Shown here in pieces: positions 1 to 64,000 of a DNA stretch of 64,000 bases (position 1 is its first letter; every line of letters begins with the position of its first letter). Origin of the DNA: an uncultured Bacteroidales bacterium (GTDB taxonomy: Bacteria > Bacteroidota > Bacteroidia > Bacteroidales > FEN-979); NCBI GenBank assembly GCA_903915465.1, contig CAIWTA010000246.1:1-64000 (forward strand), written 5' to 3'. The position numbers and the translations under genes were made by a program. The notes beneath the pieces were generated by a model that was not told the DNA's origin, did no database searches, and saw nothing but the letters and a program-made list of their open reading frames with translations.

Positions 1-23
1 AACCCCGGTTTTTAATCTTTTCC

Positions 24-51
24 ATTACCCCGAGCTAAAGCACGGGGTAAT
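24..51. repeat. Perfect 9-bp inverted repeat (attaccccg...cggggtaat), hairpin
   Basis: attaccccg at 24-32 and cggggtaat at 43-51 are exact reverse complements with a 10-nt loop. Confidence 0.6.
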
Positions 52-178
52 TCATTTTCCCACTGAGCTTTCTATTTTGGGTTAAAACCAAAAATAATAA
101 CAGTCACCAAATAAGCAGCATTGACCAGTGTGGTCACGCCGAAGGCGTGAATCCCGCGGATGCGGGATAGCGCTGGGC

Positions 179-440
179 GCAGCTGCGTTGTGGTGACGAG
201 GCCCGCCCGGCCTGAGGGCAAGGATAGTTAAGATATCAGGGCACGCGTTGCAAACGCGCGCCAGCTTAGATATAAGGGCACGCGTTGCAAACGCGCGCCA
301 TCTGGGGTGAGATAGAAGAAGACGCAGCTGCGTTGTGGACGACAAGGCCCGCCCGGCCTGAGGGCAAGGATAGTTAAGATATTAGGGCACGCGTTGCAAA
401 CGCGCGCCATCTGGGCACGAGCTACAAACGCGCGCCAGCT
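179..440. repeat. GC-rich intergenic repeat cluster: two copies of a ~145-bp unit containing four copies of a 28-bp core gggcacgcgttgcaaacgcgcgccakct
   Basis: 28-bp core at 239-266, 276-303, 385-412 and (degenerate) 413-440; longer unit gcagctgcgttgtgg...cccgcccggcctgagggcaaggatagttaagatat at 179 and 324. Confidence 0.85.
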
Positions 441-446
441 GGCATT

Positions 447-1703
447 TCAATGATTCATCACTTTCCCACCTAAAATAACCGTTTCAACTTTATTACTCCC
501 ATAAGCATAAGGCATAAACTCTAAAGAAGAAATGGGTTTGGTGATGAAGACATTCGCCGTTTTACCTTTTGCAATACTTCCATGTGTACAGGACAAACCC
601 ATGGCATAAGCGCCATTGATCGTAACTGCATGAATGGCTTCTGCAGGAAGCATTCGGTAGTTGATACAAGCCATCGATAACACAAGTTGCATATTCCCCG
701 ATGGGGATGAACCCGGGTTGAAATCGCTGGCCATCGCGATTGGCAAACCGGCATCGATCATTTTTCGAACCGGGCTGTAAACCATTCCCAGGAAAAACGC
801 TGCACCAGGTAAAACTGTTGGCATGGTCTCACTGTGTAAAAGACATTCAATCTCAGCATCACCGGTATATTCGAGATGATCGACCGACAGCGCATTATAC
901 TTTACTCCTACCTGTATGCCGCCTGAATAACCAAGTTCATTTGCATGGATCTTTGGGCGAAGACCATATTTCATCCCTGTCAAAAGAATACGGTCAGTTT
1001 CCTCTACAGAGAAAAATCCTTTATCACAGAAAACATCGATATAATCAGCAAGGTCATCAACTGCTACCCGAGGTATCATTTCATTGATTACAAGGTCAAC
1101 GAATTCGTCCTGACGGTCTTTATAATCAGCAGGAACAGCATGAGCTCCAAGGAAAGTGGGGATGATAGTGACAGGAGAAAGATCTTTTAATTTATTAATC
1201 ACGCGCAACATCTTCAACTCATCTTCGACAGTCAGCCCGTAGCCGCTTTTAATTTCAACAGCTCCGGTTCCCAGCCACATGATTTCATTCAAACGTAAGA
1301 GCGCCTGTTGGATAAGTTCTTCTTCCGTTGATTCATGTATTAACCTGGCTGAATTAAGGATCCCACCGCCACGTTTGGCAATCTCTTCGTAACTCAACCC
1401 TTTGATCTTATCCGTATATTCTATTTCCCTGCTGCCTGCATACACAAGATGCGTGTGAGAATCACAGAAGGAAGGAAAAACCATCCGGTTAGTAGAATCG
1501 ATGATTTCAATCTGTCGGGAATTTGATTCGAAATCCACAGGGAATTTCGCCATTTTCCCGAAATCCGTAATAGTCCCGTTCTCTATTAAGAGCCATGCAT
1601 CTTTTATCGTTTTCAGGATTGACATATCCTTCCCCTCCACCTTTAGACGAGGAATTTCCTCAACCTGAACGAGTTCTTTGATATTCTTAATAAGTATTGC
1701 CAT
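447..1703 (-). CDS. hutI: Imidazolonepropionase
   Basis: 418 aa; amidohydrolase motifs FCDSHTHLVYAGSRE, EIKSGYGL, HANELGYSGG, ASDFNPGSSPSGNMQ. Confidence 0.95.
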   Translation of the reverse strand: MAILIKNIKELVQVEEIPRLKVEGKDMSILKTIKDAWLLIENGTITDFGKMAKFPVDFESNSRQIEIIDSTNRMVFPSFCDSHTHLVYAGSREIEYTDKIKGLSYEEIAKRGGGILNSARLIHESTEEELIQQALLRLNEIMWLGTGAVEIKSGYGLTVEDELKMLRVINKLKDLSPVTIIPTFLGAHAVPADYKDRQDEFVDLVINEMIPRVAVDDLADYIDVFCDKGFFSVEETDRILLTGMKYGLRPKIHANELGYSGGIQVGVKYNALSVDHLEYTGDAEIECLLHSETMPTVLPGAAFFLGMVYSPVRKMIDAGLPIAMASDFNPGSSPSGNMQLVLSMACINYRMLPAEAIHAVTINGAYAMGLSCTHGSIAKGKTANVFITKPISSLEFMPYAYGSNKVETVILGGKVMNH

Positions 1704-1963
1704 TGGAGCGTTTTTATTGAAGCGAATTTATGGATTTTTCGGATTTAACCATTCATTCATTTTTATGACTGATGTGATTTTTTGCATTTACTGATAATAA
1801 TCATATGAATTTCTCGGCTATTTCTCCTATATGACTCCATGTAACTGTCAGATTATCACTGCAACTTTCAGACAGACAACCCCTGTTTAAAACACAAATG
1901 ATCGCAGAAAAGGAACAAACAAAACAGCAGTAATTCCCGCGTGAATCAGACTTTTTTTTCGGT

Positions 1964-2125
1964 TTATGCAACTTTATTCATTCTGCTTCTCCTTGCTATG
2001 TCCATGCTTTGTCTAAGGTCTCTGTATGCTTTGGTCAGATAAGGTGTAGATAAGGTGTATGCTCCTATAAGCTCCGAACTTGTATTGGTTAACCCTGTCA
2101 AAGAACGGCCCAATTCCTGCAATTT
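1964..2125 (-). pseudogene. Possible C-terminal coding remnant (no start codon) in intergenic DNA
   Basis: Hand translation of the minus strand gives a stop-to-stop protein-like stretch KLQELGRSLTGLTNTSSELIGAYTLSTPYLTKAYRDLRQSMDIARRSRMNKVA*. Confidence 0.3.
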
Positions 2126-2382
2126 TCATTGTTGACAAAGTGTGAAAAATGGTATCAACATTTATTTCTCATCATCACTTGAGATGCGAGTTATTATTAA
2201 TATCTTTGTTAAAGCTACATGACTATTGATTTTTTGTTTTGAAATTTATTTCTTAATCACCACTAATTTAACCAATTACAACAGTTCATGCAACACGTTT
2301 TTGAGTTTTTTACACATTTATCACTCTTGGTTATCCGGATATTGCGAAGTCTAAATTAATAGTTACCTTAAAACAAGAACGT

Positions 2383-3465
2383 ATGAAAAAACTATTGTTG
2401 TTTTGCCTGTTGGCGCTGGGAATCAATGCCCTGGCTCAGGTAGCCGTCAACACCGATGGCAGTGTGCCCGATAATTCGGCAATGCTTGATGTAAAATCCA
2501 ACTCTAAAGGGGTTTTGGTGCCGCGCATGACGCAGGCACAGAAAAATGCCATCGCAAATCCGGCAACCGGGCTGATGATTTATCAGACCGACAACACGCC
2601 CGGATATTATTATAATTCCGGCACAACGGCTGCGCCTTCCTGGATATTGTTCGGAAGCAATGCAGGAGCCTTTAGTCAATGGGGCACCAATGGCAGCAAT
2701 ATTTACTACAACACCGGAAATGTCGGGTTGGGAACTGTTTCACCAAACAGAGAACTTGAGATCAATGGCGGTAATGCTGAATCTGGAATGCGCGTTTCCT
2801 GGGGTTCTGTTTACCCTACTGTTTATGGAGAATTGTTGCATGGAGGCTCAGAAGGATTTAAAATCAATGCATCGGCCGGAGGGGGAGGGTGGGCAGATTT
2901 GTCATTCCAGACAAACGGAACCACAAAAATGTTTATTGAGAGCGCGGGCAACGTTGGGATTGGAACCACCACCCCAGCCAGTCGGCTGGATGTTCAGGGC
3001 AATGTAACCATTCGCAATAAGACTACTGGGGATATTGTAGTTGAACTGGGTACTGGCCTTGATTATGCCGAGGGTTTTAATGTATCTGATAAATCAGGGA
3101 TTGAACCCGGAAATGTACTGTGCATTGATCCTGAAAATCCCGGAAGTCTGACCATCAGCTCTTCACCCTACGATACAAAAGTGGCCGGTATTGCGGCAGG
3201 GGCCAATAACCTGGGATCAGGAATAAGCCTGGGAGGAGGAACCCATGATGTTAATGTTGCCCTGGCTGGCAGGGTGTATTGTAATGTTGATGCATCTTCA
3301 TGTTCTGTTAAAGTTGGTGACCTGCTGACCACCTCTTCTATTCCCGGTTTTGCCATGAAAGCCAGTGACAACAAACAAGCTCAGGGCGCCATACTCGGAA
3401 AAGCTATGGAAAGTCTTGCCAAAGGAAGTAAAGGTAAAATTCTGGTTCTGGTGACTTTACAATAA
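2383..3465 (+). CDS. Secreted tail-fibre/adhesin-like protein
   Basis: Signal peptide; SKGVLVPRMTQAQKNAIANPATGLMIYQTD module; repeated VGLGT.SPNRELEI / VGIGTTTPASRLDV motifs; C-terminal DYAEGF...PGNVLCIDPENPG...VALAGRVYCNVDASS...GDLLTTSSIPGFAMK...GAILGKAME module. Confidence 0.75.
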   Translation: MKKLLLFCLLALGINALAQVAVNTDGSVPDNSAMLDVKSNSKGVLVPRMTQAQKNAIANPATGLMIYQTDNTPGYYYNSGTTAAPSWILFGSNAGAFSQWGTNGSNIYYNTGNVGLGTVSPNRELEINGGNAESGMRVSWGSVYPTVYGELLHGGSEGFKINASAGGGGWADLSFQTNGTTKMFIESAGNVGIGTTTPASRLDVQGNVTIRNKTTGDIVVELGTGLDYAEGFNVSDKSGIEPGNVLCIDPENPGSLTISSSPYDTKVAGIAAGANNLGSGISLGGGTHDVNVALAGRVYCNVDASSCSVKVGDLLTTSSIPGFAMKASDNKQAQGAILGKAMESLAKGSKGKILVLVTLQ

Positions 3466-3481
3466 TCCGGAGGAACAGAAG

Positions 3482-4942
3482 ATGAAAACAATATCAAAGC
3501 CATTACTTTCCGTAATTTTTACGCTCCTGTTAAATTCAGGTGTTTTTGCTCAGATGGTGAGTATTGATGAAGCAACTATCATCGCCAAAAACTGGATAGA
3601 AATTATTAAAGATGAAAAAGGGGGATGGGGTGTGCACCAGACTGCCAGAATTGAACCCTTGCAGGATTTTGAAAAAAACGGCCGAAAATTAGGTTACTTC
3701 TGCCATGTAAAGCCCGAAGGATACATTATACTTTCCCTCCGCAGAGAACTCGCACCTGTAAAAGCTTATTCTCCAAAAGGTTATTTTGACCCATCAGAAG
3801 AAAGTACTGGTGCCGACATAATAAAAACAACAATGGGAATGATCCTGGATACCATTGAATCTGAATTTGGCCCGCTTGAAAATGTTCAGATGAATTTTCT
3901 GGCACCCTTTCTTGAAATAAACTATTGCGCGGCCTGGGAGGCTTTATACAACTACACTCCGGGTGCCTTGCATAAAGGCCGATCCAATCTGATCAACACC
4001 AGGAATTATCAGGAGGGTGAAATAATGCTGGAAGGGAATAATTGGCACCAGTATCCTCCTTATAATGAATACTGCCCCTATCTTGCATGTACGGCCACTT
4101 CAAACGGCAGGGCATTTGTCGGATGTGTTGCTACTGCAGGGTCTCAGATTATGTATCACTGGTGCTGGCCGCCCTATGGTGTTAGTCCGTACAACGATAC
4201 ATACGACTGGCCCAATATGGCTGATGTGGTAACAGGCTCTTCACCGCAAGCTACTATAAATGCTGTCGCAGAACTGGGATACGAAGTTGGTTTGTGTGTT
4301 GATATGGATTTTGGATGTGACGGTTCCGGTGCTACAATGTATTTAATGGAAGGTGTGTTTGAAGGCTATTACCGGTACTCAAGCATTTCAAACACAATTT
4401 GGAGGTCGAATTATACAGCTTATGACTGGTTTGAAGCTTTTAAGGATCAGATGAATCTTAACCGGCCTGTTGAATACGGTATTAGCGGACATGCAATTGT
4501 CGGGGATGGGTGGCAGGAAATTGGCTCACCAGTGGTTAAGCAATTCCACATGAACTGGGGATGGACAGGGACCAGTAATGATGCCTGGTACACCCTGGAT
4601 GCAGTACCCAATGGGGGTTTTTATATTGAGCATTTTATCCGGGATATTGTTCCTACAACTTTTCTGGGAACAAATCTGTCGGGAACATATGCCCCACTTT
4701 CAATTCCCCGCTATTTTGACAGGGATGCATCAGGTTCAAACGCCACCTTTAACAGTGGCCATCAGTTGCAAATCCTGCCGGATTTAACTATAACCGGTAT
4801 TGGTACAAGTACTTATATTAAATTCTTTGGGGCAACCGGGCTTTATACCAACATATATACTAAAGGAGACAACTCCGAAGGAATTTTGATTAAAAATGGC
4901 GGCATAAGACTTATAAACAATGGGAGCATCAAATTAAATTAG
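3482..4942 (+). CDS. C10 family (streptopain-like) cysteine peptidase, no T9SS C-terminal domain seen
   Basis: Signal peptide; catalytic motifs VGCVATAGSQIMYHW and GHAIVGDGWQ...FHMNWGWTG. Confidence 0.85.
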   Translation: MKTISKPLLSVIFTLLLNSGVFAQMVSIDEATIIAKNWIEIIKDEKGGWGVHQTARIEPLQDFEKNGRKLGYFCHVKPEGYIILSLRRELAPVKAYSPKGYFDPSEESTGADIIKTTMGMILDTIESEFGPLENVQMNFLAPFLEINYCAAWEALYNYTPGALHKGRSNLINTRNYQEGEIMLEGNNWHQYPPYNEYCPYLACTATSNGRAFVGCVATAGSQIMYHWCWPPYGVSPYNDTYDWPNMADVVTGSSPQATINAVAELGYEVGLCVDMDFGCDGSGATMYLMEGVFEGYYRYSSISNTIWRSNYTAYDWFEAFKDQMNLNRPVEYGISGHAIVGDGWQEIGSPVVKQFHMNWGWTGTSNDAWYTLDAVPNGGFYIEHFIRDIVPTTFLGTNLSGTYAPLSIPRYFDRDASGSNATFNSGHQLQILPDLTITGIGTSTYIKFFGATGLYTNIYTKGDNSEGILIKNGGIRLINNGSIKLN

Positions 4943-5393
4943 AAGCTCATTTGTGTATATTTCACTTCCGTCACGTTATCCCGGAAACATCCCTATCAGG
5001 CGCCTTTGCGTTCAGTGCTTTCTAAGCCTGATCCCTTCGCCGTGACTGTACTGGTCAAGGCTGTTTGTGTAGTGATTGGCATTTTCTTTCATTCTCTCTT
5101 TTGGCGGTAGCAAAAGAAAGAACAATTCACCTAAAAATAGTTATAATTATTGATGTTCCAATATTTCCCTACAAGTGGGGCACTCTGCAATTAACTATCT
5201 GGAAATCTGTGAGAAAAAGGCCCTTACCCTTTTCAGTACATTAGCCGGACTGAACTGAAATGTTAATACAAGAAATGAATTTATTTTTTCGTCCATCTCC
5301 ACAAATTGATCCCATCACCGATATAAGACCTGTTTATTCCCGCACCTTAAAAAAAGAATAGCCTGAATATTCAATTATATCAACAAAAAGTTG

Positions 5394-5401
5394 TAAATTT
5401 G
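5394..5401 (+). promoter_or_regulatory. Bacteroidota -7 box (TAAATTTG) upstream of C10 peptidase
   Basis: Matches TAnnTTTG, 45 nt upstream of ATG 5447; no clear -33 box. Confidence 0.4.
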
Positions 5402-5446
5402 TAGCATAGGAAAAATTCCGGTATTCACATTAAATTTCCATAAGAA

Positions 5447-7567
5447 ATGAAAAAACATTTAGTACTTTTTCCCCTGTTCATCTTCGCTATTACTTTTTCT
5501 GCATTTGCAAAAAAGGTTGAGGTCAAGAACGCACAATTGGTTGCCAAGAATTTCTGTTATGAGCGAATCAACCAAAAACATGTTACGCCATATCAGTCCA
5601 TTGCTGTCACTAATCAATATACTGAAAAATCAAACAATGAACCTGTCTATTATGTCTTCACGATAAACGACAACGGATTCGTTATTGTTGCTGCCGATGA
5701 TGCTGTAACTCCAATCATTGGTTATTCGTTTCCAGGATCATTTACAGCAGAGAACCAACCAGAAAATTTTATCGGTTGGATGGAGCATTACAAAAATGAG
5801 ATCAATTATGTTCGTGAACAGAATCTGCAACCTGATAATGATATCATAAACGCGTGGAATCACCTTTTAACCACCGATGTTAATAAGTTAACTATTTATC
5901 GTAGTACTACTGATGTTGCGCCTTTGCTCGGCAATATCACCTGGGATCAGATTTTTCCATACAGCGCAATGTGCCCTGCTGATCCTGCTGGTCCCGATGG
6001 CTACGTTCCTGTTGGCTGTGTTGCTACGGCTATGGCTCAGATCATGTGTTATTGGAGATATCCTGGTTCCGGACAAGGTTTTCATTGTATTTTCCCTACG
6101 CCTTCTTATGGTTCGCAATGTGCAGATTTTTCCAACGCCACTTACGATTGGAATGGTGCAGCCAACAAACCCGACAAAGAGTGTGATCTGGCAGCATTGA
6201 TCTCCTGGCATGCAGGAATTGCCGTAGACATGGATTATAGTCCATCTGCTTCTGGGGCATTAATGGGAAAAGTTGCACCGGCATTCAAAAATTATTTCAA
6301 GTACGCAACTACTACTCAGGCAGTTGACAGATATTCTGATTTGACTGCATGGAAGAACCTTCTAAGAGGAGACATTGATAATGGCCTTCCCGTTGAATAT
6401 GCCGGTAGCGGTTCAGGTGGCGGACACGCCTGGGTTTGCGATGGATACCAGGGAACCGATGAATTCCATATGAACTGGGGGTGGAGCGGATCCTCAAATG
6501 GTTACTACACACTCAATGCACTTAATCCATCAGGCTACACTTTTAACAATGGCCAGTCGGCAATTGTGCATATTCAGCCGGATCCTGCACAATATCCAAC
6601 TTACTGCACAGGTCAGAAGAATCTTACAAATAATGATTTTGGTATGATAGAAGATGGCAGCGGCCCTGTTCAAAACTATGAGGGAGGTGCCAATTGCAGT
6701 TGGTTGATAAACATTGAAGACAGTGTAAGAACCATCACTTTATCATTCGATCGTTTTGAATTGAATGCTACTGATTTTGTTAAAGTTTATGACGGACCCG
6801 ATGCAAGTGCAACATTACTTGGTTCTTATACAGGAACAACAATTCCGCCTTCAGTCACTTCCACAGGATCCAAGGTATTCATTACTTTCACCTCTGTTTC
6901 CGGTTCTTCAGCAAAGGGTTTCTTGGCATCTTATTCTGCTTCGCTGAATAACTTCTGTTCAAATAATACTGTTCTTACTGCACCAGAAGGTACTTTCGGA
7001 GATGGAAGCGGTCGTTTTCTTTATCGTAACGGACAAAGTTGCAGATGGACAATACAGCCACCCGACGCTACTACTGTAACATTAACCATCAACAACTTCA
7101 GCACAGAACAAGACAACGATATTTTAAAGATCTTTGATCGTGCAAATACAACTACTCCTTTAGCAGTTATCTCAGGTGATTACAGTACTCCGCCGCAACC
7201 GGTTATTTCTCCAAGCGGTGGCATGATGGTTTTGTTCATTTCGAATAAAACAGTACGTGGGCAGGGTTGGAATGTCAGCTATTCTGTCACTGTTGGCACA
7301 GATGATTCCAAAGCATTTGAAAATCTCGCACTCTATCCGAATCCCTCCAACGGAATCCTTAACATCGACTTTTCTTTGAATGATATCCAGAAAGTAAAAA
7401 TCGAACTCACTTCAATACAAGGTTCCGTTGTCTATAGCGAAAACTTCGGCAGCTTCAAGGGAGCATTCCACAAACAAATCGATCTGTCATCAATTGCCAA
7501 AGGTGTATACATGCTTCGCATGACAAGTGATAAAGGAATTACCAACAAGAAAATCATCCTTCAATAA
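5447..7567 (+). CDS. C10 family peptidase with two CUB-like domains and T9SS type A sorting domain
   Basis: Signal peptide; VGCVATAMAQIMCYWRYP and GGHAWVCDGYQG..FHMNWGWSG; two CUB-like modules (CTGQKNLTNND.G.IEDGSG..., TFGDGSGRF...CRWTI); C-term LYPNPSNGILNI...KGVYMLRMTSDKGITNKKIILQ. Confidence 0.92.
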   Translation: MKKHLVLFPLFIFAITFSAFAKKVEVKNAQLVAKNFCYERINQKHVTPYQSIAVTNQYTEKSNNEPVYYVFTINDNGFVIVAADDAVTPIIGYSFPGSFTAENQPENFIGWMEHYKNEINYVREQNLQPDNDIINAWNHLLTTDVNKLTIYRSTTDVAPLLGNITWDQIFPYSAMCPADPAGPDGYVPVGCVATAMAQIMCYWRYPGSGQGFHCIFPTPSYGSQCADFSNATYDWNGAANKPDKECDLAALISWHAGIAVDMDYSPSASGALMGKVAPAFKNYFKYATTTQAVDRYSDLTAWKNLLRGDIDNGLPVEYAGSGSGGGHAWVCDGYQGTDEFHMNWGWSGSSNGYYTLNALNPSGYTFNNGQSAIVHIQPDPAQYPTYCTGQKNLTNNDFGMIEDGSGPVQNYEGGANCSWLINIEDSVRTITLSFDRFELNATDFVKVYDGPDASATLLGSYTGTTIPPSVTSTGSKVFITFTSVSGSSAKGFLASYSASLNNFCSNNTVLTAPEGTFGDGSGRFLYRNGQSCRWTIQPPDATTVTLTINNFSTEQDNDILKIFDRANTTTPLAVISGDYSTPPQPVISPSGGMMVLFISNKTVRGQGWNVSYSVTVGTDDSKAFENLALYPNPSNGILNIDFSLNDIQKVKIELTSIQGSVVYSENFGSFKGAFHKQIDLSSIAKGVYMLRMTSDKGITNKKIILQ

Positions 7568-7584
7568 TCGCTGATTTTCTAATG

Positions 7585-7628
7585 AGGCTGTCTCAAAATT
7601 GATATTTTTGAGACAGCCTTGTTTTTTT
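7585..7628 (+). terminator. Rho-independent terminator
   Basis: 14-bp perfect stem aggctgtctcaaaa (7585-7598) / ttttgagacagcct (7606-7619) followed by tgtttttttt. Confidence 0.85.
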
Positions 7629-7637
7629 TCTCAATCA

Positions 7638-9779
7638 ATGAAAAAGTTTTTTTTCTGGTGCGCGGTTTTTGTTTCAGTTAATTTTACTGCATTTGCAGAG
7701 CATGTCACTTTGCAGGATGCACAACGTGTTGCGATCAATTTTTTCTTTGAACGGATCAACCAATATAAACCGGTAGATTATCAATCGCTTGGAATCCGGG
7801 AATCGTTTTATAAGAAAGATGGAGAACTGATCCTCTATTACATTTTCAATCTCAATACAAAAAGTTATGTAATCGTTTCGGCAGATGATGCAGCTATTCC
7901 TGTCCTGGCTTATTCTTTTGAAACTGACTATAACCAGGATAATCAGGCTCCTCAATTCATTGCCTGGATGAATCAATACGCTGATCAGATCCGGTTTGCG
8001 ATTACGACAAAAGTGAATCCATCAAAACCAATTTCGGATTTATGGAAACATTTGTTGGCTAAAGATTGGGGAAAACTCATCGCATTACAAGGTCAGCGGG
8101 AGATTCTGCCACTTATATATTCAAACTGGGATCAGGGAAGCCCTTATAATGACATGTGCCCGGTTGATACCCAGGGGCCTGGTGGTCATGCATATGCCGG
8201 ATGTGTTCCTACGGCCATGGCACAGATCATGTATTATTACCGCTGGCCGGATCATGGAACAGGCTCTTATTCCTATGTTGATCCAAAATATGGAACATTA
8301 TATGCCAATTTCGACAGTACATTGTATCAGTGGAATAATATGAAAAACTCCATCACGAAAAACAATCTCGGAATTGCCGAACTTCTATATCACCTAGGAG
8401 TTTCGTGTGATCTTGTGTATGGTCCGAACGGCTCAGGAATGTATAACCATAAGTCGGCATATGCACTTCGTACTTTTTTCAAATACTCACCTGAAACTCA
8501 GTATATTTTTCGTGACAGTACCAATCTCAGTTGGGATAGCTTAATCATAGCCCATCTCGACCGCAGGATGCCTCTTTACTATGCAGGATGGTCAGTTCCA
8601 AATATCAACGGCCATGCTTTTGTTTGCGATGGATACCAGGGATCTGACTACTTTCATTTCAATTTTGGCTGGAGTGGTTCATCTAACGGATACTTTCATC
8701 TTGATTCAATTGTGGCTGGCGGTGGAAGTTTTAATCTTGCACAAGAGTTGATCATCAACATTTACCCAGACACGCTGCATTATACTTATCCTCAGTTTTG
8801 TAACGGGAATACCTTGTTAAATTATAACCAAGGCTCTATTGAAGATGGAAGCGGACCGTTGAATAATTATCAACCTGGTATTGATTGCAACTGGCTGATT
8901 GATCCACAAACTGAAGTTGATTCCATCACAAGTATAACACTCGCCTTCGATCGACTCCAAACCAATCCGGGAGATATCGTAACTGTATATGATGGTGGTT
9001 CTGCCGATTCCTCTGTTCTGGGATCTTTTTCCGGAGCTACAACGCCTCCTCCCCTTACCAGTACAGGCAACAAAATGTTAATTAATTTTAAAACCAATAG
9101 TGGTTCTGAAGCTCCCGGGTGGTCGACTACCTATACTAGCATTACGCCAAGCTGGTGCAAGAATGCAACAGCAATTTCTTCTGATACGATTGATCTTACA
9201 GATGGCAGCTCTCATTTTAATTACCATAACAACACAACTTGCAGGTGGAATTTAAGTAATACAACCGGTGATACATTAACAATCTATTTTAAGTCTTTTG
9301 ATACTGAACCCGGAAAGGATTTGCTTCGCATCTTCAATCCGGAAAACACAGACACCGCCCTGGTAATCCTGTCGGGACATTACGACAGTCTCAACCTTCC
9401 ACAACCTGTGTCTTCTCCAAGTGGAAAAATGCTCCTCATTTTTCAAACAAACAGTTCCGTAACCGGAAAAGGCTGGCATGTATATTCCCCAAAATCAACT
9501 ATCGGCTGGCAGGAAAAGAAAGGACTTTCAGATTTACGGATCTTCCCAAATCCAACAAAGGAACAAGTAAACCTGCAATTTTCAACTTCACAGGAAATGC
9601 GTTTTGAAACCGAATTATCGACTGTGGAAGGGGTAACTGTTTTGCATGAGGAGATCATTAGTAAACCCGGGAGAAACCAAAAGAAAATAGATGTTTCCGG
9701 TTTTTACCCTGGGATATATCTGCTTACAATAAGAGGCAAGGAATTTCTTACAACACAAAAAATAGTGATAACAAAATAA
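7638..9779 (+). CDS. C10 family peptidase with CUB-like domains and T9SS sorting domain
   Basis: Start reassigned to ATG 7638 (MKKFFFWCAVFVSVNFTAFA signal peptide) because the TTG at 7599 lies in a terminator stem-loop; YAGCVPTAMAQIMYYYRWP, NGHAFVCDGYQG..FHFNFGWSG; C-term IFPNPTKEQVNL...YPGIYLLTIRGKEFLTTQKIVITK. Confidence 0.9.
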   Translation: MKKFFFWCAVFVSVNFTAFAEHVTLQDAQRVAINFFFERINQYKPVDYQSLGIRESFYKKDGELILYYIFNLNTKSYVIVSADDAAIPVLAYSFETDYNQDNQAPQFIAWMNQYADQIRFAITTKVNPSKPISDLWKHLLAKDWGKLIALQGQREILPLIYSNWDQGSPYNDMCPVDTQGPGGHAYAGCVPTAMAQIMYYYRWPDHGTGSYSYVDPKYGTLYANFDSTLYQWNNMKNSITKNNLGIAELLYHLGVSCDLVYGPNGSGMYNHKSAYALRTFFKYSPETQYIFRDSTNLSWDSLIIAHLDRRMPLYYAGWSVPNINGHAFVCDGYQGSDYFHFNFGWSGSSNGYFHLDSIVAGGGSFNLAQELIINIYPDTLHYTYPQFCNGNTLLNYNQGSIEDGSGPLNNYQPGIDCNWLIDPQTEVDSITSITLAFDRLQTNPGDIVTVYDGGSADSSVLGSFSGATTPPPLTSTGNKMLINFKTNSGSEAPGWSTTYTSITPSWCKNATAISSDTIDLTDGSSHFNYHNNTTCRWNLSNTTGDTLTIYFKSFDTEPGKDLLRIFNPENTDTALVILSGHYDSLNLPQPVSSPSGKMLLIFQTNSSVTGKGWHVYSPKSTIGWQEKKGLSDLRIFPNPTKEQVNLQFSTSQEMRFETELSTVEGVTVLHEEIISKPGRNQKKIDVSGFYPGIYLLTIRGKEFLTTQKIVITK

Positions 9780-9812
9780 ACTAATTTTGAATTCCATAAA
9801 CAAACGCTACAC

Positions 9813-11945
9813 ATGAAAAAAGTTTTCATTCTTCTTGCCACCATCTTATGCCTGATTTCTTCTGTTCATGCAAAAAAAGTCGATCTTGAAACTGCGAAAA
9901 AAGTCGCGGTAAACTTTTTTTATGAACGACTGAGTCAACACCAGCAGGTAAATTATCATCAGCTTTCAGTGAAGGAAGTATTTTCCGAAAAGGTTGATGC
10001 AATGAATGTTTACTATGCACTGAATTTCCCTGAAGGCGGATTTGTTATTGTTTCATCTGATGATGCTGTGACACCTATCCTTGCTTACTCATTTGAAGGA
10101 AATTATGCAGAAGAAAATCATCCTCCACAATTCAACTCCTGGATGGAAAATTATGCAAAGCAAATCATATATTGTATTAAAAATAACATTGCAGCAAACC
10201 AGCAGATCAATAGCGATTGGGCACGTTTAAAAATGTCTGATCCAGGCAATCTAAAACTTACCCCGCTCCCGGATGTTGCCCCGCTAATTATCTCAACCTG
10301 GGACCAGGGTTCTAATTATAATGCACTCTGTCCGGCAGATCCTTCCGGCCCAGATGGAAAAGTTTATGCCGGCTGTGTTGCTACAGCTATGTCGCAGGTA
10401 TTGTATTATTACCGCTTCCCGGCAACTGGTTCAGGTTCTCGTTGTTATACACCTAATGGATATTCACAGCAATGTGCTGATTTTGAAAATACCAACTACC
10501 GGTGGAATGAAATGATGAATTCAATCAGTTTCAGAGATACTGCAGTTGCTGAATTAATATGGCATGCAGGAGTTTCAGTAGAAATGATGTATTCTCCTTC
10601 AGGATCAGGAGCTTATAGTGAAGATGCTTTAACAGCTTTCATCAATAACTTCAGGTATTCCCCCGATGCCCATTTGGTTGCCAGAGATGATTATCCTCTC
10701 AATGGAGACGAATTTCCAGCTATTCTCAGAGACAACCTTGACCACAAACGGCCCATGTATTATGATGGTTATGGATCCGGTGGCCACGCTTTTAATGTAG
10801 ACGGATACCAGGGAACCAACTATTTTCATTTCAACTGGGGATGGAGCGGCTATTATAATGGTTATTTCTATCTGAATAATCTTAATCCAGGTGGAGAGAA
10901 TTTTAACAATGGGCAACGAGCCATGGTTAACCTTTACCCGGACACACTATCAAATACATATCCAACCTATTGTTCAGGACAAAAAGTTTTGACATCACTC
11001 TCCGGAACCTTTGAAGACGGTAGCGGACCTAAAAATTATCAGAATAATGCAACTGCCAGTTGGTTGATTCATCCTCAAAGTCCTTCTGATTCTGTCACTA
11101 ATATAGAAATTACTTTTAACCGATTCATTACTGAGCAGGGAAATGATCTGGTCAGGATATACAAAGGTTCTACAACAAATGACAGTCTTATCGGAAGCTT
11201 TTCCGGTAATAGTCTTCCACCAACGTTAAAGATTCCAGGGAACCGGGCGTTGGTTACTTTTTCAACCAACAGTACAATAACAAATGACGGATGGTTTGCG
11301 ACTTATAAAACTGAAACAATGAACTGGTGCTTAGGTACGACTGACCTTACTGATCAGCAAGGAAGTTTCGATGATGGAAGTCAAAATTTCAACTATAAAA
11401 ATAGCAGTAGCTGTCGGTGGATAATTGAACCAGATGGAGGTGGTGCAGTAAGCCTGAATTTTAACTCATTCAAGACAGAAGCAGGATATGATCGTGTCCG
11501 GATTATCGATATGGGAACAGGCCAGGAACTTGCAGAATACTCTGGTAATTACGCCGATTCTGATTTGCCTGCCCCGGTAACTGCACCAAGCGGTAAGATG
11601 TTCGTCCTTTTTCTTACAAATAACATCAACACCGACAAAGGATGGACTGCAAGCTATTTTACTTACCCGGTTGGTACGCAGGAAAAAGGATTCCTGTCAA
11701 ACACCCAAATCTTTCCTAATCCTGCAAGTGATAAAATTAACTTTCAGTTTTATAACACCAGCTCACAACATTTGACTATCGAAATATCGACACTCGAAGG
11801 CAGATCACTACTTTCCGCAGTATATAATTTAACATCTGGCTCTGACCTTAGAACCATTGACGTTTCTGAATTACCCCGAGGTGTCTATCTTCTACGCTTC
11901 ACAGATGAAGGCGAGACAGTTACAAAGAAAGTTGTGATTCAATAA
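9813..11945 (+). CDS. C10 family peptidase with CUB-like domains and T9SS sorting domain
   Basis: YAGCVATAMSQVLYYYRFP, GGHAFNVDGYQG..FHFNWGWSG; CUB-like modules; C-term IFPNPASDKINF...PRGVYLLRFTDEGETVTKKVVIQ. Confidence 0.92.
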   Translation: MKKVFILLATILCLISSVHAKKVDLETAKKVAVNFFYERLSQHQQVNYHQLSVKEVFSEKVDAMNVYYALNFPEGGFVIVSSDDAVTPILAYSFEGNYAEENHPPQFNSWMENYAKQIIYCIKNNIAANQQINSDWARLKMSDPGNLKLTPLPDVAPLIISTWDQGSNYNALCPADPSGPDGKVYAGCVATAMSQVLYYYRFPATGSGSRCYTPNGYSQQCADFENTNYRWNEMMNSISFRDTAVAELIWHAGVSVEMMYSPSGSGAYSEDALTAFINNFRYSPDAHLVARDDYPLNGDEFPAILRDNLDHKRPMYYDGYGSGGHAFNVDGYQGTNYFHFNWGWSGYYNGYFYLNNLNPGGENFNNGQRAMVNLYPDTLSNTYPTYCSGQKVLTSLSGTFEDGSGPKNYQNNATASWLIHPQSPSDSVTNIEITFNRFITEQGNDLVRIYKGSTTNDSLIGSFSGNSLPPTLKIPGNRALVTFSTNSTITNDGWFATYKTETMNWCLGTTDLTDQQGSFDDGSQNFNYKNSSSCRWIIEPDGGGAVSLNFNSFKTEAGYDRVRIIDMGTGQELAEYSGNYADSDLPAPVTAPSGKMFVLFLTNNINTDKGWTASYFTYPVGTQEKGFLSNTQIFPNPASDKINFQFYNTSSQHLTIEISTLEGRSLLSAVYNLTSGSDLRTIDVSELPRGVYLLRFTDEGETVTKKVVIQ

Positions 11946-11968
11946 CAATCTTTTTACTTCTTTGAAAA

Positions 11969-12003
11969 ACGGGGATAACCAACTGCTTGTCCCTGTTTTT
12001 TTA
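11969..12003 (+). terminator. Rho-independent terminator after C10 array
   Basis: acggggataa / ttgtccctgt stem (with wobble pairs) followed by a T-tract. Confidence 0.65.
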
Positions 12004-12056
12004 TAGATCATTAAAAATTTTAGTGATACTAATGCGATTTATTTAAAAAATTGTTT

Positions 12057-12064
12057 TATCTTTG
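12057..12064 (+). promoter_or_regulatory. Bacteroidota -7 box (TATCTTTG)
   Basis: TAnnTTTG match 24 nt upstream of ATG 12088. Confidence 0.4.
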
Positions 12065-12087
12065 TAGCCAGTTTAATAAGGAATGTT

Positions 12088-12555
12088 ATGAAAAAACTTT
12101 TTTGGATCGTTTCTCTTTTTAGCCTTATGGCATTAAATGCATGTAGCTCCAATGGTGATAATTCAGACCAGAAGGTGAAAGAATACAAAGAAGGTGTTGT
12201 GAACCAGATGAATGGAGCAATGTTCAAAAAGATGATCTGGAATTATAAGAACAACCCTGACAAGTGGGTGTTTATTGGTGATGTACCTTGTATTATTGAT
12301 TTTTACGCTGACTGGTGCCGTCCCTGCAGGATGGTTTCTCCAATCATGGAAGAGCTGGCTAAGGAGTACAAAGGTAAAATACGAATTTTCAAAGTAAATA
12401 CAGATGAGGAACGGGAACTTGCTTCTCTTTTCAAGATAAATTCAATTCCTGCAGTGATGCTCATCCCAAAAGGTGGACAACCTCAGATGGCAGTTGGTGC
12501 CCAACCGAAAGAGTCCTACCTGAAGATCATCAATGATGTATTAAAGGTAAAATAA
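12088..12555 (+). CDS. Thioredoxin-fold lipoprotein (WCRPC active site)
   Basis: Lipobox LNAC|S; CIIDFYADWCRPCRMVSPIMEELAKEY; cis-Pro motif NSIPAVMLI. Confidence 0.9.
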   Translation: MKKLFWIVSLFSLMALNACSSNGDNSDQKVKEYKEGVVNQMNGAMFKKMIWNYKNNPDKWVFIGDVPCIIDFYADWCRPCRMVSPIMEELAKEYKGKIRIFKVNTDEERELASLFKINSIPAVMLIPKGGQPQMAVGAQPKESYLKIINDVLKVK

Positions 12556-12634
12556 GGATCCGATTGCTATTCTGAAAAAAATTATTCTTACAATCAAGAA
12601 GAAAGATATACAAGTATCACAAAAAACAAGCAAT

Positions 12635-13000
12635 ATGGCAATTGAGCATCTAACACAGGAAACATTTATCGAAAAAGTTTTTGATTATAAAACAAGCAAG
12701 GAATGGAAATTTGAGGGGAAATTACCCTGCATCATAGATTTCTATGCAGACTGGTGTGGCCCTTGCAAAATTGTAAGCCCTATTCTCGAAGAACTGGCTG
12801 CAGAATATAAAGACAAGATAACCGTTTACAAGATCAATACAGAAACTGAGCAAGAACTGTCGGGTGCTTTTGGAATTCGTAGTATCCCTTCTCTACTATT
12901 TATTCCAACGGAAGGACAACCTCAAATGACGGTTGGTGCGCTGCCAAAAGAAGCAATGAAGAATAAAATCAATGAAATCCTCCTCGGAAACCAGAGATAA
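12635..13000 (+). CDS. Thioredoxin (WCGPC)
   Basis: CIIDFYADWCGPCKIVSPILEELAAEY; RSIPSLLFI. Confidence 0.93.
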   Translation: MAIEHLTQETFIEKVFDYKTSKEWKFEGKLPCIIDFYADWCGPCKIVSPILEELAAEYKDKITVYKINTETEQELSGAFGIRSIPSLLFIPTEGQPQMTVGALPKEAMKNKINEILLGNQR

Positions 13001-13631
13001 TTCAGGTAGTCTGCTCATTTCTACTGCTTATCTTCCTCCAATTTCTTATGTTTCTGCCTGTATTCATGCGGATGAAATATTGATTGAACGCTGCGAGACT
13101 TATCCAAAACAGACCTTCCGGAATCATTGTATTATATTCGGACCAAATGGAAAACAACTGTTAAGTATTCCCGTAATAAAAGTGGATGGGAACCGTACGA
13201 AGACTAAAGATATCAGGATATCTGATTCAAGATCATGGCAAAAAACTCATTGGCGCTCAATCAAAACAGCATATAGTAATTCACCTTACTTTCTTTACTA
13301 CGGTGATCATTTCATTCAGTATTTCGAAAAGAAATATGAATTCCTGATTGATTTTAATACTTCTCTTTTAGAAACGATAATCCATATTCTGAAGGAAGCG
13401 AAAAAGCTCACCTTCACTGATCAATTTGAAAAAGAAGTCAGTTACAAAAACGATCATAGATACCTCTGGGGTAAAAAATATTCAATAATTCATAGCGAAT
13501 TCCCCGAATATACTCAGGTTTTCTCATCCAGACATGGCTTTATTCCGGATTTAAGCATTCTCGACCTGATTTTTAATCTTGGACCGGAAACCAGGCAATA
13601 CCTGGAAAGTTTACCAAACAATACAGTTTAA
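12972..13631 (+). CDS. WbqC-like family protein
   Basis: ISTAYLPPISYVSACIHADEILIERCETYPKQTFRNHCIIFGPNGKQLLSIPV... resembles the WbqC family; overlaps thioredoxin by 29 nt. Confidence 0.85.
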   Translation: MKSSSETRDNSGSLLISTAYLPPISYVSACIHADEILIERCETYPKQTFRNHCIIFGPNGKQLLSIPVIKVDGNRTKTKDIRISDSRSWQKTHWRSIKTAYSNSPYFLYYGDHFIQYFEKKYEFLIDFNTSLLETIIHILKEAKKLTFTDQFEKEVSYKNDHRYLWGKKYSIIHSEFPEYTQVFSSRHGFIPDLSILDLIFNLGPETRQYLESLPNNTV

Positions 13632-13703
13632 ATTTTTTCACCGGTATAAACCCGGCTGTTTGAATAATGAAGATTCTTTACCTTTGATTGATAATAAGAT
13701 ATT

Positions 13704-14513
13704 ATGGAATTTGGAATCTCGTTGCAAAGCATTCTTCCTATCCGCCTGGAACCGACACATAAGTCCGAGATGGTATCACAAATTCTTTTTGGAGAATTGT
13801 TCAGGATACAGCAGAAACACCTGAATTGGCTCAGGATACAACTTTCATACGACAATTATGAAGGATGGATAGAACTTAAACAGGTAACGATATTTGATGA
13901 ATCGGAATTCATCAGACTTTTCAATGCCGAAACCCCATCAAGCCTTGACCTGGTTCAGTTGTTATCAAACGATTCCAGGAAAACAATCCTCCCGATAGTT
14001 CTGGGAAGTTCACTACCTGGGCTGGTTGATCAGCATTTTCGCATCAAGGATCAGTTCTTTTCATTCGAAGGATTGACCTCAGATATGAGACCTCCTGAGG
14101 CTGTCATGACAAAGCAAGAGCGACTGAATACCAAGCACAGACTGATCGATACTGCGATGCTGTACCTGAATGCTCCTTATCTCTGGGGTGGCCGGTCACC
14201 ATTTGGAATCGATTGCTCTGGATTGGCTCAGTTGGTTTATAAAATTAACAAGGTAAAATTGCTTCGGGATGCTTCTCAACAGGCAACTCTGGGTGAATCT
14301 TTGAACTTTGTTTCGGAAGCAGAACCTGGAGACCTGGCTTTTTTTGATGATGAAGAAGGAAATATCGTGCATGTTGGCCTTATGATGGATAAAAGCCGCA
14401 TTATTCATGCCTCCGGGATAGTGCGGATAGATTCAATTGATCATGAGGGAATTTATAGTGAAGAAGAAAAAAAGTACACGCACAAGTTAAGGGTCATCAG
14501 GCGCATCATGTAA
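13704..14513 (+). CDS. NlpC/P60 (C40) family cell-wall hydrolase with SH3-like N-terminus
   Basis: YLWGGRSPFGIDCSGLAQLVY...EPGDLAFFDDEEGNIVHVGLM...IIHASG catalytic motifs. Confidence 0.9.
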   Translation: MEFGISLQSILPIRLEPTHKSEMVSQILFGELFRIQQKHLNWLRIQLSYDNYEGWIELKQVTIFDESEFIRLFNAETPSSLDLVQLLSNDSRKTILPIVLGSSLPGLVDQHFRIKDQFFSFEGLTSDMRPPEAVMTKQERLNTKHRLIDTAMLYLNAPYLWGGRSPFGIDCSGLAQLVYKINKVKLLRDASQQATLGESLNFVSEAEPGDLAFFDDEEGNIVHVGLMMDKSRIIHASGIVRIDSIDHEGIYSEEEKKYTHKLRVIRRIM

Positions 14514-14540
14514 AACCAACTTCGTAAATTCTGACTCTGA

Positions 14541-15272
14541 TTATTCACTGTCTTCAGCTTTTTTCTTTTTTTTGCCGGGAAGGATGTCATTGAAGATGTA
14601 TACTAACCTGATACTAATTACATTATTGTATTGTTTGCGTGTCCAGGTTTCTCCGGAAAACGGATTGACAAATTCCCTTGTACGAATCGGGAACATCGAA
14701 TAGGAATAGCGAAGATTCAGCCATAATTTTTGCCATACCCTCAATCTTACATCTGCAAGCACCTGAAAATCAGATTTTAGGTAGGGGCCGCTTAAGGAAG
14801 TTGCAGTTCTGACCCATCCCCTATTATCATTATAATCTTCATATTCCGTCACTCCAACGAGCTGGCTATAGGAAAAACCAATTCCGCCGGCAATTATTCT
14901 TTTATCCGTAAAATGAACAATTACCGGAACTTGTATGTAGTTAAGAAATAAGCGGTAACCATCATAGTATCCGGTTTTTGTGGAATCAGCAATTGTATCT
15001 TTCGCAGCGTATGTAGATTTCTGGCGACTTCCCTGCTGTGAAAACAGCAATTCCATTGTTATTGACCATTTTTTATTTTTCCCAAAAGGAAGAATCACGG
15101 AAGGTCCAACGTTCAGCCCAACCTTGTTATATCCGTAAACTTCGTCGCCATCAACTTGTGTAAGATTCATTCCCACTGATAATGCACCCAGAAAATGCTG
15201 GGAAAACGACTGTATGGAAAATAGGAAAATAAATGAAAAAAAAGTGATAGAAAATAATTGTCTGACAGACAT
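14541..15272 (-). CDS. PorT-like outer-membrane beta-barrel protein
   Basis: Signal peptide; alternating beta-strand pattern, GLNVGPSVILPFGKNKKWSITMELLFSQQGSR. Confidence 0.65.
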   Translation of the reverse strand: MSVRQLFSITFFSFIFLFSIQSFSQHFLGALSVGMNLTQVDGDEVYGYNKVGLNVGPSVILPFGKNKKWSITMELLFSQQGSRQKSTYAAKDTIADSTKTGYYDGYRLFLNYIQVPVIVHFTDKRIIAGGIGFSYSQLVGVTEYEDYNDNRGWVRTATSLSGPYLKSDFQVLADVRLRVWQKLWLNLRYSYSMFPIRTREFVNPFSGETWTRKQYNNVISIRLVYIFNDILPGKKKKKAEDSE

Positions 15273-15410
15273 TGTGGATTATAAAATTAATAAACCATTT
15301 TTCACCGCAAAGTCGCAAAGACGCGAAATATATAATACGGCCATTTAAGATTTTGCGTCTTGACGTCTACTATATAACTTTATGTAATTATTTGGTATTC
15401 ATTAATATTT

Positions 15411-15513
15411 TTCTCGCCGAGTTTCGCAGATTATCGCGCTGAGTCTCGCAGATTCAATAAGTGAATTTTTTCCTGCGGAACTCTGCGAAAAACTTTGCGA
15501 AACTCTGCGTGAA
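15411..15513. repeat. Intergenic imperfect inverted repeat (ttctcgccgagtttcgcag...ctgcggaactctgcgaaa)
   Basis: ~41-bp arms at 15411-15451 and 15473-15513 are imperfect reverse complements. Confidence 0.65.
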
Positions 15514-15630
15514 CCATTTAAATTATCAGCTTTAATATTCCTTATCACTCTCATTAGGAGAAGACTTAGTCGTAAAATTTAATAAAATGTCTTTTCTAAG
15601 GTGACTCGTTAAAAGAAACGCCAACCGCAA

Positions 15631-17775
15631 TTATTTAGTATTCTGGCCCTTCATAGTAAGCTGAATCCTTTTTCTTTCCAAATCGACATCAAGAACTTCT
15701 ATATTCACTTTTTGGTTGATCTTGACAACTTCATTCGGGTCGCGTACGAACCGATCTGCGAGTTCACTGACATGAACCAGCCCATCCTGGTGAACACCAA
15801 TATCAACAAAGACTCCGAAATTTGTGATATTCGTTACAATCCCTGTAAGTTTCATTCCTTTGCTAAGATCATTAATGGTATGAGTGTTCTTATCAAATTC
15901 GAACATTTCAAACTTCCGTCTTGGATCTCTCCCTGGTTTGGCTAACTCCTGCATGATATCGAGGATGGTAGGCAGACCTATAGTTTCGTCGATAAAGTCC
16001 TCCGGTTTGATCTTTTCGCGAAACTCTTTATTTTCGATGAGCTCGGTTATGCTGCAGTTTGTTTTCTTGGCCATTTTTTTCACCACATGATAACTCTCCG
16101 GGTGAACAGAACATTTGTCTAAAGGATTTTTGGCATCCCTAATCCGTAAAAAACCGGCAGCTTGTTCAAAGGCTTTATCTCCAAAGCGGGTTACCTTTTT
16201 CAACTCGGTACGGGAAGCAAAAGGACCGTTTTTATTCCGGTATTCAATGATGTTTTTCGCCAGTGCAGGGCCTAATCCGGAGACGCAGGTCAGCAATTGC
16301 TCGCTGGCTGTATTCACTTCAACGCCAACGGAATTCACACAACTTACAACTGTATCTTCAAGGCTTTGTTGCAATTCATGCTGGTTGATATCATGCTGGT
16401 ATTGCCCGACACCAATAGACTTTGGATCGATTTTAACCAGTTCTGACAGTGGATCCATCAAACGACGACCGATAGAAACTGCACCTCTGACCGTTACATC
16501 ATATTCAGGAAATTCTTTCCTGGCCACAGCAGATGCTGAATAAACTGAAGCTCCGCTTTCATTCACCATAATCGCAATAAGATCTTTTTCGAAAGGGATT
16601 GAATGTATCAGCCGTTCAGTTTCTCTTCCTGCTGTACCATTTCCAATAGCAATTGCTTCAATTTTATAGGCATTGGCAAGACTTTTAATTTTATGAATCG
16701 CTTCCTTCACTTCTAATTGAGGAGGGTGGGGATAGATCGTTTCGTTATGCAGCAATTTTCCTTGCTTATCAAGGCAAACAATCTTACATCCGGAACGGAA
16801 ACCCGGATCAATGGCAAGCACATTTTTTTGACCCAGGGGCGGAGAGAGAAGGAGTTGTCGCAAATTCTCGACAAAAACCTGGATGGCATCTTTATCAGCT
16901 CTTTCCTTTACCCATTGACGCATCTCTGTGTCCATTGATGGGTATAAAAGCCGCTTGCAGCAGTCTCTTACAGACTGAGTGACAAGGTCTGCCGAAGTAT
17001 TTGCAGCGTGAATGAAGATCTTATTCAGGATTTCCATCGACTTGTTATCATCCACTTCACAACCCACTTTCAGGAAGGATTCCGCTTCGCCACGAAATAT
17101 GGCGAGAACCCGGTGTGAAGGGGCTTTCAACAGTGGTTCTTTAAAATCAAAATAGTTCCGGTAATTTGCACCTTCTTTTTCTTTTCCTTTCACCACTTTT
17201 GCACACAGAACTCCTTCTCTCTGAAAAAGTGAACGGATCCGTTTCCGGGCATAGGCATGTTCATTGACGATTTCCGCGATGATATCACAAGCCCCGTCGA
17301 TTGCTTCTTCAACAAAATTTACACCATGTTCGGCGCTGATGAATTTCCTGGCTTGAACTTCGATGTCATTAAATTTTTGGGAAAGGATAATTCTGGCCAA
17401 CGGTTCCAAACCTTTCTCCTTTGCAATGCTTGCCCTGGTTTTCCTTTTTGGTTTGTATGGCAGATAAATATCTTCCAGTTCTGCCATCGTAGCCGCTTCT
17501 TCGATTGATTTACTTAACTCATCCGACAGCTTATCCTGTTCTGTGAGGGATTTTATGATGGCCTCCCTGCGCTTATCAAGTTCCTTCAACTGATGCAGCC
17601 GGTCGCGGATACGCATGACCATCACTTCATCCATGCTGCCAGTCATTTCTTTGCGGTATCGTGAAATGAAAGGCACTGTGGCGCCTTCTTCAAGCAGTTT
17701 AATCGTATTTCGAATGAAAGTTGAAGCGACATTCAACTCAAGAGCAATAATTCCTGAGTATTTTTCAGTAGTCAT
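15631..17775 (-). CDS. tex: Tex family RNA-binding transcription accessory protein
   Basis: FISRYRKEMTGSMDE, AIDPGFRSGCKIVCLD, GNGTAGRETE, C-terminal S1 domain GIVTNITNFGVFVDIGVHQDGLVHVSEL. Confidence 0.96.
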   Translation of the reverse strand: MTTEKYSGIIALELNVASTFIRNTIKLLEEGATVPFISRYRKEMTGSMDEVMVMRIRDRLHQLKELDKRREAIIKSLTEQDKLSDELSKSIEEAATMAELEDIYLPYKPKRKTRASIAKEKGLEPLARIILSQKFNDIEVQARKFISAEHGVNFVEEAIDGACDIIAEIVNEHAYARKRIRSLFQREGVLCAKVVKGKEKEGANYRNYFDFKEPLLKAPSHRVLAIFRGEAESFLKVGCEVDDNKSMEILNKIFIHAANTSADLVTQSVRDCCKRLLYPSMDTEMRQWVKERADKDAIQVFVENLRQLLLSPPLGQKNVLAIDPGFRSGCKIVCLDKQGKLLHNETIYPHPPQLEVKEAIHKIKSLANAYKIEAIAIGNGTAGRETERLIHSIPFEKDLIAIMVNESGASVYSASAVARKEFPEYDVTVRGAVSIGRRLMDPLSELVKIDPKSIGVGQYQHDINQHELQQSLEDTVVSCVNSVGVEVNTASEQLLTCVSGLGPALAKNIIEYRNKNGPFASRTELKKVTRFGDKAFEQAAGFLRIRDAKNPLDKCSVHPESYHVVKKMAKKTNCSITELIENKEFREKIKPEDFIDETIGLPTILDIMQELAKPGRDPRRKFEMFEFDKNTHTINDLSKGMKLTGIVTNITNFGVFVDIGVHQDGLVHVSELADRFVRDPNEVVKINQKVNIEVLDVDLERKRIQLTMKGQNTK

Positions 17776-19766
17776 CGGACTAATGTAACAGTTCCATTAA
17801 ACACAATACTCCCATTTGTAAGGATTTCATCCCCTAAAAAATCAATAAATACTTTCCAGGCGTAGACAGCCGGCATGCATTTTTGGCCATTCATTGTCCC
17901 ATCCCAACCTTTATTTATATCATTCGATTGAAAAATCAATTGTCCCCAACGATCATAAATGTACATCATGAGGCTGATGTTTTTATATGCACTGATTACC
18001 TGGAAAATTTTGTTCACTCCATCTGGCGCAAATGCTGTTGGAATATAAAATTTAAAGACATTAACGTAAACAGAATCGGTGTTATAACAGCAGTGTATAT
18101 CCTGAACTCTTACAAAGTAATTTCCTCCATTATCAACTGTGATGATAGAATCTGCGGAACCAGTAGACCATAGGTATTCCGTAAATCCTCCTCCGGCGTG
18201 AAGTTTGACTGATGACCCGGAATAAACAAGGATGGTGTCGCCCAGGTTCACTACCGGTTTGGGATATATTGTGATCATGGCCGAATCCAGGAAATTTTTC
18301 CCATTAAACGACTCTGTCAACATGACTTTATAGTTTCCAGGTTGAGCATAAGTATGTTGAACCGGAGGCATCAAATTGGAAGTAGATCCATCGCCAAAAT
18401 CCCAGAAAACATTGTCGATATTGGCTTTGTTGGTGATATCAAACCGGGTAACATCTCCATGGCAAACACTATCGTGCGTGAAGATTGGCCTATAAAAATA
18501 GCTTTGAAGAAAGTTAGGTAACCCGTAAATAGGTTTTCTTCCGCCGAGTGAGAACCGGCTTTGAGGAACATTTCCGAGCAGGCTATAATTGCAATCCAAA
18601 CCAGGTCGCGTAGGATTATAGATTACATCTAAAGAATCTTTTCTGCCGATAGCATGGCCAACCGTACGTGAAACATATATTCTTCCGTCAGTTGCCAATT
18701 GCAACCCATACATTCGAACTCCCACTATACTGTCAATCAATTGCGGATTGTTCCATCCTTTGTCGGGATCAAACTGGTATATCCTTGAAGGTGATGCCGG
18801 AGGACCGGAACCATCGGGCTGTAATACAGTTGTATAAACCTTGCGGCTATCCTGGGAAAATTCAATTCCGACTGGTACAACCAGAGGATCTGAAAGGTTA
18901 AATGTATAAGTCTGTGGATTAGTCACTTTTCCGGATGAGTTGTCAAAATCATACAATTCGACCTTCTTCATCCCGGAAATGGCAAGGGCAAGTTTACTTC
19001 CATCAGGGGCAGCCTTCATATAGCCATAAGCGTTCGTTGGATGGGAAGCATCGCCACTCACGGTATCTCCTGCATGACTGATCACGGGAGTCGACACTCC
19101 CTTTGAATCCAGAAGAAAAGCACAAAATTCATCGGAATCCCATTTGTGAACAATAACCCAGACATCCTTTCCATTCCGGTGATAAACGGCGGTTAATTTC
19201 TCGCAAACAGCGGAAAGCAGTGAGATGTTCCACTGGGTTGTTCCATTTCCCAGGCCATTATTGAGATTCATGTCAACAATGGAGTATTTTAACCCCCATG
19301 AACCGTAGATAGGTTGAAACAGAATATCAACAGTAAATATGTAATAAAGGTTTGGACTACCAGGTTGTGGTATGATGATGCATGACTGGGCGGCTCCTGT
19401 ACTACCTTCAAGTGAAGATGCATTAGACATCGTATTGAAGTTCCTGTCCCACACAGATTTTGCGTCTGTAAAAAAGAGAAGGTTCCCTAGGCTGTCTGAA
19501 ATAATTGCAGGGCTTTTATATATATTCGCTACATTGGAGTTAGTCAAAGGACGGGCACCCCCAACCGGGAATTCAATTCCTGCCTGTTCGCCAAAATACC
19601 ATGTATCTGCTTGTTTTTCAGACCTTGGACAATTTGTTACCGGAAAGATTGTAAGGGGTGACCTTTGTGCGTTGAGAGGAAATACAACAAGGTTCAAAAG
19701 CAATAATACAATCCAGCCTTGCCAGGAGGAAACCGATTTGATATGTTGAAATGCCAGGATTGTCAC
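17772..19766 (-). CDS. PKD-domain protein with gliding-motility/T9SS type B C-terminal domain
   Basis: PKD FWDFGDGSTSNLMPPVQHTYAQPGNYKVMLT; C-term YIPTAFAPDGVNKIFQV...MYIYDRWGQLIFQSNDINKGWDGTMNGQKCMPAVYAWKV. Confidence 0.9.
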   Translation of the reverse strand: MTILAFQHIKSVSSWQGWIVLLLLNLVVFPLNAQRSPLTIFPVTNCPRSEKQADTWYFGEQAGIEFPVGGARPLTNSNVANIYKSPAIISDSLGNLLFFTDAKSVWDRNFNTMSNASSLEGSTGAAQSCIIIPQPGSPNLYYIFTVDILFQPIYGSWGLKYSIVDMNLNNGLGNGTTQWNISLLSAVCEKLTAVYHRNGKDVWVIVHKWDSDEFCAFLLDSKGVSTPVISHAGDTVSGDASHPTNAYGYMKAAPDGSKLALAISGMKKVELYDFDNSSGKVTNPQTYTFNLSDPLVVPVGIEFSQDSRKVYTTVLQPDGSGPPASPSRIYQFDPDKGWNNPQLIDSIVGVRMYGLQLATDGRIYVSRTVGHAIGRKDSLDVIYNPTRPGLDCNYSLLGNVPQSRFSLGGRKPIYGLPNFLQSYFYRPIFTHDSVCHGDVTRFDITNKANIDNVFWDFGDGSTSNLMPPVQHTYAQPGNYKVMLTESFNGKNFLDSAMITIYPKPVVNLGDTILVYSGSSVKLHAGGGFTEYLWSTGSADSIITVDNGGNYFVRVQDIHCCYNTDSVYVNVFKFYIPTAFAPDGVNKIFQVISAYKNISLMMYIYDRWGQLIFQSNDINKGWDGTMNGQKCMPAVYAWKVFIDFLGDEILTNGSIVFNGTVTLVR

Positions 19767-22018
19767 TACCGGATGACTAATTTTTCCGTTCGAAAAAAGT
19801 TATCCGATTCAAACCTTACCTGGTATATTCCCTTTGGTAAGTTTTTAAGATCGGCAGTCATCAGAAATTTCCCCGGTTCTTTTTGTGGCAGAATAAAAGT
19901 GGCAATTCTTTGTCCTACCAGGTTGGATATCGTAGTGGTAATTTCATGTTGGAATCCGGTGGCTTCTATAGTAAAAGCACCTGCATTCGGATTGGGATAG
20001 ATCTTTATTGAACCATTTCTGTAGGGTTCGCTGATTCCTGTACAGGCATTGAATGAGAAATGAACAAAGATGGAATCAATTGATATACAACCATGTTCAT
20101 TTGTAACCTGAACAAGATACCTTTGCACTTCATAGCCAATTCCTGTGCTTCCAACTTCGATGTATTGAGCTGTTTCACCATTTGACCAAAGATAAAAAGA
20201 TCCGGGATTTCCGGCATCCAGCCTTACCGTTGCATAAGTGCATACTGTGCTATCAAGTGGTCCCATATTAATATATGGAGAAAGATAGAGGTTCACATCA
20301 GTATAGCCTGTTGTATCCCCAATTGCCCCATCCTTCACATTAACTGAATAAATCGTATTTTCAGTTGGCCATACAAATGGATCAGATTCATTAGAAGTAA
20401 AACCCGGAGGATCACTTCTCCAGGTATATACATAATTACCTGTATTTCCACCGATTGCAGAAGTATGAAGTTGCGCAGAATCTCCAATGCATATCCAATT
20501 CGGAGTAGCGCTAGGTGACAAATGTAAACGTTCTCCGATAATAAAAACTACAACATTGGCCGGGTTTTTGCTAATGCATCCAGTTCCAAGATCGGACACG
20601 AAAAGCGAATATAACACAGTTTCAGTAAGGTTTGTAGTTTGAGCTGATTGAACATTCGCATTTAATAATTTATCAGCCGGCGACCATGTATAGAAATAAT
20701 TCCCTGAACCACCCGTTACAGAACCATCCAGAAAGACATAAGTACCATATTTTATGGTATCATTAACTCCGGCATCTGCTAATGGCAATTGATTAACGAT
20801 AACTGTGATGGTATTTGTGGATGAATTGTATCCGTCATTTACTGTAACCGTATAAGTTGATGTTTCTGTGGGCTGGACAGTTGGATTCTGTATTGTTGTA
20901 CTATCTCCATTTGGATAAACCCATTTATAAGTATAATTTCCGGCCCCACCTGAGCCTATCGCCTCTAATTGGGATGTTGCTCCCCGGCAAATCGTTGAAG
21001 GATTGGCAACTACCCCAACTCCAAGGGCACCGCCAGAAATGATTACAGTCATATTATCTTGTGAAACGCAACTTGCAGAATCATCTGTAACCTTCAATGT
21101 AAAGATTGTCGTAACAAAAAGATTCACTGTTGTCGGAGCAAGGATATTCGGATTCCCTAATTTTAATGCTGGTTCCCAATGATATTTATAAGAGCCACTG
21201 CCTCCGGTAGCTGAGCCATTCAACGTTGTATAAACCCCATTGGGTATCGTAATATCATTCCCGGCATTGGCAACAGGTTTAATAACGTACACGGTAGTAA
21301 TGGAAGAATCAACACTGGGTTGGCCTCCGACCATTATATTCAGATAATAATTTCCTGAGTTGATTGGCTGTGCGTTGGGAATTGTCGGGTTCTGCAGATA
21401 AGAGTGAAAATTATTTGGACCCGACCAGCGGTAACTTGCGTTTGCAATAGATTGAGCATTCAGTTGTAATGTCTGGCCGGCACAAATTGGTCCATTATTG
21501 GTGCATGCAGGTGGAAGAATTGAACAGTCGGTTGATCCGGTACCACCTGTCTGAGAGAAAATTACATTACAAGGAAGGTTGGAAAAATTCGTGATTATAA
21601 GGATATAATACTGACCGGTAACGCCGTTGGGGATTGTACAGGTTTCGGTAGGAGCTGGAGAATAGCTGCAACTTACTACCTTATCGCATGTCAGGCTGCT
21701 GCAAGCATTTTGGTCTGGATAAGGGCCCCAGCAACAAAAATCAATGTCATGTGCCGGCTCACTATGCATACCAATGATGATATTGCCTGAATTCTTTACT
21801 TTCATATAGTACCAGGCAGGATTTGGTCGGGTAGAGAGACAACTGTAACAGGGTCCTGACTGGCCGGCAGGAGCATTCACCCCAGCAGGGAAATTATATT
21901 GGGTTCCGGTGCAAAAAGGCAATGCCTTATCACAGGTTTTGTTTTGTCCGGGTATTTGAGAAAATCCTGTACCCACCAGAAAAAGTGACAAAACTATGAG
22001 GAAAAACAATTTTTTCAT
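19766..22018 (-). CDS. Secreted PKD-like repeat protein with T9SS type A sorting domain
   Basis: Signal peptide; repeated GSGNYFYTWSPADKL / SGSYKYHWEPA modules; C-term IYPNPNAGAFTIEATG...LPKGIYQVRFESDNFFRTEKLVIR. Confidence 0.88.
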   Translation of the reverse strand: MKKLFFLIVLSLFLVGTGFSQIPGQNKTCDKALPFCTGTQYNFPAGVNAPAGQSGPCYSCLSTRPNPAWYYMKVKNSGNIIIGMHSEPAHDIDFCCWGPYPDQNACSSLTCDKVVSCSYSPAPTETCTIPNGVTGQYYILIITNFSNLPCNVIFSQTGGTGSTDCSILPPACTNNGPICAGQTLQLNAQSIANASYRWSGPNNFHSYLQNPTIPNAQPINSGNYYLNIMVGGQPSVDSSITTVYVIKPVANAGNDITIPNGVYTTLNGSATGGSGSYKYHWEPALKLGNPNILAPTTVNLFVTTIFTLKVTDDSASCVSQDNMTVIISGGALGVGVVANPSTICRGATSQLEAIGSGGAGNYTYKWVYPNGDSTTIQNPTVQPTETSTYTVTVNDGYNSSTNTITVIVNQLPLADAGVNDTIKYGTYVFLDGSVTGGSGNYFYTWSPADKLLNANVQSAQTTNLTETVLYSLFVSDLGTGCISKNPANVVVFIIGERLHLSPSATPNWICIGDSAQLHTSAIGGNTGNYVYTWRSDPPGFTSNESDPFVWPTENTIYSVNVKDGAIGDTTGYTDVNLYLSPYINMGPLDSTVCTYATVRLDAGNPGSFYLWSNGETAQYIEVGSTGIGYEVQRYLVQVTNEHGCISIDSIFVHFSFNACTGISEPYRNGSIKIYPNPNAGAFTIEATGFQHEITTTISNLVGQRIATFILPQKEPGKFLMTADLKNLPKGIYQVRFESDNFFRTEKLVIR

Positions 22019-22033
22019 AAGAAGCTTTTGTCT

Positions 22034-22477
22034 TTACTTATACTTATCATTTTCGAGTAACCATTTTGCTTTTTGATCATCCGTAAGGGCATTGCTGCTT
22101 TTACTTGTCTGATCTTTCAAATTCTGCAATAAATTGTTAATTTCTTCCACAGAATTCATGGTGTCCGAGAGGAACCAGATTTTACTCTGCTTGAGATCGC
22201 CATCGATGTTTACAACTTTCCCATTCCGAAATACAAGCGATAAAAAAAACACTTTTTCGTATTTATCCTTCAATTTTGAAAAATCGACAAGAAAATAGTT
22301 ATTGGTGTTATCCTTAAGCACCTGAACAGAAAACTTGCCATTAAAATCAACATTCTCATATTTTTTGCGGAATACCGGATCCTGCGGATTGATTTCCAGG
22401 TTTTCCAAAGTCTGCGCACTGACAGCAAATCCTCCAAAGAGCAAGGCTATCATGAGTGAAAAGGAAAATGTCTTCAT
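22034..22477 (-). CDS. Hypothetical secreted protein
   Basis: Signal peptide MKTFSFSLMIALLFGGFAVSAQ; 147 aa; no recognised domain. Confidence 0.6.
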   Translation of the reverse strand: MKTFSFSLMIALLFGGFAVSAQTLENLEINPQDPVFRKKYENVDFNGKFSVQVLKDNTNNYFLVDFSKLKDKYEKVFFLSLVFRNGKVVNIDGDLKQSKIWFLSDTMNSVEEINNLLQNLKDQTSKSSNALTDDQKAKWLLENDKYK

Positions 22478-22575
22478 ATATAATATCCTGATAAACGGTT
22501 CTTTGTAAATTATGAATACTCCAAAGTTACGAAAAAAAACTCAATAATAAATACAGGGTTACCGATTCCATGGAT

Positions 22576-23295
22576 TTACCACCCTGATGCAAGAATGTCA
22601 ATTACATGTATCGTCTTAATAGGCAACGCGTGTTTGTCGATATAAGCCTGTTGATGCATTAGGCAGGATGAATCAGTAGAAACAATATATTCAGCACCGG
22701 TTGCCAATGCATTTTTTACCTTTTGTTCTGCCATGGCAGTGGAGATGGGTTCAAATTTCACAGAAAAAGTACCACCAAAACCGCAACAAACGTCATTGTT
22801 TTTCATTTCACGTAAATCCAGTCCTTTAACTTTCCCCAGCAATGTGCGCGGCTCGTCTTTAAGACCGTATTCGCGCAGGGCAGCACATGAATCATGAAAC
22901 GTAACAACATGATTAAATTCGGCACCCACATCATCCACTTTAAGCACGTTTACAAGAAAATCCGTAAATTCAGTCAGGTTTTTTTTCAGTTGTTTGTATT
23001 CATAGTGCAATGCTGTATTATGGAACAACCATGGGTAATAATTTCGTACCATCCCGGCACATGAAGCAGAAGGACTGATCACCGGCCTGTCATTTGAAAA
23101 ATCTTTAATAAACTTCTCTCCCATCTGCTTGGCTTCATCCCAAAAACCACTGTTGAAGGCAATTTGGCCACAACAAGTTTGGTCCCCGTTATAATGCACA
23201 TCCACTCCAAGTTTTTCAAGGATCTTCACCATATTCATCCCCGTTTGGGGATAGATCTGGTCAACAAAACAAGGAATAAAAATGTCTACAAGCAT
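22576..23295 (-). CDS. (Fe-S)-binding protein, LutA/YkgE-like (CCG-domain)
   Basis: FIPCFVDQIYPQTGMNMVKILEKLG, TCCGQIAFNSG, HDSCAALREYG, CCGFGGTFSVKF, CCG-type motifs. Confidence 0.9.
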   Translation of the reverse strand: MLVDIFIPCFVDQIYPQTGMNMVKILEKLGVDVHYNGDQTCCGQIAFNSGFWDEAKQMGEKFIKDFSNDRPVISPSASCAGMVRNYYPWLFHNTALHYEYKQLKKNLTEFTDFLVNVLKVDDVGAEFNHVVTFHDSCAALREYGLKDEPRTLLGKVKGLDLREMKNNDVCCGFGGTFSVKFEPISTAMAEQKVKNALATGAEYIVSTDSSCLMHQQAYIDKHALPIKTIHVIDILASGW

Positions 23296-23433
23296 GGGCA
23301 GCGAAAAAAACTAACAATGAATAAAAAAGATTTTTTCCAAAATTAGGGATTTGTTCAATCACTTCCATCATGTTTGTACCATATTTTTTAGACAGTTCCA
23401 TCCAGAAAACGTTGCCTGTTAAGTACAATTAAT

Positions 23434-24693
23434 TCAGGTTATTTCAAATCCCAGGGTTTTTAAGTCAGTCCAGAACCCCGGATAAGATTTTGCAACAACT
23501 TCCGGTGATTCGATAAAGACTTCTCCGGACCTGATTGCCAATGGGGCAAAAGTCATTGCCATCCGGTGATCATCATAAGTTTTGAAGCGAATACCGGGAG
23601 GTAGATTTATATTGGTACGAATAAGTTCAATTTTGGAAAAAAAATCACCTTCCAGGTTCGTTTCAATGGTAATACCCATTTTTGCATACTCGTTTTTCAG
23701 TGCCAGGATCCGGTCTGTTTCTTTGATTTTCAAACTTTTAAGTCCTTCAAATTTCCCATGCATCCCAAGCACAGCACACGTAGTTATCACAGAAGGAGCA
23801 ATATCAGGAAAGTCGGAAAAATTAAATGAACAGTTTTCACGTCTTTCAGGTGATTTTACCAAACGGATGCCCGATTCAAGGAACTCAGTATGAACGCCAA
23901 AACACTTGTAAAGGTCAACCAGAACTGAATCTCCCTGTAAGCTGTCTTTTTTCAATCCGGCCAGAAAAAGATCCACATCTTCTGCAAGTGCGGCAGCTTC
24001 ATACCAGAAAGCAGCGGCCGACCAATCTGCTTCGACACAGTACTCATGTGGCTGATAATTACATGCAGGAATTTTTAAATAACTTCTCTCATGCACCACT
24101 TTCACACCAAAATCTTCCAATAACCGGATTGTCATGTTCACATAAGGATACGAAACAGGTTGCCCGCTTAGGTGAAGAACCATCCCACCTGGAATTTTTG
24201 GTGCAATCATCATCAAGGCAGAAACGAACTGGCTGCTGATACCGGGATCCACAACAATCTCTCCGCCTTTCAATATCCTGCCATTGATCAACAAAGGAGG
24301 AAAGCCCAGGGATCCTAAAAATTCAATGGATGCACCGAGAGGTTTTAATGCATCAACAAGAATTCCAATCGGTCGTTGTTTCATCCGGGCATTCCCCGTA
24401 AGGACCCATTTCCCCGGAAGCATCGCAAGAAATGCGGTTAGAAATCTCATCGCTGTTCCTGCATTTCCCGTATTCAATTCCGTCAATCCTTTTTTATTCT
24501 GGCTTGATTTGACCGTATTCAGGAGTTTTCCCAAGAGAATAGTATCTTCGGATTCTGATAACTTGGTTATCGTAAAATCCTCAGTTGACAAGGCCCGCAT
24601 GATCAGCAAACGGTTGCTGATACTTTTGGAAGCAGGTAACTGCAGCGTTCCCCTTAATTGCTTATCCAACTTCCGTATTTTGATCACATTCAT
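23434..24693 (-). CDS. aroA: 3-phosphoshikimate 1-carboxyvinyltransferase
   Basis: LPASKSISNRLLIMRAL, ELNTGNAGTAMRFLTAFLA, KETDRILAL, DDHRMAMTFA; start reassigned to ATG 24693 to avoid the aroB overlap. Confidence 0.95.
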   Translation of the reverse strand: MNVIKIRKLDKQLRGTLQLPASKSISNRLLIMRALSTEDFTITKLSESEDTILLGKLLNTVKSSQNKKGLTELNTGNAGTAMRFLTAFLAMLPGKWVLTGNARMKQRPIGILVDALKPLGASIEFLGSLGFPPLLINGRILKGGEIVVDPGISSQFVSALMMIAPKIPGGMVLHLSGQPVSYPYVNMTIRLLEDFGVKVVHERSYLKIPACNYQPHEYCVEADWSAAAFWYEAAALAEDVDLFLAGLKKDSLQGDSVLVDLYKCFGVHTEFLESGIRLVKSPERRENCSFNFSDFPDIAPSVITTCAVLGMHGKFEGLKSLKIKETDRILALKNEYAKMGITIETNLEGDFFSKIELIRTNINLPPGIRFKTYDDHRMAMTFAPLAIRSGEVFIESPEVVAKSYPGFWTDLKTLGFEIT

Positions 24694-24697
24694 AAAA

Positions 24698-25816
24698 TCA
24701 ATGTTTGGCGTTGATCTGGCGATAGAATTCAAGAGAATCCAAGATCGAACTTTTGTCGCAAAGTTGGTTTATTACAGCCTTCCCCGGGCTTTTCAGGAGC
24801 GTAAATTTCAGTCCTCCGGGGCTCATTTTTTTATCCTGATTCATATATCTGAGGATTTCCGGGATATCCTTATCCGACAAGGGATAATAACCAAAAGTAG
24901 AAAGAAATAACCTGGAGATCTGAGCAAAGTCATTTTCTGTAAGCCCGCAATAGCGCACAGAAAGATAACTTTCACAAAGAATTCCCATTGATACCGCCCA
25001 TCCGTGCGAAATGGGTTTATGACATTCCTGATAAGAAAGGGCTTCAAAAGCATGACCAAAAGTGTGCCCAAAGTTCAGTATGGCACGTTCCTTCTTATCA
25101 AAAAAATCCATTTCTACAAGTTTACACTTGATGCTTATAGATCTTGCAATAAGTTCTTCCCATACCTTTTCATCAAAAGATGTGGCAAGTAACTGATTGA
25201 ATGTGAGCGAATTCAGATATTCACAAAGCGATAGATCAGCCACGAGGGCAATTTTGAAAATTTCTGCAAAGCCACTGAGAAGATTAGAATTATCAAGTGT
25301 TTTAAGAAATCTCGGAAAAATGAAAGTTGCAACAGGGAGATAAAATGACCCTACTATATTTTTGATCGATTGAAGATTGATGGCTGTTTTTCCACCGATG
25401 GCGGCATCCGCCATGGCCATTAGTGTTGTGGGAACATTGATGAAAGGTATTCCTCTTTTATAGGTTGAGGCAACGAATCCTCCAAGGTCGGACACAACAC
25501 CCCCGCCAAGGTTGATCAATATGCTATCCCGTTCAGCTTCTCCGGATGATAATTTATTCCACAATAAAAAAGCGGCTTCAGTTGTTTTGCTTGTTTCACC
25601 GGGACTGATTCTCAGGATTTCAGGATGCTGAAGCCCGGGCAATTTGGATAAAAAGACAGGCAGGCAAAACCGTTCAGTGCAGTCATCGACCAGAATGAAA
25701 GTCTTCTGCGATTTTTCCTGCATTTTCACGATGAGGTCATTCAATGAAACCCATGCTGATTCGCCTGAAAAAATTGTGCTGGTTTTGGTTTCAGTGACTT
25801 TTATTGGAAATTGCAT
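24698..25816 (-). CDS. aroB: 3-dehydroquinate synthase
   Basis: NLGGGVVSDLGGFVASTYKRGIPFINVPTTLMAMADAAIGGKTAIN; NFGHTFGHAFE. Confidence 0.96.
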   Translation of the reverse strand: MQFPIKVTETKTSTIFSGESAWVSLNDLIVKMQEKSQKTFILVDDCTERFCLPVFLSKLPGLQHPEILRISPGETSKTTEAAFLLWNKLSSGEAERDSILINLGGGVVSDLGGFVASTYKRGIPFINVPTTLMAMADAAIGGKTAINLQSIKNIVGSFYLPVATFIFPRFLKTLDNSNLLSGFAEIFKIALVADLSLCEYLNSLTFNQLLATSFDEKVWEELIARSISIKCKLVEMDFFDKKERAILNFGHTFGHAFEALSYQECHKPISHGWAVSMGILCESYLSVRYCGLTENDFAQISRLFLSTFGYYPLSDKDIPEILRYMNQDKKMSPGGLKFTLLKSPGKAVINQLCDKSSILDSLEFYRQINAKH

Positions 25817-25834
25817 AAAAACGGGTTCTCAGTA

Positions 25835-27046
25835 TTAATGGAACGCTGCCATAAGTAGGTCGATATCCTGGAATGGAAGGTTAAAATATTTGCTGATGAA
25901 CGGGTTGGTGATAGTTCCGTTATAGAGATAAACGCCCTGACGGACGCCATGATTCATTTTAAGAAAATTTTCCACACCGCCATCGGTTCCGATCTGCAAA
26001 AGAATCGGAACAAAGATATTGCTGAGCGCCTGGCTTGCCGTGTGCGGAACCTTTGAAGGAATATTGGGTACACAATAATGGGTAACACCATGTACTTTAT
26101 ACACCGGATTTTTATGGGTAGTCGGACGGGAAGTTTCGAAACATCCGCCCTGATCAATGCTGACATCAATTATGACAGATCCTTCCTTCATTTCACGAAC
26201 CATATCTTCCATTATCAGACAAGGCGATTTCCCGTCCTTCGAATGAACCGCACCAATAACCAGGTCGGCGGTTTTCATAGATTCTACTAACACCTTCGGG
26301 TGCAGAATGGAAGTAAAGACGCGTACACCCAGGTTATTTTGCAATCTCCTGAGCCGGTAAACTTCATTGTCAAAGACCTTCACGAGTGCTCCCAGACCCA
26401 TTGCGGATCTTGCTGCATACTCGCCAACTGTTCCGGCGCCTATGATAACAACTTCTGAAGGTCTTATCCCGGTGAAGCCGCCAAACATCTTACCTCTGCC
26501 AGATTCAGGATCAGCCAGGTATTCGGCTGCGATAAAAATAGATGTACTTCCGGCGATCTCGCTCATGGCACGAATCACCGGGAAAGTATTGGACTTATCC
26601 TGCATAAACTCAAATGCAATGGCTGTTATCCGTTTTTGCATCAGTCTGCGAAAATACTCCTCTCTCTGAACCCCAAGGCGGATGGCGGAAATTATTGCTT
26701 GCTTGGGTTTAAGCAGGTTTATTTCATCACTTGTGAGGGGAGAAACTTTGAGTACCATTTCAGATTTGAAAATTTCTTCCGGTGACTGAACGATTTGTCC
26801 TCCCGCTTCGCTGTATTCATGATCTGAGAAATGCGCAGCCTGCCCTGCTCCTGATTCGATCAGAACCTGGTGACCCTGACGGGAAAGTAATCCGACTCCG
26901 TCTGGAACCAGAATTACCCTGTTCTCCTGGAAAAATGTCTCTTTGGGAACGCCGATAGTCAGTTTGCTTTTCTGCCTGCCAAGCTCCAGTGTTTCCTCCT
27001 GCGGCATACGAAATTCAGCATATTTGGATTTCTGTTCTTCCATCAC
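25835..27046 (-). CDS. ald: Alanine dehydrogenase
   Basis: IGVPKETFFQENRVILVPDGVGLL, VVIIGAGTVGEYAARSAMGLGALVKVFDNEVYRL, VIIDVSIDQGGCFETSRPTTH. Confidence 0.93.
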   Translation of the reverse strand: MMEEQKSKYAEFRMPQEETLELGRQKSKLTIGVPKETFFQENRVILVPDGVGLLSRQGHQVLIESGAGQAAHFSDHEYSEAGGQIVQSPEEIFKSEMVLKVSPLTSDEINLLKPKQAIISAIRLGVQREEYFRRLMQKRITAIAFEFMQDKSNTFPVIRAMSEIAGSTSIFIAAEYLADPESGRGKMFGGFTGIRPSEVVIIGAGTVGEYAARSAMGLGALVKVFDNEVYRLRRLQNNLGVRVFTSILHPKVLVESMKTADLVIGAVHSKDGKSPCLIMEDMVREMKEGSVIIDVSIDQGGCFETSRPTTHKNPVYKVHGVTHYCVPNIPSKVPHTASQALSNIFVPILLQIGTDGGVENFLKMNHGVRQGVYLYNGTITNPFISKYFNLPFQDIDLLMAAFH

Positions 27047-27227
27047 ACGAAATTTTATACGAATTTACGGAAAAAAATTGTGACGCATCGAATCAGGATA
27101 TACGAAAAATACGTTCCTATGGATTCCAAATTATACAAATGACCTGACACCTGTTTCGTCGGTTGTGAGATGGAAAAAATCATATGGAATCGTTTAGGGG
27201 ATTGCGAAAAATTACGTTTCCGGGCTA

Positions 27228-27641
27228 TTAGAATTCGATTAACCGGGTTCCATCATTTTGAGCTACTTCCATCCTCACTTTTATTACTTCTTCCGGCAAC
27301 AACTCTTCCATCAACTCCGGCCATTCAATTAAACAATAGGATCCGGAATAAAGATATTCTTCGTATCCAAGATCAAAAACTTCCTCTGATTTTTTGATGC
27401 GATAAAAATCGAAATGGAAAACTGATTCTCCTGCAGTTCTTTTGTATTCATTGATGATAGCGAAGGAAGGACTTTGAACAATGTCGACAACACCCAATTC
27501 CCTGCAGATTGCTTGAATGAATGTTGTCTTTCCGGCACCCATTTTGCCAAAAAAAGCAAAAACCCTGGCGACCGGAAACGATTTTAAAAGTTTCGCAGCA
27601 GCAGGTTGAAGATCTGATACGGTTTTACACCTGACAGTCAA
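27228..27641 (-). CDS. tsaE: tRNA t6A biosynthesis ATPase TsaE
   Basis: GKMGAGKTTFIQAICRELGV; HFDFYRIKKSEEVFDLGYEEYLYSGSYCLIEWPE. Confidence 0.93.
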   Translation of the reverse strand: MTVRCKTVSDLQPAAAKLLKSFPVARVFAFFGKMGAGKTTFIQAICRELGVVDIVQSPSFAIINEYKRTAGESVFHFDFYRIKKSEEVFDLGYEEYLYSGSYCLIEWPELMEELLPEEVIKVRMEVAQNDGTRLIEF

Positions 27642-27684
27642 AAAAGATCAAATAAAGATGATGAATAATAACCCCGAAAATACA

Positions 27685-29238
27685 CTATTTGCGTTTCAGC
27701 ACTGCGAACGGTATCATAACTTCTTCCATGGAAATTCCTCCATGTTGAAAAGTATTTTTGTAATAATTCACGTAGTAGTTGTAGTTGTTGGGATAGGCGA
27801 AGAAATCATTGCTTTTACAAAATACATAGTTAGAGCTGACATTTGTCCTCGGCAGAAAAGCGTCAGCAGGATTCCTGATTTCAAAGACCTGATTGTTCTC
27901 GAACTTTAAGGCTTTCCCGGTTTTATAGCGAAGGTTGGCATTTGTATTCTTGTCACCCAGAATCTTCACCGGGTTATCAACCCGGATTGATCCGTGGTCG
28001 GTTGTGATCACAACGTTTACATCTTTCTCTGCTAAAAATTTAAAAATGTCAAGTAAAGGAGAATGTTGAAACCACGACATGGTAAGGGAACGGTAGGCTT
28101 TTTCATCATCGGCCAATTCGCGGATGATTTCCATTTCGGTACGGGCATGAGAAAGCATATCTACAAAGTTGTAGACGATGAAATTTAACTTATTTACCAT
28201 CAGATTTGGCAATGATTCAACCAATTTCCTTCCATAGGTCATGTTGAGAACCTTATAATAGGAATATTTAATATCCTTTCCATAACGTCTCAAAAGTTCA
28301 CCAAGTAATTCTCCTTCATAATTGTTCTTGGAACCTTCTTCATCTTCACTCACCCAATATTTCGGATATTTTTTTTCAATCTCCGTAGGCAGGAGTCCGG
28401 AAAATATCGAATTCCGCGCATATTGCGTTGTAGTGGGCAGGATACTGTAATAAATTTCATCTTTTTCCGTCCTGAAATAATCTTCCAGAACGGATTGCAT
28501 CACTTTCCATTGATCGTATCGAAGGTTATCAATCAGGATGACGAATAAAGGGCGATCTTCTGACAACAACGGAAAAACCTTCTCTTTCACCAGGTTATGG
28601 GATTGAACAGGGTGATCCTGAACCTTGCTATGAATCCAATCGAGGTAGTTCCTTTCAATAAATTTTGTAAACACCTGGTTTGCTTCATCCTTTTGCATCT
28701 TCAGAATTTGTGCCATGCCTTCATCCTGTGATTTTTCTAATTTCAACTCCCAGTATGTCAACTTCTTGTAAACCTCGGTCCATTCCTGATATGTCAATTT
28801 TGGACTAATCTCCATCCCGATGCTCCGAAATTCCTGCTGATACTGATGTGTAGTCTTTTCGCTGATCAGTTTTTTATTTTCCAGATTTTTCTTCAGGCAA
28901 AGGAGGATTTGATTAGGATTTACGGGTTTAATAAGGTAATCAGAAATATTTGACCCAATGGCATCTTCCATGATGGTTTCTTCCTCGCTTTTTGTGATCA
29001 TCACCACGGGAAGGTTTGGGGAAATCGCTTTCAATTTCATGAGCGTTTCAATTCCGGATAAGCCTGGCATCTGTTCATCCAAAAACACAATATCCAGATT
29101 CCGTTGCTTTACTATTTCAAGTGCCTCATGCCCGTTATTGGAAGTTACAACATCGTATCCTTTATCCTTTAGAAAAATGATATGGGGTTTCAGCAGGTCG
29201 ATTTCATCATCCACCCATAATATCGTCGTTTTTTCCAT
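27685..29238 (-). CDS. porX: PorX-like response regulator with alkaline phosphatase/PglZ domain (T9SS regulation)
   Basis: Receiver domain ILWVDDEIDLLKPHIIFLKDKGYDV...DIVFLDEQMPGLSG; C-terminal phosphatase motifs FVILIDNLRYDQW and VVITTDHGSIRVDNPVK. Confidence 0.92.
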   Translation of the reverse strand: MEKTTILWVDDEIDLLKPHIIFLKDKGYDVVTSNNGHEALEIVKQRNLDIVFLDEQMPGLSGIETLMKLKAISPNLPVVMITKSEEETIMEDAIGSNISDYLIKPVNPNQILLCLKKNLENKKLISEKTTHQYQQEFRSIGMEISPKLTYQEWTEVYKKLTYWELKLEKSQDEGMAQILKMQKDEANQVFTKFIERNYLDWIHSKVQDHPVQSHNLVKEKVFPLLSEDRPLFVILIDNLRYDQWKVMQSVLEDYFRTEKDEIYYSILPTTTQYARNSIFSGLLPTEIEKKYPKYWVSEDEEGSKNNYEGELLGELLRRYGKDIKYSYYKVLNMTYGRKLVESLPNLMVNKLNFIVYNFVDMLSHARTEMEIIRELADDEKAYRSLTMSWFQHSPLLDIFKFLAEKDVNVVITTDHGSIRVDNPVKILGDKNTNANLRYKTGKALKFENNQVFEIRNPADAFLPRTNVSSNYVFCKSNDFFAYPNNYNYYVNYYKNTFQHGGISMEEVMIPFAVLKRK

Positions 29239-29335
29239 AATCCACAGTTTGCTTTACTTATAAATGTCGTAATATTGCTTTTATTGTTTGATTGACATCT
29301 TTTTATCATCTTTTAACATACTTAAACATAAAACG

Positions 29336-30580
29336 GTGAAGACGAACGGGAGAAATAAGCGTAAGATAATCAGCGATCCGGTTTATGGGCTGATCACCAT
29401 CCCTAACGATCTCATTTTTGATCTCATTGAACACCCTTGGTTTCAGCGATTGCGAAGGATTATGCAACTGGGCTTGACGCATTATGTCTATCCATCGGCC
29501 ATGCATACACGATTTCAACATGCTCTGGGAAGTATGCACCTGATGATGCAGGCAATAGAAATACTCAGGTCGAAAGACCATGTCATTACGCGCGAGGAAG
29601 AGGAAGGGGTTCTTACGGCTGTCCTTCTTCATGATATCGGCCATGGTCCTTTTTCCCATACGCTCGAGCTGTCGATTGTGCAGGGTTTATCGCACGAAGA
29701 TCTTTCCCTTCTCATGATCGACCAGCTAAATCTGGCATTCAACCACAGGTTTGATCTTGCAACCAGTATTTTCCGGGATGATTATCCCAAACGATTTCTG
29801 CGGCAGCTTGTTTCCAGTCAGCTCGACATGGACCGGCTGGATTACCTTTCGCGCGACAGTTTTTTCACAGGAGTAGCAGAAGGTGTGATCAATACTGACC
29901 GTATCATAAAAATGCTGACAGTTGTAAATGATGAACTGGTAGTGGAAGCCAAAGGAATTTACTCCATCGAAAAGTTCATTATTGCACGCCGGCTGATGTA
30001 CTGGCAGGTTTACCTTCACAAAACAGTTGTCGCCGCTGAATATATGATGATCAATATTCTGAGAAGAGCAAAATTCCTGGTCTCTGAAGGAACCACGTTA
30101 TTTATGACGCCACCTCTGACCGCTTTCCTGTCGAGGGAAATCTCAGTTACTAATTTTCTGGAAAATGAGAATGGATTAGAACAATTCGCCCGATTGGATG
30201 ATTATGATATCATTTCCTGTATTAAAATCTGGATGGAGCATCCCGATAAGATACTTTCTTACTTATGTAAAAATATTATCGACCGGCATCTATACAAAGT
30301 CATGATCCAGAATGATCCTTTTGATCCGCTACTTGTGGAAGAAATACGGGCAAAGGTCATCCGGCAATTTGGATTGAAAGAAACGGATGCAGATTATTTT
30401 GTTGTGCAGGGTTCGGTTACGAATAATGCCTATAATCCTGTCCAGGATAAGATCAGGATTCTTTTTACCAATAATGAACTGATTGATGTTTCAGATGCTT
30501 CTGACAATCTGAACATTTCGGTGTTATCTTCACCGGTAAGTAAACATCTTCTTTGTCTCCCTAAGGAAATGGCGCTTTGA
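29336..30580 (+). CDS. HD domain-containing phosphohydrolase (dGTPase-like)
   Basis: DPVYGLITIPNDLIFDLIEHPWFQRLRRIMQLGLTHYVYPSAMHTRFQHALG; LLHDIGHGPFSHTLE; start codon uncertain (29288 TTG or 29336 GTG). Confidence 0.88.
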   Translation: MKTNGRNKRKIISDPVYGLITIPNDLIFDLIEHPWFQRLRRIMQLGLTHYVYPSAMHTRFQHALGSMHLMMQAIEILRSKDHVITREEEEGVLTAVLLHDIGHGPFSHTLELSIVQGLSHEDLSLLMIDQLNLAFNHRFDLATSIFRDDYPKRFLRQLVSSQLDMDRLDYLSRDSFFTGVAEGVINTDRIIKMLTVVNDELVVEAKGIYSIEKFIIARRLMYWQVYLHKTVVAAEYMMINILRRAKFLVSEGTTLFMTPPLTAFLSREISVTNFLENENGLEQFARLDDYDIISCIKIWMEHPDKILSYLCKNIIDRHLYKVMIQNDPFDPLLVEEIRAKVIRQFGLKETDADYFVVQGSVTNNAYNPVQDKIRILFTNNELIDVSDASDNLNISVLSSPVSKHLLCLPKEMAL

Positions 30581-30674
30581 AAGAGTAAGGCTTGAAAATA
30601 TTTTAATCCTCTCTTCCGGAAAAAATTGGTAAATTGCACCCCTTTATCAATCAGCATTAATATACAAAGATCAA

Positions 30675-31715
30675 TTGATGGAATTCACTGCTTCCCAGAT
30701 TGCCGGATTTCTCAAGGGTACCGTTGAAGGGAACCCGGAAGAAAAGGTTTCCAACCTCTCAAAAATTGATGATGGTAAACCGGGAACCCTGACCTTTCTG
30801 GCAAATCCAAAATATACACACTATATTTATTCGACCAATGCATCTGTCATTTTAGTCAATTCTGATTTCATAGCCAATCAAGCCATTGCAGGAACTCTGA
30901 TCCGGGTTCCCGATGCCTATTCAGCATTTGCTACACTGCTTGAGATGTTCAACCAGTCAAAATCGGGAAACAGTGGTATTTCAGGTCAGGCTTCAATCTC
31001 ACCTTCTGCACAATTGGGGGAGAATGTATCGGTAGGTGAATTTTCTGTCATTGGAAAAAATGTGGTAATCGGAGATAACGTACTGATTCATTCGCAGGTA
31101 TTTATTGGCAGCAATGTAACCATTGGAAATAATTCACTGATATACCCTGGAGTCAAGGTCTATCCTGACAGTGTAATCGGCAACCGTTGCATTCTGCATT
31201 CCGGGGTGGTGATTGGTTCCGATGGATTTGGTTTCGCTCCACTTGCAGGAAACAATTATCAAAAAATTCCTCAGTTGGGAAATGTAATTCTCGAAGACAA
31301 TGTAGAGATAGGTTCCAACACCACAATCGATCGCGCAACTTTGGGTTCGACCATCATCCGGCAAGGGGTAAAACTCGATAACCTTATCCAGATAGGGCAC
31401 AACGCAGAAATCGGTGAAAACACTGTCATTGCTGCGCAAACCGGCGTGAGCGGTTCAACCAAAATAGGTAAAAACTGCATGATTGGCGGGCAGGTAGGTA
31501 TTGCCGGACATCTCACCATTGCCGACAATGTAAAAATCGCCCCCAGCTCGGGGATTGAAGCAAGCATCACCAAGGAAGGAGCGATTATGCTTGGCCTTCC
31601 TATTGCCCTCGAAATCAGTAAAGCCAGGCGTAACTTTATCCATTGGCGTAATCTCGATGAGATCGTCAGAAAGGTTTATTCTATCGAAAAACAACTCAAC
31701 AAACCGCATGAGTGA
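30675..31715 (+). CDS. lpxD: UDP-3-O-acylglucosamine N-acyltransferase
   Basis: LpxD N-terminal domain plus left-handed beta-helix hexapeptides; [40 protein letters not shown]. Confidence 0.95.
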
Positions 31716-33099
31716 AAAGCAGAGGACCATTAAAGCCCCGGTAAGCATCTCCGGAGTGGGTTTGCATACCGGCAACGAAGTTGTGATCACTTTCAAACCC
31801 GCACCCGAAAACTATGGCTATAAATTTCGCCGGGCCGATCTCAATACAGGAACATTGGTAGATGTAGATGTTGACAATGTAGTGGATACTTCCCGTGGAA
31901 CCAGCATTGAACAGGATGGTGTGCGCATCGATACTGTAGAGCATGTTCTGGCTGCGCTGGCCGGCCTTCAGATCGACAACGCCCTGGTTGAATTGAACCA
32001 GGCGGAAACCCCGATCCTTGATGGCAGCTCCCGGGAATATGTGGAAGCCATTACATCGGTTGGAATTGCTGAACAAAAGGCACTTCGAAACTATTATGAA
32101 CTCACTTCCAATATCACATACCTGAACCCTGAAAAAAAGGTAGAGATGATAGCCATCCCTTCCAATGAATTCAGGGTTTCGGTGATGATCGATTATGAAT
32201 CAAAAGTGCTGCAATCCCAGAATGCTTCTCTCGACAATATCAGGCAGTTCAAGGACGAGTTTGCCACCTGCCGTACCTTTGTTTTTCTTCACGAGCTTGA
32301 ATATCTGCTCAACAACAATCTGATCAAAGGCGGCGACCTTAGCAATGCCATCGTTTTTGTTGACCGTGAGATGTCACGCAAAGAGCTTGATCACCTGGCC
32401 CATCTATTCAAGAAACCCGAAGTTGAAGTATTGAAGGAAGGTATTCTCAATAACCTCGAACTGCAATATCCCAATGAACCGGCACGTCACAAACTGCTTG
32501 ACATTATCGGAGACCTTGCTTTGATTGGTATGCCAATCAAGGCTCATATCATTGCCACCCGTCCGGGCCATTACTCTAATGTGCAGTTTGCAAAGTTGAT
32601 CAAAAAACAACTTAAAAAAGAACGCCATTCAGAGATCGGGCATACGTTCGACCCTGGTAAACCGCCTATTTACAACATTAACCAGATTAAAAATATTCTT
32701 CCGCACCGTCCCCCGTTTCTTTTCCTCGACAAAATCATAGAAATGGGGACAGATTATGTAGTAGGTGTAAAAAATGTTACGATAAATGAAGCATTCTTTG
32801 TAGGTCATTTCCCTGATGAACCCGTAATGCCGGGTGTACTGATGATTGAAGCATTAGCACAAAATGGCGGTATCCTCGCTCTGAGCACATTGGAAGATCC
32901 CCAGAATTACATTACCTTGTTTGTCAAGATCGACAACGTAAAATTTCGACACAAAGTTGTCCCAGGTGATACACTTGTATTCTTCAGCCAATTCAGTAGC
33001 CCGATGCGCCGTGGTTTAATCTGCATGAAGGGGGTTGCCTATGTTGGCAACAAGATCGTCATGGAAGCTGAGATGATGGCACAACTCCAACGTAAATAG
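31708..33099 (+). CDS. lpxC/fabZ: Bifunctional UDP-3-O-acyl-N-acetylglucosamine deacetylase / 3-hydroxyacyl-ACP dehydratase
   Basis: Lpx[46 protein letters not shown]; Fab[34 protein letters not shown]; start reassigned to ATG 31708 (8-nt overlap ATGAGTGA with lpxD). Confidence 0.95.
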
Positions 33100-33108
33100 A
33101 ATTCCGTC

Positions 33109-33900
33109 ATGAATCAACCATTAGCATATGTAAACCCGCAAGCGAAAGTTGCTGCAAATGTGGTAATTGAGCCGTTCGTTTCGATCGATAGAAATGTAAT
33201 CATCGAGGAAGGTACCTGGATCGGTTCCAATGTAACCATCATGGAGGGTGCGCGTATCGGCAAGAATTGTAAAATATTCCCTGGCGCAGTAATTTCAGCC
33301 ATTCCACAAGATCTCAAATTTGCCGGTGAAGATACAATTGTCAAAATCGGCAATAATGTTACCATCCGCGAATGTGCCACGATCAATCGTGGCACTAAAG
33401 CCAGCTATGAGACAGTGATTGGCGATAACACCTTATTAATGGCCTATGTTCATGTGGCCCATGATTGTGTTATAGGAAGCAATGTTATCATGGCCAATGC
33501 CGCTATGCTTGCCGGTCATGTTATTGTGGATGACTGGGCTATCATCGGAGGAATGGTTCCAGTCCACCAATTCTGTCATATAGGAACACATTCTATCATT
33601 GCAGGTGGAACAGGCGTGGGCAAAGATGTCCCCCCTTACACAAAAGCAGCAAGAGAGCCCCTTTCGTATGTTGGGGTAAATTCTATCGGGTTGCGCAGGA
33701 GGGGATTTTCTCCTGAAGTAATCAATAAAATTCAGGAAATTTACAGGATTATCTTTCTGAAAAACTATAATGTTTCACAAGCCGTAGAAATAATTGAAGC
33801 CAAACTTGAAGCTACGCCGGAACGCGATGAGATTCTTTCTTTTATTGCCAATTCCAGTCGCGGGATTATGAAAGGTTATTCTAAAATTCGTGAAAAATAA
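33109..33900 (+). CDS. lpxA: Acyl-ACP--UDP-N-acetylglucosamine O-acyltransferase
   Basis: Hexapeptide repeats; NRGTKASYETVIGDNTLLMAYVHVAHDCVIGSNVIMAN; GVNSIGLRRRGFS. Confidence 0.95.
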   Translation: MNQPLAYVNPQAKVAANVVIEPFVSIDRNVIIEEGTWIGSNVTIMEGARIGKNCKIFPGAVISAIPQDLKFAGEDTIVKIGNNVTIRECATINRGTKASYETVIGDNTLLMAYVHVAHDCVIGSNVIMANAAMLAGHVIVDDWAIIGGMVPVHQFCHIGTHSIIAGGTGVGKDVPPYTKAAREPLSYVGVNSIGLRRRGFSPEVINKIQEIYRIIFLKNYNVSQAVEIIEAKLEATPERDEILSFIANSSRGIMKGYSKIREK

Positions 33901-33911
33901 CAATAAGATCC

Positions 33912-34538
33912 ATGATACGTATTGAAATTCAGGATATCGGAAAAAAATTCAATACGGAGTGGATCTTCCGCCATGTAAACTATACATTTGAAGATCACCT
34001 TGCATATGCAATTCTTGGAAGAAACGGATCCGGCAAATCCACGCTCCTGCAAGTGATTGCCGGAAATCTATATCCCACTACCGGAAAAGTGAAATATATT
34101 CTTTCAGGAAAAGAAGTTGCACCGGAAAAGATCTTCCAGCATCTCACTATTGTGGCTCCCTACCTGGAACTGATCGAAGATTTTACATTACGGGAAATGC
34201 TGGATTTTCATTTTTCTTTCAAATCCATTATCCCTGGTCATTCTATTCCCAAAATCATTGAATTATTAGGATTTAACAAGATCGGGAAAAATCCTATCCG
34301 GTTATTTTCTTCGGGAATGAAACAACGTGTGAAACTTGTTCTTGCTGTATTGAGCGATGTTCCTCTTCTTCTTCTGGATGAACCGACCATGAATCTTGAT
34401 CAGGCAGGCGTTGATTGGTACCTGAACATACTTGAAAAATTCGCTGGAAACCGTACCATTATTGTGTGTTCCAACATTCAACAACAGGAAACCAGCTTCT
34501 GTTCAGGAAAATTACTTATTGAGGATTATAAGCAATGA
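33912..34538 (+). CDS. ABC transporter ATP-binding protein
   Basis: Walker A GRNGSGKSTLLQVIAG; LFSSGMKQRVKLVLAVLSDVPLLLLDEPTMNLD. Confidence 0.92.
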   Translation: MIRIEIQDIGKKFNTEWIFRHVNYTFEDHLAYAILGRNGSGKSTLLQVIAGNLYPTTGKVKYILSGKEVAPEKIFQHLTIVAPYLELIEDFTLREMLDFHFSFKSIIPGHSIPKIIELLGFNKIGKNPIRLFSSGMKQRVKLVLAVLSDVPLLLLDEPTMNLDQAGVDWYLNILEKFAGNRTIIVCSNIQQQETSFCSGKLLIEDYKQ

Positions 34539-35268
34539 AATAATACTCTGTTTTTTTTTCAAAATGGTCAGAGAACTGCTGAAGGTTAAGACAATCTTCT
34601 CCATCCAAAAAACCTTTTAGCGTTGAGATACACAAACCGCAGGTTTCTGAAAGAAAAGAAAAACAAGCTGCCGGTTTTGATCCATAAAAGTCAGCAGCAC
34701 CTAATCCAAATTCAAAAACAATCACTGGTTTATTCCGCTGAATCGTTTTTATTCCTCCTTGTAAAACAGCGAATTCAGCCCCTTCAACATCGATCTTTAT
34801 GAAATCGATGGGTTGGTTTTCGGGAATGATATTATCCATCAAATCTGTGTCAACCGTCAATTGATTGATTCTGACATCCGGCATTTCATATTTTCTTTTC
34901 CGGATTCCGCTGTATGCCGGAGCATTTACGACATAATTAAAATCGGTAGTTCCTTTTTTATCAAACAATGCAATGGGGAAAATGGATACTTGTTTTCCTT
35001 TATATTTTGACTTCAGGAAATCGTGCAGGTGAGGAAGCGGTTCAAATGCAAAATGTTTCCCATTGGGAGCAAAACTGAATATCTCATCCAGAAGTTCACC
35101 TTTGTGGCATCCAATATCGATAGCAGAAGAGTTTTTCCCGAGAACTTTCTGCATTATTTTTCTGGTATATATGTCGTATCTGAGATTTCTGGTAAGTGGT
35201 AACTGGAACTTTACCAGAAGGCTTTTTAAGGAAGTTTTAATGGGCATAAGTACAATCCTGGAGACCAA
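34516..35268 (-). CDS. FkbM family methyltransferase
   Basis: AIDIGCHKGELLDEI; PIDFIKIDVEGAEFAVLQGGIKTIQRNKPVIVFEFG. Confidence 0.88.
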   Translation of the reverse strand: MVSRIVLMPIKTSLKSLLVKFQLPLTRNLRYDIYTRKIMQKVLGKNSSAIDIGCHKGELLDEIFSFAPNGKHFAFEPLPHLHDFLKSKYKGKQVSIFPIALFDKKGTTDFNYVVNAPAYSGIRKRKYEMPDVRINQLTVDTDLMDNIIPENQPIDFIKIDVEGAEFAVLQGGIKTIQRNKPVIVFEFGLGAADFYGSKPAACFSFLSETCGLCISTLKGFLDGEDCLNLQQFSDHFEKKTEYYFIAYNPQ

Positions 35269-35302
35269 GAATTTTGGTGCAGCGAATTTACAAAAAAGAA
35301 CA

Positions 35303-35336
35303 TTGTAAGGTATGTAAAAAAAATTGCCTAAATTTG
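35303..35336 (+). promoter_or_regulatory. Putative Bacteroidota sigma-A promoter of efp (TTG-N23-TAAATTTG)
   Basis: ttg 35303-35305, TAAATTTG 35329-35336; ATG at 35380. Confidence 0.5.
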
Positions 35337-35379
35337 CACACCGGAATAATATCCTAAATTACAGATCAATATACACTTT

Positions 35380-35946
35380 ATGGCTACTACGGCAGATATC
35401 AGGAATGGGTTAGTAATTGAATACAATGATGACCTCTATTCTATTGTTGAATTTCAACATGTAAAACCAGGAAAAGGTCCGGCTTTTATCAGGACAAAGT
35501 TGAAAAGCCTGAAACATGGAAGGGTTATTTCCAACACTTTCGACTCAGGTGCCAGGATCAACATTGCCCGTGTTGAAAGAAGGAAATACCAGTATCTGTT
35601 TAAAGATCATTCGGGTTACCATTTCATGAACAGTGAAACTTTCGACCAGACCTTTATCCCTGAAGACCTGATCAATGCCCCTGCTTTCTTAAAAGAAGGA
35701 CAGGAAGTGGAAATCCTGTACCATGTTGATACTGAGACTGCACTTACCTGTGAATTACCAACTTATGTGACGTTGAAAATCACTTATACGGAACCGGGTA
35801 TGAGGGGTAACACTGCCACGAATACCCTTAAAAATGCTACTGTTGAAACAGGCGCAACAGTGAAGATCCCACTATTTATTGAAACCGGTGAAATCATCAA
35901 GGTGGATACCCGTAATGGTGAATATTCCGAGAGGGTAAAAAGTTAA
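35380..35946 (+). CDS. efp: Elongation factor P
   Basis: ADIRNGLVIEYNDDLYSIVEFQHVKPGKGPAFIRTKLKSLKHGRV; EPGMRGNTATNTLKNATVETGATVKIPLFIETGEIIKVDTRNGEYSERV. Confidence 0.97.
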   Translation: MATTADIRNGLVIEYNDDLYSIVEFQHVKPGKGPAFIRTKLKSLKHGRVISNTFDSGARINIARVERRKYQYLFKDHSGYHFMNSETFDQTFIPEDLINAPAFLKEGQEVEILYHVDTETALTCELPTYVTLKITYTEPGMRGNTATNTLKNATVETGATVKIPLFIETGEIIKVDTRNGEYSERVKS

Positions 35947-35948
35947 TC

Positions 35949-36878
35949 ATGAAATTATCTTCCCCAATAACATTAAAAGGCATTGCAGAGTTGATTCATG
36001 CCCGTTTTGTCGGTTCCCCTGATTTTCTTGTAACCGGAATCAATGAAATTCATATGGTTGAACCCGGGGACCTGACTTTTGTGGATCATCCAAAATATTA
36101 CAAGAAGGCTTTGAATTCAAAAGCCACGACAATCATTATAAACACAGAAGCAGAACCACCTGAAGGGAAAGCGCTCCTCATTTCGACAAATCCCTTTGAT
36201 GACTATGTTTTTCTGACCCGACATTTCCGCCCATTTGAAAAAGCGACCGCCAGCATAAGTCCAAATGCTAAGATCGGTGAAGGAACCATCATTCAACCCG
36301 GGGCATTTATCGGAAATTATGTGAACATCGGGAAAAACTGTCTTATCCACGCCAATGCAAGCATTTATGATCATTGTATCCTTGGTGATAATGTGATCGT
36401 TCATTCCAACGCGGTAATCGGGGCCGATGCATTCTATTACCAACGTCGTCCTGAAGGATACAAAAAGCTGGAATCCTGTGGCCGTGTGATTCTTGAGGAT
36501 AATGTTGAGATTGGAGCATTGACTAGCATCGACAAAGGCGTATCGGGGGATACTATCATTTCTTCAGGAACAAAAATGGATAATCATGTGCAGGTAGGGC
36601 ACGATACATTTATCGGTAAAAATTGTCTGATCGGAGCGCATTCGGCGATTGCCGGTGTTACCCGTATTGAAGACGATGTAATCCTCTGGGGTAATGTACT
36701 CATCAGCAAAGACTTGGTTATTGGTGCAAAAGCGGTAATATTGGCCTCTTCCGGCACTGAAAAATCGCTGGAAGGAGGAAAAGTTTACTTTGGTATACCT
36801 GCGATCGAAGCACGAAAAAAATGGCGTGAGCTTAGTGCATTAAGCCTGCTTCCTGATATCATTAAAAAGCTCAAGTAA
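35949..36878 (+). CDS. Second LpxD-like hexapeptide acyltransferase
   Basis: LpxD-like N-terminus, hexapeptide repeats, [64 protein letters not shown]. Confidence 0.88.
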   Translation: MKLSSPITLKGIAELIHARFVGSPDFLVTGINEIHMVEPGDLTFVDHPKYYKKALNSKATTIIINTEAEPPEGKALLISTNPFDDYVFLTRHFRPFEKATASISPNAKIGEGTIIQPGAFIGNYVNIGKNCLIHANASIYDHCILGDNVIVHSNAVIGADAFYYQRRPEGYKKLESCGRVILEDNVEIGALTSIDKGVSGDTIISSGTKMDNHVQVGHDTFIGKNCLIGAHSAIAGVTRIEDDVILWGNVLISKDLVIGAKAVILASSGTEKSLEGGKVYFGIPAIEARKKWRELSALSLLPDIIKKLK

Positions 36879-36888
36879 TTCCTACTTC

Positions 36889-38346
36889 CTAAACTTTTCC
36901 TGAATTTGATTCTGTGGGGTCTGTGGATAAATCTTTTTTCACATAAAACAGATCCATTGCAACAAGCACTGCGATGAATCCCCAGAATGGAACAGATGCT
37001 TTATCAGTATCCAGGAAGTCGTTCATAGTGCCGTGAAAAAAGTATGTAATCAGGCCGAGCGTGATGGAAAGGCTTAACATCTTAATCTCACTGGAATCAG
37101 CTTTCTTATATATTCTCAAACCGGTAGTAATTGTGAAAATGAGGAGTGCAACAACGCCCAGGAACCCAAGGACACCTGATTCAGCTAATGGACCAATATA
37201 CTCGCTATGCGCATTTCCTTTATCCCCGGCATTGGTGCTTATCCGGGTCTTTTCACTGGCATGTTGATAGGGTGCATATTCAAACTGGTACGTACCTGGC
37301 CCAAAGCCAAAAACCGGATGTTCTTTAAACATGCGGAATGCCGATTGCCAACGGTTAATCCTTTCTAAGTTTGAATCGTCGGTGGTGACATTTGAAATAG
37401 ACTGAAGGTGTTCAATAAAATTTGCTGATGAACCTTGTTTGTTTTTTTCGAGCCGGTCCCATATTTCATTCTGGAATAGAAAAAAAACACTGGCAAAAAA
37501 AGCTAGTGTAACAACAATCCATTTCAGCTTGATTTTAAAGACAATAACTAAGTATACCATCAGGGCGGCTGCCAGACTGACCCAGGCTGCCCGGCTAAAA
37601 GAAAGCACAAGTGCAACAATCAGCACAAGCAAAACGATAAAAGAGAAGAACCTGGTTAGTTTTGAATGGGTTTTCGTAAATGAGAAACCAATGAAGATTG
37701 GAATAAACAAACTTAGAATTGCCCCATATGCAGTATGGTCGTTAAAAAAAGGTTCCATCACCCAGTGTCCGGCCTGTTCTTCAAACCCATAAAGGTAATG
37801 ATTATAAGTAGTGTAGGCAATTACGCCCAATAACGGGATCGTATAAACCCAGATAAACAATCGGATATTTTTTGTATTCTTGAATAATAATATTCCAATA
37901 AAATAAAAAGGAACGAGAAACCATAGCCTTGCAATAAGGAATTTAAAAGAAACCAGAGGAATCTGGCTTGTAAGGGACGTAATAAATATCCATGCCAGCT
38001 GTAAAAGGATAACAATTGTCACCGGGTGTTTCAGAATGTTTCGGTCGTAGTTATTATCATATATCAGTTTGATACAGAAAAGTGCCAACACTCCAGCCAT
38101 CAGTGGTTCTGTGGGTATGGAAACGCCCACTCCGAATTCAATATCCCGAAGGTTGATAGCTAGCGGAGTAAAGAAGGCGATCAGGAATATGATTTTGTCA
38201 AGCGATCGTATATAAAGAAAAAGAACCAGGATAGCGACGGGAATTAAGAGAGCCCAGTACATATCCCGGATCATCAGGTAGGCGTTCAATAAAATAAAAA
38301 CCAAACTGATAAAATAAACCCATCTGATTTTTGTTCTTTCCAGCAC
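36889..38346 (-). CDS. O-antigen ligase family membrane protein
   Basis: Multi-TM; RINRWQSAFRMFKEHPVFGFGPGTYQFEYAPYQ...NAHSEYIGPLAESGVLGFLG (Wzy_C-type motif). Confidence 0.88.
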   Translation of the reverse strand: MLERTKIRWVYFISLVFILLNAYLMIRDMYWALLIPVAILVLFLYIRSLDKIIFLIAFFTPLAINLRDIEFGVGVSIPTEPLMAGVLALFCIKLIYDNNYDRNILKHPVTIVILLQLAWIFITSLTSQIPLVSFKFLIARLWFLVPFYFIGILLFKNTKNIRLFIWVYTIPLLGVIAYTTYNHYLYGFEEQAGHWVMEPFFNDHTAYGAILSLFIPIFIGFSFTKTHSKLTRFFSFIVLLVLIVALVLSFSRAAWVSLAAALMVYLVIVFKIKLKWIVVTLAFFASVFFLFQNEIWDRLEKNKQGSSANFIEHLQSISNVTTDDSNLERINRWQSAFRMFKEHPVFGFGPGTYQFEYAPYQHASEKTRISTNAGDKGNAHSEYIGPLAESGVLGFLGVVALLIFTITTGLRIYKKADSSEIKMLSLSITLGLITYFFHGTMNDFLDTDKASVPFWGFIAVLVAMDLFYVKKDLSTDPTESNSGKV

Positions 38347-38367
38347 GGCTTCAGAGAATAAACAACA

Positions 38368-39333
38368 TTAGATTTTTTTCGATGGGTCATTCACCGGGAT
38401 GGGTCTGGTCCTTCTGCTCTCAATCACACCAATTACAATGATTGCCAGAAATAGAGCAGACAGTGAAGAAACAACAACAAATATCCAGCGGATAGGATAA
38501 GATTTTTTGTCGGCTGGAAACGGTTTATTCAGAACATTCAAATACGTGTAATTCCGGTTATAATTCAGTATTGCCCTGTCGTATTCTAGCTTCAGTGCAC
38601 CATATTGATTTGCTTCAGACAGCAAAAGGTTTGAGATCATCTCCCGATGACCTCCTTTTTCTTCCAGGTTTTTTCTCAGTTTTTGTGCTTCTGATCTGTT
38701 TGAGGAGCCACCGGAAAGTATAGCACGCATCACTTCCCTGGTTTGGCTCTGGTAATCCAGCAACCCGAATTTTACCCCCAGCTCCTGTGCCTGCATTTGT
38801 AGTGAATCCAGCTCCTTTTTCTTATAATCTGTTATTTCCCGGTAGTTCTGAACAACTTCCTGAAACTTTTCTTTATGCATGTATCGAACCTTAAGATTAT
38901 ACTGGTTCAGGATTTCATTTACCATATTGCAGGCGATCGTTGGATCCTTATCCCACACTTCAATTCCCACAGCTGAATACGGGGTTTTATTGATTTTCAC
39001 CTTTTGCCCATATTCCCACAGCAGCGTACTCAAAAAATATTTGCTGCCGGGGTCAATTCCATAATGCTTGGGAAGATCGAATTTCTGCACGATACTGTCG
39101 CGAATATCCTTCGATTGCAGAATCTGTATCATTTGCTCCGTTTCGCTTTCATCCGAATAAGGAGAAATGTTGGAAGGATAAACAATAGCGAAAGATTTAA
39201 AAAGGGAAGTGATAAAGATAGAGCTGGAAAAGAAAGCTGCAACCAATGCTGCCCCACAAACAATTGTGGCAAGGTGAATTTTCCACCGGATCAGAATGTC
39301 GATAATGTTTTTACTTTTAAAGTAATCTTCCAT
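38368..39333 (-). CDS. Wzz-like chain-length determinant protein
   Basis: N- and C-terminal TM with coiled coil, C-term KPFPADKKSYPIRWIFVVVSSLSALFLAIIVIGVIE; start reassigned to ATG 39333. Confidence 0.8.
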   Translation of the reverse strand: MEDYFKSKNIIDILIRWKIHLATIVCGAALVAAFFSSSIFITSLFKSFAIVYPSNISPYSDESETEQMIQILQSKDIRDSIVQKFDLPKHYGIDPGSKYFLSTLLWEYGQKVKINKTPYSAVGIEVWDKDPTIACNMVNEILNQYNLKVRYMHKEKFQEVVQNYREITDYKKKELDSLQMQAQELGVKFGLLDYQSQTREVMRAILSGGSSNRSEAQKLRKNLEEKGGHREMISNLLLSEANQYGALKLEYDRAILNYNRNYTYLNVLNKPFPADKKSYPIRWIFVVVSSLSALFLAIIVIGVIESRRTRPIPVNDPSKKI

Positions 39334-39370
39334 AGGAATTATTTTTCTGATAAAATCTATTCTATATAAA

Positions 39371-40411
39371 TCAGGATAACCGGAATTTCTTCTGTGATTT
39401 GAATGCGGCAATCTTCTCTATCATAACAATCAAAATGATTGCAAGAAATAATGCAGAAGTAGCGGATACAAGAATAATCAGCCATCGAACGGGATAGGAT
39501 TTCCTTTCAGCTTTGTAGGCATTATTTACAATAAACTTTTGGGGAACATCTTCTTCAGCATCTACTTTGGCTTCTTTGAATTTTGATTGCAACAATGTAA
39601 GCTGTTGTGTTTTAAATTCCAAGGCATTTTTTAGCGACATGTAAATGCCGCCATACAGCCCAAGAACATCCAGCCTTTTCTGCAATCCGGCCATTGCAGC
39701 GCGGTTATTATTCATGGTTGCAATAGCCATTTGCTGATTCAGTGCCTGCGACTGGTACTCGACATCATTCACGCCCAGTTTGCCAATCGCAACGATGGAA
39801 TCAGTAATTCCTGCGACTTCCACTTTCAATGTATTGTATTCAGCCTCCACGATCTTGAAACCCCTGAAGGCTCTCTGGCGGATCATTTCATTCTTTGTAG
39901 AGTCGAGCAGATCAGAAATCTTGTTAGCGATATCACAAGACATTTGTGGATCTTTATCCAGCACAGAAATCTGAACTGCCATATATTCGGTTCTGCAAAA
40001 AGAAATGTTTTTTTCGTATTCTTTGTAAAGCGACTCATTCTTATATTTGGAACCGGAATCAATTTCGTAATGTTCCAAAAGATTGAATCTTTTAATAATC
40101 CGATCCCGGATCTTATTGGAATTAAGAACCTGAAGCAATTGTTCTGCCTGTTCATCTTCTCCTATCGTCATCAGATCCTGTCCCTTTCCAGGTTGATCAC
40201 TCAGCAGGGCTTTTGAAACAGAGTTGGTACTTGCTGGAAAAAGGATAACTGTAGATTTAAACTTCGGTGTAATGAACCAGGGAGACGAAAAGAACCAGGC
40301 ACCCAAAACAGCGACAATCAGAACCAGGGAAAGCGGTTTACGCCATTTATAGAGAAAGACAATAAAACTGGAAGAATCAAAATCCTCATTCCTTTTAACT
40401 TCATGTTTCAT
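39371..40411 (-). CDS. Wzz-like chain-length determinant protein
   Basis: Paralog of the adjacent gene: two TMs, C-term YKAERKSYPVRWLIILVSATSALFLAIILIVMIEK. Confidence 0.82.
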   Translation of the reverse strand: MKHEVKRNEDFDSSSFIVFLYKWRKPLSLVLIVAVLGAWFFSSPWFITPKFKSTVILFPASTNSVSKALLSDQPGKGQDLMTIGEDEQAEQLLQVLNSNKIRDRIIKRFNLLEHYEIDSGSKYKNESLYKEYEKNISFCRTEYMAVQISVLDKDPQMSCDIANKISDLLDSTKNEMIRQRAFRGFKIVEAEYNTLKVEVAGITDSIVAIGKLGVNDVEYQSQALNQQMAIATMNNNRAAMAGLQKRLDVLGLYGGIYMSLKNALEFKTQQLTLLQSKFKEAKVDAEEDVPQKFIVNNAYKAERKSYPVRWLIILVSATSALFLAIILIVMIEKIAAFKSQKKFRLS

Positions 40412-40523
40412 AGGAAAATTCGCTCAATTATTTGCCAAAATTAGATATATTTCTGTAATGTACAAACCTGAAGTGTAGGAATCAGAAAATCAGGTTATGA
40501 ATCTCCGGGCCACGAGTGAATTA

Positions 40524-42002
40524 TCAATTGTCTTCTCGCAAGATTCTGGCCATAGAACGGATGTTCAGGAGTTTCAGTACACCTGCCAGCCCAAATGAGA
40601 AAAAGATCATCAGAACAAAATTCGGGAACCAGGTTTTTGCAGGTGAAATTATGCCGCCCCAAAGAGGTGACAACTGCCGCGAAAGGATGTTGAAGATCAC
40701 AACACCCAGAATAAATAAAAACAACGTAAAGAGGTATCGGTAATTGATCTGAAATTTGAATACTTTTTGAACGATAATCACTTGTGCAATGGCAATGAAG
40801 AATTGGGTGATCAGGCTGGCATAGGCTGATCCGACAGCCTCCATCGTGGGAATCAAAAAAAGGTTAATGAGGAAATTTATTACCAGGCCGCAGCCGGAGA
40901 TTATGCTAATCTCTCTGAGATTTCCATTGGCTGTCAGCAAAGTGCCGAAGATGTATGAAGTTGAAACAGCTACAAAACCTCCCATCAGCAGGCGAAAAAC
41001 CCGGGCCGATTCCAGGATATGCTCATCATAAAGCAGATCCATGAGTTCATAGCTATAAAAAACCGAACTTATAGCAACGATGACGGCAATAGTTATAAGC
41101 AATGTAAAAGACAATTTCACCATCTTTTCTACCGACTGTTTGTGCTTGATCATTCTGGAAAAGACCGGAATCAGGAGCACGCCAAACAAATAAGCAATCA
41201 TATTTGCAGCATCCAGTAAGCGAAACCCTGATGCATAGATACCTATTTGTTTATCTCCCAGTTTCCCAGGAAGTAGTTTCCCGAGCATCACCGGATCGAG
41301 TCGATTGTAAAATGTCATCAGAAGTACCATCAAGGCAAATGGCATGCTTTGTTTCATGATTGCCAGAAAAAATGGCCAGTGAAAATTCAGTTTCCTGAAG
41401 CGGGCCTTCTTAATCACAATTAATGAAGCTACAAGGGCAGTCGTAATATAGGCAGCCGTTTGTGCATAAACAAACCATTCGATCTTAAATTTTGTCACCG
41501 TAAGATGTCCCCACAACAGGATACCGCAAAAAACGATCATAAGAAAACGGTCGAGGACTGATAACAGGCTATCGGTCTTGAACATGAGCAATCCTGAAAT
41601 ATTGGATCTCAGATAAAGCACGAGCGAAATCAGGATCTGGTTAAAACAAAGCCAGGCTAAGAGTTTTAGCTGTGCCGGATTATATTTTAAGAAAAATGCA
41701 ACAGTAAAAGCAACCAGGACATAAACCAGGGACAGGAGTAATTTCATGACCACAATTGCAGAAAAATGTTTGTTCAGCAATTGATGGTTCTGCGCAATAT
41801 TCCGGTTGTTGAAATTCGTGATCCCAAGATCGAGCAGGATATTAAAAAGAAAGGAGAAATTAAATACTTCGAAGTAGAATCCATAATCCACCACTCCGGT
41901 GATGATCTGTACATTCCTATCGATTGCGAAAATCCAGACTGGTTTTATCAGGAGGTTAAGCAAAAGCAGCAACCCCAGGTTTGTCAGAAATTTTCGCTGC
42001 AT
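40524..42002 (-). CDS. Oligosaccharide flippase (Wzx/MATE-like)
   Basis: 492 aa polytopic protein; QSMPFALMVLLMTFYNRLDPVMLGKLLPGKLGDKQIGIYASGFRLLDA. Confidence 0.87.
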   Translation of the reverse strand: MQRKFLTNLGLLLLLNLLIKPVWIFAIDRNVQIITGVVDYGFYFEVFNFSFLFNILLDLGITNFNNRNIAQNHQLLNKHFSAIVVMKLLLSLVYVLVAFTVAFFLKYNPAQLKLLAWLCFNQILISLVLYLRSNISGLLMFKTDSLLSVLDRFLMIVFCGILLWGHLTVTKFKIEWFVYAQTAAYITTALVASLIVIKKARFRKLNFHWPFFLAIMKQSMPFALMVLLMTFYNRLDPVMLGKLLPGKLGDKQIGIYASGFRLLDAANMIAYLFGVLLIPVFSRMIKHKQSVEKMVKLSFTLLITIAVIVAISSVFYSYELMDLLYDEHILESARVFRLLMGGFVAVSTSYIFGTLLTANGNLREISIISGCGLVINFLINLFLIPTMEAVGSAYASLITQFFIAIAQVIIVQKVFKFQINYRYLFTLFLFILGVVIFNILSRQLSPLWGGIISPAKTWFPNFVLMIFFSFGLAGVLKLLNIRSMARILREDN

Positions 42003-42133
42003 ATTAAAAAAGTAAAAAGCTCTTTGAAACAGAAACTTTTCGTCAATACTTGGAAAATAATTCAGATATTTGCTACAAAGTTAATAATTAAACTTTTGTC
42101 ATATCATAATAATTCCTTCTTTCCCTTTCTGAA

Positions 42134-43264
42134 ATGAACATTGCTGTTAACACCCGTTTACTTATCAAAGGCAAATTGGAAGGAATAGGATGGTTCACTT
42201 ACGAATCTCTTAAGAGAATCACTACGCAGCATCCGGAGCATCACTTTTATTTCATTTTTGACCAGCCATTTGACCGGAGCTTTATTTTTTCAAACAACAT
42301 CACCCCCATCGTCTTATTCCCTCCTGCGAGACATCCATTTCTTTTCTACATCTGGTTCGAAATACGGCTTCCCAGGCTACTGAAAAAGCTGAATCCAGAC
42401 CTGTTCCTGTCTCCCGACGGATATTTGTCCCTCCGTTCCGGAATAAAATCCGTTGCTGTATTTCATGATCTGAGTTTTGAACATTACCCTGAACATATTC
42501 CCTTTTTTAGTCGCATGCATTACCGGCATTTTTTTCCAAAATTTGCACAAAAGGCCACACGTATCGTCACTGTTTCCCAATTTTCAAAACATGATATACA
42601 TCAGCAATATGGTGTCAACACTGCGAAGATTGATGTTGTGTACGATGGTGCAAATGAGGATTACAGACCTTTGCCAATAAAGGAACAAGACGTTATTCGC
42701 AAACGGTTCACAAACGGTTGTCCCTATTTTATTTTTATCGGGTCGCTGCATCCCCGGAAAAACCTGGTCAATCTGTTCAAAGCGTTTGATATCTTTAAAA
42801 ACACTACGGGATCAGATATTAAACTTCTTATCGTTGGTGCGAAGAAATGGTGGACTAAAGATATCAGCAGAACTTTTAAAAGTATGGACCATTCCGGAGA
42901 AGTTGTCTTCAGCGGGCGGCTGAATGCAGAAGAACTTGTCAAGGTTTTGGGGTCATCACTTGCACTGACCTATGTTTCTTACTTTGAAGGTTTCGGAATT
43001 CCCATTGTTGAAGCGTTTAGATGCGGAACTCCTGTGATTACTTCCAACGTCACTTCCATGCCGGAAGTAGCCGGAGATGCTGCATTGCTTGTCGATCCTT
43101 TTAATCCCCGGTCGATTGCAGATGCCATGATCCAGGTGTTTGAAATTCCTGAACTATCAAAAAAGCTGGCTTTGGCAGGAGAAAAACGCAAAGATGAATT
43201 TACCTGGCAGAAAACCGCCGACCGGCTTTGGGAATCAATTGAAAAAGCAGTAAAATCAAACTAA
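42134..43264 (+). CDS. Glycosyltransferase family 1 (GT-B)
   Basis: YFIFIGSLHPRKNLVNLFKAFDIF; YFEGFGIPIVEAFRCGTPVITSNVTSMPEVAGDAALLVDP. Confidence 0.93.
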   Translation: MNIAVNTRLLIKGKLEGIGWFTYESLKRITTQHPEHHFYFIFDQPFDRSFIFSNNITPIVLFPPARHPFLFYIWFEIRLPRLLKKLNPDLFLSPDGYLSLRSGIKSVAVFHDLSFEHYPEHIPFFSRMHYRHFFPKFAQKATRIVTVSQFSKHDIHQQYGVNTAKIDVVYDGANEDYRPLPIKEQDVIRKRFTNGCPYFIFIGSLHPRKNLVNLFKAFDIFKNTTGSDIKLLIVGAKKWWTKDISRTFKSMDHSGEVVFSGRLNAEELVKVLGSSLALTYVSYFEGFGIPIVEAFRCGTPVITSNVTSMPEVAGDAALLVDPFNPRSIADAMIQVFEIPELSKKLALAGEKRKDEFTWQKTADRLWESIEKAVKSN

Positions 43265-43268
43265 AGCT

Positions 43269-44549
43269 ATGAATATCCTCCTCCTGGGATCCGGAGGCCG
43301 CGAACATGCAATCGCATGGAAACTGGCACAAAGCAACCTCCTGAACAGGCTGTTCATCGCTCCGGGAAATGCAGGAACTGCTGAAATCGGAACAAACATT
43401 ATCCTTTCCATAACCGACTTTCCTGCTATCAAAACTTTTGTGTTAAAGCATCAAATCGAGATGGTAATTGTAGGTCCTGAAGATCCTCTGGTGAAAGGAA
43501 TTCATGATTTCTTTCTTTCAGATATCGAAATATCAGGGATCCCGGTTATTGGTCCGGTTCAAAAAGGAGCCATGCTTGAAGGATCCAAGGATTTTGCCAA
43601 AAAGTTTATGAACCGTTATAAGATTCCAACGGCTGCTTACCAAACTTTCACTATGAGTTCACTTGACGAAGGCATCAGCTTCATCCGGAACTCACAGGCG
43701 CCTTATGTTTTGAAAGCTGACGGACTCGCTGCCGGCAAAGGAGTTATTATCTGCCAGACTGCCGGGGAAGCTACGGAAGAACTGCAATCCATGCTCCTGG
43801 ATGCCAAATTTGGCGAAGCTTCGGAAAAGGTTGTCGTTGAAAAATTCCTGAAAGGAATCGAATTATCTGTTTTCGTATTAACAGATGGAAAAACTTACCT
43901 GATTCTGCCGGAAGCAAAGGATTATAAAAAGATCGGTGAAGGTGATACTGGTCCAAATACCGGCGGAATGGGATCCGTTTCCCCGGTACCTTTTGCCGAT
44001 AAGGATTTCATGGAAAAAGTCGAAACAACTATCATCCGCCCTACAATGAATGGATTAATCAATGAAGGAATTGATTACCGGGGTTTTATCTTTTTCGGAT
44101 TGATCAAGGTCGGGATTGATCCATATGTCATAGAATATAATTGCCGCCTGGGTGATCCTGAAGCTGAATCTGTTTTACCGCGCATCAGGAATGACCTGCT
44201 TGAACTTTTCATTGCTGTGGGAAAACAAAAATTGGAAGATGAATCAATCCTGGTTGATCCGAGACATGCCGTCACAGTTATGCTGGTTTCGAAGGGATAT
44301 CCTGATTCATACGAAAAAGGAAAAGAAATTGTCGGGCTGGACCGTACAAAGGAAAGTTTTGTTTTTCATGCAGGAACAACAAGAGATCCTTCATCCGGAA
44401 AAATTCTTTCAACTGGTGGCCGGGTCATTGCCGTTTCATCGGTTTGCAACAATACGAAACAAGCACTTTCAAAATCTTACGCCAATGCTGAAACGATTGA
44501 TTTTGAAGGGAAATATTACCGAAAAGACATTGGTTTCGATCTGGTATAA
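43269..44549 (+). CDS. purD: Phosphoribosylamine--glycine ligase
   Basis: NILLLGSGGREHAIAWKLAQS; VLKADGLAAGKGVIICQT; PNTGGMGSVSPVP; EYNCRLGDPEAESVLPRI. Confidence 0.96.
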   Translation: MNILLLGSGGREHAIAWKLAQSNLLNRLFIAPGNAGTAEIGTNIILSITDFPAIKTFVLKHQIEMVIVGPEDPLVKGIHDFFLSDIEISGIPVIGPVQKGAMLEGSKDFAKKFMNRYKIPTAAYQTFTMSSLDEGISFIRNSQAPYVLKADGLAAGKGVIICQTAGEATEELQSMLLDAKFGEASEKVVVEKFLKGIELSVFVLTDGKTYLILPEAKDYKKIGEGDTGPNTGGMGSVSPVPFADKDFMEKVETTIIRPTMNGLINEGIDYRGFIFFGLIKVGIDPYVIEYNCRLGDPEAESVLPRIRNDLLELFIAVGKQKLEDESILVDPRHAVTVMLVSKGYPDSYEKGKEIVGLDRTKESFVFHAGTTRDPSSGKILSTGGRVIAVSSVCNNTKQALSKSYANAETIDFEGKYYRKDIGFDLV

Positions 44550-44622
44550 ACGAGTACTGATAATCAAGTGGACAATGAAAAAAGTTGTTTTTAATTGTAA
44601 CTCAACGATCCTGATATAATAA

Positions 44623-45612
44623 ATGTTTCTACGCTTTTTCCGGTCAAGTTTCTTTTCTCAATACCTGGCGATCATCATTGCCGGGCTTCTGTTATGGGGT
44701 CGTGCATTTTTTGTTCCACCACTTATGCCGGTTGCCTCAGGGCCGGTTCCTCTGTATAAGCTGCTTTTCTTCCTTCTCTCTGATCTTCCTTTGCTGGCGG
44801 TGATACTGGGTTATCTTCTGAATTTATTTTCTGCTTTTTACCTTAATTTTTTATTGACAAAGCATGAAATTCTTGCAAAAAACTCTTCCCTTGCGGCATT
44901 TCTTTTCCTTGTCCTTGTTAGCTATTACCCCGTTCTGTTAACCCTTCACCCTGTCAATATCTGCCTTTTCATTCTCTTGCTCGTTCTCGAAAAAATCTTT
45001 GCTTCATACAGCCGCCAGGAACCGCTTGACCTGGCATATACTGCAGGATTCCTAATCGGGATAGGAGTCATGTTTTATTTTCCGTTTATTTTCTTTTATG
45101 TGTTGATCCTGATTGCTTTTATTGTTTTCCGAACTTCGAGTTTACGTGAATGGTTCAGCTCTTTCATCGGTTTGGGTTCTCCTTTTATTTTTCTGATTAT
45201 TTATTATTTCTGGTTTGATGAGGTAAAGGTCAAACTCCTTGAATATTGCAGTTCATTTGTTCCTTTCTTTAACCTGGAATCATTCAGGAATGCAGGATTC
45301 CTGATTTTCACAGCCATTCAATTCTTTTTTTTACTCTTTGGGATTTTTGCAGGTCTGGCGAGGATTTCGGAGAGAACAATTGAGATCCGGCGCAAAACGA
45401 TCCTTCTTATCTGGCTGGCAGTTATTGTACTTCTTAGTTTCCCTTTTGTTGGTTCGCTTCTTCCTTATCACCTGTTAATTTCCTTCATCACGGTCTCCGC
45501 TCTGCTCTCCTTGTATATCCTGAGATTAAGGAACACTTTCTGGCAGGAAATTGGTCTAATGCTGTTGATTTTTTTAGTACTCGTGCACAATCTCTTCCCG
45601 CTTTTCATATGA
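44623..45612 (+). CDS. Polytopic membrane protein (DUF6427-like)
   Basis: ~10 hydrophobic segments; family recollection only. Confidence 0.6.
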
Positions 45613-46229
45613 AAAAGATTATAAAGACACCACTGAAGAGTTATTTTTCAAAGGATCTTTTGGAAGCAGGATGTGATGAAGCCGGCCGTGGATGCCTCGC
45701 CGGACCAGTTTTTGCGGCAGCAGTTATACTTCCCAGAGATTTTACCAGCAATGTGCTTGATGATTCGAAAAAACTCACATTCAAGCAGCGAATTTCCCTC
45801 CGGCTTGTAATCCAAACAAGTGCACTCGCCTGGTCGGTGGCACAAGTGGATGCACAGGAAATCGACCGGATAAATATTCTCAATGCTTCATTTGCTGCAA
45901 TGCACCTTGCTATTCAAACACTTCACCTGAGACCTGAGCTGCTCCTGATCGACGGAAACCGCTTCAAGGAATATCCTGGTATACCCCATCAATGCATTGT
46001 CAAAGGTGATGGAAAATTTCTTTCAATTGCAGCAGCATCGATTCTTGCTAAAACCTACCGTGATGATTTCATGCTCGAAATGGACAAGAAACTCCCACAG
46101 TATAACTGGAAGAAAAATAAAGGATATCCTACAAAAAAACATCGTGAAGGGATTGCCATGTTTGGCGCAACTCCTTTGCATAGGATGAGTTTCAACCTGC
46201 TTGGCCAGCTAAAGATTGATCTGTATTAG
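45609..46229 (+). CDS. rnhB: Ribonuclease HII
   Basis: [46 protein letters not shown]. Confidence 0.95.
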
Positions 46230-46354
46230 AACTTACGATTGGACGATTTACGATTTACGAATAAATTCTTTCAGATACTTACTTTTACTATTCTTTTTTT
46301 TCATCTTTTTTTCATCTACTTTTGATTTTTCTTTCCATTTCCGAGACCATTTGA

Positions 46355-49096
46355 ATGAAGCACTTTAGGATCGCCTTCATCATTCTTTCCGTAATTATTC
46401 TACTTAGTGGTATCACTTATTTAAGCTGGGTATTTTATCTCAGACTTCAGAAACCCGTCAAGTCTCCATTACAAGCGATCCCGGAAAATACCGCCCTGAT
46501 CATAAAATTGAACAAACCTACTGTATTATGGGAAGACATGTATCGAGGAAACCTGATCTGGAAAGAGATTTCATCAATCCCATACATTGCTTCCCTGAAT
46601 GCTCAGATACACAAAATTGATTCGCTGCTGAAGACCAATAAAAAACTTTTTGGGATCGCACAAAAAAGTCAATGTTATGTGGCAATGACATTGACCGGGA
46701 GATCTACTTATGGTTTCCTTTTTCTGACTTCATTACCAGGAATAAGCGGCGAAAGTGTGATAACTTCCCTGCTTGAAGAAAGTTATGGAAAAAAACTTTC
46801 TATCCTGAAAAACCAATATGGTTCTGCAAATCTTGTTCGTGTGACCTTTCAGGGACAAACGGATCCGCTATATTTTGCAGTAAGAAACGGAGTCTTTATG
46901 GGAAGTCTGCATCCCGAGCTGATTCGCAAAGCCATCGATCAACTTTCTCTGAACATTCCCTCTATTGTCAACACCGGGTTCCAGAAAGTCGAAACCACAA
47001 CAGGGAAAAAAGTGGATGCCAACATCTATATCAATTATCGCCTGGTTCACCCGTTCCTCGCAAGGTTACTGCAAAGTGATCAGGTAACTGAAGTCGATAA
47101 AGTTTCCAGTTTTGCCGATTGGAGTGGTCTGGATGTAATCCTGAAAAAAGATGAATTACTGATCAACGGATACACAACAATTAGTGATACCGGGAATCAA
47201 TTCCTCAGGATCTTTAGCACGCAAGCGCCACAAAAAATTTCAGTAACCAGCATTCTTCCCGACAACACTTCCCGCTTTATGTGGGTTGGCTTCACGGATA
47301 TCGAAAATTATTACAGAAACTTCATTTCCTATTCCTTAAGAAATGAAGGTTATCTCGAAACCTATGAAAGTCTCACGAAATTTGAATACCAGAATCAAAT
47401 CAGTGTCAGAGACTATGTCCTGCCGTGGATTGGAAACGAGATCTGTCTGACAAGGTCACTGAATGATCGTAAAAACCTTCGCGAAGATACCTATGCAGTC
47501 ATCCAGGTAAAAGACGTTGTATTGGCGGATAGTTTGCTTGCGGCCCTTCAATCAATGACTGGCCGAAGAAAAGATTCCTTGCAATACAAGAACCAGATGA
47601 TCCACTTCCTGGCCATTCCTGAACTAATCCCTGCAATCTTCGGAAGACCTTTCAGGGAGCTGAATTCAAGCTGCTATACGCGTGTTAACGAGTACATCAT
47701 CTTCGGGAATAACGCTCTTGCGTTAAAATATTTTATCGATCATGTAGTGTATGATAAAGTCCTGAATAAAGACAAAGCCTACATCACCCTGAATGATAAC
47801 CTGTCTGATAATGCCAATCTTTACTATTACTTCAATACTGAGCGCATCATTTCAAAATTCAAATCGGTGTTCAGTGACGAATTGAATGAACAGCTTGAAC
47901 CTGCTGTGGATACATTAAAGAAGTTTGAGTCGCTGACGGTACAATTTACAAATAAGGAAGGGATTTTTTATACCAACCTTTATGTTCGCTACAACCCGGT
48001 TTCCGAAGCATTAGCTCCGCTTCGATGGCAGGTCAGTCTTGATACTTTGCTTTTTGGAAAGCCACAGTTTGTGCCAACCGGACGACAACATGAAAATGCT
48101 ATCCTGGCTTTTGATATCAATAACCGTCTTTATCAGATTGATTCTACCGGTGTGATCCTTTGGAAACTTCAGGTTCCGGGAAAACCTGTAGGGCATATCC
48201 AGGTAGTTTATCCAAAACATAAAGACAGTGCCTGCTATCTTTTCAATACTGACCGGTCGATCTGCTTGGTGAATGAATCGGGGAAGTTCATTCCCGGTTA
48301 TCCTTATCAACTTCCAGCAAGAGCTGCGGGAGAGTTGATCGTGTTTGATCCCGGCAAAAGAGGAAACAATACGATCTTTATCGCACTTGCCGACAATAAA
48401 ATCCATGCGCTGGAACTGGATGGCACTGCGGCACATGGATGGTTGAATCCCGCTTTGTCTGAGGAAATCAATCAACCAATACAATTCCTGGAAAACGGAA
48501 AAAAAGATTTCATTTTTATTAAAGGGGAAAATGGTCATCTGCTTATCACTGACCGGAAAGGGAAACCCATTCTGAGACCAGCTAAAGATCTGACTATTTC
48601 TAAGGCTAACAAATTTTACCTGAATAAGACCAATAAAAAAGGATCTTTTCTAACGACTGATCCTTCTGGAAAGATAATTTACATAAGAGATAGCTGGAAG
48701 ACTTCAGAAGCAACGTTCAATATTTTCTCTCCTGCGCATCTGTTTTTCTACGAAGATATCAACAATGACGGCATGTACGAATTCATTTTCTATGACAAAG
48801 GCAGAATTTATTACTACGATCGTTTTTATAAGTTGAAGTACAACTACGCTTTCCGCAGGGAAATTACTGTTGCCCCCTTTCTGATCCAGCTCCCGGATGG
48901 AAAAAAATGGATCGGAGCAGTGTCTGGACCTGCCAATGAGATATACTTATTTGGCAAAGAAGGATTGGTTGAAATAGAACCGGGAATCCGGGGAAATTCT
49001 GCATTCACGATCGGGACTTACGGTAATGAAAACCATTGGAACCTGGTAGTAGGATCAGGAAAGTCGTTGAAAAATTATCGGTTACCGAAGCAATAA
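46355..49096 (+). CDS. Large membrane-anchored protein (DUF3352-like N-terminus, beta-propeller-like C-terminus)
   Basis: N-terminal TM; AIPENTALIIKLNKP; C-terminal repeats such as AILAFDINNRLYQIDSTGVILWKLQVPGK, FFYEDINNDGMYEFIFYDKGRIYYYDRF. Confidence 0.6.
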   Translation: MKHFRIAFIILSVIILLSGITYLSWVFYLRLQKPVKSPLQAIPENTALIIKLNKPTVLWEDMYRGNLIWKEISSIPYIASLNAQIHKIDSLLKTNKKLFGIAQKSQCYVAMTLTGRSTYGFLFLTSLPGISGESVITSLLEESYGKKLSILKNQYGSANLVRVTFQGQTDPLYFAVRNGVFMGSLHPELIRKAIDQLSLNIPSIVNTGFQKVETTTGKKVDANIYINYRLVHPFLARLLQSDQVTEVDKVSSFADWSGLDVILKKDELLINGYTTISDTGNQFLRIFSTQAPQKISVTSILPDNTSRFMWVGFTDIENYYRNFISYSLRNEGYLETYESLTKFEYQNQISVRDYVLPWIGNEICLTRSLNDRKNLREDTYAVIQVKDVVLADSLLAALQSMTGRRKDSLQYKNQMIHFLAIPELIPAIFGRPFRELNSSCYTRVNEYIIFGNNALALKYFIDHVVYDKVLNKDKAYITLNDNLSDNANLYYYFNTERIISKFKSVFSDELNEQLEPAVDTLKKFESLTVQFTNKEGIFYTNLYVRYNPVSEALAPLRWQVSLDTLLFGKPQFVPTGRQHENAILAFDINNRLYQIDSTGVILWKLQVPGKPVGHIQVVYPKHKDSACYLFNTDRSICLVNESGKFIPGYPYQLPARAAGELIVFDPGKRGNNTIFIALADNKIHALELDGTAAHGWLNPALSEEINQPIQFLENGKKDFIFIKGENGHLLITDRKGKPILRPAKDLTISKANKFYLNKTNKKGSFLTTDPSGKIIYIRDSWKTSEATFNIFSPAHLFFYEDINNDGMYEFIFYDKGRIYYYDRFYKLKYNYAFRREITVAPFLIQLPDGKKWIGAVSGPANEIYLFGKEGLVEIEPGIRGNSAFTIGTYGNENHWNLVVGSGKSLKNYRLPKQ

Positions 49097-50053
49097 TTTC
49101 TGCCCGACCTTTGGAAGCTGCCCGGGTTTAAGTGAATTCCTTTTATATAAATATTTTAGCTGGATACCGTATAGCTGTGAAATTGTATACATGGTTTCTT
49201 TTGATTTCACAATATGAGATGAAGCAGCCCCTTTTTGTTTTTTGTTTTCTAAGTAAACCATCTGGCCGGCTGCCAGCGAATTTCCTCTTTTAAGGTCGTT
49301 CCATTTCAGGATCTTCCGTTCAGAAACCCCGAATGCTGACGCGACTTTGCGCAGGTTATCATTTTTCCGAAAAATTATGAATTGCAGTCCATTGCTGATA
49401 TACACCTGCCTTCCGCCAGGACCTTCGGCAAAGACTTCATATTTATTGGTGTGAAGAGTTTCTCTGGAACTATCAGCCCCACTTTTTATTGAATCACAAA
49501 AAAATTGCGAAAAATCAGCTACATCAAGTTGATTTAAGCCGAAGGTTTCAATTGCATTGATCAGCTTTTCCGGGTATTGCGGATTGGTAGCATAGCCCGC
49601 TTCTTTCAAACCTTTCGCCCATCCTTTATAATCGGTGATATCAAGCTTGAAAAGGCTCTTGTACCGGTCGCGTTGCGTAAGAAAACAGGAATGGTCACGA
49701 AAGGATTCTTCAGGATTATCATACATACGAAAGCATTCATTTTTCGTCTCATCATCCTGGATGAAGGTTTTGCCCGTCCATTCTTTATGACATTTTATCC
49801 CGAAATGGTTATTTGCTTCAGTTGCCAGACGACTTTTGCCTGCATTCGATTCAAATATACCCTGGGCAAGTGTAATACTGGCAGGAATGCGGTAAACCAT
49901 CATTTCCCTGACAGCAATTCCCCGAAAGCTCTCGATATATTGCCTGACCTGTGTTTCATAAGCTGAGTTCTGGCATACCGATTCAGTTGAAGAGAAAAGA
50001 GACAGGCAAAAGACAATGGAGAAAAATGCTTGTGGATGACGCAGCTTGGGCAT
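49082..50053 (-). CDS. Glucosaminidase domain plus LysM peptidoglycan hydrolase
   Basis: IPASITLAQGIFESNAGKSRLATEANNHFGIKCHKEW; C-terminal LysM SHIVKSKETMYTISQLYGIQLKYLYKRNSLKPGQ. Confidence 0.9.
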   Translation of the reverse strand: MPKLRHPQAFFSIVFCLSLFSSTESVCQNSAYETQVRQYIESFRGIAVREMMVYRIPASITLAQGIFESNAGKSRLATEANNHFGIKCHKEWTGKTFIQDDETKNECFRMYDNPEESFRDHSCFLTQRDRYKSLFKLDITDYKGWAKGLKEAGYATNPQYPEKLINAIETFGLNQLDVADFSQFFCDSIKSGADSSRETLHTNKYEVFAEGPGGRQVYISNGLQFIIFRKNDNLRKVASAFGVSERKILKWNDLKRGNSLAAGQMVYLENKKQKGAASSHIVKSKETMYTISQLYGIQLKYLYKRNSLKPGQLPKVGQKLLLR

Positions 50054-50058
50054 ACTAC

Positions 50059-51462
50059 TCAGTTTTTCTTTTCCTGTTTCTGATCAGATTTCCCGAGAAC
50101 CAGTTCTTTGTAGCGTTTTCCCCGCATTTCAAAATTTTGGAATTCATTGTAACTGGCCGCGGCCGGCGAAAGAAGGCAGATTGCACCGGGTTTTGTGCAA
50201 TGAAATGCGATGTCTAAAAATTCATCAAAAAGATTGATGCTGAAAAGCTGTTGGTCCGGCCTTTTAATATTTTCAAACTCAGCTCTGATACGCTGACCAG
50301 CATCTCCGGTAAAAATAAAATTACGGGTTGATGATGTTGAAAGAAATCTTGCCAGGACAGAATATTCGATTCCCCGGTCGAATCCTCCCAGGATAAGCGT
50401 ATCCACCTGATCCAATGCTTTCACTGCTTCAATACATGCTTCCGGTATGGTAGCAATAGAATCATTGTAAAATTTAATGCCTTCTACAAGTCCGACATAT
50501 TCCATCCGGTGCTCAAGCCCTGTAAAACCCGCGATTCCTTCCTGGATGATGACAGTTTCAATTCCAAGGATCTTGCAGGCACAGATGACTGACATGATAT
50601 TCCCTAAATTGTGATTTCCTTTCAGTTTCCGTTTTTTGTTCAGGTCCAGCACATCTTCCTGCTTGCTATTCCTTGAAAAAATGATCTTATCATCAGAAAT
50701 GAAACAACCGTCAGGAAATGATCCGTTAAATGAGAAAGGAAGAAAATTCGATTGTGCATTTTTTTCAGCGATTCGTTGCAGAATCAGGTCATCATCCGCA
50801 TTAAAAATAAAAAAATCAAGACTATCCTGGAATTTGAGGATATTCATTTTGGATAGCTGATAATCCAAAAAAGAACGATATGCATCGAGATGTTCCTGGT
50901 AAAGGTTCAATAAAATCGCGATATGCGGGGCAACTTTGATATATTCCAATTGATGAGAAGACATTTCAAAAACAATAACAGTTTCCGGACGGATTTCATC
51001 TACAAGATCAAATGCCGGGCGGCCAATGTTTCCAAGAAGAAGTGCATGCCGACCGGCTTTTTTCAGAATGTGATACAGCAATGCGGAAGTTGTGCTTTTC
51101 CCTTTGGTTCCTGTCACTCCAACAATCTGTCGAAAATAAACCTGAAGAAACAGGTCGGTTTGTGAAGTAATGGATTCGCCGGGAACAGGATAATCCATAT
51201 CTTTTAGTGTGATTCCGGGTGTTTTTATGATCACATCAAATTGTGACAAGCGATTTAAATAACTCTTTCCCAGCAACAATTCCACGTTCGGATCTGATGT
51301 CAGCAACGCGTTTTCTTTCAACGATTCATTGCGGTCGGAAATAGCAAGGTGAATCTCAGGTAAGACTTTCCTGATAAGCGAGTAGGAAGCCTGTCCTTCC
51401 CTGCCAAAGCCAAGCAGTACAACCTTTTTACCATCCAGTTTTTCTCGGATCAGGTCATACAT
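50059..51462 (-). CDS. murD: UDP-N-acetylmuramoylalanine--glutamate ligase (MurD family; possibly MurD2, L-Glu-specific)
   Basis: VVLLGFGREGQASYSLI, GVTGTKGKSTTSALLYHILKKAGRHALLLGNIGRPAFD, HRMEYVGLVEGIKFYNDSIATIPEA, LILGGFDRG. Confidence 0.88.
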   Translation of the reverse strand: MYDLIREKLDGKKVVLLGFGREGQASYSLIRKVLPEIHLAISDRNESLKENALLTSDPNVELLLGKSYLNRLSQFDVIIKTPGITLKDMDYPVPGESITSQTDLFLQVYFRQIVGVTGTKGKSTTSALLYHILKKAGRHALLLGNIGRPAFDLVDEIRPETVIVFEMSSHQLEYIKVAPHIAILLNLYQEHLDAYRSFLDYQLSKMNILKFQDSLDFFIFNADDDLILQRIAEKNAQSNFLPFSFNGSFPDGCFISDDKIIFSRNSKQEDVLDLNKKRKLKGNHNLGNIMSVICACKILGIETVIIQEGIAGFTGLEHRMEYVGLVEGIKFYNDSIATIPEACIEAVKALDQVDTLILGGFDRGIEYSVLARFLSTSSTRNFIFTGDAGQRIRAEFENIKRPDQQLFSINLFDEFLDIAFHCTKPGAICLLSPAAASYNEFQNFEMRGKRYKELVLGKSDQKQEKKN

Positions 51463-52834
51463 GCAGGTAAGATTTTAGGATTAATTCAAACTTTCTGGGA
51501 ATAAAATGATGCGAATCGTATGACTGTAAAAAAATTGTTAAATCTTCATCCTGATATCTGATGAAAACATCTTTTTCTTTATAGGATTGCAGCAAGGCAA
51601 AATCTTCCGCTTCCGGGTTTTTCTTCAGGAATGCACAGATGGCAAGATTTACTTCTTCAATTGTACCGATACAATCAAAAGGTTTTGCATCAGCGCAACC
51701 CGTAAGTTCCTCGAAAGTCTGCTTCAGGGTAAGATCATCCAATAAATTTTTCCCGAATATTATTACTAATTGAGGCATCTCAAGGAAAGGAGAAAGGATG
51801 ATGAAAGTAAACAGGCATTTGGGACATTTCCCGCACCAGATATCAGTCTTGCTGCCTGCATTACAACTTTTAAAAACATTGAAATAGTTTGGAAATCCGC
51901 TAAAGATACGGCTTATCTGAAGCTCTTTCAGAGGTCGGAGAAAACTAAAATAATTGATATCAGGAGAAATATATGTTGTTACATAATACCGGAAAGCTTC
52001 TTCAAACTCAACAGATTTTGAATACTGGTGATTAATTTCCATCCCGCTGACAGTATTCTCATTCGCGCTAGATTCGTTGGACAATGCGATGTGTTTTTTA
52101 CCGGCCATCACCGCTGATAGAACTGAAACAAACGCCAGCAGTGCCGAAAATGGAGTATGCCCGTTGAGAAAACCTTCTTCATTCAGCTCAAGCAATGTCG
52201 GATCCATCGTACGGTGAACTTCTATGATTGAATCATAGTAGTAGCCTTTTTTCTTTACAGTTCCTTTGCTGGCTTCTCTGGGATTCAGTATCAGAGGAAT
52301 ATTTCCTGGTTGGGAATGCAAAAGTTCAAGTGTCACTACAGAATCTTTTCCTCCTCCTATAGGAATGACAGCCGAATCCTGTAAACCCAGACGGAAAGGA
52401 GAAAGGGATTTCCCTGACTGGCACTGGAATTTTACAAAATCATCCTCGCTGATATTGATACTGTTTAAGAATAAAAATTCGCCAAGCCCCTTAAAATATA
52501 ACTTTTTCCACCATTTCACCTGTTCCTCATCAAGATTGTATCCTTTAACGACGATTGCCGGAGAACAGGCGGCTTTCCAATAGCTGACCATCTCGACCAT
52601 ACCGATCTGGAAAAGAATATTCTCCATGAAATTTTCCCCGACATTTTCTTTTAAAAAGAACTCCTTACCGGGAATTATCATGGTAGGGTGAAAGAAATAG
52701 CGGTCGGAAAGGTTAAAGTGGTATTGAATCCTCAACCCCTTGTCAGAATATTGATAATCAAAACCCTCGAAAGTAAAAACCGGAAATTCGTTTCTTAGCC
52801 TCAGAAATTTTTCGGCATTGTTAGATTTTAGCAT
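51455..52834 (-). CDS. murL: MurL-like UDP-MurNAc-L-Ala-L-Glu epimerase
   Basis: VIPIGGGKDSVVTLELLHS; ALSNESSANENTVSGMEINHQYSKSVEFEEAFRYYV; FSFLRPLKELQISRIFSG; KSCNAGSKTDIWCGKCPKCLFTFIILSPFL; 8-nt overlap with murD; start reassigned to ATG 52834. Confidence 0.8.
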   Translation of the reverse strand: MLKSNNAEKFLRLRNEFPVFTFEGFDYQYSDKGLRIQYHFNLSDRYFFHPTMIIPGKEFFLKENVGENFMENILFQIGMVEMVSYWKAACSPAIVVKGYNLDEEQVKWWKKLYFKGLGEFLFLNSINISEDDFVKFQCQSGKSLSPFRLGLQDSAVIPIGGGKDSVVTLELLHSQPGNIPLILNPREASKGTVKKKGYYYDSIIEVHRTMDPTLLELNEEGFLNGHTPFSALLAFVSVLSAVMAGKKHIALSNESSANENTVSGMEINHQYSKSVEFEEAFRYYVTTYISPDINYFSFLRPLKELQISRIFSGFPNYFNVFKSCNAGSKTDIWCGKCPKCLFTFIILSPFLEMPQLVIIFGKNLLDDLTLKQTFEELTGCADAKPFDCIGTIEEVNLAICAFLKKNPEAEDFALLQSYKEKDVFIRYQDEDLTIFLQSYDSHHFIPRKFELILKSYLHV

Positions 52835-52851
52835 GAAAAGAGTTATATTTG
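52818..52851 (+). promoter_or_regulatory. Putative Bacteroidota promoter (TTG-N23-TATATTTG) upstream of yqgE-like gene
   Basis: ttg 52818-52820 and TATATTTG 52844-52851, 34 nt before ATG 52886; same spacing as the efp promoter. Confidence 0.5.
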
Positions 52852-52885
52852 TAAAGGAAAAGGCAAAGATACAAACTTGCTTTGA

Positions 52886-53449
52886 ATGATGGAAAAACCA
52901 ATTATAAAACCAACACAAGGGATCATTCTTATCTCGGAGCCTTCGCTTTATGATTTCTATTTCAGGCAATCGGTGATTTTGCTTGCTGAGCACAATCAGG
53001 AAGGATCATTTGGTATCATCATCAACAAACCCATTGAAACCCGACTGAACGAGATACTTCGTGATTTTCCCGAATTCGACGCTCCCCTTTTTCTTGGTGG
53101 TCCGGTAAAAACTGATAGCATCTTCTATATTCATACTATCGATGGCATTGAAAAAAGCATGAAAATAATGGACGGCCTTTACTGGGGAGGCGATATTGAA
53201 GCGATCCGTAACCTGATCGATCTGCGACATATTACTGAAAAAGATATCCGGTTTTTTATCGGTTATGCGGGATGGAACCCGGCACAACTCGATAAGGAGA
53301 TCAATGAAAAATCATGGATTCTTTCTCGGACCAATGTAGATGAGATCATTCGCAGAAACACTTCAAAACTGTGGAGTACACACCTCAAGAGTATGGGTAA
53401 AGATTACGCAATCTGGGCGAATCTACCTGCAGACCCTTCGTTTAATTAA
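52886..53449 (+). CDS. YqgE/AlgH family protein
   Basis: GIILISEPSLYDFYFRQSVILLAEHNQEGSFGIIINKP; LFLGGPVKTDSIFYIH; RFFIGYAGWNPAQLDKEI. Confidence 0.94.
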   Translation: MMEKPIIKPTQGIILISEPSLYDFYFRQSVILLAEHNQEGSFGIIINKPIETRLNEILRDFPEFDAPLFLGGPVKTDSIFYIHTIDGIEKSMKIMDGLYWGGDIEAIRNLIDLRHITEKDIRFFIGYAGWNPAQLDKEINEKSWILSRTNVDEIIRRNTSKLWSTHLKSMGKDYAIWANLPADPSFN

Positions 53450-53519
53450 TATTTCCCCTGTCATTTGTTCCTTGTTATTTCTCTGTATTTTTGATGACGT
53501 TACCTGATTAAGATTTTTC

Positions 53520-54224
53520 ATGAAGAAATCGGATTTCCTTGTTTTTGTGCTCTTTTGTCTATTATTTCTCCCTTTTTTTCTTTTCCATTCTGCCTTTGAT
53601 TTTTTTCTTTCCTTCAATGCCGGGCATGCTTACATCGCTGGTTTTATCAAGTTTGCATTGCTGGCCACCCTTGGTGAGTCAATCGGGTTAAGAATCAGGA
53701 CAGGTAAATACTCCGCCCGTGGTTTTGGTCTATTTCCAAGAGCAATTGTTTGGGGATTCCTGGGAATCACAATAAAAATGGCCTTCGTGATTTTCGGGGA
53801 AGGAGCACAACCGCTGTTAACCGGATTAGGGGTTCATTTTCCTACCGGCGAGATCCTTAAAGAGAGCCAGTTTTCATGGCTAAAACTTCTCACCGCTTTT
53901 ACCGTTTCAACCACATTAAACCTTTTCTTTGCACCGGTTTTTATGACCTTCCACAAAATATCCGACCTGCACATCCTGCAAAATGGAGGAAGTATCAAAG
54001 GGTTTTTAACCCCGATAAATTTTCGCAGGAACTTTACTGAGATAGACTGGTCGTCGATGTGGAATTTTGTCTTCAAAAAAACCATCCCATTGTTCTGGAT
54101 CCCTGCGCAGACCTTGACTTTTATGTTGCCCGAGGAATTCCGTGTCCTCATAGCAGCAATTTACAGTATAATCCTGGGAGTACTGCTTTCCATTGCCAGC
54201 ATTATGGCACAAAGAAAATTATAA
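53520..54224 (+). CDS. Polytopic membrane protein of unknown function (weak Mpv17-like resemblance)
   Basis: 234 aa; multiple TM segments; RAIVWGFLGITIKMAFVIFGEG; LLTAFTVSTTLNLFFAPVFMTFHK. Confidence 0.55.
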   Translation: MKKSDFLVFVLFCLLFLPFFLFHSAFDFFLSFNAGHAYIAGFIKFALLATLGESIGLRIRTGKYSARGFGLFPRAIVWGFLGITIKMAFVIFGEGAQPLLTGLGVHFPTGEILKESQFSWLKLLTAFTVSTTLNLFFAPVFMTFHKISDLHILQNGGSIKGFLTPINFRRNFTEIDWSSMWNFVFKKTIPLFWIPAQTLTFMLPEEFRVLIAAIYSIILGVLLSIASIMAQRKL

Positions 54225-54287
54225 TATGCCCCCCCCCTTCTTGTTTAACTTTCCTGAACCCCCTTAATAGACACATAGATATTTTTG

Positions 54288-54295
54288 TATATTTG
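54288..54295 (+). promoter_or_regulatory. Bacteroidota -7 box (TATATTTG) upstream of glycyl radical enzyme
   Basis: TAnnTTTG match 18 nt before ATG 54313; no clear -33 box. Confidence 0.4.
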
Positions 54296-54312
54296 CATAG
54301 AAATTTCATCCT

Positions 54313-56991
54313 ATGGAAACTCCCCTGCAAACCGGTTATGAAGCCATCTCTTATTACGGCCACAAACCTTCCAGTAATATTGAAAACAGAGAGGAAAAAC
54401 GTTTGGCCTCCCCACGGGCAAGTGCAGCAAAAGAATTATATTTTGAAGCCAAATCCTCTGTTTCTATTGAATTCCCTTACTGGTACACCCGCCGATGGGA
54501 AGAACTTGAAGGTGAAATCCCGATAGTTCGTCGTGGAGAGTCTTTAAAAGCCGGTTTTGAGCACCTCACACCGGTCATTTATCCCGGAGAACTCTTGGTT
54601 ATGGGGAAAGCAGGTTATCTGCGCGGATCTTATCCGATGCCGTGGTTGTCGGAAGCCTTCTTCATGGCAGCAGAAGATAAGTTGTACCAGGAAGCTCTGA
54701 ATTCGGGAAAACTTACTGCCGACACCTTCACTACGGTTGGCAAAGGTGGCGGGAATGTGACCGGGAGCTCAGGCAATGTGATCTCTTTGGCCGGAAAATT
54801 CGGCTTGCGGGTTGAAGAACTTCCTGTCCTGCTGGAGGTAGCAAAAAAATGGTATGGCAAGTCGGTGGATGATGTCGGACATCGTTATGAACAGCTTGTC
54901 CCTGGCTATTCTGAGAAAGAAGCGCTGATGCGTTCAGTTATTTGTATGTTTGATTCGGGGTACACCCTTCCCCAGGGAAGAGAAGTGATCAACTTCTATT
55001 ATCCTTTACAATATGGCATCGACGGCATTATCCGGATTTGCGAAGAAGGAATTTCAGATACGGCCGGTTATCCTGATATGGACCGCATTTATTTCTATAC
55101 CGGCGTGATCAGCATGCTGAAAGGGATCCGGAGTTGGATTTCAAATTATGCGGAAGAAGCGAATTTTCTTGCTTCAATCGAAAAAGATGAGAAACAAAAA
55201 AATGAATATCTTGACATCGCAGAGCGCTTAGAATGGATTTCCACAAAACCTCCCAGGACGTTTCATGATGCCTTGCAAGTGATCTGGATTTTTCATGTGG
55301 CAGTGCTGAATGAAGATGCAATTTCCGGTTTGTCTCCTGGTCGTATCGGTCAGATCCTCTATCCTTATTGGAAAAGAGATATGGAGAAGGGCATTATCGA
55401 CCGGGAACGGACGTTGGAACTGCTGGAATGTATGCGGATCAAGTTCACCGAAATTGATTGCTTTGCTTCAATGGGTGTTGTCGGGGGCGTTCTTTCCGGA
55501 AACACCTTCAACAACCTTTGTATCGGCGGTTTGAAGAAAGACGGAACGCAGGCTGCCAATGAACTTGAGATGCTTATCCTCGAATCGGGTATCACATGCG
55601 ATACGCCACAGCCAACGCTTTCATTGCTATATGACGAAAAACTCCCGGAAGAATTTTTATTGAAAGGCGTGGAATGCACCAAAATCGGGACGGGTTACCC
55701 GGCTTGGGTAAACAACCAGGTAGCGATGGAATTTCTTCTGAACAACTACGGGCATGAGGGAATGCAGATAGAAGAAGCCCGTGCATGGGCCATTGGCGGA
55801 TGTCTTGAAACTTCTCCCGGGTCCTGGATGCCACTCAACCTCGATGGAAAGATCCACTGGATACCCGGCGGTTCAGCGCCTGCTACAAGCGTAGGAGTTC
55901 ATTTTTTATCCTTGCCAAAATTGTTGGAAGTTGTTCTGTTTGATGGGATGGATATGCGTTCCGGGCAGAGGATTTTCCCATCGCATGGTTTCGATCTCAA
56001 GACTTATGATGAATTGTGGAAAGCTTTCCAAACTTACTTTCACCGGGCGGTTCATGTTCTTACACTGACTAATAATATCCAACATGACGCATGGAGAAAA
56101 ATCTCCCCATCATTGGTCAATTCGATGCTTAAACCGGATTGCTTAGAGAGAGGGAAAGACATCGGGCAAATGGGAAGTCGCTACAATACCACTTTCAATG
56201 TGGAAAGCTGCGGTACAGCTAATCTTGTGAATTCTTTAGCTTCGCTGAAAAAGAATGTTTTCGACGAAAAGAATTTCTCCCTGAAAGATTACCAGTCAGC
56301 AATCTTAGCCAACTTTGGATATAAGACTGCACAGGAAACAGGTTCATATTCTCTTTTAGATCAGGTTGCAACAGCAGATTACCAGAACTGGAAAAAGATT
56401 CATAAATTTTCTCTTGAAGCTCCTAAATTCGGAAATGATGATTCTTATGTTGATTCTATCATGGCGCAATGGGAGAACTGGTTTTGTACGATGACACATG
56501 AATTCCGGTCACTCTATGACCAACCACTTTACGCCTGTCAGATATCTGTCTCAACGCATGGGCCCATGGGTGCCGTCACGCTTGCTTCTCCTGACGGACG
56601 TTTAGCAGGAACAACTTTCTCCGACGGATCAATGTCGGCTTCTCCGGGCACAGACAGAAATGGTCCTTACGCTTTGTTTGAATCTGCCAGTTGTTGGAAT
56701 CATTCGCTTTCACAAAATTCGCAGATGAACATCAAAATTCATCCTTCAGTTGTGAAAGGCAGGGAAGGTTCCCGTAAATTTCTTGAACTGATCCGTTCAT
56801 ATATGCGTAAAGGCGGATTTCACGTACAGTTTAATATTGTCGATTCCCGTATGCTGAAGCAGGCACAGGAAGAACCTGAAAAGTACCGCAGCCTTCTCGT
56901 CAGGGTAGCGGGGTTCACGCAATACTGGGTGGAATTGGGTAAACAGATCCAGGATGAGGTAATTTCCCGGACGGAATATGAAGAACTATAA
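54313..56991 (+). CDS. Glycyl radical enzyme, arylacetate (4-hydroxyphenylacetate)-decarboxylase-like large subunit
   Basis: 892 aa; Cys-x-Glu active-site loop AWAIGGCLETSPGSW; C-terminal glycyl radical motif RVAGFTQYWVELGKQIQDEVISRTEYEEL. Confidence 0.88.
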   Translation: METPLQTGYEAISYYGHKPSSNIENREEKRLASPRASAAKELYFEAKSSVSIEFPYWYTRRWEELEGEIPIVRRGESLKAGFEHLTPVIYPGELLVMGKAGYLRGSYPMPWLSEAFFMAAEDKLYQEALNSGKLTADTFTTVGKGGGNVTGSSGNVISLAGKFGLRVEELPVLLEVAKKWYGKSVDDVGHRYEQLVPGYSEKEALMRSVICMFDSGYTLPQGREVINFYYPLQYGIDGIIRICEEGISDTAGYPDMDRIYFYTGVISMLKGIRSWISNYAEEANFLASIEKDEKQKNEYLDIAERLEWISTKPPRTFHDALQVIWIFHVAVLNEDAISGLSPGRIGQILYPYWKRDMEKGIIDRERTLELLECMRIKFTEIDCFASMGVVGGVLSGNTFNNLCIGGLKKDGTQAANELEMLILESGITCDTPQPTLSLLYDEKLPEEFLLKGVECTKIGTGYPAWVNNQVAMEFLLNNYGHEGMQIEEARAWAIGGCLETSPGSWMPLNLDGKIHWIPGGSAPATSVGVHFLSLPKLLEVVLFDGMDMRSGQRIFPSHGFDLKTYDELWKAFQTYFHRAVHVLTLTNNIQHDAWRKISPSLVNSMLKPDCLERGKDIGQMGSRYNTTFNVESCGTANLVNSLASLKKNVFDEKNFSLKDYQSAILANFGYKTAQETGSYSLLDQVATADYQNWKKIHKFSLEAPKFGNDDSYVDSIMAQWENWFCTMTHEFRSLYDQPLYACQISVSTHGPMGAVTLASPDGRLAGTTFSDGSMSASPGTDRNGPYALFESASCWNHSLSQNSQMNIKIHPSVVKGREGSRKFLELIRSYMRKGGFHVQFNIVDSRMLKQAQEEPEKYRSLLVRVAGFTQYWVELGKQIQDEVISRTEYEEL

Positions 56992-57008
56992 GTCTTAACA
57001 GATCGATC

Positions 57009-57263
57009 ATGGAATACAGTTGCAAGGATTGCAGATTTTACCTCCCTGTAGATGTCTTTAAGGGATTATGCAAGATGGAGAAGACATCCATTACACCGGA
57101 TGACCTTTCCTGTAGTAAATTCGAACGCCAACCAAAATGTAAATTCTGTACTCACTACAGTGTTGAGAAAGATTTTTTGGGTAAATGCATGGGAACTACT
57201 ATTACCAGTCCCGATCTGAATGCTTCCAAATGTGACGACTTCACATGGGTACACCTCAACTGA
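57009..57263 (+). CDS. Small Fe-S subunit (HpdC-like, two internally repeated four-Cys modules)
   Basis: 84 aa; Cys 5, 8, 21, 35 and 44, 47, 60, 75; lies between GRE and activase. Confidence 0.8.
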   Translation: MEYSCKDCRFYLPVDVFKGLCKMEKTSITPDDLSCSKFERQPKCKFCTHYSVEKDFLGKCMGTTITSPDLNASKCDDFTWVHLN

Positions 57264-58180
57264 CAGGCGGTTATCTCTTCGACATCCAGGGTTTTTCTAT
57301 ACATGATGGACCGGGTTGCAGGACGCTGATCTTTTTGAAAGGCTGTCCGATGCGATGTGAATGGTGCTCCAATCCCGAAGGCATCCGTCCTTTTTCGGAG
57401 CCCTTATACAATCCCTCAAAATGCACGATGGATCTGCTTTGCAAAGAAGCATGTCCGTATGAAGCCATCACCGTTGCGGATCAATCACTCCTCATCAACC
57501 GTGACATTTGCAGAACTTGCTCCACCAATGCGTGCATGGATGCCTGTTTCACGGGAGCCATCCGGAAAGCAGGTTATTTTATCACTATGGCAGATCTGTT
57601 CAAGAAAATCCAACGCGATCGCCAATATTGGGGAGCAAATGGCGGTATCACGCTGACTGGCGGAGAACCGTTTTTACAACCGGATTTTGCCAAAGCCATC
57701 CTGAAAAAATGTTTTGAATCTTTCATTCACACATCGGTAGAAACCTGCGGCAACATTCCATGGGGAAACATCAGTCAGAGCTTAGATTGGCTAGATTGGA
57801 TCTTTTTCGATCTTAAACATATCAACCCCGTCAAACATAAAAAGGCCACCGGTACAACCAACAACAATGTGTTGAAAAATGCCAGGGTTCTTGCAGAGAA
57901 GTTTCCTGGTCGGCTGATTTTCCGAATCCCATTGATACCAGGTTTTAATGATGATGAAAATTCCCTTTCGGAATTAGCAGAATTCATCTTATCCACCGGA
58001 AAAGAGGAAGTGAACATAATTCCTGCGCACCACATGGGAAGAGAAAAATACAATCTTCTCGGACAAAGTTATTATACAAAAGAATTCAAAATCCCTTCAG
58101 CCGACGACCTTTTCAAGGCTTCACAATATTTCACTAAAGCCGGTATCACCTGCTATTTGGGCAGTGATACTCCATTCTGA
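57245..58180 (+). CDS. Glycyl radical enzyme activating protein (radical SAM)
   Basis: FDIQGFSIHDGPGCRTLIFLKGCPMRCEWCSNPEG (CxxxCxxC); ferredoxin-like insert CTMDLLCKEACP...CRTCSTNACMDAC; GGITLTGGEPFLQPDFA. Confidence 0.95.
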   Translation: MGTPQLTGGYLFDIQGFSIHDGPGCRTLIFLKGCPMRCEWCSNPEGIRPFSEPLYNPSKCTMDLLCKEACPYEAITVADQSLLINRDICRTCSTNACMDACFTGAIRKAGYFITMADLFKKIQRDRQYWGANGGITLTGGEPFLQPDFAKAILKKCFESFIHTSVETCGNIPWGNISQSLDWLDWIFFDLKHINPVKHKKATGTTNNNVLKNARVLAEKFPGRLIFRIPLIPGFNDDENSLSELAEFILSTGKEEVNIIPAHHMGREKYNLLGQSYYTKEFKIPSADDLFKASQYFTKAGITCYLGSDTPF

Positions 58181-58207
58181 TTTACGATTATTTCAAGTTC
58201 CAAATTA

Positions 58208-58332
58208 TTACCACTAAGACACTAAGGACACTTAGGAACACTAAGTAAAATGATCACAAAACCCAATCATCTTAATTTACACGAAATACAGACTCTTAGT
58301 GGCTCTTAGTGTCCTTAGTGCCTTAGTGGTAA
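58208..58332. repeat. Long imperfect inverted repeat ttaccactaagacactaaggacac...gtgtccttagtgccttagtggtaa
   Basis: 38-nt arms at 58208-58245 and 58295-58332, hand alignment ~33/38 complementary. Confidence 0.8.
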
Positions 58333-58454
58333 AAAAATAAAAAACATGAAATAAATAATTTATTCCATCTATTCTAAAACCGTTGGTTTATTCCAAATTA
58401 TTCTTCAATTTTGTAGAGATAATATTAATCAATTACCTGTAATATTTTATTCCT

Positions 58455-59780
58455 ATGAAGGATACTCCCATAAATCACGAAATAGTTACTAAGCAAATTC
58501 GCGAGAGCAAGATCAGGAATATCGGAAAAGCTTCAATTCGCGAAGTCAAGCTGCTGATCAACAAGATCGAGAAAGAGACAGGCGAAAAGTTTGTCAGAAT
58601 GGAAATGGGGGTCCCTGGGTTGACTCCTCCGCAGATCGGAATAGACGCTGAGATTAAAGCACTTAATGAAGGTGTTGCAGCTATTTACCCGGATATTGAA
58701 GGAACTCACATTCTGAAAAAAGAAGTAGCCCGTTTTGTTAAATTATTTCTCGATGTAGATGTCGATGAAGCCAATTGTATACCAACTGTAGGTTCTATGC
58801 AGGGCGGGTTTGCTGCGTTTCTTACGCTTTCAAGGATTAACAAAGAGCGTAATACTACGCTACTGGTTGACCCGGGATTTCCGGTTCACCGCCAGCAGCA
58901 TATCGTCCTTGGCCAAAAGTTTGAATCTTTCGATGTCTATGATTATCGTGGAGAGAAACTCCGCGACAAATTGGAATCAATTCTCTCAAAAGGACAAATT
59001 CATTCAATCCTCTATTCTAACCCAAACAATCCTTCCTGGATATGTTTTACGCCACATGAGCTGCAGATCTTCGGGGAAATGGCAAATAAATACAACGTGA
59101 TTATTCTCGAAGATCTTGCTTATTTCGGCATGGATTTCCGGAAAGATTATTCGAAACCAGGTGTTCCACCTTTTCAGCCCACTGTTGCAAAATACACCGA
59201 CAACTTCATCCTGCTGATCTCAAGTTCGAAAGCCTTCAGTTATGCCGGGCAACGGGTCGCTTCCATGGTAATCTCCAATAAGATTTTCAATGCCCAAATG
59301 CCGGATCTTCTTCGGTATTATTCCACCGATATTTTTGGAAGAGCACTTATTTATGGAACCATTTATGCACTAAGTGCCGGAACCAGCCATTCTGCACAAT
59401 ACGGACTGGCAGCCATGCTGAAAGCCGTAAACGACGGAACATACAACTTTGTGGAATACGTCCGGGAATATGGTGAAAAAGCCAAGATCATGAAGAAACT
59501 ATTCTTAGATAATGGTTTTCATATTGTGTATGACAAAGATGAAGGGGGTGTTCCCATTGCCGATGGGTTTTATTTCACCTTCGCATATCCTGGTTTTACG
59601 GGCGAAGAGCTGCTTGAAGAGTTGCTCTATTACGGGATCAGCGCAATTGCCCTTTCCATTACCGGCAGCGAACGCAAGGAAGGACTTCGTGCTTGTGTTT
59701 CATTGGTGCATCGCAGCCAATTCCCGACACTGGAAGCGAGGTTGAAAACATTCCTGGAAAACCATCCGGTAAAGAAATAA
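58455..59780 (+). CDS. PLP-dependent aminotransferase (class I/II fold)
   Basis: YPDIEGTHILKKEVARFV, YSNPNNPSWICFTPHELQ, EDLAYFGMDFR, SSSKAFSYAGQRVASMV (PLP-Lys), GLRACVSLVHR. Confidence 0.9.
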   Translation: MKDTPINHEIVTKQIRESKIRNIGKASIREVKLLINKIEKETGEKFVRMEMGVPGLTPPQIGIDAEIKALNEGVAAIYPDIEGTHILKKEVARFVKLFLDVDVDEANCIPTVGSMQGGFAAFLTLSRINKERNTTLLVDPGFPVHRQQHIVLGQKFESFDVYDYRGEKLRDKLESILSKGQIHSILYSNPNNPSWICFTPHELQIFGEMANKYNVIILEDLAYFGMDFRKDYSKPGVPPFQPTVAKYTDNFILLISSSKAFSYAGQRVASMVISNKIFNAQMPDLLRYYSTDIFGRALIYGTIYALSAGTSHSAQYGLAAMLKAVNDGTYNFVEYVREYGEKAKIMKKLFLDNGFHIVYDKDEGGVPIADGFYFTFAYPGFTGEELLEELLYYGISAIALSITGSERKEGLRACVSLVHRSQFPTLEARLKTFLENHPVKK

Positions 59781-59904
59781 CGAAATAAAAGGCTGGCGCG
59801 TTTTTTTATCGGCAAATTAAATTATGCCGAGCACAACTATTGACAGCAAGATCTTCTTCCATATTACCTTTCTGAAAAAATCGGATTAACAGCCCCACCC
59901 CCTG

Positions 59905-60046
59905 CCCCTCCCAATTTGGGGAGGGGGTAAGGAGAATAATGACACAGTTGCTCCTCCCAATTTGGGGAGGGGGTAAGGAGAATAATGACACACAGTTGCT
60001 CCTCCCAATTTGGGGAGTGGGTAAGGAGAATAATGACACACAGTTG
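59905..60046. repeat. Three tandem copies of a ~48-bp repeat (ctcctcccaatttggggagggggtaaggagaataatgacacacagttg)
   Basis: Units 59905-59950 (46 bp), 59951-59998 (48 bp), 59999-60046 (48 bp), near-identical; each has the hairpin ctccccaaattgggag-type palindrome. Confidence 0.92.
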
Positions 60047-60081
60047 CTCCTCCCCCGAATGGGGGAGGTCGGGAGGGGGCT
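60047..60081. repeat. Left copy of 35-bp direct repeat flanking DUF559 gene
   Basis: ctcctcccccgaatgggggaggtcgggagggggct. Confidence 0.85.
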
Positions 60082-60119
60082 TTGTAATTAGTAAGTACAG
60101 ATCATTATTTCGTACAAGA

Positions 60120-60512
60120 ATGGTAAAACTAATAGGGAAAGAAGAGTATCCTTTTTATTTCGGGGCAAAGCCAATAGTACTCAGGCTGGCAGGGGATCTC
60201 AGACGAAATATGACAAATGCAGAAAAACTGCTTTGGAAGCATTTAAGAAACAGAAAAATGGATGGTCTCCGTTTCAGGAGGCAGCATCCAATTGATGAGT
60301 TCATCGTTGATTTTTTTTGTTACGAAGCAATGCTGGTAATCGAAGTGGATGGAGGAATACACAATTCAAAGGAACAAAAAGAAAGGGATGAAGAAAGAAC
60401 AAAAATTATGAACCGGCATGGATTGAAAGTCATCCGATTTTCAAACGAAGATGTGCAATACAGAATGATGCAAGTGATTTCCCAGATCCGGAAAAATATA
60501 CAGGGTCTTTAG
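60120..60512 (+). CDS. DUF559 (Vsr-like fold) endonuclease-domain protein
   Basis: ATG 60120 preferred over 59985, which starts inside the repeats; NMTNAEKLLWKHLRNRKMDGLRFRRQHPIDEFIVDFFCYEAMLVIEVDGGIHNSKEQKERDEERTKIMNRHGLKVIRFSNEDV. Confidence 0.9.
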   Translation: MVKLIGKEEYPFYFGAKPIVLRLAGDLRRNMTNAEKLLWKHLRNRKMDGLRFRRQHPIDEFIVDFFCYEAMLVIEVDGGIHNSKEQKERDEERTKIMNRHGLKVIRFSNEDVQYRMMQVISQIRKNIQGL

Positions 60513-60534
60513 TGCAATTATTGCCTAATAATTG

Positions 60535-60569
60535 CTCCTCCCCCGTGTGGGGGAGGTCGGGAGGGGGCT
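60535..60569. repeat. Right copy of 35-bp direct repeat flanking DUF559 gene
   Basis: ctcctcccccgtgtgggggaggtcgggagggggct, 33/35 identical to 60047-60081. Confidence 0.85.
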
Positions 60570-60594
60570 GTTGGTTGAATGTCGGGAGAGGGCT

Positions 60595-61146
60595 TTAATT
60601 CAACTTATCCAGAACCAGATCAACTGTTATTTCAATGGATTTCGATATACTATTGGCTACAGCTCCCGGAATCTTAACACTATAGTCGGCCAATAAGATA
60701 GTAAACTTCGCTTTCCCGGTAATTTTTGTTCCCTTGACCTCAAATGTTCCTTTTTCCTTGACCGGTTGCGTTACACCGTGAATAGTGAGTTTCCCTTCAA
60801 CCATCGCCTCGTACACACCGTCTTTGCCAATATTGACATCTTTTATGTTGGTTACTTTACCTAAAAAAGTGGCATTGGGAAATTTATCTGATTCAAGATA
60901 GTTTTCATTGAAATGTTCCTGCATCAGGGCCTTCTCAAATTGAAATGATTTAACTAAAACCCTGAATACAAAATCACCGGTTGCAGCATCAAATGCAGCA
61001 TTTACCTGCCGGTTGTGGGCTTCAATCTTTTCCAGCTGACTGTCTGAATAGAATTTAATATGTCCTGTTTTGGTTATAAATTTTTGCGCATCAGCGGCGA
61101 ATGAGACAATCGAAAGACAGAAAAATACCAACATCAGTTTTTTCAT
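60595..61146 (-). CDS. YceI family protein
   Basis: Signal peptide; GHIKFYSDSQLEKIEAHNRQVNAAFDAATGDFVFRVLVKSFQFEKALMQEHFNENYLESDKFPNATFLGKV; LTIHGVTQPVKEKGTFEVKG. Confidence 0.9.
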   Translation of the reverse strand: MKKLMLVFFCLSIVSFAADAQKFITKTGHIKFYSDSQLEKIEAHNRQVNAAFDAATGDFVFRVLVKSFQFEKALMQEHFNENYLESDKFPNATFLGKVTNIKDVNIGKDGVYEAMVEGKLTIHGVTQPVKEKGTFEVKGTKITGKAKFTILLADYSVKIPGAVANSISKSIEITVDLVLDKLN

Positions 61147-61161
61147 GTATAGGAAATTTTG

Positions 61162-61599
61162 TTATTGTTTTACAATCGAACATTTATCTAAGATGACATC
61201 AGTATCATTAAACCCGGTGCAGTATCCCTTGAGTTTAACCTCTCCATCAGGCTGAAATTTTTTTGCAAGCTCCATGAATTTAGGTAACATAGTACAGCGC
61301 ACCCCTTCATCCCCGAACATACCCTTATTGAAAACAAAAACACAGATCGTCAGCGAATCAGAAAACTCGACCTTCGAAAGCTTGCCAGACAATGCTATTA
61401 CTTTGCCATTGTATTTGTTTCCGGCTTCGGTTTTATTGGAAGTATAAGCATTGTAAAAGTCAGCAACGGTGACGGAATAGGCTGCATCCATCAATTCATA
61501 ATTTGGATGAGGCTTGTTGTATATGAAAAAATATACTAAAACCCCTGCAATAACTCCAATAAAAACCAGTCCTGCAATGATCTTAACCCAGGTTTTCAT
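61162..61599 (-). CDS. Membrane-anchored OB-fold (tRNA_anti-like) protein
   Basis: N-terminal TM; VADFYNAYTSNKTEAGNKYNGKVIALSGKLSKVEFSDS...VKLKGYCTGFNDTDVILDKCSIVK. Confidence 0.7.
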   Translation of the reverse strand: MKTWVKIIAGLVFIGVIAGVLVYFFIYNKPHPNYELMDAAYSVTVADFYNAYTSNKTEAGNKYNGKVIALSGKLSKVEFSDSLTICVFVFNKGMFGDEGVRCTMLPKFMELAKKFQPDGEVKLKGYCTGFNDTDVILDKCSIVKQ

Positions 61600-61660
61600 G
61601 TTGCTTCGTATTACTATTCAGTTACAGTAGCCATTGTTGGAAACCGGAAAATGATCAAAA

Positions 61661-62575
61661 TTAATTCTTTTTTTCTCTGAATTCCTTTGGTTTAACAACG
61701 GTAAATACCCTGGAAATATTGAATCCCAGAAAAATATTCCCATTAAACCAGTTGCCGGTTGTCTGAGTAATGATACTTTCCATGTTTTCGCCCATTGAAT
61801 TTGTCAGAAAAATCTGGAACACATGGCCCCCGGTTTCAATATCGACCCCTGTTGAAAACGAACTGTATGCAGGTGTTGAGGAGATTTGCTTTGGAAGCAG
61901 ATAATAATATTCAGCATTGATGGAAACGCGTTTGCTGATTTTAAAACGTCCACCTGCTCCAATCGAGAAGATATTGTTGTGGTCATTATAAGAAGGAACC
62001 AGGTTAAGATGAACATAAGTAGGTGCAAGTTGTAAGGATAATCTTTCCCCGAATTTCCGGGCAATAATCACCTGAGAAGCATATGACATTCTAGATGTAA
62101 AATAATTTTTTCGTGTCGGATCAGCCCATTTGGTAGTATAAACTGAAGTACTGCCAAAAATGGACAGGGTAATGGGCATCCTTTTCGCCCCGGTACTTTG
62201 CCTTAATGCTTTCACTTTTAAGAATCCATCCCAGGTATTCCCAAGAGTATTTAATCCAACTCCGAACCCAAGCCAATCAGTTGCCCCATACTCCAGCCCT
62301 AAACGAACTGTCGCCTGTTTCAATCCAAACAGTTGCTCATAACCCGAATTTAATGCGCCAAAATGATGGGTTATCATAAATAAAAGATTTCCTTTTGGTG
62401 GATTTTCAGAGGATTGCCCGATTACTACTCTGGTGGTTTTGAAGGTTGCCGAAGTATAATCGACAGTTGGTTTCTCATCCTTATTCAGCAGAGACATCAT
62501 ATCATTCTGAGCGTTTCCCCGAATTGAGAGAAGCACCAGAAGGATCACAATAAAAAACGGTATTTGAATTTTCAT
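61661..62575 (-). CDS. DUF5777-like beta-barrel protein
   Basis: Signal peptide; FKTTRVVIGQSSENPPKGNLLFMITHHFGALNSGYEQLFGLKQATVRLGLEYG; beta-barrel pattern. Confidence 0.7.
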   Translation of the reverse strand: MKIQIPFFIVILLVLLSIRGNAQNDMMSLLNKDEKPTVDYTSATFKTTRVVIGQSSENPPKGNLLFMITHHFGALNSGYEQLFGLKQATVRLGLEYGATDWLGFGVGLNTLGNTWDGFLKVKALRQSTGAKRMPITLSIFGSTSVYTTKWADPTRKNYFTSRMSYASQVIIARKFGERLSLQLAPTYVHLNLVPSYNDHNNIFSIGAGGRFKISKRVSINAEYYYLLPKQISSTPAYSSFSTGVDIETGGHVFQIFLTNSMGENMESIITQTTGNWFNGNIFLGFNISRVFTVVKPKEFREKKN

Positions 62576-62585
62576 GGTTTATTTT

Positions 62586-62957
62586 TTAGTTGTTGGGAGA
62601 TCCCAGGTTGATCCATTTTTTTATTTTACCCAGATCACAGGGCGACAGTTTGCTGCCTCCCTTCGGCATCTGATCGGCTCCGGATCCCCAGCTCACATCC
62701 GTCCAGAGTCTGCCGTTGTTAACAATGACAAGCATCCCGTCATACGTTTCTGTTACTACACCACCGGAACCAGCAGCAGTTGAATGGCACACATTGCAAT
62801 TGGCCGACATGATCGGGGCAATGGTCTGGGAATAGGTTACATTCGTGCTGTCGCATCCCGGAAAGGGGTACAGGTCATACTCATTATCATTATAACACGA
62901 AGGAAATAATAACAGAAATGATCCCAGTATGAAAATACTGCATACAATTTTTCTCAT
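62586..62957 (-). CDS. Lipoprotein with CXXCH haem motif
   Basis: Lipobox-like LFPSC; IAPIMSANCNVCHSTAAGSGGVVTETYDGM. Confidence 0.75.
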   Translation of the reverse strand: MRKIVCSIFILGSFLLLFPSCYNDNEYDLYPFPGCDSTNVTYSQTIAPIMSANCNVCHSTAAGSGGVVTETYDGMLVIVNNGRLWTDVSWGSGADQMPKGGSKLSPCDLGKIKKWINLGSPNN

Positions 62958-62972
62958 CTGATTATTTTGACT

Positions 62973-63662
62973 TTATTTTTGTGGTTTACCAAGGTTGATC
63001 CATTTTTGAAACAATGCAATCTCACAGGGTGAAAGCGTTCCACCGACAGGCATTGCCGAATATCCTGTTTCCTTGCGGATGGCCCCCATCAGCCGGTTGC
63101 TGTTTGCACAGGCAACTACATCGGCATAGGTTTCCAGCGACAATCCGTGCGAAGGGGCTGCACCGCTGTGACAACCCAAACACCACGACTGAATAATCGG
63201 GCTGATTGATAAGGTATAGGTAACATTCGTGGAGTCGCACCCTGCAGAATCACACCTGTTATTGTAAGCTCCCTGCTTGATCCAGTAGTAAATGACGCTC
63301 TTCTGATCAGCTGTAAAGGGGGTACCGGGCGGCATCCGCTCACCATCACCGCTGTAAAGCACGGTGTATAACTTGCTCGATTGAGGATTAAACGGCACTA
63401 CGAGCTTATAGATTCCTGCATAACTGTCCAGTGTGTGTCCCCCTTTGTGGGTTGCAGCATCATGGCATCCCGATTTAGCACAACCTGTAAGGATTATCGG
63501 GAACACCGTATTCTGAAAATAGATCGTGTCATGTGAACACTTGAATTCCGGTCCGGGTGGAGGCGGTACAGGTGGTGCAGTCGAAATATCTGCTTTATGA
63601 TGGCATGCGACGATCGTTACCAGTAGAATAACCAGCAATACTGTAAAAGATGAAAATTTCAT
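62973..63662 (-). CDS. Lipoprotein with cytochrome c-like motifs (CAKSGCH and CLGCH)
   Basis: Lipobox-like TIVAC; TGCAKSGCHDAATHKGGHTLDSYAGI; SWCLGCHSGAAPSHGLSLETYADV. Confidence 0.75.
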   Translation of the reverse strand: MKFSSFTVLLVILLVTIVACHHKADISTAPPVPPPPGPEFKCSHDTIYFQNTVFPIILTGCAKSGCHDAATHKGGHTLDSYAGIYKLVVPFNPQSSKLYTVLYSGDGERMPPGTPFTADQKSVIYYWIKQGAYNNRCDSAGCDSTNVTYTLSISPIIQSWCLGCHSGAAPSHGLSLETYADVVACANSNRLMGAIRKETGYSAMPVGGTLSPCEIALFQKWINLGKPQK

Positions 63663-63725
63663 TTTGCTTTGAATTAAATATATAAATCCATAAATTTGGT
63701 TTCATCCAAGTATATTTCTCGTTTG

Positions 63726-64000
63726 TTATTTTAGAAAAATCATCATTTTCATTTCAACAAACCCATCAGTCTCCAATTTATAAAAATACGTTCCGCCAGA
63801 AATATTACTTCCGTCAAAATCCACCTCATGCTTACCCGGACTAAGATGTTCGTTTACAAGTGTTGATATTACTCTTCCCATTACATCACAGACAGTAATT
63901 TTTGTATCAGATAATGTAAAAATTTCAAATTTAATTTTTGTCCTCTGAATAAACGGGTTGGGATAATTCTGCTCAAGGTGAACATTTGCAGGGACGTCTG
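63726..64000 (-). CDS. 3' end of a T9SS type A sorting-domain protein (partial, runs off the window)
   Basis: Hand translation: DVPANVHLEQNYPNPFIQRTKIKFEIFTLSDTKITVCDVMGRVISTLVNEHLSPGKHEVDFDGSNISGGTYFYKLETDGFVEMKMMIFLK*; absent from the ORF track. Confidence 0.88.
   Translation of the reverse strand, partial: DVPANVHLEQNYPNPFIQRTKIKFEIFTLSDTKITVCDVMGRVISTLVNEHLSPGKHEVDFDGSNISGGTYFYKLETDGFVEMKMMIFLK

Follow-up and report, generated by a model that had tools for sequence, protein, structure and literature searches.

A DUF559 nuclease gene bounded by inverted hairpin units: a probable mobile cassette with relatives inserted in frame in protein genes

A stretch of 64,000 nucleotides from an uncultured Bacteroidales bacterium (hereafter the window) contains a small DUF559 gene lying among palindromic repeats, and this region probably represents one copy of a compact mobile element, a cassette in which inverted hairpin/triplex ends surround a single DUF559 nuclease on which movement would depend. 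The association of DUF559 genes with such units is real and general, and no published account of it was found in the literature searched, where papers naming DUF559 do so outside their titles and abstracts, and those of them consulted make no connection with such repeats. The integrity of the cassette, its presence or absence at given sites, its derivatives, the co-divergence of nuclease and units and the existence of site-specific nuclease lineages are documented by sequence comparison, from which we infer the chemistry of cleavage and transposition.

The 35-bp sequences at 60047–60081 and 60535–60569 match at 33 of 35 positions in the same orientation, the two differences being loop bases (GAAT/GTGT). 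A preliminary description had reported these near-identical direct repeats, a third fragment at about 60581 and a DUF559 gene as the sole gene between the repeats, and all three observations were confirmed. It had overlooked the purine tail of the repeats, the hairpins to their left and an inverted end unit, so that the boundary is wider than was proposed there. In a motif scan, each repeat consisted of a hairpin and a mirror-image purine tail, that is, an intrastrand triplex-type motif, and three such motifs were located around the gene (Table 1), all with the order pyrimidine arm, loop, purine arm, spacer and mirror purine arm. DNA folding took in the hairpin part of the units alone, the triplex being putative and deduced from the motif. 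Elsewhere in the window (positions 1–59500), a motif of this class was present in 1 of 149 pieces of 400 bp, and the units around the gene are therefore not due to chance. Hairpin repeats of 48 nt occupy positions 59896–60037, to the left of the repeat at 60047, and their first copy overlaps the minus-strand triplex unit; repeat searches also identified the outermost arms, AACAGCCCCACCCC and GGGAGGGGGCTGTT (60559–60572), as an inverted pair. Because of these inverted arms and the further units on the left, the cassette is best read as extending from about 59888 to 60572. The inverted outer units are likelier to delimit it than the direct pair at 60047/60535 favored in the preliminary description; the repeats look direct because each core is palindromic and the left end has one more unit on its inner side. 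The cassette sits between convergent genes, and a search for structured RNA at 59700–60700 gave no Rfam match. At some distance, upstream of an aminotransferase gene, positions 54313–58180 were read by eye as coding for a glycyl-radical-enzyme-like protein of 892 aa, together with a radical-SAM activase-like protein and a small Cys-rich ORF.

Table 1. Features of the DUF559 cassette and its surroundings in the window
Feature	Position	Strand	Basis
Left terminal unit, inverted	59888–59927	-	Outer tail arm 59888–59901 and hairpin/triplex motif 59895–59927; repeat search, triplex scan
Two tandem 48-nt hairpin repeats; weaker first copy 59896–59943	59942–60037	+	Repeat search
Extra internal unit (left repeat of the preliminary description)	60047–60081	+	Triplex motif 60048–60080; DNA hairpin -10.1 kcal/mol
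DUF559 EDxHD-type nuclease gene, 130 aa	60120–60512	+	PF04480, E=2e-35; start common to relatives; model and fold match
Right terminal unit: hairpin and outward tail GGGAGGGGGCTGTT	60535–60572	+	Triplex motif 60536–60568; hairpin -10.1 kcal/mol, z -2.8
Partial copy of another unit, only its tail (GTCGGGAGAGGGCTTT)	60581–60596	+	Sequence match

The ATG start of the nuclease gene was set by comparison with relatives. In HMM searches the DUF559 profile matched two structures, 3hrl at E=8e-34 and 3r3p, which is the homing endonuclease I-Bth0305I, at E=1.5e-6. A structure model (pLDDT 80) likewise retrieved 3hrl and 3r3p first and Vsr more weakly in Foldseek, with a TM-score of 0.76 by target length against I-Bth0305I. 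Residues E35, D64, D77, H81, D90 and R93 are invariant across 72 homologues and include putative acidic/His catalytic residues. Profile and model alike make the predicted nuclease a relative of I-Bth0305I, a homing endonuclease of the EDxHD type. The Caulobacter DUF559 protein VsrA is required for an SOS response and has been proposed to make double-strand breaks in vivo (PMC12907096).

At one orthologous intergenic site of a related genus, some alleles were filled, others internally deleted and others empty. Genome G021 carries a full cassette, G013 the two ends with a shortened remnant of DUF559 between them and G016 unit remnants; unit-free short intergenic DNA occupies the same site in G014, G018, G020, G022, G023, G024, G025 and G026. 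Since the empty alleles are unit-free, a resident unit is seemingly not needed for insertion, and the deleted alleles suggest that cassettes can leave units behind, singly or in pairs. At the locus of the window, sister genomes provided no clean empty site for the resident copy, their gene order being disrupted to its left and right. The preliminary description had read the region as a small cassette delimited by repeats, which the encoded nuclease, or host functions acting on the repeats, might mobilise. The cassette itself held up, as did its mobility in relatives, to which the filled, deleted and empty alleles, patchy in-frame insertions and the co-divergence of nuclease and repeats all point; mobilisation would be the work of the nuclease itself.

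DUF559 was detected in 222 of 396 sampled Bacteroidota genomes, and many of the strongest matches lay inside open frames of about 850–1480 codons. The interrupted genes, named from reading their sequences rather than from a family scan, encode MetH, LeuRS, IleRS, RecG, HsdR, HsdM, HemF, methylmalonyl-CoA mutase and others, and the units are translated within them (e.g. PPAPEGGV...APPSGAGGAG in MetH). Of the roughly 144 MetH genes in one genus (150 genomes), most are uninterrupted and 16 contain DUF559 in frame; the MetH linker measured 22–24 aa in the uninterrupted copies read vs 155–175 aa in 15 whole interrupted ones. Examined by eye, the insertions begin with KRPPAP or SPPTP and end with APPSGAGGAG, and a short stretch of the linker is replaced. 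No target-site duplication was obvious on inspection at the MetH site or at the G021 intergenic site. On the MetH tree of the genus the insertion is scattered, needing at least 9 gains or losses, and on the DUF559 tree sequences from different families cluster when they share a host site, as do the MetH-site nucleases of f7, f18, f36 and f47. Site-wise clades combined with patchy presence in MetH are the pattern expected of homing, and on these trees the in-gene lineages look like elements homing to one site (the MetH linker, loops of LeuRS) with no self-splicing intron or intein. Purifying selection acts on the DUF559 of these lineages (dN/dS 0.06–0.27). An intein was considered and rejected, the ends of the MetH insertions, read by eye, being devoid of splicing residues (Cys/Ser start, His-Asn end). 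A solo palindrome as precursor at the MetH site was also discarded, none being present in 51 uninterrupted genomes read.

Further configurations were observed within genes. Two DUF559 cassettes occupy different sites of a single MetH frame in G564 (L195) and G571 (L205), and their second-site nucleases are closest to two first-site nucleases of other genomes, which suggests a switch of site. Solo units with no DUF559 are translated in frame in IleRS- or HsdR-like genes at L041, L145 and L150, and peptides of such units (e.g. SPAPSNSPQGGG, KSSPTGRGQGEG) resemble Rickettsia palindromic elements.

Association of units with the nuclease was quantified across the sampled Bacteroidota genomes, most of those compared being draft assemblies. 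A triplex-type unit lay within 400 bp of free-standing DUF559 genes on at least one side in 94% and on both sides in 88% of cases (n=50); for in-gene DUF559s the values were 69% for at least one side and 38% for both (n=65). At control loci the triplex scan found no units in three sets (0/29, 0/11 and 0/30; total 0/70), the set of 11 being Y1_Tnp loci. Inverted similarity of the two flanks reached the threshold at 32 of 60 DUF559 loci and at 0/29 aminotransferase loci; among mismatched flank pairs the share was 4%. In genomes of the same family as the window's, the flanks of DUF559 genes are frequently near-perfect inverted repeats, such as CACCTCAACCCCCGGCCCCTTCTCC-loop-GGAGAAGGGGAG before the gene with its reverse complement after it; in relatives, terminal inverted repeats and empty sites thus occur as they do for insertion sequences and MITEs. 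Some observations count against reading the region as a mobile cassette. Nearest units around DUF559 are found in both orientations, direct pairs like that of the window included, and the ends are therefore not uniform. Moreover, a second DUF559 of the window's own genome (L002, G000:C179:4105-4446), which is of another lineage, has no units; this gene lies close to the end of its contig, beside a transposase-like ORF. At L153, L157, L159 and L160, DUF559 is flanked by longer direct repeats (flank alignment scores 84 to 196), which in part correspond to several tandem palindromes.

An alternative explanation is that triplex units are recombination hot spots moved by host functions, which captured DUF559 as a Vsr-like repair or defence gene. 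Triplex motifs have been tied to instability in E. coli (PMC4666352), and a role in very-short-patch repair has been proposed for a Caulobacter DUF559 protein (PMC12907096). However, all 8 unit pairs lying 150–1000 bp apart among those listed enclose DUF559 or a remnant of it, the nuclease clades are specific to their host site, and unit type follows nuclease type. In comparisons between different genomes, nuclease identity correlated with unit similarity (Spearman rho 0.46, the highest of 500 permutations reaching 0.17), figures for co-divergence and unit counts partly reflecting shared ancestry, which inflates some of them. Units are shared (similarity 0.79–0.85) between DUF559s of different genomes whose identity is 60% or more, but not (0.37) between those of 40–50% identity in one genome; unit sequence co-diverges with the nuclease and not with the host genome. 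Capture by host-driven hot spots is consequently unlikely.

Less probable still is a REP-like nature of the units, in which RAYT (Y1_Tnp) transposases would move them and DUF559 would be a passenger in their midst. Palindromes accompanied by a cognate nuclease follow the known REP logic of RAYTs, Y1_Tnp is common in the family (34 of 43 genomes), and genomes with more Y1_Tnp genes tend to have more units (rho 0.55 overall, 0.46 when genus g2 is left out). Against it, the Y1_Tnp loci scanned were free of units, Y1_Tnp genes of the window's own genome lie on other contigs than the window units, and genus g2 has Y1_Tnp in 8 of 8 genomes, yet neither unit type and no credible DUF559. Conversely, DUF559 occurs with no Y1_Tnp in G012, G015, G018, G036, G039 and G040, and it is with DUF559 that the units co-diverge. 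RAYT as the driver was rejected, the Y1_Tnp genes being devoid of units. Over the 43 family genomes, the two unit types numbered 317 copies in 28 genomes with DUF559 vs 12 in 15 genomes lacking it (p=5e-6; p=0.003 once the unit-free g2 is left out). Widespread occurrence of the repeat in the absence of DUF559, which the preliminary description had named as evidence against its reading, was borne out in half: solo units exist, but nearly all are in genomes that possess DUF559. The idea that the repeats are ordinary bidirectional terminators of convergent genes, DUF559 being an unremarkable resident, draws on the position of the window cassette and on the stable hairpins formed by the units, and is highly improbable given that no T run follows the window hairpins, that units also occur in frame within coding sequence and are absent from all control loci, and that an earlier study, as cited in PMC4666352, found the E. 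coli motif to have neither promoter nor terminator activity.

The same pattern of units and DUF559 was found on plasmids of Deinococcus and Alphaproteobacteria. On a Deinococcus psychrotolerans plasmid a 70-bp near-perfect inverted repeat surrounds DUF559 between paaD and paaZ, and plasmid copies of Azospirillum, Sphingobium, Sphingomonas and Picosynechococcus have related units. On plasmids of Synechocystis sp. B12 (L277, L285), DUF559 with unit-like flanks lies beside or inside DNA-methyltransferase-type genes (DUF1156, PglX); in Bacteroidota, restriction genes similarly have DUF559 beside or inside them. One DUF559 of the free lineage was scanned against viral contigs, and no carriage by phages was found. 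The DUF559 gene of E. coli MG1655, ycjD, lies 168 bp from triplex motif no. 9 of PMC4666352; 80% or more of the ycjD region is matched in 3334 of 5426 E. coli genomes (about 61%). Use of ycjD as a simple empty-site test was abandoned, as two ycjD-less strains read hold a TetR regulator and an efflux gene by fabI; the fabI–sapF interval (L286–L288) is a variable site.

Movement of the cassette could proceed as follows. The DUF559 nuclease would recognise its own end units, its target or both, and would make a nick or a double-strand break, upon which host repair or recombination would copy or paste the cassette, perhaps by way of hairpins or triplexes formed in single-stranded DNA. The lack of a clear target duplication, together with the replacement of part of the MetH linker seen by inspection, fits break repair better than a DDE transposase. 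We tentatively put forward, at somewhat short of even confidence, that DUF559 cassettes may form a distinct class of mobile elements, with a Vsr/EDxHD-type nuclease as sole enzyme, self-folding triplex ends and triplex or palindromic repeats as non-autonomous offspring, some lineages of which home in frame into essential genes without splicing, the nuclease being tolerated as a domain of the host protein. If so, they would be non-splicing selfish elements that persist within essential genes, and through them housekeeping proteins could acquire whole extra domains. The association may also explain the spread of widespread bacterial repeats that have no known mobiliser: triplex-type palindromes are common in bacteria, and a nuclease between two copies makes their origin testable, including at E. 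coli ycjD.

Several known systems share traits with these cassettes. The intrastrand triplex motifs TM/PIT have the same succession of arms, loop and spacer as the units; however, PMC4666352 reports no mobility function near them, whereas here a nuclease gene is regularly enclosed, and the exact E. coli consensus (CCCTCNCCC...) is absent, the window units reading CCTCCCCC/GGGGGAGG/GGGAGGGGG. With MITEs and insertion sequences the cassettes have in common terminal inverted repeats, empty sites and internally deleted derivatives, but contain neither a DDE, Y1 or serine recombinase nor a clear target-site duplication. Rickettsia palindromic elements are palindromes translated in frame within host proteins, as are the DUF559 units; they encode no enzyme, whereas DUF559 cassettes carry a nuclease domain between the palindromes. 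EDxHD homing endonucleases such as I-Bth0305I resemble the DUF559 nucleases in homology, fold and the patchy occurrence of site-specific lineages in orthologous genes; unlike them, the cassettes have no intron or intein, are bounded by hairpin/triplex units and are in many cases intergenic, cleavage by DUF559 being putative. In REP/REPIN–RAYT (TnpA-REP) systems, asymmetrically tailed short palindromes likewise flank a cognate nuclease gene, and dispersed solo copies, deletion derivatives and paired units occur; by contrast, the enzyme of the cassettes is an EDxHD/Vsr-type nuclease and not a Y1 HUH transposase, the window units have no GTAG or CGTC tag, and the cassettes also enter genes in frame. 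The closest relatives of DUF559 cassettes are thus REP–RAYT systems by logic and EDxHD homing endonucleases by enzyme.
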